Shown piece after piece: positions 1 to 64,000 of a DNA stretch of 64,000 nucleotides. The DNA is taken from positions 1,240,001-1,304,000 of the forward strand of contig NC_063151.1 in assembly GCF_020921035.1 (NCBI RefSeq). The letters run 5' to 3'. Source of the DNA: Rhodamnia argentea (lineage: Eukaryota > Streptophyta > Magnoliopsida > Myrtales > Myrtaceae). The notes under the pieces were generated by a model. That model saw nothing but the letters and a program-made list of their open reading frames with translations. It ran no database searches and was not told the DNA's origin. The translations under genes were made by a program, and so were the position numbers. Each line of letters begins with the position of its first letter. The first letter of the stretch is position 1.

Positions 1-2292
1 CCCACCCATTTAACCCACTTTAAGCTCTTTACTTTTATATGTTACTCGAATAAAAACTCCACACCGAATTAAAAAAGAAAATTAAACAATAAAAAATTAG
101 TAAATAAAAAAACTTAAACAACCTATAAATTGAAATACTTATAAAAAACGTTTTATAAGAGAAATTGATCAACTAATCATTGACATGAAAACCACATTTA
201 CTTATAAGAACTCTTTTAAAATGCGAGAATGTGTAGCTTCTTAATTGTTAGTTCACCAAGTTAAAAGATAACTGCGATGTTTAGAATTTATATTTTGATC
301 ATGATTGAAATTTGATCTAGACAGTATCGAGCTTCCTCTAGAAATTTAAGATGCACATGGAGGTCCTACAGTTTGCGCGAACTCCAATTCCAAGAGTATT
401 GAGAAACAACCTCAAAGCCTCATTGAGTCTTGCGGTTTCCAGCATATGCGGTCAACCAAATTTGAATCATTACAATATGGTAAGTCCAACGTACATGTAA
501 TAAACTGGGTGTTGTTAGTACAATAGTCTTTTAGCGATTGTAAGAGTAACAGTATGTTAAAAATCATAAATTTTTTAAAGAATGGATCCAATAACATTCC
601 TTACTTGTTTGTTATTTGTTTTTTGTTACACAGTGAATTAATTACAGTCAATTATTTTCCATAATATATCAGATTTCAAGTTTATTTGTATAATCCCTCT
701 TTAGAATTCCGAGAAGAGCAAGCTCGACCCTCCGACAGAATACGGATAAATCCAATGATGTAGAGCTGATGACTGATGGTTTCTATGCATCTTTTATCGG
801 GTACAGAAGAAGACAGTTTCTAGGTCCACGTAAAGTGAAAAAAAGAATCGAACCTGTGAGCAACAGGACAAGCCACAAGAGTTTCTTTTCAGTTGTCTCT
901 TCTTGCGCTCTCTCTTGCCTTCTGTTTTTCCATTGACCCCTCTGCATGCACAGCGAATGACGTCTGTAACTTATGACTGAGAGGATCTTGTCGCTCTGAC
1001 TCAAGAAGACGGTCATGATATTTGGTTGTGTCTACTTTTGCAGAAACAATTCTGCAGAGTGTAGTTCTCCAATCTCCACCAACAGAATGTTAGAATATAT
1101 CGCAGCTTACACAGAAGTCTGTAGATGTTATGCGGATGAGGAGACGGATTATTACTACGGGTAGGTTCAGATTGGTTGAGAAAGTTTATCTGTCGACTTG
1201 TTTTTTTATTCATTTCTAGATGCTTTTGAGCTTGTTGTTTGATTTATTCTGAGCATGTAAGCAGGTCGTTGCTCCTGATCTGCTATTCATAAGTCAATGA
1301 GACTGAAGGGTTTCCGTATATTTAGCCTCAAGAAGCAAGACTTAATACGTGAAAAAATTTGCAGAAAAAGATAGAAAGAAAGAAAGGAATGGGGAACAAA
1401 AAGGGTGTTGGATCACATGCGTTTACACCTTTTTTTCCTTCTTTCTTCTCTTCTTTTCATGATTGCGACTATAAGACATTCATCTAGAAAAGATCATATA
1501 AGGGGGTCCCACGACACAAGACATTTTGGCTCCTAGCCGAGCATAAATTAACTAATCAAGTAACCCCTATCATGATCTAATTCAACATAATGACCAAAAA
1601 ATTACACATATGACCAGATTTCATTACATTAACAAGTTGGTGTCAGTAATCAATAAGTTCATAAAAAGGAAAATATATATAGACAAAAAGAGATAAGAGT
1701 CGCCTATACGGACATGAGTCGAATATGATTGGTAACGGTAGCCATATGAACTATACCCTAATTAAATGGATCCTAATGATCGAAATTGTGTAGGTCCCAT
1801 CCTCTCCCTGATCATCAATCCCCAATCATCTCACGCACAAGACCCATTGATTGAAGTCACCGCCTATCTAATTATGTCATTATGAAAAAAGATGATTAAA
1901 GTTCGATTATTTGGAAAAAATCATGAATAAGTGAGTTTTCTGCTATTATAATGTGATGCATGCCACTTACTTTACGAGAAAAGCGACTTCTTTTACATTT
2001 GCAGCAGGTTTCACCGTTGGTAAAAGCAGCCTTTGAAGTGATATTATCATTGCCAAAGGACGATCGATAATTGCACGACATGAACCTGGTAATCTGCTTC
2101 ATGGAATTTTGCGAGAATTATGGAGAAAATGATCGTATCGACCCAATCATCATATCTAAGGAGATAAAGGTCGGTCGATGTAATGAATGTTTGGCACATG
2201 CAATACCTATGCGAATGACTAGTTGAAACTTGGGATGAACCTTTTTTGCCATCACACTGAGATGAAAATTTATGTCTAGGTTATATTATTAG
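1..2292. other. AT-rich intergenic DNA, no gene recognised
   Basis: Short open frames occur on both strands (for example 783-1016 and 1896-2102, minus), but none resembles a protein family I know and none has convincing splice context. No repeat structure was found here beyond AT-richness. Confidence 0.5.
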
Positions 2293-2977
2293 GAAAATTA
2301 CCAAAAAAGTCTTAAATCCATTGCAATTATGCCAATTCAGTACTAAAATTTTTTACATTTATACCAATTTAGCCCTAAACCTTTTACATTTGTGCCAATT
2401 AAGTCTATTTGGCTGGCCAACGCTGACGTGGCAAAATTTTAATAACATTTTACTATTTTTTATTTCTTTTTTTATTATTTTTTTCCTTTTTTTCTCATTC
2501 CTTCCCCCCGGGTGAGGGCCCATGAAGCCCTCGCCGGTGGCCGGCTAGGGCTTGGTGGCCCGCCCAGCTTGGGCGAGGCCGCCTAGCTCACGGCCATCAC
2601 TCGCGAGACCATCACACTCCCGATCTGTTCTTTTGACACCTTGCGAGCGACCACCGCGGGCTAGGCAGCCTTCACTGTGGCGATGATGCTGCTGGTGAGG
2701 TCGAGCAACGGCCACCGAGTCCTAGCGGGCAGCCAACAAGGGCTTCGTGGGGTCTCGTCGGCCACAAGGGGGAAGGGAGGAAAATAAGAAAGAAAATAAA
2801 ATAAAAAGGAAAAAAGAAGTAAAAATTATTAAAATTTTGCTACGTTAACGCTAAGCCGACCAAATAGACTGAATTGTCACAAATGTAAAAGGTCAAGGAC
2901 TAAATTGGTAACAAAAAAAGGGTTTGTGACTGAATTGACACAATTGTAATAAGTTTAAGACTTTTTTGGTAATTTTC
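2293..2977. mobile_element. fold-back DNA element with long imperfect terminal inverted repeats
   Basis: The left end reads GAAAATTACCAAAAAAGTC and the right end carries its reverse complement, ending GGTAATTTTC. The inverted similarity runs inward for roughly 120 bp on each side (recurring phrases such as 'acatttgtgccaatt' and 'taaaccttttac'). A GC-rich core lies at about 2510-2780. No transposase coding was seen. I could not find a matching target-site duplication, so the superfamily is open. A second member of the same family lies at 29164-29841. Confidence 0.7.
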
Positions 2978-4486
2978 TCGTACGTAATTGGTAGCCATTT
3001 TTAGCGATTTTACATGTAATTTTGAGCTTGATTTGTTATTCGATGGACATGATCAAGCGAACCCATTTCCGTAATGTCGAGATCCATTGAATTGACGCCT
3101 AGGTTTCCGTCGAATTGGCGTCCAATTTCTATGTTGGAGTCGAAAGTTCCATAACCGGTCATATGAGATCCGGCAAGAGGTTGAAGACAACCTCCAGCAC
3201 TACAGACAAGTCTCACGTGTGGTTGAACCATGCATATATAGCTAACTTGTAGGTTCTTTTCACATATTGAGCATCTTTGGAATTCGCAGTAATTTGTCAT
3301 TCAAGTCCAAAACTAATTAGAGATCTACCTAAAGAAGTCTCAGAGGTAGGATCAAGTAGGAAATTCGACCAGTTAAGAAGGCTCAGATATGCAAATGTTC
3401 ACATCATCGACTCATTAATACCATTTTGGCTTGAGCTGAATACTTTCTTTTGCTCCTCTAGTATACACATTTGATATGTTTAACTATTTGATATGCATTC
3501 GGAACCCTTGGTTTCTGGACCAAACGATCCAATCAACTCGGAAGGATCGGCTTTGATTTGCAAGTTCAAGTTATCCGCTCTCAGCTTGGAAATACCATTA
3601 GATGTAGCTGTAGTCGTGCCGCGATTGCAGTCCTAATATACGGTAACACACATATTTTAGAGCTACATTGCCTTCAAACATGGCTGGGTAGCTTCTTAAA
3701 ACTAGCTGTAAAATGCTGCAGCCGTTGTCGAACACCTTTCAAAAGCTGTGACGTTCTTCTCCGCAGTAAGATTCTCTGCAAATCTGGGACGAAGAGAAGA
3801 GAAGGTTGAATACATTCAACAAAAGGAGCAAAAAAAAAAAAACGAAGAAAGAGGTACAACATAAAGAAAGTGGAAAGCCAGCTTTAGAGGGGAATAAGGG
3901 AGGTGCTTCATTCAGTCTTTAGGAGACAGGATTTGAGTGGTGTGGTAACTGCAGAATCTGCAAGACAGAGATTTACTCTAGGCTTTGTCACCAGTTCCTT
4001 TCTGGATAAAAGAGAAGGTGAAAAGAGCCAAAAGGCATCGCGCATTTGCAAGTGAGACTGGTTGTCTTTGCAGTGCGGTGGGCGGAGTTGGAGATGGAAA
4101 TGATTGAAGAGGGAGAATAGAAAGCGACGGAAATCGGTTTCCGTTCCGATCCCACCTAAGAATCGGGAATCGGCCAGTAGAATTGGTTTCCAATTTCTAG
4201 GACTAGGAATCGATCCATTTGGAGTGGACCAAACCGACCAGTCTAGTCCGATTCCTGGACGGTCCAATGAAACTGGTGGAAGATGGAGGGAAGATATTCA
4301 ATCATTGAGGAAGGGAATGGGCTTCCCATCGCTTCCGATAGAACAATTAAGAATGCTGATTGTCTTGAAGGTGGTTTAAGAATAGGTGGATCAGTTCGTC
4401 GGAATCAAAGAAACGAGAAGCAAATGTTCAAGGTAGTGATGCCCATGTACAGAGCCTTCTCTTGCATTTGAAAGATTCTGAACTTC
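2978..4486. other. intergenic DNA, no gene recognised
   Basis: There is a 96-codon open frame on the minus strand (3010-3300) with six cysteines, but I recognise no family in it. At 4100-4270 there is a stretch rich in 'ggaatcg/cggttc' words. Similar words recur at 6230-6340, 14740-14850 and 21600-22080, which marks it as dispersed repeat. Confidence 0.45.
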
Positions 4487-4495
4487 TAAAAATAA

Positions 4496-5652
4496 GGGAA
4501 AATTTTAAAAAAGGGCATGAAGTGGTCTCGTTTTCTTGAATAAAGGTTTAGAGTGAACATCGTTTCAAATAAGGGCTGAAGTGCTCAAATCATTTCAAAT
4601 AAGAGCCTAGTTGAAGGACATTTTTGTCTTTTAATCTTTTAACCTTTTCTTTTCTGTTTTTATTTTTTTCTCCTCCCCTCCCCTCATGTTCATCATCTCC
4701 TCCAGCACGTCTTCTTCGACGGGTCCTCCATCCCTCGCACGAACGGGAACTCCCGCTTGTTGTGCAGCACGTGCGTGATCGCCGCCGCTACGAGGTTGCT
4801 CATCGCCAGCGCCCCTCCCACCGCCACGCACCTCGTCCGCCCATCCATCGACCGCATCTACACCTGCTCCGGGATGCCGGGCTCCGCCAACGTGGCCCGG
4901 CACACCTCCCGGAGCTGAAAGTCGAACCTGTCTGTCTCCAGAGCGTCGGCGCGCAAGAACAAGAGTGGTGCCGAGCTCGTCGGGTCGTAGCACGGCACCG
5001 GGACCGGCTTCGGCGTGTCCCTCCGCGTCGGCTCCCTCTTCGTACCGTCACTGAAGGACTCCTTCATGAGCCTCTCTAGCGTGGCCGTTGCCGCGATGTG
5101 GAGCTGGCGGAGCCCCCCGTAGGAGCCTCCGCAGGAACCGCCCGAGCCGGAGACGAGTTGCGAGCGGTAGAACTTCCGGCCGTGGTCGGCGAGGAACTTC
5201 CACGTGTCGTCATCCTAGAAAAGCGGGCGGCTGTAGTCCTTTGTGGAGAAGAGCATGGAGGTAAAGATGCTGGCGTCCGGGTTGTCGGACTTCAACTTGA
5301 GGGCATGCTCCGGATAGGCGAGGGCTTTGCCAAGGAGGATGCCCCGCAGCCGCCCACGATCGACCCACCCCCTCTCTCTCTCTCTCTCTCCCCCGTTGAG
5401 TGCATCAGTAGATGGAAGATGAAGACGACCATGCATTCAAGTTAGAAGAGATGATGAGCAGGAGGAGAGGGGAGGAGAAAAAAAGAAAAACAGAAAAGAA
5501 AAGGCCATAAGATTAAAAGACAAAAATGTCCTTCAGCTAGGCCCTTATTTGAAATGATTTGAGCATTTCAGGCCCTTATTTGAAACGATATTCACTCTAG
5601 GCCCTTATTTGAGAAAACAAGACCACTTCGGGCCCTTTTTTGAAATTTTTCC
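4496..5652. mobile_element. Pack-MULE: Mutator-like element carrying captured gene sequence
   Basis: Seen directly: inverted repeats of about 205 bp (4496-4703 and 5446-5652), the left beginning GGGAAAATTTTAAAAAAGGG and the right end reverse-complementing to GGAAAAATTTCAAAAAAGGG. A perfect 9-bp direct repeat, TAAAAATAA, flanks it at 4487-4495 and 5653-5661. Long inverted repeats with a 9-bp target duplication are the signature of Mutator-like elements. Each repeat holds subrepeats around the phrase 'caaataagggc'. No transposase is present, so the element is non-autonomous. Its GC-rich interior (4704-5445) is a captured piece of a patatin-like phospholipase gene, described separately. Confidence 0.9.
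4722..5364 (-). pseudogene. captured patatin-like phospholipase (pPLAIII type) fragment
   Basis: On the minus strand, conceptual translation gives patatin-family segments in the right order. They are a degraded anion-hole stretch (VDRGRLRGILLGKALAY), then MLFSTKDYSRPLF, TWKFLADHGRKFYRS, KPVPVPCYDPTSSAPLLF, RADALETD, FDFQLREVCRAT and MSNLVAAAITHVLHNK. The gene cannot be functional. The segment that should hold the nucleophile elbow is missing between NPDAS and IFTSMLF. A stop follows RPLF (about 5215). The catalytic-Asp motif (DGG/A in the family) reads AVGGAL. A CT microsatellite (about 5381-5399) marks the 5' border. The piece lies wholly between the MULE inverted repeats, so it was acquired by the element. 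The class III assignment is by recognition. Confidence 0.82.
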
Positions 5653-5661
5653 TAAAAATAA

Positions 5662-8600
5662 TGAAAGATATTTTAAATCATAAACAAATAACTTGAATGA
5701 TTGAATCAAGCAGTCGAGCTCGAAAGTGATGCTTCGGCTAGGGTTTTCGAGAGGGTTGACCTGAAGTCAAACATTCAAGCTTGCAGTTAACAAAAACAAT
5801 TAATTAAGGCTACTTAATCACCCTCCAAGCTAGACAAAGGCATCGAACTCGAGCAAGAGGGAAAGAGCAAGGCGTGAGAGCTGAGAGGCTAGAAGGAAAG
5901 ACCGAGGCATGAGAGCTAAGAGGCGAGAGGGAAAGAGCCTCGAGCAAGGCCTGAGAGGCAAGAGGTGATTAGGGTTTGCCTCTAATGAGTTGTTGATTCA
6001 AGCGAGGTTGTGATTCTTGTGAACCGTGATTGTGAAAGAGGCCCGAGGCGTGAGAGAGAGGAGGGAAAGAGCAGGTGTGCGGGTGAGGCTAAGGCTTGAG
6101 CGATCAAGATCGATTATTCGGTGTAAGTTTACATTTGAGAAATTAAAAAATCAAAAATATATTAAACTTGGAACCCCTTCGAGTTTGGACAGTTCAAGTC
6201 ACCCTCGAAATCGGGAGCTAGTCTGAAAATCACAATTGGAATCAATAAGGGGACCAGCACCCTCGAGAACCGCCTAGAAGCGGCTGGTTAGGTTCGGTCC
6301 GGCCGATTCCCGGTTCAATTTGTCCATCTTGCTCACCCCTAATAAAAAGCATCTGCAGTCTCCATTTGTCGTCTTTTTTTTTTTTTTTTTTTGCAATTTA
6401 GGGTCACGACTATAATTAATCAATTATCTAAAGGGAAATTAGCACATCAACCCATTACTTAGGGAAAATGCAAAGACCTTTAATCTAAGGGGTTTAGGGA
6501 AAATGCAAATGGTGTTTGATAAAATAAAATAAAAAAACCATTTATAAAGCAACTTTGGGTTAAGTAGTGTTTAGCAAAAAAAAAAAAATAAAGGGCAAAG
6601 GGCTTTGGAGGTAATTTTTCTTTTTTTTAATTATAAAAAATTCAAACCCTTCGCTAACAAGCCAATTTGGCATTGGTGATCGTCGGCTGAGGTCGCGCGA
6701 CCTAAGCGAGGGCCGCCTATGATCGTGCAACCTCATGCGGCTTGAACCCTAGGTCACGCAACCTCAATGGCCGTTTGCCGGCCAAATATGGCCTTCATCG
6801 ACCCTCACCAGATATCGTCGTGCAGAGATGATGAATAGCAACAATGAGGGGGCAAATCGAGAAAACAAAGAATTAGTGAGGGTAATTTTGAAAGAAAACA
6901 TTTATAAAAATCTAGTTTCAACATTCCGCAAATGTTGAAAGCCCAAGGCAGGGCTTTTTTAACATCAGAAATTAAAATGTCCAACATAGGCAGGGCTTTT
7001 AATTTTCCCAAGACTAGTATTTGGCCTAAAGTCCCGTGGGAAAACTTGCACCCTAAATTTTCTCCTAAAACCCTTTGAAAGAGCTTAACCAAATGCAGTT
7101 ATGACACCCTACTTAAATCTGAGGTTCCTAGGGGTGGAATCGAATCAACATGATCATTTATTTATGAGCCAAAAGCACGAAAATGCCATCGTCACTAAAC
7201 TAGGCCCAAGGCAGGTGCTTATCTACATCGCTTTGCATGAGCATGATTTGAGCAGGCATCTGTCTTCTCCCTTTAACGAAAACCTCCGTCCCGCTTTACC
7301 TTTCCATGGTTGCGTTCATATATCGAGCACCTAGTGAATGTACAACGATTGCAAAGATGTGATACTTAATCATCTAACTCGACAGTGTTAACACCCCCTC
7401 CCCCTCCTTCAAAACTCACAAGTTTTCACTCGAGCTCACCCTTCGATCCAAGGACCTCGCCCCCTCCCCAACCCCTTTGGGAGCTTCTTTGTGTCGATGT
7501 CCTTTGTTTGGGCCGTTATGTAAGAACTTTTAATAGTCAATAATGCAAGTTAGATTTCCCGACCAAAAAATAAAAGAAAAAACCTTTGATCCAAGGAAGA
7601 CAGATGAATATATTTGGAAAATCAATCTTAATAGAAAGAAGACAGACACTTCATCCATTGTGGGGACGGTGGGTGAGTGAACTCAAAGCTTTTCTTCTCG
7701 GCCCAGAAAGTGAACCTAAAGTCAGCTTCGTCACTGTACGTATTCAACAGCAAGAGAGGCCCATCCACTAGGAGCAACCGCCAGGACGTGCAAACGTCTC
7801 TGCTTATCTTACAACTATATGTGCAGGCTCCTATAGTAACAGGGTGGGATCAAAGGTGAAACCTGCGACCAATAAAATTGTTCTTGATCGTGTTCAAAAG
7901 CTTTACATGTATCCAATAAGCAGGGCTGTTTTCTATTATCCGTTATACGTTGTTATGATTCGGCAACAAGATCTTGTCTACGAAGAACCCAAACTTATGT
8001 CAGATGCGGTATAGAGAGGAAAGCAGATACGTTTCTGGAACTACAATGGATGCTGGCAATTGGAGCAAAGGAAGACAAAAGAACAGATGACGGAGGATCG
8101 TCCAAGTCAATAGAAAAATGCCCAAAGACACATTTCCCCCCAAAAGTAGACAGATAGTAATAACGTTTGTGGGTGGTATTCGAATAAGATAAATCTAGAC
8201 CTCGACGATGCAATGTATGATGATGATTGCAATCAAGTAAAACGCCCTCATATAACAGCAGAGACAACTATTTCCAATTGAGTTCTCCCCAAGTTCTGAA
8301 GATGTCCAAGACACAAACATACACACACACAAAAAAGGAACATTTCAACTTGGTTGAGGTATTTCGACCCAAAAAAAAAAATGCTTGAGGTATTAACCAA
8401 GGAACAGACAATGTGATGCAGGAATGGAACCAAAATATAAGGATTCGCAGCATAAACTGCCATAGCCTGTGAACCCTTCCGACCATCTGCTCGCTAACTA
8501 TACTACTATTTTATGACAGACAGGATAATATCACCAGTTTTAGAATAATCATCGTCAAGAATACAGCAAAGTCCAAGTCATTGCCATTCCATACACTGCA

Positions 8601-8881
8601 TGCAATGTGATTGCCATCTCAAATCCAATAATTAAACTACAACTACTGTCTCTAGGAGACATGCTGACATGAACAGACAAAAACTTTGGAAAAAGATAAT
8701 CGGAGATATGCTACCCAACAAGAGTTACCAGCTATTAATGCGCTATATCATATAAAAGCAAGACCCTTTGTAAACTGCAAAAGTGCATATAGAAATGAAG
8801 CTAGACAATCATAACAAACAAGCACAGAGTGAAAACTAGCAATTTTGCTATATCACATCAGGATCTTTCATATGTACCTTG
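5662..8881. other. intergenic DNA with repeats, no gene recognised
   Basis: It contains a GA-rich minisatellite (listed separately), a poly-T run near 6370-6392, and an AT-rich stretch with a GC-rich core at about 6670-6800 that resembles the cores of the fold-back elements in this window. A short CA run lies near 8318-8331. Small open frames (6805-7092 minus, 7101-7334 plus) match no family I recognise. The last part, from about 8480, is probably the 3'UTR and downstream region of the RING gene that ends at 8882. Confidence 0.45.
5850..6090. repeat. GA-rich degenerate minisatellite
   Basis: Phrases such as 'gcatgagagctaagaggcga', 'gagggaaagagc' and 'gcgtgagag' recur about every 40 bp in several imperfect copies. 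Open frames reading through it are rich in Arg and Glu and are an artefact of the repeat. Confidence 0.6.
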
Positions 8882-11648
8882 TTACATAAAGACCTCTGTG
8901 CCGAAAAGTTTATATGATTCGCACAGAGGACAAAATCTGACCTTACCCTCGCAGTCCTTACATACACAGAGATGCTGACAAGGTAACAACAACATGCTTA
9001 CTGTATTAACTCTGCAAACCTTACAAATAATTGATTCCTGAGAGCCATTTTTCTCTCTGTGCAGCAGGCTGTGGAAATTTGTGGCACCGCCATTGAAGCA
9101 AGAAGCTGTGTCGTCGACCTCACTATCACCACATCCTTCTTTACTATCTCTACTTTGAGCATAAATCTGCTGCAGGTTATAGTTGACAGCGGCAATCATG
9201 TTCTCACTGTTTAAAGCCCGCTGCTGCCAAGCACCTACTTCAAAAGTCAACTGCTTTATGCGTTCTTCAAGCTCTTCATTCTTCTTGTTAATGTTTTCAA
9301 TCTCTGCTTCCTTCGCCCCTAGTTTCTGAATTACTTGATCTTCCAGAAGAGAGAGAGTCTGGAGTTGGGTAGATCTGATCTTCTGAAGGACACTTTGCCG
9401 CATTCGATCGGCCTAATAACGAAGATGTCAGACCCATTCAAGCAAAAGGAAATTGATTTATGAAAATAATGCTCATGAGTAAGAAATCAGACAAAAGAAC
9501 AACAGTAAAAGAGGAAGCAGAAGAAATTTTAGTGCTCCCATTGTCACCCAACAAAAGGTGCCCTCATCAATACTGACAGCAACAAAACCCAGGCTGATAG
9601 AATAATTCATAAAACAATCAATAAAAGAGTCCACAGTCCAATTTAACCAAACCCAGTATAAATATCAGAGAGTATCAGGATGAAACTAGAACCAAGTAGC
9701 ATCACTTACAACTAAGGGCCTGTTTGTTTCAGCTTCGGTTCCCCAAAATTAAACAATTAATCAAATCTCAAAATATTGATAGATAAACATTATATGTGAA
9801 TCCACACGTCAACATTGCATTTTGTGAATTTTTCGAGTTTTTATTAAAAAAAAAATTAAGTCATTTGTGTGCAGGAGCCGCCAGATTTTAATCAAGCAAA
9901 GGAGGACATTCACTTGAGTATCTTAGAGAAGAAAAGGAGGAAATATTGGTCATCGTTCCATAAAATGAACTTCCACACTTGTATTTGTCACAATGCTAAA
10001 GATTGACGTCACAACTAAGTGGACATTCGTTCCAGTTTCTTAGACAATATGAGGAAGCCTGGCCTAGAGAAATATAAGATGGGCCTCAACTTAGAGAACC
10101 CAGTTATCTGCAATCAGGAAATCCTTGCATCAGTCAACTATCTAACACTCAGTTTAGTAGGAGGATTGGAAGGAAAGAGAGGATTTTCAAATGATTGCGC
10201 ATTTAATTGGACTGACAAAGATGTAGGGAGAAGAAAAGAAAGTATTCTGAGGGAATAGTGCAACCAACTTTATGTAGTTTCTTTGTGCAACTTATTCTTC
10301 TTTACTGTGGACAAAGTTATTTAATCTCAAATTTTATAATAAAAAAAAGATTTCCAAGACATTTGCATTCATTTCCGCTCTTTCAAATTAGATTGCATCC
10401 AAACAACATTTCTCAATCTCTCTATTTCCTTTCTTTAGTTTCTTTTGTAATTATCTGAATCCTTGTCATTCCCTCCTAATCATTCCTTCCAAACTGAGTG
10501 TAATGGTTAGAAAATTTTTACCAGCAAGCCACAAATTTCCCTAAACATGGAATCACCAAATCAATCCTCTGTTTCATATAAAACCAGACAAAAGCTAATA
10601 ATACCAATATAAACGCAACACCTGAAGTTTAAGAAACCGGTTGGTCTCCACATCAAGCTGGTGTAATTCATGATCAACATCATCCCCAATAAGAGATACC
10701 AGTGCAGAGTCTCCCGTAGACAGCAGCGGGCGGTTATCGAGAGACAAACCTAAGCCCACTGAGATAGGCCGTGCTTGCAAATCAAGAGATGATATTTGTG
10801 AAGTGTTGTCTAGAAAGTCTCGCTCTTTCAGCTTCTTCGTCTTCGGCTCCCCATAATCATACTGCAAATGAGCTACTCCATCACCTCCATCTGTGGCAGT
10901 GGCACACATAGGAATTGGCACAAAGCCAAGACCATTTACTGAAACCAAAACCATACATGGCAAGCAGTAAATGAATCTACAGATTTAATATACAATACAT
11001 ATGGAAATTATTCAGTACACTCCAACAAAAGAGCCTGTCCAACGTAAGTCATCAACGGATCTTTTTAGCCCATCATGCTCTTGCTAGTACTATGCCAGTA
11101 TCTAGAGAGTTATTGTTGAACAAACCAATTTCTCGCAGGTTCGTCTGAGATTACTAACTATCTGAAAACCAAACTTAACTGTAGTCCCAGAATTTTGGCT
11201 GCTAAATTAGCAAAGACTCAAGTCCAAATTGAGCTCATGCGAGCCTACCAAACCCAAAAGTTCCTCTTTTTCTCCCAATTAGGTTATAATACGAAAGAGA
11301 GTTCAATTACAATTTCCATTTCACAGCGAAAAATCTTCCCCAATCAAACAAAATCGAAATAAAACCCAAGGCGAAGATGAGAAATTTCTCACCATCAGGG
11401 ACATATGGACGATGCTGAGACTGATCCTGCACATCGCCTGGCATGTAGTAGAGGGGCGCCGCGATCGGGCCATCCATGGGGTACAAATTTCTGCAGGAAA
11501 AGACCATAAATTGGGGCAAGAATCAATGATCAATTCGAAGATTATACGATGATTTCGAAGAGAAAGAGAAGCAATTTTACCGGAACGCGTCGGACGGTTG
11601 CTCCTGGTTCTGTCGTGGGGCTTGGTGGGATTGTTGCAGAAACGCCAT
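8882..11648 (-). CDS. BOI-related (SBP1-type) RING E3 ubiquitin ligase
   Basis: Four coding exons join in frame: 11581-11648, 11393-11490, 10622-10938 and 8882-9412. They give 337 residues. All junctions are GT/AG. The start MAFLQQSHQAPRQNQ opens the first exon. A basic stretch (PKTKKLKERDF) sits mid-protein. It is followed by a coiled-coil region (LQTLSLLEDQVIQKL to KKNEELEERIKQLTFE) and the WRD-like segment (EVGAWQQRALNSENMIAAVN) typical of BOI proteins. The C-terminal C3HC4 RING spans roughly residues 288-325 (ICKVC...LPCQHLCVC...CPLC), with the usual short tail. Known for the family: these proteins ubiquitinate or sequester partners such as MYB and DELLA proteins and dampen cell death and gibberellin responses. 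Which partner this one has cannot be read here. A GA-rich tract (11649-11690) forms the 5' leader. Intron 3 hosts a MITE. Confidence 0.9.
10146..10500. mobile_element. PIF/Harbinger-like MITE inside intron 3 of the BOI-type gene
   Basis: The ends are CACTCAGTTT and AAACTGAGTG, a perfect 10-bp inverted repeat, with looser inverted similarity further in. The trinucleotide TAA flanks both sides (10143-10145 and 10501-10503), which is the target duplication expected of PIF/Harbinger elements. It is 355 bp long with no coding capacity. It lies between the third and fourth coding exons and does not touch the splice sites. Confidence 0.75.
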
Positions 11649-11884
11649 GAGAGAGACAGAGAGAGAGAGAGACAGAGAGAGGAGGTTTCTGCCGTCGACG
11701 AAGAGGAGTGGAGTAATGGTTAGGTTTCGGGATTTAGTTTAATTTCCGGAATAATCGGGCACGTAAATTGTGGGAAAATCACATTCGGCAAAAAATTATC
11801 ATCAAGTGTGAATTCAATTTATTTTCTCGATAAAAAAAATTCAATTTATTTCCGATAAAATCCTTTGGGTATGCTTTAATCTAA

Positions 11885-12235
11885 GAGAAAATTACAAATA
11901 ATTGCCTAAATTACATTTATTTTCTCAAATAAGGGTTTGAAGTGCCATGATTATTTCAAAAAATGATCTAATCAAAAGCCTTTTCGTCATTAATTTTTTT
12001 TATTTTATCATTTCCTTTTTTAATTTCTTTTTTTTCCTTTGTTGCGCCTAACGAGGGCCTAGCAACTCTCGCCAAATCCAGCAAGGGTTCGCCTTGCCCA
12101 GCCCTTCGCCAATGGCATGTCTCTCGGGAAGGAAAAAAAAGAAAGTAAAAAAGGTAAATAACAAAAATACCCTTGATCATCCCTTCTTTATAATAATGAT
12201 GGTACTTTATGCTCTTATTTAAAACTTTATCTTAA
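11885..12235. mobile_element. decayed fold-back element, relative of the MULE at 4.5 kb
   Basis: The left part carries 'tctcaaataagggtttgaagtg' style wording close to the inverted repeats of the element at 4496-5652. The right part carries an inverted, decayed version (atacccttgatcat, gctcttatttaaaa). A GC-rich core lies at 12050-12120. The ends are too worn to define borders or a target duplication. Confidence 0.5.
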
Positions 12236-15200
12236 CTATTTTTTATTATATAAATCATATGATTGACATCGGGCAATTTTATAAATCTCTCTCGATATTT
12301 ATATCAACATTGATTCTAGTAAAAGAGACTCGCACCTATAATGTCCATGCATAGAATTTATTCATATGTATAGAGAAGACCATAGTTGCGCTAATTAATT
12401 CGCGATTTTTTTTGTAACACTAGGATTGACTATTTTCTCGGCTACATGCCACCATGAGATCTAATTCATATATTATTATGTGACCAAATTGGTATTTATG
12501 CACCGTCACCACTTCAATTTTTGTTTAAAGATCTCTTATGCATTTCATAAAACGATAAAAGTAAATAATTGAATTTATCGATGATAATAAAATTTTCCCC
12601 CTAAATTGCGTTTAGATACTAGAAACAATTTTAGGAATAGCATGACCATGTCAAGTTAAATATAAGCCGGTTATGAATTTCATTTAAATTGGTCAGACGT
12701 ACGATCCTATATTAATTTTGGGCCCAAAATTAATTTGAATTCAAGACCAAGCCCACACGAGCCCAGCCTCTCAATCACTCCTATGTTTATTCTTACTCTG
12801 TTGAATGAGTGTATAAGGGTAATTATGAGCTCAGGTAGAACAGGGAATTATATCGAACTGATCCTATTAACAGTTAAAAGAAAGTGAAACTGGTTTTGTG
12901 TGGTTCGATTCCTGAGCAAGACCATGGAACTTATGAACCAGACTCGAGTTAACCCTAAATTCTCTTTTTACGATTGCTAACAATAACAAATGCTCTCTTT
13001 TTACATATATATATTGTCTTAATGAATAGATTATCATCGATAATTAAATTTTAAGAGTTGAAATAGTCTCTTTTTTACATATATATTGTCTTAATGAATA
13101 GATTATCATTGATAATTAAATTTTACAAGTTGAAATAGAATGAATATATGTGTTGAGGTTTTCTGATAATTATTTTAGTTTAACCAATAGCAACTTTATT
13201 GAAAACTATAAATAAGTTACTAATTATATTTGTTGCTTCAGATTTTAGGTGGTTATAATTTGGAGCAATTTTTCATGGATGATTACGGATTGAAGTTCTA
13301 TAATTTAGGTTTTATGTTACGTGTTTTGAAATTTTTATTGTTTATTTTATTTTACATGTTCATCTAATGGATTGTTGTTGTTGACAAGTGAGGATTTTTG
13401 TTGTTTTTTGTTGTTTTTTTTTTTTACTTAACTAAGAATGAAACAAAAAAAGGAAAGATTTTAAAAACAAAAAAAGGCCAGTTCTAAGGTAGACATTGGA
13501 TCTGACTCTGGAACCGATTAACATGGTAGGTTCTAGATTTCAAGATATGCTTGTGGAAGGTTTTAGATTCTAAAAACTAGGAGCTGGATCTAACATGGTA
13601 GGTTTCAAATTTTAAGTGAAATATGGACCAACCCTGAAACTGCTCATCCCTATGAGTGCATGCATAAACTAACTCTTTGTACGGTTGGGATTATTCCTTT
13701 TCCGCATGAATAAGTAACCTCAAATTGAAATTGAGTAATATGGCACTTAAAATGTGTAATTTCTAAGGGTTATGGGACAAGATACACTCGGGGCGGTTTA
13801 CAATTATTTTAGCTTGCTTTAACTACCACCATTTTCGATTGCTGAATGTTGCGAAGCTCTTTAGAGTGGTGATGTGAAAAGCCCAAAAGTTACCGAACGA
13901 ACTTTTACAATTGATTATTTTAAAAATATTTATTTTAAATTATTTCTTTCACGAAACAAATAGAGCCGAAAAGTAATCAACTCTTGTTGAAGCGGAGAAG
14001 GAAAGAAATTGGTGAAATTTTTCCTTCATTCAATAAGAAAAAAAGGAAATTCTGATTCCTACGGAGAACACCCCCTCGGCCAACACAGGAAATCATAGTC
14101 GAAAGGGGGCTGAATTGGGGGAGTTGTTGGCAAAAAGTAAAATCAAAAGTTCTTGGCATAAAGAAGAATGGAACTTCTGGTAATTTATTTATTTTTGGTC
14201 AAATAGGTTCGGGTAAATTTTTTTTTTTTTTGCCAAAAGAAAATTTTCATTTACCATAAAAGATAAATACATAACTTCAAGACTAATCCAATCGCAAAGC
14301 GTTACAATCCGATGCAAATCTGAAAAGTAAATCAACTTGGTATAGCTTGAGAGACTCGTTCATTCTATAAGAACGGATTTGTCATAGCATCACAGCACAA
14401 TCGTCGGCCGATCGCTGAAACTTACATAATCATCACGACGAGCACAAATCGAAATTTCTCTCTCCAGCAATTACGGCTTTGTCAAAAGGCGATGGGCGCC
14501 CAAATTCGGCGTCCTCGGCACCATTTCCGTATAGAGATAACAACATTAGTAATAGCTTCGGGTAATTGATAAGGTAAAAGATTGGAGAGGTTGATCTTGG
14601 CCAGCATGAAAAAGGAACCAGAGCTGGCCGAGAATGAACCAAAAGGGAGAGATTGAATTTGAAGGGAAGGGGCGGCCTAGTAAAGACAAAATAAAGCTGT
14701 TGGTTTCACTAGTCCCCACCTCATTGGTTCTTTCCCAGGTAGGTCGGTTCCGGTTTTAGAAATTGGGAAACCAGTTCCTCTGATTCAGTTTCTCGGTTCC
14801 TGAGTGAGAATCGCACCGTCCGGAAACCGATCGTTTCTAGGGAGAGGGGGACTAGGCATCCAATTTTGTGGCGGAGCCGTACATCTGAGGGCCATTACAA
14901 CCAAACCGGCTACTCTACTTGTTTTTCTAATACAGTGGGCTGTCTTTAGATTGCTATAATGGGCCAGCAAGACCTGACTGTACAACCGGTGACAAGAGTA
15001 TCTACTTCCCAAGAGCAGTGACAAAGTACTGGACAGAAGGCTTATCAAAGTGGAGTTGTCTGACTGAATGGTGAAGTTTAGTTTAAAAAAAAATAGTCCA
15101 GTGTCTGGAGACAAGCTAAGGTCTCAACTTGGAGAGCGGACGAGGCCCTCACAGCTCGCGCAAATCCCTCGAGCAAATCTCCCTCCGGAGTCACGGCCTC

Positions 15201-15927
15201 CACATGCTACTGCTCCTTCCATCGAGATTCTTCCGTGTGTGACCCCCATCGATGTTCACCTTCAGCGCTGCTGGTGCCACTTCGAGTAGCTCCGATACAT
15301 GGCAAAGGCTGAAGGGCTTGCGCTGGTTGGGTACGGGTCGGGGTAGGAAGATGATTGTTGGTTCGCGTCGTGTTCAGTTTCCGTCTTTCTAAGTTGATAA
15401 CGAGGCATTGTATAATGTCGTCCGATACGGGTCGGGTTGTTTTCCTTTTTTGGCGCTGTCTATGCTTTCTTATTGGTTGAGTTAATTTTTATTGCTTGAG
15501 CATTTACGCATGGACATGGAATATTTTTAATACAGAAAAAGGTACCGACAGAGGAGCGTTAGATGGATCTAAGGTAATCAAGTCCCACAAATCTTCGACT
15601 TGAGGCGGGCTCCCGCGTCTTACTTTGCTCATAATTAGCCACTAATAGAATAATAGAAGAAATGGCTTAAATAATCGAGAAACCAAGTTGAGATCGGTAG
15701 AGCTGGGAGAGCCCGCGCTAGAATTAGGCACTGCATTGCAAGAGGGACCGCGCACAGCCCGCTTGGGGAAACCACCTTGGTAGGATCGAGACAATTTCAA
15801 TATCCAATCTCATATACAGTGAAGCAGCAATCAAGTCATAGGATATAGAGTCGGAGAGAATTTCTTATCACATCTCGTCCTATTCTATTTTAATTCTTGG
15901 CTTTGCCACCAAAGCGAGATTAATAAC
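12236..15927. other. intergenic DNA, no gene recognised
   Basis: It includes a recent tandem duplication (12993-13138, listed separately) and stretches rich in 'aaaccggttcc' words near 13480-13660 and 14740-14850 that match dispersed repeats elsewhere in the window. Open frames of 60-109 codons on both strands (for example 14785-15114 minus) overlap these repeats and match no family I know. Confidence 0.45.
12993..13138. repeat. recent tandem duplication, unit about 73 bp, two copies
   Basis: Copy one (12993-13064) and copy two (13066-13138) share the run 'tattgtcttaatgaataga' and then 'ttatcatYgataattaaatttta' with only a few differences. The near-identity implies a young event. Confidence 0.85.
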
Positions 15928-16935
15928 ATGTTTGGTAACATTTTTGTTCCTCTATTTCTATTATCCAGAATAAAAAAGAACCAGAAATATGTTTGGTAAA
16001 GCAAACTCCCGGAAACACTTTTGGATAAAAAATAAGAAACAAAAAAAATTTTTTCTAAAAAAAACAAAACACTTTTGTCGGCGCCCGCGAGGCGTGAGCC
16101 CAGTCAACCCGACCCAGTCTGGATAATGTTTTTAATTAAAATTTTCGGGTATTAATAACAAAAATAAAATGATTAAAAAATCCATAAAAAATTGGAAAAA
16201 AATCTAAGAAAAAAATCAAAAAAATCCAAAAATTAAGAGATGGTCATTTCAACTAGCCAATCCTTCTTCTTTTTTTTTTTTTTGAAGATTTTTCCTTTCA
16301 ATTTGTCCCAAATGATGATTTTTCCCCTCATGGGCAAATCATTCCAAAAAATCCCGAAAATTCATCCAACTAGCCAATCTTGTTTTTAGTGATTTTTCCT
16401 TTCAATTTTTCCTAAGCCTTACCCGATTTGTTGGTAAAGTACCATGTTGCATTAGTGACCATCGGTGTGGTATCTAAGATAAAACTAAGCTACCTATGTG
16501 ACAATGATGGATTTTATTCATTCTGAGCAATAAAATATAATCAGCGTTATATCTTTTGTCAAGCATAGTCTCAAGAGAAACATGGAAAAATAATAATTTT
16601 AGCGTATTATCCTTCTAAGGAACAAATCCGAAACATCCCTATTTTGACCAAAGAGATGTCACGATGCAAGAGGATTGCATTTGTGAGGCCTAAGGAAAGT
16701 TATCGAATGTGATTATATAATTATTTGATTTAAATGGCAAATTGGGAAAATAAATTATTTTCCAAAACAGAAATTTTGTGCGATTATCAAACGTGTTTCT
16801 ATTCCGAGAATAGAAATTTTATGCAATTATCATATGCATTTTGATTATCTAAAACTTATCCATAGAACAAAATCAAAAAAATTGATTCTAATCAGAATTA
16901 CTTTTTTATAATAGAAACGTTACCAAATAGGCCCT
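15928..16935. mobile_element. AT-rich non-autonomous transposon with 'TTTGGTAAC' ends
   Basis: The left end reads TGTTTGGTAACATTTTTG and the right end reverse-complements to CTATTTGGTAACGTTTC, with further inverted similarity inward (ctatttctattat). The interior is AT-rich and non-coding. The wording resembles the ends of the element at 19245-20630. The target duplication is unclear, so the exact borders and superfamily are uncertain. Confidence 0.45.
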
Positions 16936-17449
16936 AGATGTCCGATTACGAAAGCCAGACAATTAGGGTAAAATCAATATGAGAAAATTCTCTTAAACAA
17001 ATAAACAAACAAACAACTCCATTTGACTTCTCCTCTGTACCTAAAATAAACCGGTGACATATTATAAAAGCAATAAGACAATGTTTTTTCCAGTGAACAG
17101 CGTAATTTATACCGGCCACATATCTTTAATTAAAAAATAATTATTCATCATCGCCATATATAGAAGAAAAGAATAGACAAAAAAATAATAATAAAGGAAC
17201 AGTAACCACCACTCCCCAGTCACAGGTCACACCCGGGCCCACAGAACCGATTCGCGTCTTTCCCCCACTCTCGGGGCACTCCGGGCAGCCAAAAAGTCCG
17301 AAACCGCGTCTCCTATTCCCTGCCCGAACTACCCTTGACCTGCCCGTTTAGCTGTAATTAAACCCCTCAAGAAGTTAAAAAAAAAATAAAAAAAAAAAAA
17401 ATAAAAAGGAGCGACCTTCCTTCGCAATTTTCTACCTTTTTTTTTTTTT
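16936..17449. other. spacer and probable 3'UTR of the LEA_2 gene
   Basis: It holds A-rich runs near 17375-17402 and a poly-T run near 17441-17452 next to the stop codon of the neighbouring minus-strand gene. No coding region is recognised. Confidence 0.4.
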
Positions 17450-18659
17450 TCAGCTGTATGTGCAAGATTTGGCCAGCGAGATCGCCACGTTGAGCTTCTT
17501 GGAATCGAAGGTGACCGAGCAATCGATCTTCTTGGAGAACTTGGGCTTGACTAGTTTCCCCAGGACGTAAGCTCTGGAACGGAGCACGAAGCTCAGGCTG
17601 AGGGGCACGGGCACGGTCGGCATGTCCGACGAGGTGCTCAGTCCAGATCCGCTTCCGTACAGCGGGATCTGGTCTCCGATCACCGACACCGACGCCAGTC
17701 TCTGGCTCTTCCTTTGCTGATAGAACTTCTTCAACTGCGAAATCCCAGTTGAAAATGATCGAAATTAATTGACGAAGTGAACCGAGTGTAAAATCTTGTG
17801 AATTTCGATTGGGGTCGGCTCTTACGGTTCCGGAGGCGATTGTGAGCTGAGAGTAGGTGAGGTCGACCGGCGTCGCCGTGACGTGGACCCCAAAGAACGT
17901 GCCGGTGTTGCGGTAAGTGAACTTGACCGTGGAATTCACGGTGATCATGTCCGTCGCCACGCCGGTGCTGTCCGACCCGGCTTGGATCTTCAGTTGCTCG
18001 AAGGTAATGCTCTGCAAAAACCCAAGAAAGGAATCAATCAAATCCCGACTACGCAATTCACTCGTGAAGATGACACTCGATCTCGGAGTTTTACACCAAT
18101 GCTCCAAACGAAAGAGCCCCGCAAATAAGAAAAGGAAATGTCAAGTGTGGGATGGACTGTACGGACCCTCATGGTGATCTTGGGCTTCTGATTCTTGCTG
18201 GCCCCCCAGAGAATGAGAGAGAAGAAGGAGAAGAGCACGAAGAAGCCGATGATGAAGGCGAGGAAGTAGCACCGGCGAGGCAGGCCCCGCTGGAGGTCCT
18301 CGTCGTCGAGGAGCCCCTCCTCCTCGATGACGGCGCAATCCTTCCACTGCTTGTGGCCGCCGCCCTTCCTGCCGCCGCCGGGAGCCTTCGTTGGGGGAGA
18401 TCTTGCGGGATCCGGGCTTCAGCGACCCGGAGAACCGGCTAGACGAAGACTGGCGGGAATGGCGGCCGACGGAGGAGTGGGAGTGGGGCGGGGACGCAGT
18501 GGGGCTGAGCGCCGGCGTGGAGTGGAACGACGTCGCGGTCTTCTCGCCGTCGTGGGAATCGCGGGACGGGCTCTGGACATAGTAGGCGGGCCGGCGCGGG
18601 GATCGAGTGGGCGACGAAGGGGCAATGCTAGTGACCTCGGAATCCGTCTTGGCGTGCAT
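17450..18659 (-). CDS. LEA_2 / NDR1-HIN1-like membrane protein (At1g45688/At5g42860 type), with a +1 frameshift
   Basis: Three exons, 18167-18659, 17826-18011 and 17450-17734, give 320 residues if one surplus base is discounted. The start MHAKTDSEV was chosen because it opens the conserved N-terminus, although an in-frame ATG exists upstream at 18806. In order: a cytosolic Ser/Pro-rich region with the subfamily motif YYVQSPSRDSHDGEK, a basic stretch, a membrane segment (YFLAFIIGFFVLFSFFSLIL) and WGASKNQKPKITM. A LEA_2 domain follows (FEQLKIQAGSDSTGVATD, TYRNTGTFFGVHV, LYGSGSGLS, LVKPKFSKKIDCSV), ending CTYS. Odd: after SRKISP the frame shifts by one base, in or next to a run of five C's near 18390-18396. 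As written, the reading runs off frame before the membrane segment. Family members are plasma-membrane proteins of poorly known function. Confidence 0.82.
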
Positions 18660-18699
18660 TTTGGGAGGTGCCGTGTCGGGGTGGACAGCCTCGCACAAG

Positions 18700-18728
18700 C
18701 TCTCTCTCTCTCTCTCTCTCTCCCTCTC
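18700..18728. repeat. (CT)n microsatellite in the 5' leader of the LEA_2 gene
   Basis: On the coding (minus) strand it reads as a GA run about 40 bp upstream of the chosen ATG. GA-rich leaders are common in plant genes. Upstream DNA to 19244 contains no other recognised gene. Confidence 0.8.
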
Positions 18729-19244
18729 TAGTTCAGGCTCAGTGTGACGATGAGGATTGAAGGTGATGACTTTAACGCGATCAATATGCGTGATTTTACT
18801 GGCCAAAAAGTTTATAATTTGCTAATTTAGGGGGGTTTTGTCAACTGGGGTTGGGATTAAAATAATGGGGATGTTAGCTCGAGAGGGGGAATAATGGTGG
18901 CTTGAGTGGTGGAGAGACTGGAATGAGAGAGAAAGCTTCCGCCGGGAGTGGCGAGTCTTGGCTGTTCGCCGTGTTCGGGGAGAGGAAAGAGGGAGGTTGT
19001 TGTCTCTTTCTCTCTCTTTTGTCTCCGACAGCAATGTTACAGTTGGCACCGTCGCAGGCATCTATAATTGAGTGTCGCGCACCACATGGGGAAGATAGTC
19101 GCCCCCCAAATAAATAAAACTGGCGCTTTTTAATTTATTATCGTGACTTTCCTAGCTCGTGCCATGGTTGGTTTAGAAGAGTTTTTCTTTACAAGATGCC
19201 TTTGACTCCTAGCTGGTTATGGCGGATCGTAGCAAAATTACTTA

Positions 19245-20630
19245 GGCTCGGTTTGGCGGTGATTTAGCTGAACATACTAATTTCAGAAAAAAGGATCGAA
19301 ACATGTTTGGTAATGAAAAAAAAATGATTTTGATTCATCCGAAAAAATATTTAGACCACTTTTAAAGTTAAAAAAGATGATTATGATGTTTTGGAACACT
19401 TTTGGGGATCACTTTTTTGCACGATATACTTATGACTTATCAATCATACTTAGAATTATTTTTTCATATAAAATGGTATTATTTTAAAAAAAATTCCACG
19501 TGGATTATCAACTTTACATAAATTAAAATAAATTAAAATTCAATCTTAAAAAATTGCTAAAAACTAATTTTCTTAAATTAAAAATTTTATTTAAGGTAAA
19601 TTTAATAAAAATTTAAAAATTTAAGAAATGGGGGAAATAAAAAATATTTAGATTTTTAATTTAATAATTTAAAAATAATTAAAAAAAATTAAGATTTAAA
19701 ACAGATAAAATTTTGAAAAAAAATTCTCGTCACCTGATTCTTCCCCTCCCCCTTTTTTTTAAATTATTTTTTTTTTTGTAAAATTTTAAGCCTATTTTTA
19801 AATTCAATTTAAATTTAAATTTATATATTTAAAAAATTAGTTTTTAGAAAATTTTTAAATCTAATTTATTTTTTTATATTAAGGGACCTCTAATAAGCAT
19901 GTTTTTTTTTTAATTTTTTAGCTATTTTATTTTTTATTCTAATTAAGTTTGTATTTTTTATTTCCTATTATGTTTTTTCAACTTTTATCTTTTTTTTTTT
20001 TTATTAAAGACTGGATCCAACCCTCCGCGTCGCGAACTAAATCTCCATTTTTTCTCCATTTTTCGAGACGCACAAAAAAATTGTTAAAATAGGTGAAAAA
20101 AAAATCAATGTAGTTGAGTTGCAGGTCTTGTAAGCTTGTACGATGTGTAATTACAAGAGTGCAAAACTATAGGTGGTTGCACAATGAGGACCTTTTCTTT
20201 TTTTTTTCCTTTTTAGTAATCAATCTAAAAGTCACAAGAAATAATAACAAACAAATGATTTTGACAAATTTTGTAAATGTAATACGAATTACTTTTCAAA
20301 CAATATAAACAACTACATACTCATGACAAATCGACAAACGAATTGGGAACGGAAATTTTGTTGCTTTTTTTTTTTTTTGCTTCATAATCACTATTTGATT
20401 ATTTTCCCTATTCTTTGCAATCAAATGTGATTATATACTTATTTGATTTAAATGAAAAATTGGGAACGAAAATTTTGTGATACTTTAAACCCATTGGTTC
20501 TGTTCCAAAAAAATTTTAAATAGTTACCAAACGTGTTGCGATTCTCAAAAAATCATCCATAGAAAGAATAAAAAAAAGTGATTTTGACTGGAATCATTTT
20601 TTGGGAACAGAATCATTGCCAAACGGAGCC
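19245..20630. mobile_element. PIF/Harbinger-like non-autonomous element, 1.4 kb
   Basis: The left end is GGCTCGGTTTGGCGGTGATT and the right end reverse-complements to GGCTCCGTTTGGCAATGATT, so the ends match with a few mismatches. TTA flanks both sides (19242-19244 and 20631-20633). The interior is extremely AT-rich with runs of A and T and carries no transposase, so it would need a partner element to move. Confidence 0.75.
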
Positions 20631-20634
20631 TTAG

Positions 20635-20853
20635 GGGCTCCGTTTATTTAGCCCAAAATAATAATTTATAAAATATTTTCGATTCGCGGATGAGTGATAA
20701 ATATTTTTATTATCCGATAAAATATTTAGACAAAAGTTATTATCGACAATGAATTTTCTTTTTCATTGACTAATTCTTTTAAACGACATGAGTAGTCGTT
20801 CTTAAAAAAAAATGTTTATCAAATCATTTATATTTCGCAGAACAAACGGAGCC
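20635..20853. mobile_element. short MITE next to the 1.4-kb element
   Basis: The ends GGGCTCCGTTTATTT and (reverse complement of the right end) GGCTCCGTTTGTTC share their first ten bases with the neighbouring element. TAG flanks both sides (20632-20634 and 20854-20856). At 219 bp and with no coding, this is a classic MITE. It abuts the previous element, so the two insertions share a target region. Confidence 0.65.
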
Positions 20854-21023
20854 TAGTTTTGATTTGGTTTCCATTACTTAAGAGTTATGTAACTCATTTA
20901 GGGTTTTTTATGTCACAAAGAAAAGTTTGGGATAAATGTGTCACAGCGAGCATAGTTTAGGGTTTTTTGTGGCTTTTTCCATAAGCAGAAGATGGCTCAC
21001 CAACAGAGGAAGAAGCGATGGCT

Positions 21024-21218
21024 GATGGCTGAACCACACTTGAAAGTTTTGAAACGAGCATCAATGACCTTCTCGGACGATTCGTCCGCCTTGATCTGGA
21101 GCTTCATGAGGTCGCCGCGGGCCGGTGCTCCGACCAGGCTCGTGTCGACCCCAAGATCGTCCTTCTCGAAGGATCCGGTGTTGCAAGGGTTGTTGTAGTG
21201 ATCGACCACCCTCCCGTG
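21024..21218 (-). pseudogene. IscU/ISU iron-sulphur scaffold gene fragment
   Basis: The minus strand encodes RVVDHYNNPCNTGSFEKDD, then LVGAPARGDLMKLQIKAD and VIDARFKTFKCGSAI, which is the recognisable core of the Fe-S cluster scaffold ISU. The homology stops right after CGSAI, so the C-terminal half is missing. The first cluster-binding cysteine (GAPACGD in the family) is Arg here, and FGCGS reads FKCGS. No intron interrupts the piece. It is flanked on both sides by similar AT-rich wording ('ggataaatgtgtcac', at 20932-20946 and 21519-21533), so it was probably carried here by a transposon. It cannot make a working scaffold. Confidence 0.8.
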
Positions 21219-21602
21219 CTTCGAGCTTGAGCGGTCATGGTGGTTGCCAGCTCCGAAGCCAGATTCAACCTCGAAGCTCGCAGTCGCCATGGCCAGCTGT
21301 GACGACGAAACTCTTGAAGGTCCAAGCGGCAGTGGGCAGCGACGGGCGAGCTTCAAATGCGTTTTGGCTTAGGGATGGCGAGATTGAAGACGATGAACAC
21401 TAATTATGAACAGTAAAATCGCGATCCACAGTAAATTAGTTTTAGTTTCAAAGATGTGGCCCCCCGCAAGCGCCACGTCATATTTTAACGGAGATTTTTA
21501 ACGAAACCTAAGAGAAGGATAAATGTGTCACATTAATACAATTTTAGGATTTTTAGTGTCACAAAACAACTTTGGATAAATATGTCACAATAGGCATAGT
21601 TT

Positions 21603-22083
21603 GTAAAGGTGAGCAAGTCGGACCAATCGGACCGGTGGTCCGGTTCCCGATTCCAGAGGGAGACGGCTCGATTCCCGATTCTAAAGGTACAGGATCGGAC
21701 CGGACCACCGAGACCGAACCGGTCGATTTTAATTTTAATTTTTTATTTTTGCATTTACGGGGTCTCATGCGATTGAGACTTGGACCACATGTTTATTTTG
21801 CAACTTCTATTGCCATGACTCCACCCAACAATGTTGAATGCTACGTGTTATTAGATTGCGTTCAAAAATTCTATCATCTCACTTTTTTTTTGGAAAAAAA
21901 ATATTTTTTAAAAAATAATGTTCTTGATAATATTTGTTTGACTCCATTAGACCGCCCAAGAACCGGATCGACCGGTGGTCCGATCTCCGGTTTCAAGAAA
22001 TTGGGAACCAGCACCATCGGGTCAGGTTTTCAAATCTTGAGGAGAACCGGATCGGATCGGAAATCGCTCATTCCCATTTCTAA
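21603..22083. repeat. fold-back repeat with CGGACCGGTGGTCCG-type palindromes
   Basis: The left arm has 'ggtgagcaagtcggacc' and 'gaccggtggtccggttccc'. The right arm has 'gaccggtggtccgatctcc' and an inverted 'ggaaatcgctcattcccat'. A long open frame on the plus strand (21572-22237) crosses the whole repeat and is not a gene. Confidence 0.6.
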
Positions 22084-22242
22084 TAGTTCGAAATTTCTGG
22101 TGGCATTTTTCCTTTATTTTATGTTACATAAAACAATCCACGCCAGTCGTCCGTCTATCTTTACCCCTCTCTGCTTCACGTGCCCAATCCGTACACCAGC
22201 AATCGCGGCCTCCAGCCAAGGCAAACACCACCACTAACGAAG

Positions 22243-22272
22243 CTCCTCTCTCTCTCTCTCTCTCTCTCTCTC
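22243..22272. repeat. (CT)n microsatellite
   Basis: A pure CT run of about 30 bp. There is no gene beside it that I can recognise. Confidence 0.9.
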
Positions 22273-23309
22273 ATTGCACATGTGATACAGAGAGATGTCC
22301 GTTGCTTGTGGTTGCCATGATTATTTCTACTTTAAATAGTCATCCTAAATAGGTCGTTCATGTGCTATTCATTTAATAATGCGTAAATTACTACAGTTTT
22401 CCGTCATCACAATTCTCAACTTAGTACAGAGCCATTATTGTATAAGGAAGTGGCATTGAGTCTTTATAAGGTGGTGGTCCTAACAATGTTGCACTAGCTA
22501 CGCTAGTCCATTTGCCACGGAACCCGTAAATCTTGAGTGTTGTTCTGACTCTTCTCGTTGCTTATTTCGACAAACCGACATTACTACTAGACTCACTGCC
22601 CTTAGAAGAGTCATATCTAAGAATTTCGTTGCCACCGGCCGCTACACGCACTTTCACGCCCTACCCTACACTACCGTGAGTAAGAGTCACACCCCTCTAG
22701 CAAGCCAACGCCTTTGAGTAATGTTTTGATACTATTGGTGGCTTGTTTTGAAAAATAAACACTGCCATCCACCTTTTCGTTCTACAACAAATTTAACGCC
22801 AAACTTCGTCCCACATGCCATTGCGGCTGAGATCCATGTGCTACACGTGCTTGATGTGCATGCAACTCCGCTAGTGTCATCACCGAGGTCACTCATAAGC
22901 CATCCACATGCACGTTCGCTATGTCAGCTTATCAAGTCATCCTCCACGTTGTTGTTCAAAAAAAAAAAAAAAAAAAGTGATCCTCCGCGTCAGCTCATCA
23001 CATCATCCACCACATTAGGTCGCCACGTTAGCAGTTGACCAATGTTGATCTGACCCGGGCACTTTTCTGATCGATGCAAGCAATTTTCGACTGGCCTCGA
23101 CAATCATAGACCGATTACCCAGGAATTTTGATGTCTTGAGTCCATTTTTGGCTTGATTTTCTCCATATCCGCTCTTTAGGTATTGGTTTCTTCGCATTAT
23201 GGATAAAATTGATTTTATTAGGAGAATTAAGTGAACTTGACTTTGATGTTCGGTTCTTTTCTCATGATTGTCATGTATACGATCCATGAACGAGACAAAT
23301 CATTGGGAT
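22273..23309. other. intergenic DNA, no gene recognised
   Basis: Includes a 17-base A run near 22960-22976. Nothing in either strand resembles a known family. Part of it may be the decayed 5' portion of the copia element that follows. Confidence 0.4.
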
Positions 23310-23722
23310 AGGCCATATAGTGAGATGCCTGTTTGAACTTATTTCCTTGAATATTCCCTAGTTTTTTGTTGCTTGTCTTGCCATAGTGTCATCTAAAACT
23401 TGGCATTCTCGATTAGGTCATGTTTCTTCCTCTAGATTAAGTTCTTTGATTTCAAGTGGTCATATAGGTGTTGTTGATAATAGCCATTATAAGTGTCTAC
23501 CTTTTCAATTGGGAAAGCACCATGCCTTACCATTTAATCTTAGTGAATTATGCTCCTTTTGATCTCATTAACTCTGATGTTTGGGGATGATATATCCAAT
23601 CCCTACCATGGAAGGCTCTTGCTATTTTGTAATCTTTGTTGATGATCATTCTCGTTATACATGGCTTTATCTTATGAAAAGTCGATATGAAATTACTTGT
23701 ATCTACTGTGATTTTGTTGCAA
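23310..23722 (+). mobile_element. Ty1/copia polyprotein fragment (GAG-pre-integrase and integrase)
   Basis: On the plus strand one reads TWHSRLGHVSSSRLSSL, HYKCLPFQLGKHHALPF and FDLINSDVWG. After a frame change come VIFVDDHSRYTWLYLMKSR and ITCIYCDFV. These are the copia GAG-pre-integrase and integrase-core motifs in the right order. Stops and at least one frameshift at DVWG break it. Neither LTRs nor the RT/RNase H part is attached. Confidence 0.85.
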
Positions 23723-24175
23723 TAATAAAAATGACGAACATATCCGTATGTATCGCATACCGTTTAATTTCCACGTGGTGTATTATTAACATTAACAGAA
23801 TTTTAGTGTAAAGATAAATCGCTATTTCAGATTTTAACTATTTAGTATCAAGGGCTTTACGTTTAATATTTGAATCATTTCAGGTAAGTCCGAGATTTCG
23901 GGGAATTTGAAGCCCGGGCCCCAAGATCAGCCCATTCCAGAAATGGAGTATAAAAAGGCCGCCCAAATGCGTCCACGGATTCGACCAAAAAGGTCAAAAA
24001 GCCCACGCACGATTCTCTATCTCCTCCCTAACCCTTCTGCCTCCCTCACAGATCCAGCCCATTGCTCACCCCCGCCGATGAGCTGTCGACTTCCCTTGAC
24101 CCCTGCCGCCGTCGCTTCCCGCCATCGCCGCCATCGTCGGCCAACGAATCCCCTGTTCGTTGCCTCCAGTCATCA

Positions 24176-24862
24176 AACAAAGTTTGTAACTCTAATGGAA
24201 GTTAGTTATTCAAGAATAGTTGGTAATTTAATCGGAAAAAAAAGAAGGTAAAACAGTTTAATTAAAGACGGCAATTTCGTAGAAGAGCTAGTGAGCGAAG
24301 CATTTTGTAAGCGGTAAAAAAACTTCACATCAGACAAACAAATAATCATGTCAAGGACCCCATACTAGCTAAGTAGTACTACAATTGGAGAAAGTTGGTA
24401 AGTCAAACTAATTTAAAATTGGTTATATCTAAAGAACAGTTAGTAAATATAAGATGTTGCTAACCAACTTTCGTAAAAGTTGGTAACTTCTTAGTAAAAG
24501 TGGTACATATAAAAAAACATAAAATTTGATGAGTGACTTAAATAAGACTTGGTATCTAATAACTAGCTAGTAACTTAATGTGACAAAAGTTAGCAAATCG
24601 CTCTAATTACGGATTGTAATTACATGTAAAAGTCAATAAATTCGAAGTGTTAGTAAGTTATGTAAATAAAAGCTGGTAGCTGTATCCGTATGAGTAATTT
24701 TCAAGCTATAGAAAAAGTTAGTAATTTCTTAAGAGTATTAGTAAGTTACCTATAAATTATCCGAAAGAAAGTCAGCGATCGTTTTCTTTTACTAACAGTT
24801 CTTCGACACTTACCAACGCTTAATAAGAGTTACCGACACGAATTTTTTTACACGGAACGATA
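24176..24862. repeat. cluster of short 'AGTTGGTAA' words in both orientations
   Basis: Variants of gttagtaa, gttggtaac and their reverse complement (gttaccaac, ttaccgaca) recur dozens of times over about 0.7 kb. This subterminal-repeat pattern is seen in some plant DNA transposons, for example CACTA types. I could not find the terminal CACTA motif, so the family is undecided. Just upstream (23949-23957) a TATAAAAAG box precedes a GC-rich stretch that looks like a gene start, with no gene following. Confidence 0.5.
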
Positions 24863-25563
24863 GAATTCTGCCCTGTCGAGAGCCACAAAACAAAAAAAGG
24901 ACGAGGAGGATGCAGATGGTTCAAAGTCGCTCGAGTAATTGGAATTGATGGCATTAGATTTTAGAGCAAGACAAGAATCGATGAAGCGGATTTTCTTTCA
25001 TTGCGCTTCTTGATTACTCGCCCCCCCCACTTGATCCAATGATTTCCCTCACAAAACTCATGAGCTAACTTCATCTCTTTCATGAGTAACGAAAAACTAT
25101 CCTTCAATAATGATGCCTAATGGCAGGCTGTCTCATCACGTTTGGTGGGCAATGATTCGTGATTTGCTGAGGCAAACTTGCATGGATTACTCACCATTCA
25201 CTCTGTTTTGTGATGAGTCAAGAATCTCATCGTTCACTAATCTGGACAATCTTCTGTCCTAAACCCAAGTAACTTCATGGTCTTTGAGACTTCACCATGC
25301 GTGTCCTGCTCTTGGTGATTGAAGTGCAACAGTGGATATGGGACTTTGGATCTGCACCTGCAACTTTCGGACAGATCGCAAAAGCTGTCTTTTTGTTGTT
25401 TAGCAAGTAAGATGTGCGGCATGATTTTGACATCCTATCCACTTACACGCTTCGCGTAGCCAAAGGACGTTAGTTTATTACATTCTACATAAATTAGTTC
25501 GAAAAAAGAGGAAAAAGACGAATACATTTTCGTCTGCTGATGCTAAACCAGAAAAAAAATAAT
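24863..25563. other. intergenic DNA and 3' flank of the subtilase gene
   Basis: No coding region recognised. A C-run lies near 25021-25029. A 61-codon frame on the minus strand (25237-25422) has no recognisable family. Confidence 0.4.
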
Positions 25564-27882
25564 TCAAGTTCTGGACGTCAATGCCTCCGAGGTCAGGCTT
25601 GTCGCCACAATGGGACTATGGACCACGTACTTGCCGCTGTCGTCCATCCAACTCACCGAACCAAACACCACAGTCCCTTTCATCTGTTTCGGTCCTTCTA
25701 TTGTCAGCTTATACATCAACTTCTCATGCTTCTCTTTGAATGTCAATTTATCCGGGGCGGCACTGATCTTGAATCCCTCTATTGGAGTCACCTTCGCGAC
25801 GTAGGTTGACGGCCCGTCTCCCACATTTGTCACCGTCCGGAAGAATTCTTGAGCCGTCGGAGAGCCCGAGCTGTTTGGACTAAAGTAGGCAATGAAGGAA
25901 GGGTAGTTAAGGTCCAGTGATGAGTCTGAACAATTGAAGGAAGATGACCCGGTGACCGTTTGAATTTGCTTGGATGTGTAATTCATGGCGCACATGAGGT
26001 TGACGTAGTCTTGGGGGGTCGCATCGTATATGAGTCCGGGGTCTAATGCCTTGTTCGGATCGACGTGGCCAGCTCCCATGGCTAGAGGGCTCGCTGGTTC
26101 GTAGTTATTGCCGACGTCTTTGATAGGGGCATTGGTGCTATCCGTTGAGTATGATGTAGTCATTATGGCCGACCGGATGGCTGCAGGGCTCCACTCCGGG
26201 TGTGCTCCTCTTAGGAGAGCAGCCACTCCGGCAATGTGCGGGCACGACATGGATGTCCCTGACAAAAGGTTGAAGTCGTTAAATAGCTGATGCGAGTTCA
26301 CCACACCCACTGGCTGGTTTAGAGGCCACCCAGCCAGGATCATCGAGCCAGGGGCCAAAATGTCGGGCTTGAGGACGACTGGACAACTCAGGGACGGGCC
26401 ACGGGAGCTGTAGCTCGTTACGCTTGGAGCAGGCTTGGTACCGATTATTGTTTTCCGAAATTGAATACTTGCTGTTGGCCCAGACGAGTTCTTGATGTAT
26501 GCTTTGATAGTTTCGCCATCGGTAGGATTCAGAAAGATTGCCGGGAATGAGCTCTGGATGAAGAACTCGAGGTCAGAGCTGTTTGTTATGAACACTCCAC
26601 CAGCAACTTTAGCTCCCCGGACATTGTCGATCTGTTCGCTTGTACTGTCACCCTTGTCCTCGCACACAACAATGTTCGTGTGGCCGATCTTGCTCAACTC
26701 GTCTGTATTGTTGCACGCGTCCAGAAACACAATTGGAGACTCACCCAAGGATGGGTCGCCTGGAAAGAGAGTCGAGCCTACAATCGAAGCACCGCTGCCA
26801 AGAGTAATAGTTCCTCCAAAATCACGGTCCATGTCACCGGCAGCAACAGTTATGACCCAGGGAGTCCCATTGTGCAGGGTCTCGAGAAAAGGCCCCTCAT
26901 TTCCCGCCGATGTTGATACAAAGACCCCTTTCTCCATGGCTGCATATGTGGCTATAGCAATTGGGTCTGCATACAATGGAACGCCATCAAGGCCGAATGA
27001 CAAGGACAGGACATCGACACCATCAGCGATCGCCTGATCAATTGCGGCAATAATGTCTGCAGAATATGCGCCTTCGTCCCACAGGGCCTTGTACATGGCC
27101 ACTCGGGACCGTGGAGCCACTCCCTTGGCGGTTCCTGGAGCATAGCCAAAGAAAGATGCTCCCTCGACGTAGTTCCCAGCAGCCGTGGTGGATGTGTGCG
27201 TGCCGTGTCCGTCAGTGTCACGAGTAGAGTTCATGGAGAAGGTAATGTTGGGATTTTTGGCTACCAGGGCCTTGTTGAAGGACCGGGCTCCGATGAGTTT
27301 CTTGTTGCACAGCGAAGCGTTGAATTGGGTCCCGACCTCGCATTCGCCTTTCCATTTCGATGGAATCGCTGTCATTCCGTCGTCATTGAAGCTCGGGATT
27401 TCCGGCCAAACACCCGTATCCACAAGCCCAACTATGACATCCTTGCCATAATCCGAAGTAGGCCATGCCCCAGAATTAGAATTCAGGCCAAGGAATTGGG
27501 TTGAGTGAGTCGTATCGGCTTTCACAGGCAAATCCTTCATTGAAGAGATGTAGCCTGGGTACTTCTCAAGGGCCTGGAGCTCGCTAGGAGAGAGACTAGC
27601 ACTGAAACCCTGGACGACATGAGTGTAGCTGTAGATGAGCTTAGAAGACGCGGGTACGGCACCAGCTCTGTCTCTAACTTTAGGATTAGGAGGACTTCGC
27701 ACTAGTGACGAAACAGTGGCCAAGTACCAGCTATGGTGGTCGGAGAAGGCTTTGGGCATGAAGGATAAGTCCATGTGGATAATATAATTGTCGGATTGCT
27801 CAAAACTCGGGACGAAGCAGAAGATGATCAGGGCTAGGAGCCTCGTCACGAGCGAAAGAACAAAAACAGCCATGGCAAGCAA
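25564..27882 (-). CDS. secreted subtilisin-like serine protease (SBT1 group), intact
   Basis: A single uninterrupted exon encodes 772 residues, the normal length for plant subtilases, which are often intronless. A hydrophobic signal peptide covers about residues 1-29. The I9 propeptide inhibitor follows (YIIHMDLSFMPKAFSDHHSW to about residue 130). All four active-site residues are visible: Asp155 (LVDTGVWP), His226 (DTDGHGTHTS), oxyanion Asn328 (STSAGNEGPF) and Ser544 (LSGTSMSCPHIAG). A PA-type insertion lies at about 365-465. The C-terminal fibronectin-III-like domain runs from about 655 to the end. Many N-x-S/T sites fit secretion to the cell wall. The start could also be Met4. The propeptide wording is closest to the SBT1.9-like group, and the substrate is not predictable. 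It is the only intact member of a cluster that includes two pseudogenes. Confidence 0.95.
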   Translation of the reverse strand: MLAMAVFVLSLVTRLLALIIFCFVPSFEQSDNYIIHMDLSFMPKAFSDHHSWYLATVSSLVRSPPNPKVRDRAGAVPASSKLIYSYTHVVQGFSASLSPSELQALEKYPGYISSMKDLPVKADTTHSTQFLGLNSNSGAWPTSDYGKDVIVGLVDTGVWPEIPSFNDDGMTAIPSKWKGECEVGTQFNASLCNKKLIGARSFNKALVAKNPNITFSMNSTRDTDGHGTHTSTTAAGNYVEGASFFGYAPGTAKGVAPRSRVAMYKALWDEGAYSADIIAAIDQAIADGVDVLSLSFGLDGVPLYADPIAIATYAAMEKGVFVSTSAGNEGPFLETLHNGTPWVITVAAGDMDRDFGGTITLGSGASIVGSTLFPGDPSLGESPIVFLDACNNTDELSKIGHTNIVVCEDKGDSTSEQIDNVRGAKVAGGVFITNSSDLEFFIQSSFPAIFLNPTDGETIKAYIKNSSGPTASIQFRKTIIGTKPAPSVTSYSSRGPSLSCPVVLKPDILAPGSMILAGWPLNQPVGVVNSHQLFNDFNLLSGTSMSCPHIAGVAALLRGAHPEWSPAAIRSAIMTTSYSTDSTNAPIKDVGNNYEPASPLAMGAGHVDPNKALDPGLIYDATPQDYVNLMCAMNYTSKQIQTVTGSSSFNCSDSSLDLNYPSFIAYFSPNSSGSPTAQEFFRTVTNVGDGPSTYVAKVTPIEGFKISAAPDKLTFKEKHEKLMYKLTIEGPKQMKGTVVFGSVSWMDDSGKYVVHSPIVATSLTSEALTSRT

Positions 27883-27925
27883 TTTAAGGGAGATGATTTC
27901 AGGGACACAGCAAGAAAGCTCGTGC

Positions 27926-27934
27926 CTTTATATA
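27926..27934 (-). promoter_or_regulatory. TATA box of the subtilase gene
   Basis: On the minus strand this reads TATATAAAG, 44-52 bases upstream of the first ATG, leaving room for a very short leader. The same TATATAAAGGCA core stands upstream of the subtilase pseudogene at 33133, which supports common ancestry of the two promoters. Confidence 0.7.
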
Positions 27935-28029
27935 GGGAACGAGATAGCATGGGAGGCTCAAGGGAGAACCTCAACACGCGCCATCCATCTCTCAACTTGT
28001 CAAGTGGCATCTTCGCATGTTTTAGTGAC

Positions 28030-29110
28030 CCGTGGTGGGGTGGACCCTCTTCCGAATGATCTGTTCCCATCTCCTATGGACTCATTCCAACCGCAACAGG
28101 GGAAAACAGAGAGGATCAAGGGCAAAAGAAGAAGAAGAAAAAGAAAGATCAGAGAAAATTAGACCAGTCATAGATTCCTCCATATTACACTATCAAGTCA
28201 CACTGATGTTGAGCGATACTCAACTTGGTTTGTCTCCGTTCTTGTACCTCCTTACGTTTTTTTATCCCTTTCTTTGCCCCTCAGCTGCGAGATTGATGCA
28301 TTCTCCTCCAACCACACAGTAGTCAATAATAGAAAAGAAATCGAGGGGGCACCCCTCTTTCGGATTGCTGCTGTATAGGAAAATGGAAGGCCAGTAAGCT
28401 AAGGAAAACATAGGGGGAGGTGTGCAATCATCTCTCGCATCGACAGCGACGTGCACATAAACAAACACTCGGTGTCCAGCCCATGGGTTGGTTCTTGTAA
28501 CTTGGGAGGGATTTTGATGGGTGCGTGCGCGTTACGAAGTCATCACATGCCAATCTCAATTAATCTCTCTGGTTTATTTATCTTCAAGCTGGAATGCATT
28601 ATTTTGGCTCAGCGCACAACCGTGCACCAACTCGAAAGAGACAGTGGTCCACCCGAATGCGATTCCGATCGTTCGATGCACGTCCAGAACGAACGGGACA
28701 CTTCGCCTCGGCATTGATCGGGACAAGGACAGACTGATTGTGCTCCACCATCGGACCACTCGTAATTTAGGCTAGTAGGATGACGCGGGACTGCATTACT
28801 CCCGACATTTCAATCGGATATTTCGTCTCCTTAATGGTGGAAACAAAGAAAGAGCAAGCATTGACTCGTCAGACTTAGGAGATACTGTTTAGTTCCTATA
28901 AGGATAATTCTACTAATGGGTTCAACTTCTAGGAATTAAACTAAACAGTATCAATCCGATGAACTGGCGCCTTCGGATAATTGTGCTTGTGGCAAACCAT
29001 AAATGGGATAAGTCAATCCTCATTCGGCGATTCATCTTCCGGAACGTTCGTCCTGCTACTTTATGCAGATGATTTAGTTCTTAAAAGTGATAACTCTGCT
29101 GAAATTCCTT
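28030..29110 (+). repeat. duplicated subtilase spacer block, copy A
   Basis: This block is clearly similar, in the same orientation, to 41940-43885. Shared wording includes 'cgttcccatctcc', 'gagattgatgcattYtcctcc', 'aaacataggg' and 'caatctctcgcat'-like runs, and both end in the same copia RT scrap. Copy B has an LTR inserted. Copy A begins about 150 bp upstream of the intact minus-strand subtilase. Confidence 0.8.
29026..29100 (+). mobile_element. copia reverse-transcriptase scrap (YADD motif), copy A
   Basis: The plus strand reads SSSGTFVLLLYADDLVL and then KSDNSAEI, which is the catalytic YxDD segment of a Ty1/copia reverse transcriptase. Only about 25-30 residues survive. The same scrap recurs at 43780-43866, so it was present before the spacer was duplicated. 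Confidence 0.8.
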
Positions 29111-29163
29111 GTTTTATAACACCATTATCTTCATTATTTGCTATTCGATATTTGGGGAATTAG

Positions 29164-29841
29164 TGGGGAAGATTACAAAAAAAAAAAAGTTCATAAATCT
29201 ATTACAATTGTACCAATTCAGTTATAAACTTTTTTTTTTACCAATTGAGTCCTAAACCTTTTGCTTTTATACAAATTCAGTCCGTCCGGCCAAAAATCGC
29301 AGTCTTGGATGCCGGCTATCTTACGTTGCGCGGCTGGCATTGACATGGACCAATCTTAATAACATTTTAATATTTTTCTCTTACTTATTTATTTTCCTTT
29401 TTTTCCTTTTTTTTGTTCTTTCACTTTCTTTTTTTCTTCCCTTCTTCCTCTAGCCGGCGAGGTCGGCCTTATCAACGACGAGGTTCAAAGCTCCGCCTCA
29501 CCAGCCCTCACCTCTGACAAATGGCTAGAAGAAGAAGGGAAGACAAAGAGAGAGAAAGAGAAAATAAAAAAAATTCAGTTTTTGTTAGCCATCATCTCCG
29601 TCGGTCAATGAGGTTCGGCTATCGGCCGGAGGAAAAGAGAATAAAAGAAAAAAAGGAAAAATAAAACTAAAAAAGTTCGAGAAAAAATATTAATTTTTTT
29701 AAAAATTATCCACGTCAACGTTGGTCATACTAGGTAGGATAGCTGACATCCATGTCAAGATCAATTTGTTAAAAAAAAAAGAGTTTATGACTAAAATTTG
29801 CATAATTAGAATAGATATATGATTTTTACGATAATTTTCTC
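29164..29841. mobile_element. fold-back element, second member of the 2.3-kb family
   Basis: It starts GGGGAAGATTAC and ends with an inverted, worn version (ATAATTTTCTC). The inward wording (ctattacaattgtaccaatt, cctaaaccttttgc) is that of the element at 2293-2977, and so is the GC-rich core (29440-29640). It begins at the edge of the RT scrap. No target duplication was identified. Confidence 0.65.
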
Positions 29842-30051
29842 TTAAACCTTGTACTCTAGCTTTTCAGTCAAGCTCTTGCGTGCTCTAACAAACACAATTG
29901 CTCCAATTAATCGGATTTTGAGTTGTATGGACTTGATTAGAAAATGCAACTACAAGAACACGATCAAAATCAAGAGTGCATTTATTTCGTGAAAAATGAA
30001 TGACTTGAAAATTATATTTTTAAAAATGATTGCGTGCATCACTTATAGGAA

Positions 30052-30656
30052 GGCCTAATTCCCTAAAAAACCACAACTTTAGGTTCGATCCCAAATTTTT
30101 TTTTTCTCTTAGAAAAAATCCTCAACTTTAGGTCTAGTCTCAAATCTACCTCGAATTTTGTTTTGTCTACAAAAAAATACCAACTTTCAATTCATTCTCA
30201 AATTTACCTCGTGATTCGGTCCCAACTTGACCCGATATGTTCACATCGATAATAAATCCACATCAGTAAAGCAATGTAGCGATAATTATGGATCAACGTG
30301 GCATTTCCACGTTGATAACAAATTCAACCCAAATAAAAAAATTTATTGAAATTCTCCGAAACCAAACTGTTCTAAAATATGAAAATTAGGGACGACTAAC
30401 GGCGATATCTAGACAAAGGGCTAGCCATGAGGGCATACTTGAGTTTAGAATAAAAATTGTTACTTTTCTCTTTGAAAAAAAGTTGGGGGTAGAATTGGGA
30501 TTGAGCTTAAAGCTTGTGATTTTTTCTGAGACAAAAAAATTCGGGAGCGGATTTGAGACTGGACCTAAATTTTGAATTTTTTTTTCTAGACCAAAAAATT
30601 TTGGGATAGATTTGGAACTAAAATCTAAAGGAGAGTTTTTTTTAGGAATTAGGTCC
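30052..30656. mobile_element. fold-back element with GGCCTAATTCCCTAAA ends
   Basis: The left end GGCCTAATTCCCTAAA and the right end, reading GGACCTAATTCCTAAA on the other strand, form an inverted repeat. It continues inward for about 200 bp through phrases such as 'caactttaggt' and 'caaaattttttgg'. No coding was seen. A worn right-hand half of a similar element lies near 61670-61800. Confidence 0.6.
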
Positions 30657-33071
30657 TAACAAGAATGAATAAATGAAAAATATTTTCATCTTCCTCGAAA
30701 ATGTTCGCTTGTATTGTTTAGGAAAATTTTTTTTTTTTTCCAAATCATTTATTTTCCATGAAACAAAAGGGAGCCTAAAGATGGGTTTCTATTGATATAG
30801 GGCGAGACATAGGCTCGCAGGAGTCTTGAGCAAATCCGAGGCATCCCCGGTACTCTGGGATTAGGAACGAGGACCGCAACCCGGTCCTTCCTTAATCCAT
30901 GGCCATCCCTGATCAAGGTCGGAAGCCGTAAAACAAATTTCACTGCCGACAAGAAAGAACATCAACGTCAAAAATCAAGCGGACAAAGGATATTCACTCA
31001 CATCAAGGTTTGGACATCATCTTAAGGTGGGGGCTGAACCCTTCAATAGGGGAAACCGTTCTTGCCTCCTTTTACATGTGAATCTCTCACTTGGATCCAA
31101 ATGCATGTCCTGTCCGACATCTTTTTGATTATTTTTCTTCTTGGAATCACGGGACAAGACAACAGAGGTGGAAAAAGAAAGAAAGAATGCCTTCAAGCGC
31201 TATTATTGACTTGTGAGGATAATTACTTCTTGTCCGAGAGTTGCAATAATAAAAGGAGAAACCACTTTCTCTCTTTTTTTCTTTTCTCACTAGAAGCTGA
31301 CAAACTATCTCAATAGCGACCCTTTACCAAACTATTTTAAGCAGCTGCCGTAAGAAAACTGAATCTTGTTGAAATGATGAGCCATTCTCAATTAAAAAAT
31401 TGTCTTTCCCACCTCAACTCCTTTTGTTCCCCGTGATACTCCAATGCAGACGACCTGAAGTAAATGTTCTTCAATGGCCTTGGCATACGTCTGCGGATTT
31501 CAAGCCTAGGTACCATCAAATCCAGTCACATTCATGATCGGAACTATAAAGAAGAAGAAAGAGGAGGCAAAAACAGAATTCGGACAGACGGGCTCAAGAA
31601 TTAATGATAAGGATTTTGATATGATGATAAGATGACGGTGGCCACAGAAAGGCTCTTTCATGATGTTGCCCATACGGGACCATCGATCTTGCCCTCTTCC
31701 TTTCTCTGGCGAGTCAAAACCATGAGCGACGAGAACGTGCACGTTATGCAAATTTTGGGGGCACATGGAGGGTTAACCGAGGGTGGAGACATGGGTCTGT
31801 TCTTGTCCTGATCGATTCTGAGGCAGTTTGTGGTCCATTCATTCCGGAGGATGACCGAATCCTCGGGGTGCCGCCTTCGCTGGATACTTTCCTCTTTGGC
31901 TTCCGTGCTAAAAGAAAGGGTACCCAGCTCGACGATCTCGTCAGGAAAAAGCTCACCATCTCAAGTCCTTTGTGGCGACATGTATCTCTTCCAAAAAGTA
32001 GGCCAGGCTAGCCCTTAGGTCAGGCCTGATTTGTTGCACAATCCCGCCCATTAGAATACTTATGTGTCTAATCTTCCAATGTCGGGTCGGCACGGGACCA
32101 ACCGATATCGGCTGAGATATATAACTAGATAGTCTTGTTCAAGCTTGCTAAAAAATACCCGTTGAACCAATGTGGCTCGAGTGGGCATGGGCCGGCTCAC
32201 GGCCCACCAGGCCATCATCGGTTCCGCAATTAATCGACCATCGACTTTGATGCACTTGCAAGGAAACACGGTGAAAGGATGATAACTTAACCTAGATGAA
32301 CTGAGGAGGAGATCATAAAAAGGAGATCCAATTTCAAGCCAATCAACACATCTGATTGGACAAACCTTTATTCAAAAATTGAAATCAAGGAGTTATAAGT
32401 CAAGTATGATATATTATCTCCTATGTACCATATCAATTCTCTCACGCTAGATTTTGTCGTACACCCCTCGCATTCACCTCTAAGATGAACCATGGAAGTT
32501 GCTAAAGATAATTGATGTGGATTGACAGTGATGATGTTGCCAATATGCACCAATTGAGGATCAATTATGCCGTGCCGCTCTCAATGAAGAGACAATTTCG
32601 CCTAAACTCCCCTTTGTTTGTTAGCTTATGGGCGTTCCATTATATCCTATTCAGGAATCTCAAATCGTGTCCCCACTTGAAATTTTTATCCATATCATTG
32701 TGTGCCAGGACCAAACATCTACCAATCTCTCAATTGAAAGGAAAAGAATGGAAAGATATAATAAGGAGGTAAGGAGGGAAAACAAAGTCAAGAGACTATC
32801 ACTCAATTGCCAATCAAAAGAAGACAAAAATTTGGGCATCACCCAACATCAATGTGGCTTTCTTTAATAAGACTGCATGCATTTCTCCAATCCTTTTTCT
32901 CCTTTTCGCCCTTTCCTTTTCCGTTGGTTTTGGAATACGGCCATAGGTTTGAGAACAGATCATTGAGATCAGGTTCCACCACAAGACCCTAAACGTATGA
33001 ACATGCCAATTGACTCGTCGTGGTTGAGTACGTTGAGGTTCTCTCGAGCCTCCTGTACATCTCTTATTTCA
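30657..33071. other. spacer between the intact subtilase side and pseudogene 1; no gene recognised
   Basis: Short open frames occur on both strands (for example 31506-31766 minus and 32512-32772 plus), but none resembles a known family. The last few hundred bases before 33072 probably hold the old promoter of pseudogene 1. Confidence 0.45.
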
Positions 33072-33080
33072 TATATAAAG
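33072..33080 (+). promoter_or_regulatory. TATA box upstream of subtilase pseudogene 1
   Basis: TATATAAAG stands about 55 bases before the ATG at 33133 and is followed by GGCAACAG, close to the sequence at the intact gene. A surviving promoter means the pseudogene could still be transcribed. Confidence 0.6.
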
Positions 33081-33132
33081 GCAACAGAGCTTCAGCTGTA
33101 CTCTAGAGCTAAGCTCACTTCCATCGCTGATC

Positions 33133-35300
33133 ATGGCTGATCACGTTCATTCATACGTGATGAGGCTCGTAATTCTCACCATGTTCTGCTTCACCTCGAC
33201 AATGGGGCAATCCGACACATATATCATTCACATGGACTTATCCTCCATGCCCAAATCCTTCTCTGACCACCATAGCTGGTACTTGGCCACTGTTTCATCA
33301 CTAGCTCCAAGCCCTAATCCAAAAGTTAGAGCCAGATCTAGCGCCACACCCACTTCTTCTAAGCTCATCTACAGTTACACTCATGTCCTCCAGGGTTTTA
33401 GAGCTAGTCTCTCTCCTAGCGAGCCCCAGGCCCTTAAGAACTCTCTGGGCTACATCTCTTCCAGAATCGAGCTTGTGGATTCGGGTGTTTGGCCCAAAAG
33501 CCCGAGCTTCAACGACGATGGAATGACGGCAATCCCATCAAAATGGAAAGGCGAATATGAGGTCGGGACCCAATTCCAACACTTCGATGTGCAACAATAA
33601 GCTCATCGGAGCCCAATACTTCAACAAGGCCCTCGTAGCTGAAAATCCCAACGTTACAATCTCCATGAACTCTACGCGGGACACTAGTGCTCACCGCACA
33701 CACAAATCCACCACGGCGGCTGGAAATCATGTTTTGGATGCCTCCTAATTTGGCTGTGCTCCAGGTACTGCGTCTGGCGTGGCTCCACAGGCCTGAGTGG
33801 CCATGAACAAGGCCCTGTGGCACGAAGGCCATCGTGCTGCTGACATCCTTGCTGCAATCGATCAAGCGATCATTGACGGTGTCGATGTCCTGTCCTTGTC
33901 AACAGGCTTTGACGGTGTTCCATTGTATGAGAACCCTATTGCAATAGCCACATATGCAGCCACACAGAGAGGGATTTTTGTGTCATTGTCGGTAGGAAAT
34001 GATGGGCCTTTCCTTGAGACCCTGCACAATGGAACTCCCGGGGTCATAACTGTTGCTGCAGGGGAAATAGACCGTGACTTCGGGGAACTGTTACCCTCGG
34101 CGATGGAGTTTTGATTGCAGGCTCGACTCTCTTTCCAGGCGACCGTCCTCGAGTGAATCTCCAATTGTCTTCATGGACGCATGCAACAATACAGTCGAAT
34201 TGGAAAAACTCAGTCCCTGTGATATTGTTGGGCCTGTAGTGGATCAAGTCCACAATGTCGATGGAGCAAAAGTCGCCAGCAGTGTCTTCATTGTAAACAG
34301 CTCCTACCCCTACTTCTTCAGTTTTTCCTCATTCCGTGCGATCTTTTTGAATCCGCAGCTGGTGAATCCATCAAAGGTTACATCAAGAACTCATCCGACC
34401 CAAGAGCAAGTATCCAATTTCAGAACACACTCATCGGTAGCAAGCCTGCTCCAAGCTTGGCAGACTACAGCTCTCGTGGCCCATCCCCAAGTTGCTCAGT
34501 CTTCCTGAAGCCCGACATTTTGGCTCCTGGCACACTGATCCTGGCTGGGTGGCCTCAAGTAAGCCAGTGACTGAAGTCGACTCCTATCAACTATTTAACG
34601 ACTTCAACCTCTTGTCAGGAACGCCAATGGCATGCCCACACATAGCTGGAGTGGCTGCACTCCACACCCCGAGTGGAGCCCTGCAGCCATCCGGTCAGCC
34701 ATGATGACTACATCGTGTACAATGGATAGCACAGGTAGCCCTATCAAAGACATTGGTAATGATTACAAACCGGCGAGCCCTCTAGGCATGGGATCTGGCC
34801 ACATTGATCCGAACAAGGCATTAGACCTGGGGCTCATGTATGACATGACGCCCCAAGACTATGTCAACCTCATGTGTGCAATGAAATACACATGGAAGCA
34901 AATTCAAATGGTCACCAGGTCATCTTCCTACAATTGTTCAAACCCTTCACTAGACCTGAACTACCCTTCCTTCATTGCCTTCTTTAGTTCAAACAGCTCG
35001 GACTCTCCGGTGGTGCAAGAATTCTACAGGACGGTGACGAATGTGGGAGATGGGGCGTCAACCTACACAGCAAAGGTGAATCCGATGGAGGGATTCGAGG
35101 TCAGTGTTGTGGCTGATAAATTGACATTCAAAGAGAAGTATGAAAAGTTGAGTTTATAAGCTGACAATAGAACATCCAAAACAGATGAAAGAGAGTGCTG
35201 TCTGGTTCTCTTAGTTGGATAGGCGATGGGGCAAGTATGTGGTAAAAAGTCCCATTGTTGCCACAAACCTGAGCTCGAAATCATTGACGTCCACAGCTTG
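33133..35300 (+). pseudogene. subtilisin-like protease pseudogene 1
   Basis: It is near full length in extent and closely related to the intact neighbour. It starts properly (ATG, hydrophobic signal, YIIHMDLSSMPKSFSDHHSW propeptide). Breaks seen, in order: an in-frame loss of about 40 codons that fuses the propeptide end (GYISSR) to the Asp region (LVDSGVWP), and a surplus base near 33575. Next are stops near 33747 and 33796, frame changes near 34095 and 34140, and further small indels around 34370-34500 and 34660. The catalytic-Ser motif reads SGTPMACPH, so Ser is Pro. The His region reads [10 protein letters not shown] instead of DTDGHGTHTS. A stop lies near 35157. The 3' flank to about 35590 is still similar to that of pseudogene 2. 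Confidence 0.92.
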
Positions 35301-37440
35301 ATTTGTCAACGAGTTTCCAAAAGTACTTGTTAAATAAACAATTAAGGAAACTTTAGAATCTCGAATGTATCGTCTTTTCTAGTACTGTGTCAAAAGTACC
35401 AAATCAAATATGTTTAGCACGACACATCATGATTCTGTCATAAGCTAACTCGTTTTGGGGACCAGAACTACGCATCTTACTCGCTAAACAATAAGAACAT
35501 AAAATAATAATAAAAAATTCCAGCTTTTGCAATTTGTAAGTCAGTGGCAGGTGCAGGTTCAAGTCTCATTTCCTTTGTTGGACTTCAATCGAAAACTAGA
35601 GTTGCGTCTCAAACTCTGGCGAAATTTCATTTTGTGACACAGTTATCTTCAGTGTTTGCAATGAAATACTAGGAAGATTATGGGATGATCTTCAATATTT
35701 CTTGAGTATTGATGCTACCCGTGATTTCTCGAGTTTATTTCTTAGATATGGGGCCGTTTGTTTATGCTTTTTTACAAAGCAATATCTTTTTTTCCTCCAA
35801 ACTTTAGTTTTTACTGCATTATTGCTGGCCTCCCCATCACAGAAACAAGTCCCTACAATCAGTGGGATGCGAAATTGTTGTTGGTATTACTATTATCTGA
35901 GGAATTGCAAGAATCTATCCATAATATGTTGCCCATTAGACCATCCGAGAATGCCACGGCCAATAGGTTATGTTCTTTCTTATACCAGATAGGTCATCGG
36001 CCGAGAGATGCAAATGAAGATGCCATTGTTGCATATAGTGAAGTGAAAATAAACTTGATGGGCTGTAATCTAATTGGACGTGCTTGCAACGGAGGAATTA
36101 CCAGTTAAGTTCCTTGATTGTTTGACGTGATTGAACGGATGTGATGAATTATTGAATGTCAAAACGACACCCCACAATTGGTGACAAATGGTGGGTGTGC
36201 AAAGGCGGTGCACGACGGTGGCGATCGGGCGTCATGAAGACGGTGAATGGTCGATGTCTTTTTGCATGTTTATGCAGTATCATTGTCAAATATGAACCAT
36301 TATAGTAGATTTATAATATATCCGCATGCTTTAGAGTAGTCTAGGCATTTAAATTATGACATCGTGAATACAAATGAAAATGACAAATGAATAACAAATG
36401 AAAAAGGAAAAAATATGGGACTTGCACTAAGTCACAAATTACATGTTTAAGCTCTAATTAATCCATGTTTAAAAGTTACTCATTCTTGTTTAATATCTCG
36501 CTACCGTCATTTAGTTTAAGAGAGATGGAAAGCGTTAAAATTTTGGGCTTTAGAGCGTAATCAAATGCTCAGGCCTGAATATCTAGTTCGTCCAAGTAAA
36601 ATGTCATCTTGTGTTTTGCTTGAACGCCGACGGTCTCTAACAGATTAGTGACAAGTACAAACAAAATTTTCCTAACTAATCTAGAAAATAAGTTGCGATT
36701 GGTAGAATTTGGAAGAATCCAAGCTAAGTAGTATACCACCTCTTAAGAGGAATCGTTTGCATAATCGAATTACCATCTTATGGAAGTATCTTATGTATTT
36801 GCTCAAGAGAAGGTAAAGACAAATAACAAAGCGAGAAATTGTTATGTGTATGCAATACGTATACTGAATTGAAGTTGGGCTACCGACTATGCCGGGTTCC
36901 ACGCGGATCCCAATTTGCTGATTATGCCATGGCCCAGAGGCAGTAACCTTGACAAGTGCGTGACATCCATATTTGAGTTCGAAGTGTGTGAAATATGCAA
37001 GATGTGCATTCAATCTTCAGCCATGGGGAGGGTTTGAGTTAGTCTCGCAATCCCCTTCCTCTCTTGATAATTTTGTTTGTCTTTTCTTATTCTTTTCTTG
37101 TGTTCTAAATTTAAGAGCTCTATTCTCCCGGTCTAATTCTTGATCTGAGAGTTTGAACTCTCCAGATCTAGTTCTAGATCTTTGAACTATCCTCTCCCGT
37201 TGGAGATTGTTGGTGTTTGTTTGTAAGACAAACAAATAAGGCATTTTCCTTATCTCGGGATGAAAGAGTGCAAAACACTTTAAATAAAGGCTATTGTAAT
37301 CTTTCAAATAGAGAAATGGTTTGGTAGGCTAGACCTCACCATACTTGCGTGCGGATGCATGATTATTAGGCTGCGGATGGAAATAAGCCTTCATCAACAA
37401 TTATTTTTTTTTATTGAATTTCGAAATTTTTATCCTATAA
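35301..37440. other. 3' flank of pseudogene 1 and unassigned DNA
   Basis: 35301-35590 is similar to 45212-45625, the flank of pseudogene 2 (shared 'cttgttaaataaacaatta' and 'ttgtaagtcagtggcaggtg'). Beyond that, open frames such as 35758-36108 plus and 36681-37013 minus match no family I know. Confidence 0.5.
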
Positions 37441-37467
37441 TTTTATTTCATTATTTTTTATTTATGA

Positions 37468-37625
37468 TTGTTCGGACATGAACGGTTGTGTTCAAATTGC
37501 AATTTTCACATCCAAACAGTCATGTCCGAATTGTGATCTTTCGGACATGAGCGCTTGTTCCGAATGGTGGTTTTCACACACAAACAGTCATGTTCGAATT
37601 GCGATTTTTCGGACATGAATAGGTA
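37468..37625. repeat. tandem repeat, unit about 70 bp, 2-3 copies
   Basis: The phrase 'ttcggacatga' occurs at about 37470, 37541 and 37609, and 'caaacagtcatgt' at about 37514 and 37582, giving spacings of 68-71 bp. The copies are degenerate. Confidence 0.7.
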
Positions 37626-38427
37626 TGTTCGTATGGGTAGTTCAGACACCAAGAGATGTGTTCTATTCATATTATAAAATGGACAATTTTGTTCATTTTC
37701 TACGGTTCCTTTCATTTTTTGTTTTCCTTCAAAAGAGTGACAACCATCTTATCATTATTTCACAGAGAGTTCTAGGAGATTCAACGAAGTTTCTATTAAG
37801 TATTCTCACCGTGACTTTGTTGTATCTTGAAGGGAATTTGCGAGAAACCTATACTAACTTTGTGGGGGCAAATTGATCATAAAATATAGTGATTACACGC
37901 CTCAAAGTCCGACTATATTGTTATTCTATTTTCTCCGATGTTTTTCCAGCAGAGATTTGGGAGTTTCATGCTTTTAGGGATCCCAAATGTAAGATATGTA
38001 CTTGTTTAAATAACTTTTGGTGTCTCCGTATGGTGATGGTGTAGAGGAAACGGAGCCTAGGCGCGCACGGCTAATTGGCAACGCCTTAGTTACTGAATAA
38101 GGAAGTGCTTATCACTAATGAAAATATGAGAGCCAATGACCAGCCTCGATTATTTTGCTCGATAGATTCGTTCTTGTGGACGAGTTTGTACTTAACCCTA
38201 CCGGTGCTTGTTTATCGTCATTATTTCGTGGGTTTGGCTTTATTTTGCAATATTCCGGGCTTTATTTTTGTTTGATTTGCTTTGCTATGAAGTCGATGTA
38301 TTTCTTATGTATCTTTTTGAGCAATGAATAGAACTTTCTTTGGAAAAATAAAAATACAAACCCTCATCAGCTTTATTCTTATTATTATGAGAAAGGGAGT
38401 TAACATTTCGGTTTGCACTACTGCCTA

Positions 38428-38624
38428 CTATCCAATGGCGGGTACTTTGGTGACATTCCCATTCTCGTCAACAGGCATATAAGCCCGATAACAACAGAAG
38501 TCATCCCTCCTTATAGCTCCCACTGGTAATGGTACAACCGTCACCAGTGGATTGTCTTTCTCGATTGTTGCCTTCGCGCTGTTCCCATTTTGTCCCACTA
38601 GCTCTGGCCAGGTGTATTTGTGCC
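38428..38624 (-). CDS. potato type I serine protease inhibitor, main exon (5' exon not found)
   Basis: On the minus strand, after an AG acceptor at 38625-38626, 65 codons follow and then a stop: HKYTWPELVGQNGNSAKA, TIEKDNPLVTVVPLPVG, AIRRDDFCCYRAYM, PVDENGNVTKVPAIG. This aligns without gaps to the potato inhibitor I family (WPELVG, IEKDNP, DENG, VPxIG C-terminus). These are small proteins that block subtilisin- and chymotrypsin-like proteases. The position matching the reactive-site P1 residue is Asp, followed by Asp. Acidic P1 residues are known in 'glu S. griseus protease inhibitor' relatives. The exon begins in codon phase 1, so a short first exon with the ATG must lie at higher coordinates. 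I could not identify it, so the gene may be partial. It lies inside the subtilase cluster. Confidence 0.82.
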
Positions 38625-38639
38625 CTGTTACAACGCATT

Positions 38640-40159
38640 AGAAACTATTAAGCAACCTTAATCTCTGCTTGACTACCACCTGTGTGCGACTAGTGTTATT
38701 ATGCTATAAAATCCAGAGTACTATTTGCTCGGACCAAGCATGTAAAGCATCGTTTAGGAAATGGTGCGTAGTAACTCTCAGGAAAACAATAAAAAGAACA
38801 CGATACACAAACTTGCTCCTCGGGCCCCTGCCAGAGGCTGGTTCGAGAGTGAAACCCTAGCCGATTATCGACTCGAAAGAGTCTCCATGCGCTTGTGTAC
38901 TCCTTGCTCTCACATGCGTCCCATGCGGTCTTCTTAAAGAGGAGATTCCGTACAAAAAATTCAAAAAAGAGTCGGCATGCAATCTTGATTTGATCCCCCT
39001 CATTTGGTTTACTGTAGCAAAAATGTCCGTTTTTACCGTGCCTAACGTGGAAGGATTGTTATGTTTCTTTCTTCAAAAAGTGTACAACTTCGTGTAATTA
39101 AAGCAAAATATAAAAGATTTTGATATACTTGAATGGGAGACATATTTTTGCGCCTTTTAAATGTATGATCAATACAAATCCAATTTGACTTATATATCAG
39201 TAATAAATGCTCATCCTTTACAGAAATAAATCACAAAATCTAGATGGATACCTCAAAAGTTAATTACTACAGCACAAATATTGGATTTTTTACCTATGCG
39301 TGACATAGTAGGATCATTGCGTTCCTTTTCCCGGAAAAGGTGATGGTGGACAACTTCATCTAATTAAAGCAATATATGAGAAAATTTCATTGGTTCAATG
39401 GGGGAGGTTCACTGCGATTCTTTACGAAAAAGAAAAGGGTTATAAAGGATGATTTAGGTAATTACACAGATCTCTACAAATTGATTTTTTTTTAATTTGA
39501 ATAACTTAAGAAATCTGCATTAGTCGGCATGCATTGAGCATGACAGAGATAAAAGATCAAAAGTTCAAAACAAAGCTATTACTATTATTGCTCAAACACC
39601 CACAACACCCCCCCCGCCCCCCAAAATCGAACTTTGCTACCAAGGTGCAATAGTCCCAGACTTCAATCCAACAAATCCGCCTCCCGTCGCAACTCCGGTT
39701 TGATAGTCCGTCGCGCCGTCCGTGCTCCGCTTCATTCAGCCTTATTAAGGTTCCATTTGCATAACATTCTAGCTCTCTTTCCCGCTTTCAGCATCACTTT
39801 CTTTTGTAATTTTTTCTATTTGATTCTTGATTGTGAAAATAAACCATGCAAGCTTGAATGGGAGACATATTTTTCTGCCTACTACATATACGTCATCCAG
39901 CCTTGTCGAGGTTCCATTTGCATAACCGTTCTTGCTCTCTTCCCGTTTTGCTTTTCGGATCAGCGATAGCGACGAATTCCCCTGGCATTGGAAGTGCAAA
40001 AGGAAACAAGAGTGTCGGCAAGACGCAAGAGGTGAATCATGACAAGCAATTCTATCCAATTGTGCCAAAGGGGCTGAAAGTCCCAGAGGAGAAGTACATT
40101 TCTTTCGAGAATTTTAGGACCGCCCCCAAGATTCTCTCCGAATGAATTCCTTGCCGAGG
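38640..40159. other. unassigned DNA with direct repeats
   Basis: The phrase 'cttgaatgggagacatattttt' style repeat occurs near 39129 and 39854, and 'ggttccatttgcataac' occurs at 39749 and 39911. These direct repeats suggest mobile DNA. The first exon of the protease inhibitor should lie in this interval if the gene is complete. Confidence 0.4.
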
Positions 40160-40965
40160 TGGAACCTCTAAAGCAATTCAAAAGGTTGCCTTCTCTGGGA
40201 AGGTGTAGAGCAGTCTCAGGTTGGAGACCACACTGAGGACAGACGCTCGCCAATGTAGCTTGGGCTGTAATGCTGTTAAGGAGACATTGCCAAACTAAAT
40301 GCTTGATCTTCGGAGGAGTGTCACATTTCCACACGCGATCCCGATTCATGTGGCTTATATTTGTCTCCACCACATCATTGGCGATCTCATAGGCCGGCGT
40401 ATGAAGAAACCGCAAAATTCCAATGCATTTTGCTGCGTCTAGCAATCGAAACAGCTCAGATTGTGCTCTAAATACTGTCATTTAGCAGCATAGCGTGATC
40501 GCTGAAGTTCCAATGACCAAATCTATTCGGACAATCTCTATTCTCTAAGGCTTTCTTCACCTTCGATGAGAGGGCCAACTACAGAATTCCTTAATGGTTC
40601 CAAGTCCCGTTCAGTTCCCGTCCCAAAAGCAGAGTCTTCAGCGTTAGTGCCATTAACGTATACCTTTACTGAACACTCTCAAAAGCATGTATACAATGAC
40701 TAATCAGACGATATAGGTTCAAAGACTCATGACCACGACACTTGGGAAAAAATAGAATTCAAAGTGTCACAAACTCCTCGAGGCACGACTCTACAGTTAA
40801 AAAAATTATTGACAACCGAACAAACAGAGTCACCTAGACTACCAATTTGAGGTTGGGAAAAAGTAGCGGGAACCCGACAGGACCGGCGGCCTTCAAAGGC
40901 TTGAGCTCTCAAAGTGCTTTTCTGTCGGTAACCGAAGTGACAAGCTCCTGAGGAATCTGAATAGC
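40160..40965 (-). mobile_element. LINE (non-LTR) retrotransposon remnant
   Basis: The minus strand at about 40965-40727 reads PQELVTSVTDRKAL and then LKPLKAAGPVGFPLLF, followed by GDSVCSVVNNFFNCRVVPRG. This is the N-terminal part of a plant LINE reverse transcriptase (the A-x-GPDG motif). At 40337-40203 it reads RVWKCDTPPKIKHLVWQCLL and CPQCGLQPETALH, the zf-RVT domain that ends such proteins. The middle of the RT, including the catalytic motif, is missing, and stops are present. Confidence 0.8.
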
Positions 40966-41239
40966 ATCATGGGGAAGAGATTTGACCCAGTTCGAAGGAA
41001 GCACAGGGATTTCTCGGGGAGCAAACATTGGAGGTAGAGGAAAGATTCATGAAGGGATTCAGTCGGTAGAAACCTTCATAGCCAAATTATATCCTCCTCT
41101 CTCTCTCTCTCTCTTAAGACATTCTTTATTCTTTGGAAAGAATCTTTTCCAGATTAATCAAGAATTAGCTGGGTCACAAAGCCAAAGCATGGCACACTGA
41201 AGGTGAATTGCTCAATGTGAGTCACCTTATGTGAGGGCG

Positions 41240-41400
41240 CTTTGCACTTGAGCAGTTCGCTAGACCAATCTGTAAATGCTGGAGACACCCATGTCTCTAT
41301 TCCTAGGATGGCCCTAGGAGGCTAGGAGGATGTGCAAACGTGGTGATTTGAACCCACCTAAGAGGACGAACATGCTTATCAGTTGAGCAACCTTTCCGAG
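41240..41400 (-). mobile_element. probable tRNA-derived SINE
   Basis: On the minus strand a tRNA-like head shows an A-box-like TTGCTCAACTGATAAGC (41390-41374) and a B-box-like GGTTCAAATCACC (41354-41342). A non-tRNA body rich in 'cctaggag' follows. There is no tRNA cloverleaf 3' half and no CCA-proximal stem, so this is not a tRNA gene. The 3' end of the element is uncertain. Confidence 0.5.
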
Positions 41401-41939
41401 TCATTTGGCTCAAAACTGGCATTGGGTAATTGAGCACAATTGGCATTAGTCATGAAGAATTGATCCGATGCCTAATTGGTCCTCAAAATGAGGGAATTTT
41501 GTTCCAGGCTTGGAATCTCAAAATTGGTTTGATAATTGAGTGCTTTATGATCTCTAGATTAAATGCCATGAAAGAAACTTTTCTAAGAAAATGACCAGAA
41601 AACAATCGAATTTTGGATCGTTTTTGCAAAATTGATTATGCCAAAGTGAAATTAAGACAAAAAGGAGTTGTTTAGAGATTTTTTTATTTTTAATTTTTTT
41701 TAAATTGACCAAGAGTTGACTTTCGCAATTTGACCGAAAAGTCAAATCTAAAGACTTTCTCGGATTATTGGTGAAATCAACGCCTTGACTTAGATAGAAC
41801 ATAGCGAAACTTGAAATTTTCTATAAAAAAACTACTAAAACGACTCTTTTTTTAATCAAGAAACGGGCCTTGTTGCGATCAAAACCCTAATATCGAGTTT
41901 TTATCTTTAGATGATTTGTCCGCTAAAATCATATGTCAA

Positions 41940-42790
41940 CAAGTGGACCTTGTTCTCAATAACCCGTTCCCATCTCCCATGGGCTCATTCTAACCCAAGG
42001 GAAAAGAGAAAGGCTAAAGGGCAACAACAACAAGAAGAAGAAGACTGGAGAAAATTAGACAATCTTATAGTTCTTCCATACTACACTGTAAAGTCACAAT
42101 GTTGTTCAGTGGCACTCAACTTCGTTTGCCTCTATACTTGACCTCTTTACGTTTTCTTTCTTTTCCTTCCGGCTGAGAGATTGATGCATTTTCCTCCAAC
42201 CACAGAATAGTCAATAATAGGAAAGAAATCAAGTGGGCACACCCTTTTTGGATTGCTGTATAAGAATTAACCCCATGATAGTCAATAAGCTAATAAAAAC
42301 ATAGGGAAGGTGTGCAATTATCTCTCGCATTGACAGGGACATGCACATAGAGAAACCCTCAGCGTCCAGCACATGATCTTTGGTTGATTCTTGCAACTTT
42401 GTGAGTGAATTTCTTGAGTGTGTTTGTGTGCGTGCGCATATTACAAGTCATCACGGGTCAATCTGAATCAATCTCTCTTGTTCATTTATCTTCAAGCTGG
42501 AATGCTATCTTTTGGCTCGACGCACAACCATGCACCGACTCGAAAAAGAACGTCGTGCCCCTGAAAGCGATTCCTATCGTTCGATTCGGGTCTAGAACGA
42601 ACGGGACACATCCCCTCAGCATCGATCAGGACCGCATAATTACAGACATTTAATCGTATATTTCATTTCCTTAATGGGGGGAACAAAGAAAGAACAAGCA
42701 TTGACCTTTTTTTTTGGGTCAGGAACAAGCATTGACTTACTGTTTAGTTCCTAATGGATAATTCTACGAGAGGGCTTAACTTCTAGACGG
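41940..42790 (+). repeat. duplicated subtilase spacer block, copy B (left part)
   Basis: Similar along its length to 28030-28940, same orientation, with scattered substitutions and small indels. The block resumes after an inserted LTR, with the RT scrap at 43778. Because copy A abuts a minus-strand subtilase at its left end, a minus-strand gene may once have stood left of 41940. I see no trace of one. Confidence 0.8.
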
Positions 42791-42798
42791 TATCTCTT

Positions 42799-43571
42799 TG
42801 TTGACACCAAAAATTATCCAAGGAGACGCGTGGCGAGCACGTAAGGGAGTCATGGTTAGCTATGGAGAGGTGTACTGGAGCTAGATATAGATCAGTTGGA
42901 AAGACGCCACGTGTCATAGTAAATTCTGGCGCCATTCCTTTTAAAGCAAGAAAGAAAAAGCACAAAAAGGAGATAGACCTCGGAAGATGGTGCACAAAGT
43001 AGGAAACCGTCGATGATGACATCAGCATAAACTGTCGAAAGACAGGAGGACGTGGCCGAAAGTGGAGAGCCAAAAGAAATAACCGTTCGACGGTTACCCG
43101 AGCCATTCTATAAATACTCTGCGTCGGCCACAACAAAGACACACAACACAACAAACAAATCCTTATCTTTTCAATTAGCTTTTAGCCTTTAGCCTAACTG
43201 TAGCTTTCAGATTCCCATCGTTGATTCAATTCCGACGAGTTTTATATTCAGAGTTAGGTGCTATCAATTAAATTCCGGTGTCTGCTCATCGGGTCCAATA
43301 CCGTCGATTCAATTCCAGTGTTGTACCCTTCATCCATCATGTCCAGCACCGTCGATTAAATTCCGGTATTGTGTCTTCCATTCCCCCGTCCAATCTGTCG
43401 ATTAAATTCCAACATTGTGTCTTATAATCTGGTTTGAACCCGTCGTTTCAATTTCGGTGTCGTGTCCTAAGTTTTAACGCGTCGAAGGTCGTCATACACG
43501 ATGGACCATTAAACGTGTTAATTATGGAATTATCAAGAGTCTATAGTGAGCCTTTGGTGTTAATATAAACA
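42799..43571 (+). mobile_element. solo LTR (retrotransposon) inserted in spacer copy B
   Basis: It begins TGTTGACACCAAAA and ends TTTGGTGTTAATATAAACA, an imperfect inverted pair with TG...CA termini. The corresponding place in copy A (about 28940-29020) lacks this DNA, which confirms an insertion. A TATA box (CTATAAATAC, about 43109-43118) sits at two-fifths of its length, as in an LTR promoter. About six imperfect copies of 'cgtcgattaaattccggtgt' lie at 43215-43465, spaced 40-50 bp. No clean target duplication or internal coding region was found. Confidence 0.65.
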
Positions 43572-43777
43572 TTCCTTCCATTTAACATTCTCTGTCAAAA
43601 ACTAACTTGGAATTCCTTATTGAAAAACGAACAGTTTGAGTTAAAATAAAAGATTTCCACGTTAGCAATCCTTTTGGGTTTCAACTCTTTTGGGTCAAAA
43701 CTCAAAAGTCTATTTGGGCCTGGTCGAAGGATTTTAATGCCAACACTCTTAAATCCCAACAATCTAATGAAGTCGAG

Positions 43778-43885
43778 CTTACTCGGCGATTCATCTTCCG
43801 GATTGTTTGTCTTGCTACTTTATGTTAATGATATAATTCTTACAGGTGACAACTCCGCTGAAATTCCACATTTTACAACACAGAT
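43778..43885 (+). mobile_element. copia reverse-transcriptase scrap, copy B (YVND)
   Basis: The plus strand reads LGDSSSGLFVLLLYVNDI and then ILTGDNSAEI, the same segment as at 29026-29100, with the YxDD motif now YVND. It runs without a break into subtilase sequence at about 43888. Confidence 0.8.
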
Positions 43886-45200
43886 ATCTTTCTTTGGCTA
43901 CGCTACAGGAACTACCTCTGGTGTGGCTCCAGAGGCCCGAGTGGCCATGTGCCATGTAGAAGGCCCTGTGGGTGGAAGACGGATATGCTGCTGATATCCT
44001 TGCTGCAATCGACAAGCGATCATTGATGGTGTCGATGTCCTGTCCTTGTCATTTGGCGTTGAGGGTGTTCCATTGTATGAGGACCCTACTGCAATAGCCA
44101 CATATGCAGCCATAGAGAGAGGGATCTTCGTATCATTGTCTGCAGGAAACAACGGGCCTTTCCTCGAGACCGTGCACAACGGGATTCCCTGGGCCATACT
44201 GTTGCTGCAGGGGATATAGACCGTGACTTCGGGGGAACTGTTACCCTCGGCGGCGGAGTTCTGATTGAAGCTCGACTCTCTTTACAGGCGACCCGTCCTT
44301 GAGTGAATCCCCGATTGTCTTCATGGGCGCATGCAACAATTCAGTTGAATTGAAAAAACTCGGTCCCTCTGATATTATTGTGAGGACAAGAGTGGGACTG
44401 TATCGGATCAAGTCCACAATGTCGATGGGGCAAAAGTCGCCGGTGGTGTGTTCATAGTAAACAGCTCCTACCCCAACTTCTTCCGTTTTACCTCATTCCC
44501 TTCGATCTTTTTGAATCCTGCAGCCGGTGAAACCATCAAAGCCTACATCAAGAACTCATCCGACCCAACAACAAGCATTCAATTTCGGAAAACATTCATC
44601 GGTGGCAACCCTGCTCCAAGCTTGGCAGACTACAGCTCTCGTGGCCCATCCCCAGTTGCCCGGTCGCCCTGAAGCCCTACATTTTGGCATGGGATCTGGC
44701 CACGTTGATCGGAACAAGGCATTTGAACCCGGGCTCATATACGATGCGACGCCCCAAGACTATGTCAACCTCATGTGTGCAATGAATTACACATTGAAGC
44801 AAATCCAAATGGTCACCAGGTCATCTTCCCACAATTGTTCAAACCCTTCCCTGGACCTGAACTACCCTTCCTTCATTGCCTTCTTTAGTTCAAACAGCTG
44901 AGACCCTCCGGTGGTGCAAGAATTCTACAGGACGGTGACGAATGTTGGAGATGGGACGTCAACCTACACAGCAAAGGTGCATCCGATGGAGGGATTCGAG
45001 GTCAGTGTTGTGCCTGATAAATTGACACTCAAAGAGAAGTATGAGAAGCTGAGTTACAAGCTGAAAATACGAGGTCCAAAACTGACGAAACAGACTGTGG
45101 TGTTTGGTTCTCTTACTTGGATACGATGGCGGCAAGCATGAGGTCAAAAGCCCCATTGTTGCCACAAGCCGAAGCTCGAAAGCATTGATGTCCAAAGCTT
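43886..45200 (+). pseudogene. subtilisin-like protease pseudogene 2, truncated at the 5' end
   Basis: It starts abruptly inside the catalytic domain (FFGYATGTTSGVAPEARVAM), so the signal peptide, propeptide and the Asp and His regions are gone. Further breaks include indels near 43955, 44010, 44195 and 44270-44290. A deletion at about 44690 joins LKPYILA directly to MGSGHVDRNKAFEPG and removes the catalytic-Ser region. A stop lies at 44900 (NS*DPP), and a frameshift near 45125 affects the last domain. The C-terminal fibronectin-like part is otherwise well preserved (FYRTVTNVGDGTSTYTAKV). Confidence 0.92.
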
Positions 45201-47381
45201 GATTTGTCAGCAAGTTTCTAAAAGCACTTGTTAAATAAACAATTAGTGAAACTTTACAATCTCCAATGCATAGCTATTTCTCGTACTGTGTTGTAAACAT
45301 CTGAAAAACCGAACCGTACCAAATCAAATATGTTCAGCATAGCTCATCATAATTCTGTGATAAGCTAACTCGGTTTGGCTACGTGAAGCTTGCACTTGGA
45401 TACGATGTCAAAACCATACCACGCATATTACTAAACTACAAGAAAGCCAGCTTTTGCGATTTGTAAGTCAGTGGCAGGTGCAGTAGATTCATGTCCCACG
45501 TCCATTGTGGCACTTCGATCTGTGAGACGATAAGCATATGGTATTTTGCAATTTGAACATGAGAATCGCATTTGGCAGAAGGGCAGAAAATCGTCCCAAC
45601 TAATTAGAAACTAGAGTTTGCAGCTCATCGCAGATGGAGGGCATTTAGACTAGTTGTTTCCATCGAAGCTTGTTTTCGTAAGGGATGATACTATGAACCA
45701 GAGTTTGTGATGGAAATCACAGAATTGACTATACCGAAACAAGTCGACAAAAGAATTCAACTATAAGTAAGAAATAGCTAGGCTCGAGAACAGTAGGAGT
45801 TTCTTCTCCGCGAGCTGGGATTTGGCGGTTGATTAATGATGTGCTTTACAAATATTTTGCCGAAAGATAGTTTTCTTAAGTTGCTCATCCCACATTTTTC
45901 ATCCTTCTTGACCTATTAATTTTACCACTAACCATGCGATCCATGCTTGGGGAGGAGTGGCATCTTCAGTCAATATATCGTCTGTTGTTTTCCATCCATT
46001 CTAAAATGTCTATATGCTACAGGCAAACAACATTTTTAGTTTGCCTGTAATTCCAATTAGTCGAGATTTTGTTCGAAGTCGCCTCTCCCTCCGACTCTCT
46101 TTGCCTCTTCACGTCTCTTCCCTCTTCGCTTCTCTAGAACTCCAAAGCAGGGATCACGATTCCTAATTGCTACATGAAACACCTCTGGTAACCTCAAAGT
46201 CACCTGACAGAAGGAATCAAACATTCCCACATCACCTCCCTATGAACCTGAGGAAACCCTGCAAAAGAGAACGAATCCCATGGGACACAGTGGCGGTTTC
46301 TTCGACCCAAGTTGAAGGAAGGTTGATGAGAAAGGGAATGGCAGAACCCATCTCAGGCCAACAAGAAGATCAGTGCCAAATAGAGAGGATCCTCTTGCCA
46401 CTCTTCCATCAAAATCAAGATTCAAGAACATGGAAGGTGGTCCCCTGTTCCTCAAGATAGTACAGTTCCTAGCTGTCACAAAGAGTTCCCTCCCCCCCTC
46501 CCCTCTTCCACAACATCAAAGCCAAAGGAATTGCATTTAGGCGCATGTGAGCTGCAGGACCCAGTCTTCATACACCCCCAAAAACAACATGCCAAAAAGA
46601 GCTTCTTGTCTCAATAGTTCTCGACTCAAGCTTGCCTTTCTCCCAACATGATACGACCACCAAGGGATTTTCCCTTTCCTCTTTGTAACCTTGTCCGCAA
46701 AAGCATTCAATCCATTCAGCTTCAATGAGCTTGACATGAGTACAGTTGGTATTTCTTCTCTCTTTGGTTGACAAAATACATTCCTCGCCAATGCAGTGAA
46801 GACAATCAGGCCAATGCAAAAGCTCTCGGCTTTTAGAACTTAGATGTAATGGTTGAGCGACTTCCATTATCCCAAGGATGGTGCTTGATAAATAATCCTC
46901 CTTATATGTCAGCATAGCTTTAATTCCTTTACCACAGACGGACAATTAAAAAGAGGAGGATACCTAAAATGGACAAATATGTGCATATAATAAGGCACGT
47001 GATGGCACAATTGTCGATACAATGAGAGCATCCAATTAATAACTCCAGCAAGTTGGATCACAACATTTGGTGAAATCTTCAGAATAGAAGCCAATATCAT
47101 ACAAAGACACCGAAACCATACAAAGATCCGATCCTGGGGCAAAATCTTCTGAATAGAACACTACATCATAAAAGACATCTACAACATCCAGAGATCCCAC
47201 CAAGATTATGCTTCAAAAGCAGAAGTGGCTCACACAGCACTAAGAATGGGACAAAATGCAACAGAATCTACACAGGGTTAAAGGCAAAAATATTGAAACT
47301 AGATACACAGTAGAGAGAGAAACCAACTCTTCATAGGCAAGATTATGTCCAACAGTTCACCTTGGTAAAAAGTTGTCAAGG
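45201..47381. other. 3' flank of pseudogene 2, unassigned DNA, kinase 3'UTR
   Basis: 45212-45625 is similar to the flank of pseudogene 1. Open frames at 46167-46460 (plus) and 46568-46945 (minus) have no recognisable family. The last few hundred bases should include the 3'UTR of the receptor-like kinase. Confidence 0.45.
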
Positions 47382-50091
47382 CTATTGCTCTTCAGGATCT
47401 TTCTTTCTCAACATTGATATACTGGTTTGCACATTGCTCTCATATCCACTACTATCACCTGATTCAGTTACATGCTTGTCCAACAACCTATCCCTCAAAA
47501 TATCCCGATGCGAGCGTCCTTGTTCCCGTCCAGCTCTCCGGTCCTGCAATGGTTTAAGCAAGTCAACTTAACTAAACTTTAGAGGGACAGAATGAATCAT
47601 GTGAGACGTATCTTCATTCCTAGACAACATTTTGCTGCTGAAGACTTTCTAGCGACAAGAGAGGATAATGCATAGTATAAACAGGTTACAAGACGAAAGG
47701 ATCTGCCTTGTCAACATTCCTCCCCAATTCCTCGATTCCGAAAAGACTTCTCGTTAATGATGGTTGCTCAAAGCCAAAAAACCCTTTGGGGAATATGTAT
47801 AGGAGGACAAAGAGTGACTGACCACTTGCAAGACAATCTCACAATGCTAAAATGTCTATTGATGGCAAGTTCAAGTATTAATTGATATTACACGGTAGAG
47901 AGGAGATTAACATATTGACTGGATCAATTTGTATTCTCCTCTCATTTTTTGAGTGGAATAGGGGAATTTCTTGTTGTTCAACAACCAAGGAACCCTTTTG
48001 TTAACAGAGGAAACAGACTGGGAATACAGCATTGGGGATGTAGGTGCGGCTTCAGAATATGGGATGCACATATGAATGTGTACTTACATCTCGAAAAGGA
48101 AACTCATCAGCTTCGAGCATATGAACTACATGACCCATCTTTGGCCGCTTCTGAGCATTTGGATCCACGCAACGCAGAGCTACCAAAAGAGTACGCTTTA
48201 GGGCTCTTGAAGAAGGCTTCTCTGGCAACCTAGGATCCAGAACTCCCTCTGGGTTTCTATTTGTAACCATTGTCTTAAGCCATTCAACAAGATTAACCTG
48301 AAGAGGAAAAGGGGATGCCTCTCAAATGCTCAAAGATGATTGAGGATTGACAACATCGTATTGACAAGACTGACCTCTCCAGAAGGACGGCTGTAATCCA
48401 CTGGGTTTCTCCCGGAAATGATCTCCATTATGAGAATCCCAAAGCTATATGCATCACTTCTTTCATTCAGCATGCCCGTACTGGCATATTCTGGAGCCAC
48501 GTATCTGCAGAAAAGGAAACCAATGTGATCATCATGCGTTTGGATTGAACAAAAATAGATGACATCATAAAACACTGTAAAATTGAAACCAATCAGCTTG
48601 GGGATGCCAACCCACCCAAATGTTCCCATTACACGAGTTGTCACATAACTCCTTTCTGAGCCCAAGAGCTTTGCAAGGCCAAAGTCAGATACCTTCGCAT
48701 TCCACTGTTTATCGAGTAAAATGTTGCTCGATTTGATATCTCGGTGAACAACCTTAGGCTCGAGCCCCTCGTGCAGGTAAGTTAAGCTGTGCTTTATGTT
48801 CAACCCCTAAGGTCAGCGACTTCAAATATGGAACCAAAAATGAGCTCTACTACAATTGAATCGGCACAAAGACTTACCCCTTTGCAGTGCCGATGATGAT
48901 GTTCATGCGAATCTCCCATGTGAGCGGGCTGCAAGGCCCAACATCCCCATGAAGCCACTGCTCTAAATTCCCATTGTCAACATACTCATAAACAAGCATC
49001 CTATGACAGCCAAACAGCGTATTATGATTCACATTATCTGCTTATTTTCAATTCTATGAACCAACAGTAGAAATAGTAAGTCGCAGCACATCGGTTGCAT
49101 ATATTGAAATTACCTGTGAGCTCCTTCAACACAGTAACCGAGCAACCTTACCAAATTCTTATGTCGAACCCGCCCAATTGCTTCTACTTCCACCTTAAAT
49201 TCCTTTTCCGCTTGTCCCCTGCCACACAAGAACACCGAATTGACAATGTTGAAGCCGCACATTCTCCAGAAAAGCTTTCACTCTTACCAGGACAAAAAGT
49301 TTCTCCGACAAACACGCACTTAAATTTGGCAACAACCTCAATTCCACATAACGCCGTCGTCTAAAACCCCTCGCAACACAAACGACTAACCGAACACAAG
49401 CCCCGCGAAAAATGTTTCAAGTGAAGTTTTTCAAGCCCGCATTTACCTGTTGTTCAGCAAATTCTTGACGGCGACTCTCATGCCGTCCTCGAGCACACCC
49501 CGGTACACGATCCCGTACCCACCTTCACCAATCACATTCTCGTCGGCGAAATCCTCCGTCGAAACCTGAAGCTCTCGCAACGTGTACCAGTGCCCCCAAC
49601 CCAAGTGTGAAACCTCCGGCGTCGCCGTCACAGCCATCCCCTGCTCACCGGGTCCGGACCCGCCACTACCGGGTCGCTCCGGGTACGAAATCCGGTGGTC
49701 CTTGCCGATCTCCACGTGGAGTCGGGTCGGGCTATCTTCCTTCGGCTGAGGGACCAACGCGAGAGCATGCGGGTGGTCGGGGTTCGAGTCCGGGGCCTTG
49801 GGGTGGTCGACCCGGATCTCGAGAATCTCCTTGGAGACGTTCGGGATGGTAGTGTTGGCGTGAGAGACGATGGACTTGACGGGTCTCGAAGCGCGTTCCT
49901 GCCTCTGTCTTCTTCTTCTTGCTGCTCTTGGAGCCGGCGGTGTTGCGCCTCGAGGTGAAGTAGAGGGAGACGAGGAAGAGGGCGATGACGATAGCAGCTC
50001 CGACGCAGATGCCCACGACCACCCACAAGCGGAGGCCGAAGATGAACGTCCGTCTCGACAGCCGGTCGTTCAAGAACGCAGGCTCCGTCAT
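47382..50091 (-). CDS. receptor-like protein kinase (At2g42960/At3g59110 type), +1 frameshift in exon 1
   Basis: Seven exons with GT/AG junctions: 49447-50091, 49114-49218, 48878-49000, 48616-48786, 48375-48504, 48088-48297 and 47382-47543. They total 1546 bases, one too many. Discounting one base gives 514 residues. A short outside tail ([15 protein letters not shown]) precedes one membrane segment ([20 protein letters not shown]), with no ligand-binding ectodomain. Then come a basic juxtamembrane stretch, [31 protein letters not shown] and the kinase domain. Its motifs are [43 protein letters not shown] and [15 protein letters not shown]. Catalytic Lys, HRD and DFG are all present, so it should be an active Ser/Thr kinase. 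The frame break lies between about 49880 and 49960, in an AAG-rich stretch. Without correction only the membrane anchor would be made. Confidence 0.9.
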
Positions 50092-52487
50092 GTTCGCTCC
50101 ACTTCTTCTTCCTTCTTCCCTTTTCCTCCTCCGCCCTCGCAGCCGAATTCTCCGAGAGGGAGTTGAAGAAGCGGAAAGAGAGCGGAGGGAGCGAGCGGGG
50201 GTTGAATTCGTGGGCGGCGATTGAGTGAGCGAGCGAGACTCTGCGACTCTGAGTGGGGTGGTGCGCGCTGCGTGCTGTGTAGGGAGAGGACCTGGCATGA
50301 TGGCACTCCTCGCTAGAGTGGGGAGACGCCCACACGGGGCCCCACCTTTGTTTTTTTTTTTTTTCTTTTTCATAGTTTTTCTCGCCACATTTTTCATTTA
50401 TATATATATATGTATATATATATTTTACCTCGTCGGGATTCTTCTATAAGCGGGTCAAAATAAATCATTTCTTTTGGTAGGGACGTATCATTCCATCATA
50501 GTTTATATCTGGCGCAATTTAATGAAGTGTAAGAGAAGGGTCCCACTCCATGTGGTCCTGGCGTGTCGGTAGAATCCTGGGGGGTCGACAGTAGATTTTC
50601 TCCGTCCGAATCCAACGATTCTTAAATCGTACGAGACGGATCCCCGATCGATCGAGCTCCGGTTCCGATGATCGAGCAGCCGTAGCTCGGCTCGACCAAA
50701 TCACGATCAACTCGAGAGGGTCGGTCGCGACCCGCGGTCGAGCAACCGAACATGACCAATTTCCGACTCCATGGGAGCGATGGCTACGGCGAAATGGGAA
50801 CGGGATTGCGCCGAAATTGACTCCCGGGTCTAGTAGGCTGTGGGGCTTGACCATACCGACAAATCCACTGAAATTACCACCCTCCAACGTACGACATTTT
50901 GTATGGGGAGGACACGTGGACGGTCGGATGAATAAATTTTGTCCGACTTCGTACGCTCCAAGGTCTACTCGCCAATGTGAAGGGAACAAAAAGGGAGTAC
51001 TTCAAACTCAAAGGTCCAACAAACGAAAGAAATTGGGGAAGAATAAGATAAAGAGTAAACGATAGTGGTTGTGAATGTGATTAGCTTCTTCTTTTGCGAT
51101 AATATCCGGCATTAAATTAATACAATTCTTTTTAGTAGCTTTTTTGACTATGGCTGGGGTTGTGGACCTTAGTCTATCGTAAGTCATTATTTAATTCAAA
51201 CGAATTTAATGGAGGCGGAAGAAGGGTACATCGATGGCATCATTCCCGACATCGCACGTGTCGTGGCCATGCTTGGGGGAGACTTTGGAAGTAGGGTGCT
51301 TAACTTGTGGTAATTATTCGACCAAAAAGAAAAAAGAAACTTACGGTAATTCAAAAATATTATGGTAATTCAGCGCTCGATTTCGAGTTATGCCGTGTCA
51401 TGTGAGGTTGGGTTACTTTTAAATGAATTTTGATCGTATTGGGGTCAAGTTGTATACAAGCTGAAAGCGGTATGCACGCAGGGGATGTGCATGCATGGAG
51501 CGAGCACAATGTACGGGAGATACGTGAATGAGTAAAGAGCTGAGTTAGAAGTCCATGTACATTCTTTTGAAGTTTGTGGCTGATTCATGTATTAAGATTA
51601 GCCAAATTTTGGTTTCTTGCGCTAGAGTGAAACATGGGAGAAAAGGAGACGAGAGAGAGAGAGAAAGAGAGCAAGCAACATTTTGCGTTGCCACCCAAAT
51701 CGAGATGTGACTAGGCTAGGGACGAGCTTCATGTATGGACATGACGTTGCTAAGGGGTCCGGAGGAGGTCAAGCTACGGGCCCAAACCGGCTTACCCGGT
51801 GATCGCCTCTAACCCCCAACATGCGCGGGCGAGAGGCAAAGACGGTTCTCCTCGACATAAAATGATAGTCACGACTCAAACCGAGCATTTCGACTGCCCA
51901 GGGCACGGATCAGAAGAAAAATGTGGAGGCCTTTCAAATGATTCTCCTTACGAGCAATATCAATATTCTAGGGTAATGAAAGCCCTCAAGGAAACACACT
52001 CCATTTCTTAGACAGTGAAGCACGCTCTTAACTCGGTAACATGGAAGAAACATGAATCTTGTTTTCCACAAATTCTAGCAAGAAAAAAATAGGGCATGCA
52101 TGAACAAGAGTCTCAATGCTTCCGTTTCGATGCAAATTGGAGTGCTCCATTTTTTCCAGTACAGGTGGAGTTTAACACCCTTTTATAGCCGGAGCCAAAC
52201 AAGGCCGTCTATGCGCAAATGCTGCGCAGCAGCTTATTTTTCGAAGACTAATACGATTCACCGGTCCCCTCAGAGATGCCACCATCTTAGTGCTAACTGC
52301 TAAGCAATAGATAGCTACCTTCGAAGGATATGCAACTTTTATATGTTTCTTCAGATCTTCCACGCCCATTCCAGGCATGCGCTGACTCCATATATAATTC
52401 TGTGAACTGCTGAGATGCTATGAGTACCTTTCCCTCATCTGGCCAAACATCATCAAGACATCAGCAGAAAAAATGACGGGCCCCATC
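50092..52487. other. intergenic DNA, no gene recognised
   Basis: 50092-50330 is probably the kinase promoter and leader. A T-run (50351-50364) and a TA microsatellite (about 50400-50424) follow. A GA run lies at about 51648-51672. Several 60-150-codon frames on both strands match nothing known. Confidence 0.45.
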
Positions 52488-55400
52488 TCACATGGTCAGA
52501 CCCGTCATTTTACAGATGGGGCACAAGTTCTTGTGCATCAGCCATTGCTTTATGCAGTCAGTGTGGAAATCATGCCCACATTCCAGAGTCCCAACACCCT
52601 CTCCCTCGTTGTACAACTCCTGCGTACAAAAAAAGTTCCCTGTTAGGCACCGAATTGTCATAGAAGCTCTCAACAATCGTGAACAAGCAGACTTTAAGCT
52701 TGCGCTGCAATGCAGGAAAAAAGGGTTTCTATCTACCTGACAAATGCAACAGGCTTCAGCCTCCACGTCCATGCAAACTAGAACTGTGTATTTGCGCTGC
52801 TTCATGCGAGCTAATACGGCTTCCTCGCTCAGCCCAGTGCTGACGTTTCCAATGCGTTCTTCCAATGCCAATAATTCCTGGCACCCCAGCATTTAAACTA
52901 TGTTTAAGCTTCTTAATGATTTCAAGAAATTAACAATAATTTTGAGAGAAACAGCTTCAGCATTTACCTCATAAGACATGTTATCGACATCAAGCCGCAT
53001 GTCCCCATGCCGATCATGAATATCAGCTACCCCAAGGAATACTGATTGATCGAGAATCATGACATCCTAAACATGAAACAAAACATGCAAAGGTTAATAT
53101 CAAAGTAGCATCTTTCACCGCCAGTGCAATCTGACTCGTGCATAATTGTTATGGTCCGGGCTTGCACTCGCTGATTGTGATACTAATACACATTGCATCT
53201 CAGAGAAAAATTGCCAAGTAGCCACATAGGAATTCTTAATGTTCTAATGATCCCACGGATGGGATGCAGTGAGGAAGCCTGTAGGATTGTTCAGTTCAGA
53301 CTCTGAGATATTATTGGCCCTACACGAAATGATTTCTTGCAATACATATTGATTAACCATCGTGTCCCAACAGTATACTCCTAACACTTCTAGCATCTTA
53401 TGTGCACGATGGGGACAATCACCACTCGTCTAATGTCCCAAAGATCCATTGGCAAGAGCCAATTTTTTTGCTTAGAATCCATAATGGTTCCGTTCTCCAA
53501 TGATATGCTTCCAGCAATCCGTAGTTGAGCTTATAACATTGGACACAAAATTCTAACCTCAAGACGTAAGCCCTCTCCCTGGTGCATATGATCCAACACA
53601 CTCCGAATCTGTTCCACAACAAATGACACCAGATAAGGCTAATGCACAATCAGAAATGTCAAAGAAACAGATAGTCCACGACTCTACTACTCAGTCAATT
53701 ATGTTCCACTTAATCCCTCATGCCTCTCAAAATATTTTAAAGTCAAAAGCACTAAAAAAGTGATGGCCAGAGTAAAATTTGAATCATGGTGTCACGATCA
53801 CACAGAAAAAGAGACTAGGTGTTAGCATGGCTCGAGGAAGTATACTTATGCAGTTCAAACCATAAAACAAAGCAAGCATTCATTATTGACTACGAAAGAC
53901 ATAGATTCCATGAAACAAGTAGCCATAATAAATGTTCAGATACATGTGAAAGAGAGGCAAAAGTATGATCTAAGCTTAGAGCAATTGCTAAAGTCGGAAG
54001 TTAATCCATCTTGTGGTACTTGAGGACTTTGATATAGGTACGTGTGGTTGTAACTTTCTCGCATCTGACATGTTTTACCTCTGAATTTGGGCTCAGCAAG
54101 TATCCAAAACCTAGAAAGAAAATGTGGGTATGTCCTAAGACAAAAGGCATAACAAATATCCCTCATGCTAAACACGTAGTACAATAGGCAGACATGCATC
54201 ATTTTGTCACTTTAACCATTTGGGTAACCTTTCTTAACAAATTCATCATGATGGATTCCATGTCCCATAACCACACTCATGTTTTGTCGTGTCCGCATGG
54301 GTCTCGTAGGCCGATAAGGATAACCAGAGCAATATCTCATACCAAAGCTGTTGTCAGCACAGTAGATGCTTGATTCACATGTGGAGGGAAACCAAGAAAA
54401 GGAAAGACAGCAACTAACCAAGGGTAGCAAGTCAAACAACTACTGCACTTGAAGCATCCATTTTTAAGGCGTAAGCACAGAACATGGCCACACATCCAGC
54501 ACGGACATAAAATAGCACAACTTGACTATAGTATAGCAGCAGGACAAACCTCTGAAACAAGCCTTCTTCGCCCTTCACTTGCCGCAGCCAAAGTTCGCAC
54601 TGAGTACGGAATTCCTAGTGCATCACCATGTCTTTCCATCCAAGGTGCTGACCTGGGGAATGACCGACGATGACCCTGGTTACGAGACCCGGATGAAAGA
54701 ACAACATCTTGTGAGAAAGCAGAATGGCCTGAAACATCTGAAGAATGGCTGCTATGATCCGTCTCGCTCCCAATGGAAGCTAACAACGATCTGCGGACGT
54801 ATTCAGATAATCTTCGGGGGTACTGGGAATGACGACTGCGATGAGGCACCGAGTTAGGTTGAGATGATTGAGGGACAGATGTACTGGATCCAGCCTGAGT
54901 AGTATATGTGGTACTTCTTGGAATTGCACTACTTCCACCCGGTATATCTCCAGATACTGGTCCTTGAACCAAAGTTCTCAATTCACTAGCAGGTAGATAC
55001 ATAGGGTGTCTCCCAATATTTCTTGAAAACCTGCCCAAGCTGGCTTCTTGCAGCTCATCACCTCTGTTTCTAGAGAAAGCTGAACTAGATGAAGTGCCAG
55101 GTCTAGTGATAGAACCTCTGCTCCACCTAATTGATTGTTCAGGGTATGGCCAAGAAGGCAGATCAAGCATATCAGGCTGGTCTTGGACATTGACGTTGCT
55201 AGATCCAGGTGCCAAAGGCAAGTCCAAGGAATGGTCAACTGAAATCAATCTTGATGACTGGGAGGTAGACAAGACATTGGAGTTGCTAAGAGCACCTCCC
55301 ATAGGGTGTATGATGGAAGAGTTTGGACAGTTGTGCATAGAAGAATTGATCCTCAGGCGAGAACTTCTCTGTGAGGTTTCCGCACTTTCCGAAACGCTTG

Positions 55401-56280
55401 TATAAGGAGGACCATGAGAAACTATTCCTGTCACATGACTCACGCTTGACCCTAGTCGTGGATCTGCCTGTTCTGACACATGAGACATATTTGAGTTAGT
55501 GCTGATGTTACTGTGAGCAGAAGTAGCATGCTGTGCACTAGTTTCTTCCACTTCAAGAAAATGAGGGCTTTCACCAATAGAAGATTGACCAACATGTCCT
55601 TCAAGAGACTTTCTTTTACAAGGTATGTGCCTGATATCCAATGAGCCACCTTGTCCACCATCATTCTCTCCCACAATACATTTACCATGCCCTGGAGGTA
55701 TCATGAAAGGATCAGAGCAACCAGCGGGAGGAAGTTGTTGACCATTGAGTCCAGTCAACGAGTATAAACTTGGAGACTCAGAAAAAGAACTATCACTGCC
55801 ATGACCTGCATTCAGGTTTAGGTTCTGCCCAATCCAACTAGAACGAGAACTTTGAATCATCAGCGGATTCACGCTGACATCATCTAACAAGAATCTTCTA
55901 TTGTTGGCACTTCTTTGATGATCTTCAATAAGTGGACCAGAACCACCAGAAAATCCTGCTGAAGACAACCATCCATGTTCCTCTTTCCACTCACTACTAC
56001 CAACCTCATGAAATGAACTGCTAGAACCACGCTCAGGTATGCTGCTGCCCAGCAGGTTCTGCCGCTCATGATTAACTGAGTTCAAAAATGCCATTTGATC
56101 ACTAGGCGGTACCATACCCCGTGAAATTTGGCCCTCTGATGAACTATGTGTAGTATTCCAACAAAGCTGATGACTATTCATGCCATTGCTTGAAGAAGAA
56201 GAAGAAGAAGAAGAAGAAGATGGAAGATCAATATCAAGAGCTTCTGGCAAGGAACTTATTGCACTTCTCTGCCCTTGCAT
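52488..56280 (-). CDS. RING-H2 E3 ubiquitin ligase, MBR1/MBR2-like
   Basis: Five coding exons, 54550-56280, 53558-53608, 52968-53066, 52737-52877 and 52488-52619, join in frame to 717 residues. The long first exon starts MQGQRSAISSLPEALDIDL. It then encodes a poly-Ser tract from a GAA-type microsatellite (56190-56220 on the plus strand) and a Ser-rich, low-complexity region with SRHSQYPRRLSEYVRRS near its end. The short middle exons give IRSVLDHMHQGEGLRLE and DVMILDQSVFLGVADIHDRH, and then ERIGNVSTGLSEEAV. The C-terminus is a RING-H2 domain (CCICQ, ECGHDFHTDCIKQWL, CPICK). Known for the family: MBR1/2 target the mediator subunit MED25/PFT1 for degradation and promote flowering. I infer the same biochemical role, not the same target. 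Confidence 0.92.
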
Positions 56281-56285
56281 TAGGG

Positions 56286-57990
56286 CTGAGATATATATGT
56301 CTAATCAACTTCCACTTCTCAAAGTCAGCTCCGAGAATGTCTGATGTAGTGAATAAAAAAAATGAACAGGGATCAAGTTCTGGAGGAAAAAAGTTCACAA
56401 CTTAAATTTTCCCTTAGTTTCCATAAATCAAATCTAAATGTGAAGATTCACATCATGCACAGAACAGAGGTTCATCACAATAAGGATCAGAGAACACATT
56501 GCTTTGAAGCACTATGTTTTGTTCTAATGGTGAATATTACTTACTTAACCCTATTTGATTCTAGATAAGCCCGGACACTTTTTCTCAGAAGAATCATCAC
56601 TCATCAAGCCCAGTTTTTCGCTCTACTCAATTTATGCAGGACCGAATCAACAAGTGGTAAATGTCTATCACCGTTACCGGTTTACTCTGCCTAAACTTTA
56701 GCAGTGAGATAAATATAACACAAACATCGACTCTGATATGCAATCGACAATGGAGAGAGATTAGCAATGCTTACAAGACACAAAAGTATACTACAGATAC
56801 GGTAAAGGCCAATCCAGTTCAATCGCTATCCACAGGCTCCATTGTTTATTCTGCTCCATCAAACTGAGACTAAGAAAATTTTGTGAAATCTTTTGCCATT
56901 AAAATTTTATTGTGACTCCATTAACTTATGTTCTAGCACCAAACATGAAACCCATCTTGAATTGCGAAATGCAATCAGAACTGGAGAAAGAAAACTGATA
57001 TTCATCATCCTCTAACATAGAACAAGCCAAGTGTGTCCAAAGTTCAGAGAAGCAGCATAGAAATTGTCACCGACAACCATTTCACCATAGTGATATGATA
57101 TCCTAAAACAAACAAACTAGAATGAACTTGGTCATTCAGATTAACTGTGAAACCTTGTGTGTGCTAGTTATTCCAAACAGAAGCTTGAGGAGCAGAGTAG
57201 CAAATTTTGAGTTTAAATAGCGTCACACAAAGACCTTAATTGAACTCACTTCAGAAACACCATTGAAACTAATGGAAACTGAGCAGGCACAGCAATCAAA
57301 AGCAACAACAGCAATAATGACTCTAATATCAATACGCCTCCAAGTGTTGAACTGAATTTCATATGCACCCAGAAGGAAAGACAGAGAGCATCACAAACAA
57401 TGTTCAAAGTTGTACAGCGCTCTTCAATGAAATGATCACCAATGTCAACAGTGAAATTGTGCAGCCACAAATGGCAATCATCGACCTCTCAAGCAAGCCA
57501 AAAAAGTATCAAAACTGGTGTAGCCATTTGAATGAGAGAAATATCAATCCTCCAAAAAAAAAAAAAAGGTTAATTTGCGGATGATAAAGGCGATATGCAA
57601 TTTACATCTTTCTCTATACTAAAGCTTCTACGTTAAAGGAAGTGCAATATACAATGACCCAGACATGGGAATCTGTAAATATATGTAGGATCAGCACAAA
57701 CAGGTTCCACAGAAACATCAGCTAAAACAAACACCCCCTCAAAACATTGACTAGCTATGAGAACCAAATAAAAGACCAGGGGCTTACAACAAACCCAGAA
57801 AATGTAAAGCTCAGATTTTATCCAACACAAAATCTTGTTTCGGTTCTGAGGAACGACGAAACAAAACAAAAATCCCAAAAAAATTTGTCAAAAAAAAAAA
57901 AATCATTCCCAAAATCAATGATCGATAATCACCCACCCACCCATCAATCAGGTAAGAAATATCAGAAAGGAAAACAAGGAAAGTTCATAC
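56286..57990 (-). other. 5'UTR intron of the MBR-like gene (predicted)
   Basis: On the minus strand the sequence just before the ATG reads TCTCAG|CCCTAATG, an acceptor five bases upstream of the start codon. A donor AAAG|GTATGA lies at 57990, next to a stretch that could be the untranslated first exon (57991 to about 58200, leading to GA-rich DNA at 58280-58310). The intron would be 1.7 kb. Long leader introns are common in plant regulatory genes. The donor is a choice among several GT sites. Confidence 0.5.
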
Positions 57991-58199
57991 CTTTGAGATG
58001 CTTCAGAGCAAGCTGACCGATCTAAAATCAACGCCTCCAGAAAAAAAAATAAAAAAATAAAGGCGTTTAATCTAAGCTTCACAACAAACTCCTTCACTTT
58101 CTCAGGAGAATTTGATAGCAATTTAAAAGAAATGGAAACAGAAACACCAGCTACCAAGAAGAGGCAAAGCAAGGTCTTGGATGCAGAAGAAGGGGGTGA

Positions 58200-59110
58200 G
58201 AATGAGAAGATAAAATCCAGACAGAACCAAAGAAGAGGATTAAAAAGAGGTCAGTAACCACTAATTTAGGGGAAAATGGACCCAGAGAGAGAGACAGACA
58301 GACAGAGGGAGGGAAAGTAATGGGTCATTATTGAGCAGTTTCCTACCAAAGAACTGCATAAAGATTAGATATTGAATGCCAAGAATCCAACCAAAGCCAA
58401 AATTAAAGTCCCCCAAAGCTGTTTTACCAAATGTATGTCTGTGTGTCTCTCTCTAGGCTTGCTTTGCGTTCTTGGTTCTTCTGACATTACATTGGTTGGT
58501 TTATGTCTCTCTCTACCCCCCCATAAACATGATAATTAAAGAAAAGAAAGACCCGTCTCCCGATACACGCCGAAGCTTAGTCAGGCAGGCAGACCCACAC
58601 ACACACTCTCTCTCTCTCTGCTTTGCTCGGTTACATCTTCTTCACGACAAGCACCTTCCCATTACCATCATATGTCCGCTTTTTTTTTTTTTTGCCTTTT
58701 TTTTCCTCGCTCGTTTTCTGAGGAGCCAGCCAGCCTTCTGACTTATTGTTCTTGGGGGGGTTTTGTGGTTGTGACAAAGAAACGATTTTTAACAAAACCA
58801 ACTAAAGAAATGCAGACGCGTGGCTGGAGTAATTTCTGGGACACTTCTTCGGGAATTTATTATCTTCTCGATTTGTTCTCTTTTCCTTATCGACGTCCGA
58901 AAAGCCCGAATATGAAGAACACTGCACGGGGCTGCTTTATGCGTGCTTTTGTTGACTTTGCGTACTCCGTTGCGTTTTCCAGGAAAGATAATGGAAAGGG
59001 TCAGAAATTGGCAGGGCAAATTTCAGTAACAGAAGGAAAGTCAGATGCTATTCGAGGGCATTTGAATCATCAGTTTCCGACCAAAAAAAAAAGAATCATC
59101 CGTCATAATT
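58200..59110. other. upstream region of the MBR-like gene, no further gene
   Basis: Contains GA/CT microsatellites (58280-58310 and 58604-58620) and T-runs near 58681-58694. No coding region recognised. Confidence 0.4.
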
Positions 59111-59510
59111 ACACAAATGATCATTGAACTTTCACATAATTTATGATATGATCTCTAAACTTTAAGCTTAATATATAATATAATATAATATAATATAATA
59201 TATGAATTTTTAATTTGTTCAAATATGATCCATAGAATTTTAGTATATGTTCAATTTAATCCTCTAAATTGCATAAAAATGTTCTATGTTATCCTTCCTT
59301 TGATTCAAGTTCAATGACAACATTGAATTTTTTCATACTGTCCGGAGACTAAATTGAAGATGTACCAAAAGTACATAAACCACATTTGAATAAATTAAAA
59401 GTTTGAGAACTACTTTCTACATTGAGTTAAAAATCACGAACCACATTAAATAAACTTAAAAATCATGAACCACGTTGTATATTAGACCAAAGTTTAGGGG
59501 TCATTTGTGT
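59111..59510. mobile_element. fold-back element with ACACAAATGA ends and (TATAA)n core
   Basis: The left end ACACAAATGATCATTGAACT and the right end, reading ACACAAATGACCCCTAAACT on the other strand, form an inverted repeat. Inward similarity continues (aaactttaagctta, ataaacttaaaaatcat). A five-base (TATAA)n microsatellite lies at about 59170-59203. It is about 400 bp and non-coding. Confidence 0.6.
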
Positions 59511-59759
59511 CATTTACCCTTTTTTTACCCGAATGATTGATTATTATGTACTGCTGCTCTCATAGCCTGTCTCTTTGGTTTACAAGTTGGTATTTCATTT
59601 TCAAACATGGCTGTAAGTGGAATATGAATGTCCGTCGCATTAAAAGTCAGATCTTGCGATGCTTTGCACAATAATAGCAAATGGACGTCTGATTCACTAA
59701 CAAATGAAGGTCCGACCCAATAAAAAAAAAAAAAGGTCAAATTTAATGACGTTTCACAA

Positions 59760-60620
59760 TGTTATGATCTTGGTGGCAAGTGGCAACGTTGCAAAGCTTT
59801 GTATATAGTCGTAATTTAAGGTGGTCAAATTTACGGCGTTAAGTTATAGGTTACCATGGAACATTGTAAGCCTTTGGAAATCGCGGTAATTGGAAGAAAA
59901 AATGCAATGCTTTGAAAGAATTGACAATATATTACTCTCTCGATTACAACCGGACGTCGTAACTCTTGTAAACTGTTGTAATTTAAAAAGAACATTAGAA
60001 TTTAGAACATTTTCTTTACCATGACCCTTGTCAGACTTTGTAACATAAGAAATTCCAAATTGATGATGTCCTGCGCTTGGTTCTGACAACATATTGTTAC
60101 AATTTATAAATCATTGTAGCTAAAAAGAAATATTTATGATGTTTTTCTTTAAGTTATTACTAACCATCATAAACGTTTGCAATTGGTCGTTATTAAAAGC
60201 ATGAAAAGTTACAACATGTTGCTTTAAATCACGACAGATCGTCGGAACATTTATGGAAAGTTGTTATTAAAAATAAGATAATAATATATGACATAACGTT
60301 GTTGATAACGACGTAACATTGTAAATATTTTACACCGTTGTCATTTTAAAAAAATATATGAATTTTACGATGCTTTACTCTTAGTTACAACAAAATGTCG
60401 AAACTCCTTGGAAATCGTCATGGCTACCCGATTATGATATTTTGGTCGTAACGCCTGTACATTTACAAACGGTCAAGACTTTTGAAAAGAACTTGTTTGT
60501 GACATGAGCAAAAAGACATGAAAAAAAGAATTTGTCTCTTGACGCTTTAGAAAAGCTGGCGATAGTTATTCTAACCACTAGCAATAGTCGCAAAGTCGTA
60601 TAATTTCCAATTATTCTATG
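59760..60620. repeat. cluster of 'GTTGTAA/GTCGTAA' words
   Basis: Phrases like cgttgtaa, gtcgtaac, acattgtaa and their reverse complements (ttacgacg, ttacaac) recur over about 0.85 kb. This is the same kind of subterminal short-word array as at 24176-24862, but with a different word. It is probably the end of a decayed DNA transposon. Confidence 0.45.
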
Positions 60621-60629
60621 GGCATCTAG

Positions 60630-61090
60630 AGGTCTATAGGTGTAATCCTAATCAACACGAGTATGCTAATTGCTACTAGACTCGACTAGCTTACTCGATG
60701 TTCAAAACTAGACTCACCTATCCGATGCTTGATCAGTATCTATTTTCCTACTTGAGCTCAACTTGGTTAGAAAATAGAACACTTAGCGCTCAACTCGACT
60801 GGAAAATTGAGATACTCGAGCTCGACTCAATCATAGACAACTTATGAATAAAGCTTGAGCTCGGATTCTATAAGCTCGAGCATTTTGCAACTATAAGTAT
60901 TTTGTGTTCACTCCCTTGATTATTAAGAATTAAAAAACAATAATAATTCATGAAAAGCTCGATTAGGTTTGTGAGCCTCTCAAGCTAAGTATTGGCAAAC
61001 TCAACAATCGACTTGACAAAATACTCAAATAACTTGAGTTCTAGTTCGACTCAAATTCAAACAAGTTGAACTCGAATTATTCGGAGTAGC
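60630..61090. repeat. dispersed repeat rich in 'ctcgagctcgactc' words
   Basis: Variants of gctcgagctcgactc and ttgagctcgag recur in both orientations over about 450 bp. This is typical of a decayed plant repeat of unknown class. No coding. Confidence 0.5.
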
Positions 61091-64000
61091 TTGACTCAAT
61101 TTCACCCTTTTCAATATTTTCAATGAGATACGTCTCCTTATATGCAATAGCAAGATTGTAAATACAGCCATTGTGATTTATCGTGGTCCTTTTTACCAAA
61201 TTATGAGGCCCTAGTATTTTTAAATTTTATCTCTAGTCCTAATCCCAGCCAAAACCTTTTTTATCACAGTAACAATGACCAATTTTGACTTGAGCCTCAT
61301 ATATGCTTCCGTTAACCCTCCATCCAAAATTGCCCTTGGGGTATGGCATTCCACGTTATTGCTTTAGTTTTGTTTTTTCCCCGATGTCATATCCAAGAAC
61401 ACTTCTTTTGGATATGAATTAGGGTTGATTTTCTTCAATTGCTCTTACTCTCAAGAGAGTTTTCATTCAATCTCACTCGAGGATTTTCAATTTTGTGCTT
61501 GGTCTCCAATCTCTCGTGATTGGGAATCTTTCATCTCTCACAGTTGGAGAGTTTACACTCAATATACTCAATTCGGGCTGCTCGAACATTTTGGACAAGA
61601 CTTTTTCATCTCTTTGTTGTCTAGAGAAATTTTAAATGGATGATTAACGATGGCAAATTTAAAACTCTAAGTAAATGTTAATATTTTTTATGAGACAAAA
61701 ATAAGTTTACAGTAAAATTGGGACTAGACATAAAGTTTGGGATTTTTGTGGTATAAAAAAATTGAGATAGAATTGAGAATTTTTAGGATATTAAGCCTAT
61801 TTATGCACATACTTAATATGTCAATTGATCATGTGAGGAAATGGTGAGTGCACGTGGCATGTTCAAACACGTCAAACATATCCATTCACGCATCACTTTC
61901 AATGATTACCGCCGGTGGCTTCGGTAACGACGTCGTACGGGCTTCCTGACTAGTCATTGTTCAAGCTTAAGCTAGGGTTCTAGCCAAAGGCCTGTGCCGG
62001 GGTGGGAGGAGCATGTGATTTTCCTGTGTCGGGCCCACATGCTGGTCTTGGGCCCGACCTATTTTAAGTTAAAAGTAATTTCCTTTTCAGTGAAAATATT
62101 AAAGAAAAAGTTAAAATTGGTTTTTTTTTTCAAATGTCAAAATATAATACCAAAATTAACAGAGGAAAATTAGCGAATACGCTCATTTACTTAAACGTAA
62201 GTGAAGCACAAACACATTCTCAAATGATTTAGGAGAGTATTTACTAAATTCGGCGTATTTAGGTTAAATTCCTTGTAATATTTGAGGAATTTTACTTTCC
62301 TGGTTGGTACCACTTCGTTGAAAAAGTAACAAACTTTTTGTGTGCCAGTTCAATCGTCATAGAACGGCTCGATTCCTTAACAGATAATGGAGCACCAGCA
62401 AAACAATAATTTGATTTGTTGCTAAAGAGCTAGTTTCCTTTACTAAATCAGTTCATTTTGTTTCTTCTTATCGATTCATAAAACCTGTGAATCTATGTGA
62501 GCAGTATCTGTTCACTTTATTTTTTGTTTGCATTCGGTAGCACTTGTGTATTAAACAAATTGTAGGTAAATCATTTTACGTCATTATCGCATCTCAATAC
62601 AATACGAAAATAATATATGCGATAAAAATAGTTTGGTTCTACTATCGAGTGACTCCGAAAAGGTTAAAATTTATTCTTTCTAATAGGTGATCCAAAGTTT
62701 AGTATGAGGTATCGACTTACACAAATTAAAAAACAAACAAACAAAAAAAACGCGTATTTGGGAGGACATTGCCGTATTTTTCGTACCTTTGATGGCGTGT
62801 TATTTCAACACACGCATTCAATCCTAAAAAAGCATAATGACATTGACATGATTATTTATTAAAAGAAGTATCATATAGAAAATTTCATTTTCTCTGCGGT
62901 AACGCGTGGAACCATTCTAATTAATCATCTAAAACATGGTGTACATGTGATTTGCATTCGTCAAGGACATTATAAAATAGTGTAACTACTTTGATCAAAA
63001 GATAATCCATAGCACTTCACATGGATTTACCAACACACAGAGGATGTTTATTAAATCCTAGCACAACAACAATAACAACAACAATAATAATAATAATAAT
63101 GATTTTTTTAATCGAAAATAGCGGGTTGATGTGACCGAATTCTATAAAAAAAGAACCAGATGCAAGTCTTATTCTTTATGAAAGCATAAATAGTTAGGAT
63201 CGTTTCCACTTCCTATATGCAAGATCCCGTATGTTGCCTTTTGAATTATTTAAATATGCTGTATCCTCGCTTATGGCCACAAAGGGGGAGTCCATTAAGC
63301 TTTTGCTTCCTCTAAAATAATACACATGGACAACTAATGAAAGGAATATCAGAATTTTGGATGCAAAATTCCCCTCCACTAACCCCATATGACACAACAT
63401 CTTCCTTGACTGTCGAACGTGGGCTGATATGGACAACCTCAGACTCCAAGGAAGAAGCCAACTGGTGAGCTAGAAACCCCGCAAAGATAAAGGTCATATT
63501 AGGCATTGGTGCAACCATTACCTACCGCCATTTGTGCACTAATCATCGATTAATTAAGAGATAAGAACGGAGCAGTTTGACCCATTCGACACAATGAAGG
63601 CCCTGCGCACTTTGCTTGAGCCAAGAAGGGGGTGGCGAAAAAATTGAAAAGATGGGTCCTCGTGTTTGATGACATTCCTTCCTCGGATTCTTTTTTGAAC
63701 TTTATGTGTTGGAGTCGTGCTGTGAACAATTTCAATTGATTGTAGAGGGAGCCAAGACTCACGGCCTCGTACTGTGTCTTCGCGTGATTAAAGGAGTATT
63801 GAAACGATCCACCAACCTCTTCCAACTTAGGTCGGATGAAAAGAAGGGACACGTGAGAGTTCGATACGTGATTCTTAACTTTTTCTTTTCTTTTTCTTTT
63901 CTGGTTCTGTTTTTTCATTTGAGGAAGATGGTGGAGGCATGAAAAAGGGACGAGGGAACGATGTCGAAAGGGCTAATGTTCCTAAGCTTGATTGCTCTCT
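61091..64000. other. intergenic DNA, no gene recognised
   Basis: A worn half of a fold-back element (similar to 30052-30656) lies near 61670-61800, and a CAA/TAA microsatellite at about 63064-63100. Open frames at 63194-63436 and 63550-63918 (minus) match no family I know. Confidence 0.4.

Follow-up and report, generated by a model that had tools for sequence, protein, structure and literature searches.

Structure of the element

The window analyzed here is the whole 64,000-nucleotide stretch of Rhodamnia argentea DNA, which lies at positions 1240001 to 1304000 of contig C2 in its own genome (346.7 Mb, 74 contigs). Close to its start we found an element of 1,157 bp (window 4496-5652) with the following features, where C5 and L039 denote the locus described below:

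4487-4495, no strand: left target-site duplication TAAAAATAA, exact 9 bp
4496-4702, + strand: left terminal inverted repeat, about 205 bp, first bases GGGAAAATTT
4722-5364, - strand: captured pPLAIII coding piece, corresponding to exon 1 of the C5 gene (L039:3557-4247)
5384-5459, - strand: captured piece from upstream of the C5 gene start codon (L039:4651-4725)
5445-5652, - strand: right terminal inverted repeat, the inner 15 bp of which overlap the match to the parental gene
5653-5661, no strand: right target-site duplication TAAAAATAA, exact 9 bp

The perfect 9-bp duplication and the inverted repeats of about 205 bp described in the first-pass annotation were both confirmed, the former as exact matches at 4487-4495 and 5653-5661 and the latter as two arms that are 89% identical by BLAST and align as two ungapped blocks, 87% and 91% complementary. 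By eye, the stretch common to the left repeat and the sister elements extends to about position 4720. Long inverted repeats together with an exact 9-bp duplication are characteristic of Pack-MULEs, for which we used a target-site duplication of 9 to 11 bp as the criterion. The interior of the element is GC-rich, at 64% G+C compared with 41% in the window overall. Apart from about 40 bp, this interior consists of repeat or cargo, and the element carries no transposase of its own.

Elsewhere in the window we observed a subtilase gene (25567-27927, - strand; Peptidase_S8, 158 bits) with two inverted relatives, at 33079-35159 (+) and 43886-45122 (+), whose frames look broken.

The cargo and its parental gene

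The minus strand of the interior contains one long frame with two in-frame TAG codons, and not the single stop that had been reported. This frame matched no Pfam family, patatin was not found when the translated window copy was used in Pfam and PDB searches, and scans of viral contigs and genome contigs gave no relative. Its identification as a patatin piece comes instead from the Patatin match of the parental gene and from three sister copies (C3:15804424, C10:17621642 and C10:10315652) that passed the Patatin cut-off in a six-frame search. The minus-strand patatin interior of the first-pass annotation was thus borne out through the parent, to which the cargo is 82.9% identical at the DNA level over 692 columns, and not by direct Pfam or PDB matches.

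The search for a parental locus and for other copies proposed at that stage gave both. The parent lies at C5:3933051-3934222, with an open first exon, and was recovered among at least 114 DNA matches in the genome (40 of 1,780 candidates scored) as one covering the interior only. Within the surrounding 8.5 kb (C5:3929500-3938000, hereafter L039), the gene has an open 434-aa stop-to-stop frame that matches Pfam Patatin with 61.1 bits. Within the same 8.5 kb there was no inverted-repeat match longer than 60 bp, only matches to the cargo; the C5 locus is therefore a parental copy outside any element, the further feature expected for a Pack-MULE, and the proposed capture of a pPLAIII gene piece holds. 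A frame downstream of exon 1 (L039 1527-1886, - strand) is presumably a second exon. Patatin domains were also found in genes on C8, C1 and C9, and all four genes have G-x-G-x-G at the nucleophile motif, which we take to be the mark of group III (pPLAIII), as opposed to the G-x-S-x-G of other patatins. The region C11:19567500-19574000 contains a relative of the C5 gene that is incomplete and decayed (83% over 573 columns); its match to the C5 gene extends past the capture boundary.

The cargo was said to have lost all its catalytic features, which is only in part the case. Judging from its sequence, the parental gene may itself be a pseudoenzyme, albeit with an open frame, as its oxyanion motif at codon 81 reads DAGG instead of DGGG and its codon 277 specifies Gly where the catalytic Asp would stand. 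At this codon C5 and all 20 copies compared encode Gly and the C8 gene encodes Asp, so that loss of the Asp after the capture is ruled out. At the oxyanion motif, which is changed in the window copy, 0 of the 20 copies encode either DAGG or DGGG. What does belong to the window copy is the deletion of the nucleophile motif by a 45-bp in-frame loss, seen in no other of the aligned copy rows. Of the 20 copies, 6 retain all six C5 residues of this motif and 12 have one or two of them changed; in L061 the motif is partly deleted by a different, overlapping 75-bp loss, while L064 has a 44-bp loss just before it. The window cargo does not retain the oxyanion, nucleophile and Asp motifs in intact form, and it looks dead as a protein.

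A probable single capture followed by amplification

A protein search of the genome (56 of 56 candidates scored, 57 matches) and the DNA search placed the cargo at 25 places, comprising 23 elements (the window copy and L044-L065) and two fragments (L066 and L070). Both capture boundaries are alike in 22 of the 25 loci, falling at 3552-3558 and 4723-4725 of L039, and L065, L066 and L070 have one boundary each. Long copies measure 1.44 to 1.63 kb and match C5 collinearly along some 1.17 kb that span the start codon and reach into exon 1, mostly at 83 to 87% DNA identity (77% for L064). The captured piece stops short of the end of the parental first exon, consisting of its codons 1 to about 310 together with about 240 bp that precede the start codon. 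In the short copies (1.16 to 1.23 kb, plus L063), among them the window copy, the middle 400 bp or so are absent, corresponding to 403 bp of the parent between the two cargo pieces. Later insertions were found within L053 and L063.

In a tree of 24 rows (L053_1, all three L063 pieces, L066 and L070 were left out), the 22 element rows formed one clade beside C5 with a support of 91/89, which is moderate and under the mark for firm support, and ten short copies grouped together with 98/100. Exact 9-bp duplications flank 17 of the 22 copies in which both ends could be set (16 of 22 without L057; L051, L066 and L070 are excluded from the count, their two ends not being both set). L048, L061 and L063 have a duplication with one mismatch, and none was found at L064 and L065. 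When left and right flanks of different copies were paired as a control, 6 of 462 pairings were exact, the number yielded by the three copies that share TAAAAATAA alone. The flanks of these three copies differ and are unrelated, which rules out one duplicated insertion.

The shared boundaries, the clade and the duplications together indicate a single capture of about 1.17 kb that was spread by transposition. The cargo is therefore inherited family sequence and was not captured by the window copy itself, as had been supposed. Its presence throughout the family, at 25 places, partly bears out the refuting condition set in the first-pass annotation, namely that the same cargo be ordinary element sequence in every copy. 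Its status as a captured gene piece nevertheless stands, because the source gene lies outside any such element and related ends carry different interiors.

Taken as a whole, the window element is very probably a Pack-MULE, a Mutator-like element that is non-autonomous and contains part of a gene, and belongs to a multicopy family. The capture would have taken place once, with gap repair or template switching bringing the gene piece into the element. At the junction between the patatin piece and the right repeat, about 6 nt (CATCTC, identified by eye) are common to both; this is suggestive of microhomology, although so short a match could be due to chance. Copies would then have been transposed by a transposase supplied in trans, and methylated and silenced by the host, and the element probably has no function of its own.

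Mutation pattern and possible roles

Substitution rates at the three codon positions were 14.6, 16.5 and 14.3% among 10 short copies and 6.6, 5.6 and 6.1% among 8 long ones, the only rows on which these rates rest, while between the C5 and C8 genes they were 23.9, 18.6 and 35.6%, with the third position highest. Rates among the copies are about equal at the three positions, and there is no sign of coding selection. Transitions were concentrated at CG and CHG sites, with 11.0 and 12.8%, respectively, in the short set against 3.1% at CHH and 3.8% at A/T sites, and 4.5 and 4.3% in the long set against 0.7 and 1.7%. CG and CHG values thus exceed those of CHH or A/T sites by a factor of about 2.6 to 6, the pattern that would be expected under plant transposon methylation.

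The first-pass annotation had proposed that the only likely role of the cargo, if it is transcribed, is to supply antisense or small RNAs against the parental pPLAIII genes, which for the gene on C5 would mean reduced expression. The idea is feasible by sequence, since 347 of 718 21-nt windows of the cargo lie within 2 mismatches of C5, with a longest exact match of 53 nt (52 windows and 26 nt for the C8 gene), and the other copies tested match C5 as well as or better than the window cargo. One report also discusses small RNAs against such elements that reach similar genes (PMC8903248). However, the branch leading to C5 bears little footprint of methylation in trans, with transitions at 0 of 131 CHG, 0 of 245 CHH and 2 of 211 CG sites, evidence that is weak given 18 changes in all and that is silent on methylation-independent silencing. 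The stem of the elements has 30 changes, including 3 at CHG, 3 at CHH and 7 at CG sites; because the numbers of changes are small, this contrast in decay between parent and elements is a weak one. The codon-position rates likewise reveal no constraint on the copies. We consider a regulatory role of this kind unlikely.

Still less probable, to the point of being very hard to sustain, is that the family encodes a useful patatin-like peptide and represents gene duplication by a transposon. Some copies do retain frames of about 200 to 260 aa, several of them without a stop, but, compared with C5, 24 of 26 copy rows contain one or more indels whose length is not divisible by three (counts that depend on one MAFFT alignment), and the two rows free of such frame-breaking indels are pieces (L063_1, 284 bp, and L066, 110 bp). 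The flat codon-position rates and the Gly at the catalytic Asp codon in all 20 copies compared point in the same direction. That the interior of an inverted-repeat element is merely patatin-like, without any capture, would fit the failure of the translated window copy to match patatin in Pfam or PDB but is practically dismissed by the collinear identity of the long copies to C5 over some 1.17 kb, which includes sequence upstream of the start codon.

Comparison with known Pack-MULEs

As a multicopy Pack-MULE the window element is unremarkable, its kind being well documented in plants, and its gene-piece capture is real. It had been singled out, for its clean borders and foreign cargo, as the best-supported novelty of the window. 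Multicopy elements make up 36% (481 of 1,337) of rice Pack-MULEs (PMC8277862). PMC4858842 describes the parental sequences of Pack-MULEs as GC-rich, PMC3310237 gives 100 to 500 bp for their terminal inverted repeats, and PMC8903248 treats a conflict between such elements and genes that is mediated by small RNAs. The family found here resembles the multicopy rice elements in its long inverted repeats, its GC-rich gene piece and its 9-bp duplications, which are distinct in several copies, and differs in that it comes from another plant, that its cargo is pPLAIII and that it was found at 25 places.

A close parallel is the tomato PM-ZIBP, in which one captured gene piece is present in 14 copies that group with the parental gene (PMC3310237). 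As in that family, one captured piece has been amplified here and the copies group with the parent. PM-ZIBP copies mostly have tandem inverted repeats (13 copies, against 1 with single ones), whereas ours have single repeats and are more numerous. The pPLAIII genes themselves are related to the family as the source of its cargo, which, unlike them, is broken. A direct search of one literature collection found no report of a Pack-MULE with patatin cargo, a literature search found none of a Pack-MULE in Myrtaceae, and a literature text search with the family peptides returned an unrelated match only.

Existing knowledge of Pack-MULEs is unchanged by the window element. Its family does provide a clean case of capture followed by amplification, in which one genome displays the parent, the boundaries, the subfamilies and the mutation pattern, and the copies are a neutral yardstick for judging the parental gene's own loss of the catalytic Asp.

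Other elements with related repeat ends

We counted 479 and 441 occurrences of the 21-base repeat end in the genome at up to 2 mismatches, against 0 for the control. MULE domains are abundant in the genome (150 of 474 candidates scored), and none of those scored adjoined a repeat end in a by-eye comparison with the ends listed, so that no autonomous partner with matching repeats was found among these. Nine fetched elements (L067-L069, L071-L075 and L085) have similar repeats around a different common interior, for which we obtained a polygalacturonase-type PDB match (E value of 0.0018) and no Pfam match. Another interior is common to L078-L080 and gave a HIRAN match below the Pfam cut-off (E value of 4e-4). 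Two more element groups with related ends were also seen (L076, L083, L084 and L087; L077, L081, L082 and L086), with no Pfam family over the cut-off in the one frame scanned for each, and L088 matched no other element compared.

These interiors raise the prospect of one MULE lineage acting as a serial capturer of at least three genes (pPLAIII, HIRAN-like and polygalacturonase-like), each carried to about 10 to 25 places, with the methylated-looking pPLAIII copies perhaps feeding small RNAs that act on the Asp-less parental gene, a combined reading that we regard as improbable. Nearly complete copies of the polygalacturonase-like interior occur at 10 places; its candidate parent is an open stretch at C3:32722616-32722951 (76% identity). 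The HIRAN-like interior has 15 matches in the genome and 12 protein matches, one of which (C7:10116364-10117121) lies within an open frame of 566 aa and is a possible parent; the interior presumably also includes an SNF2-like stretch.
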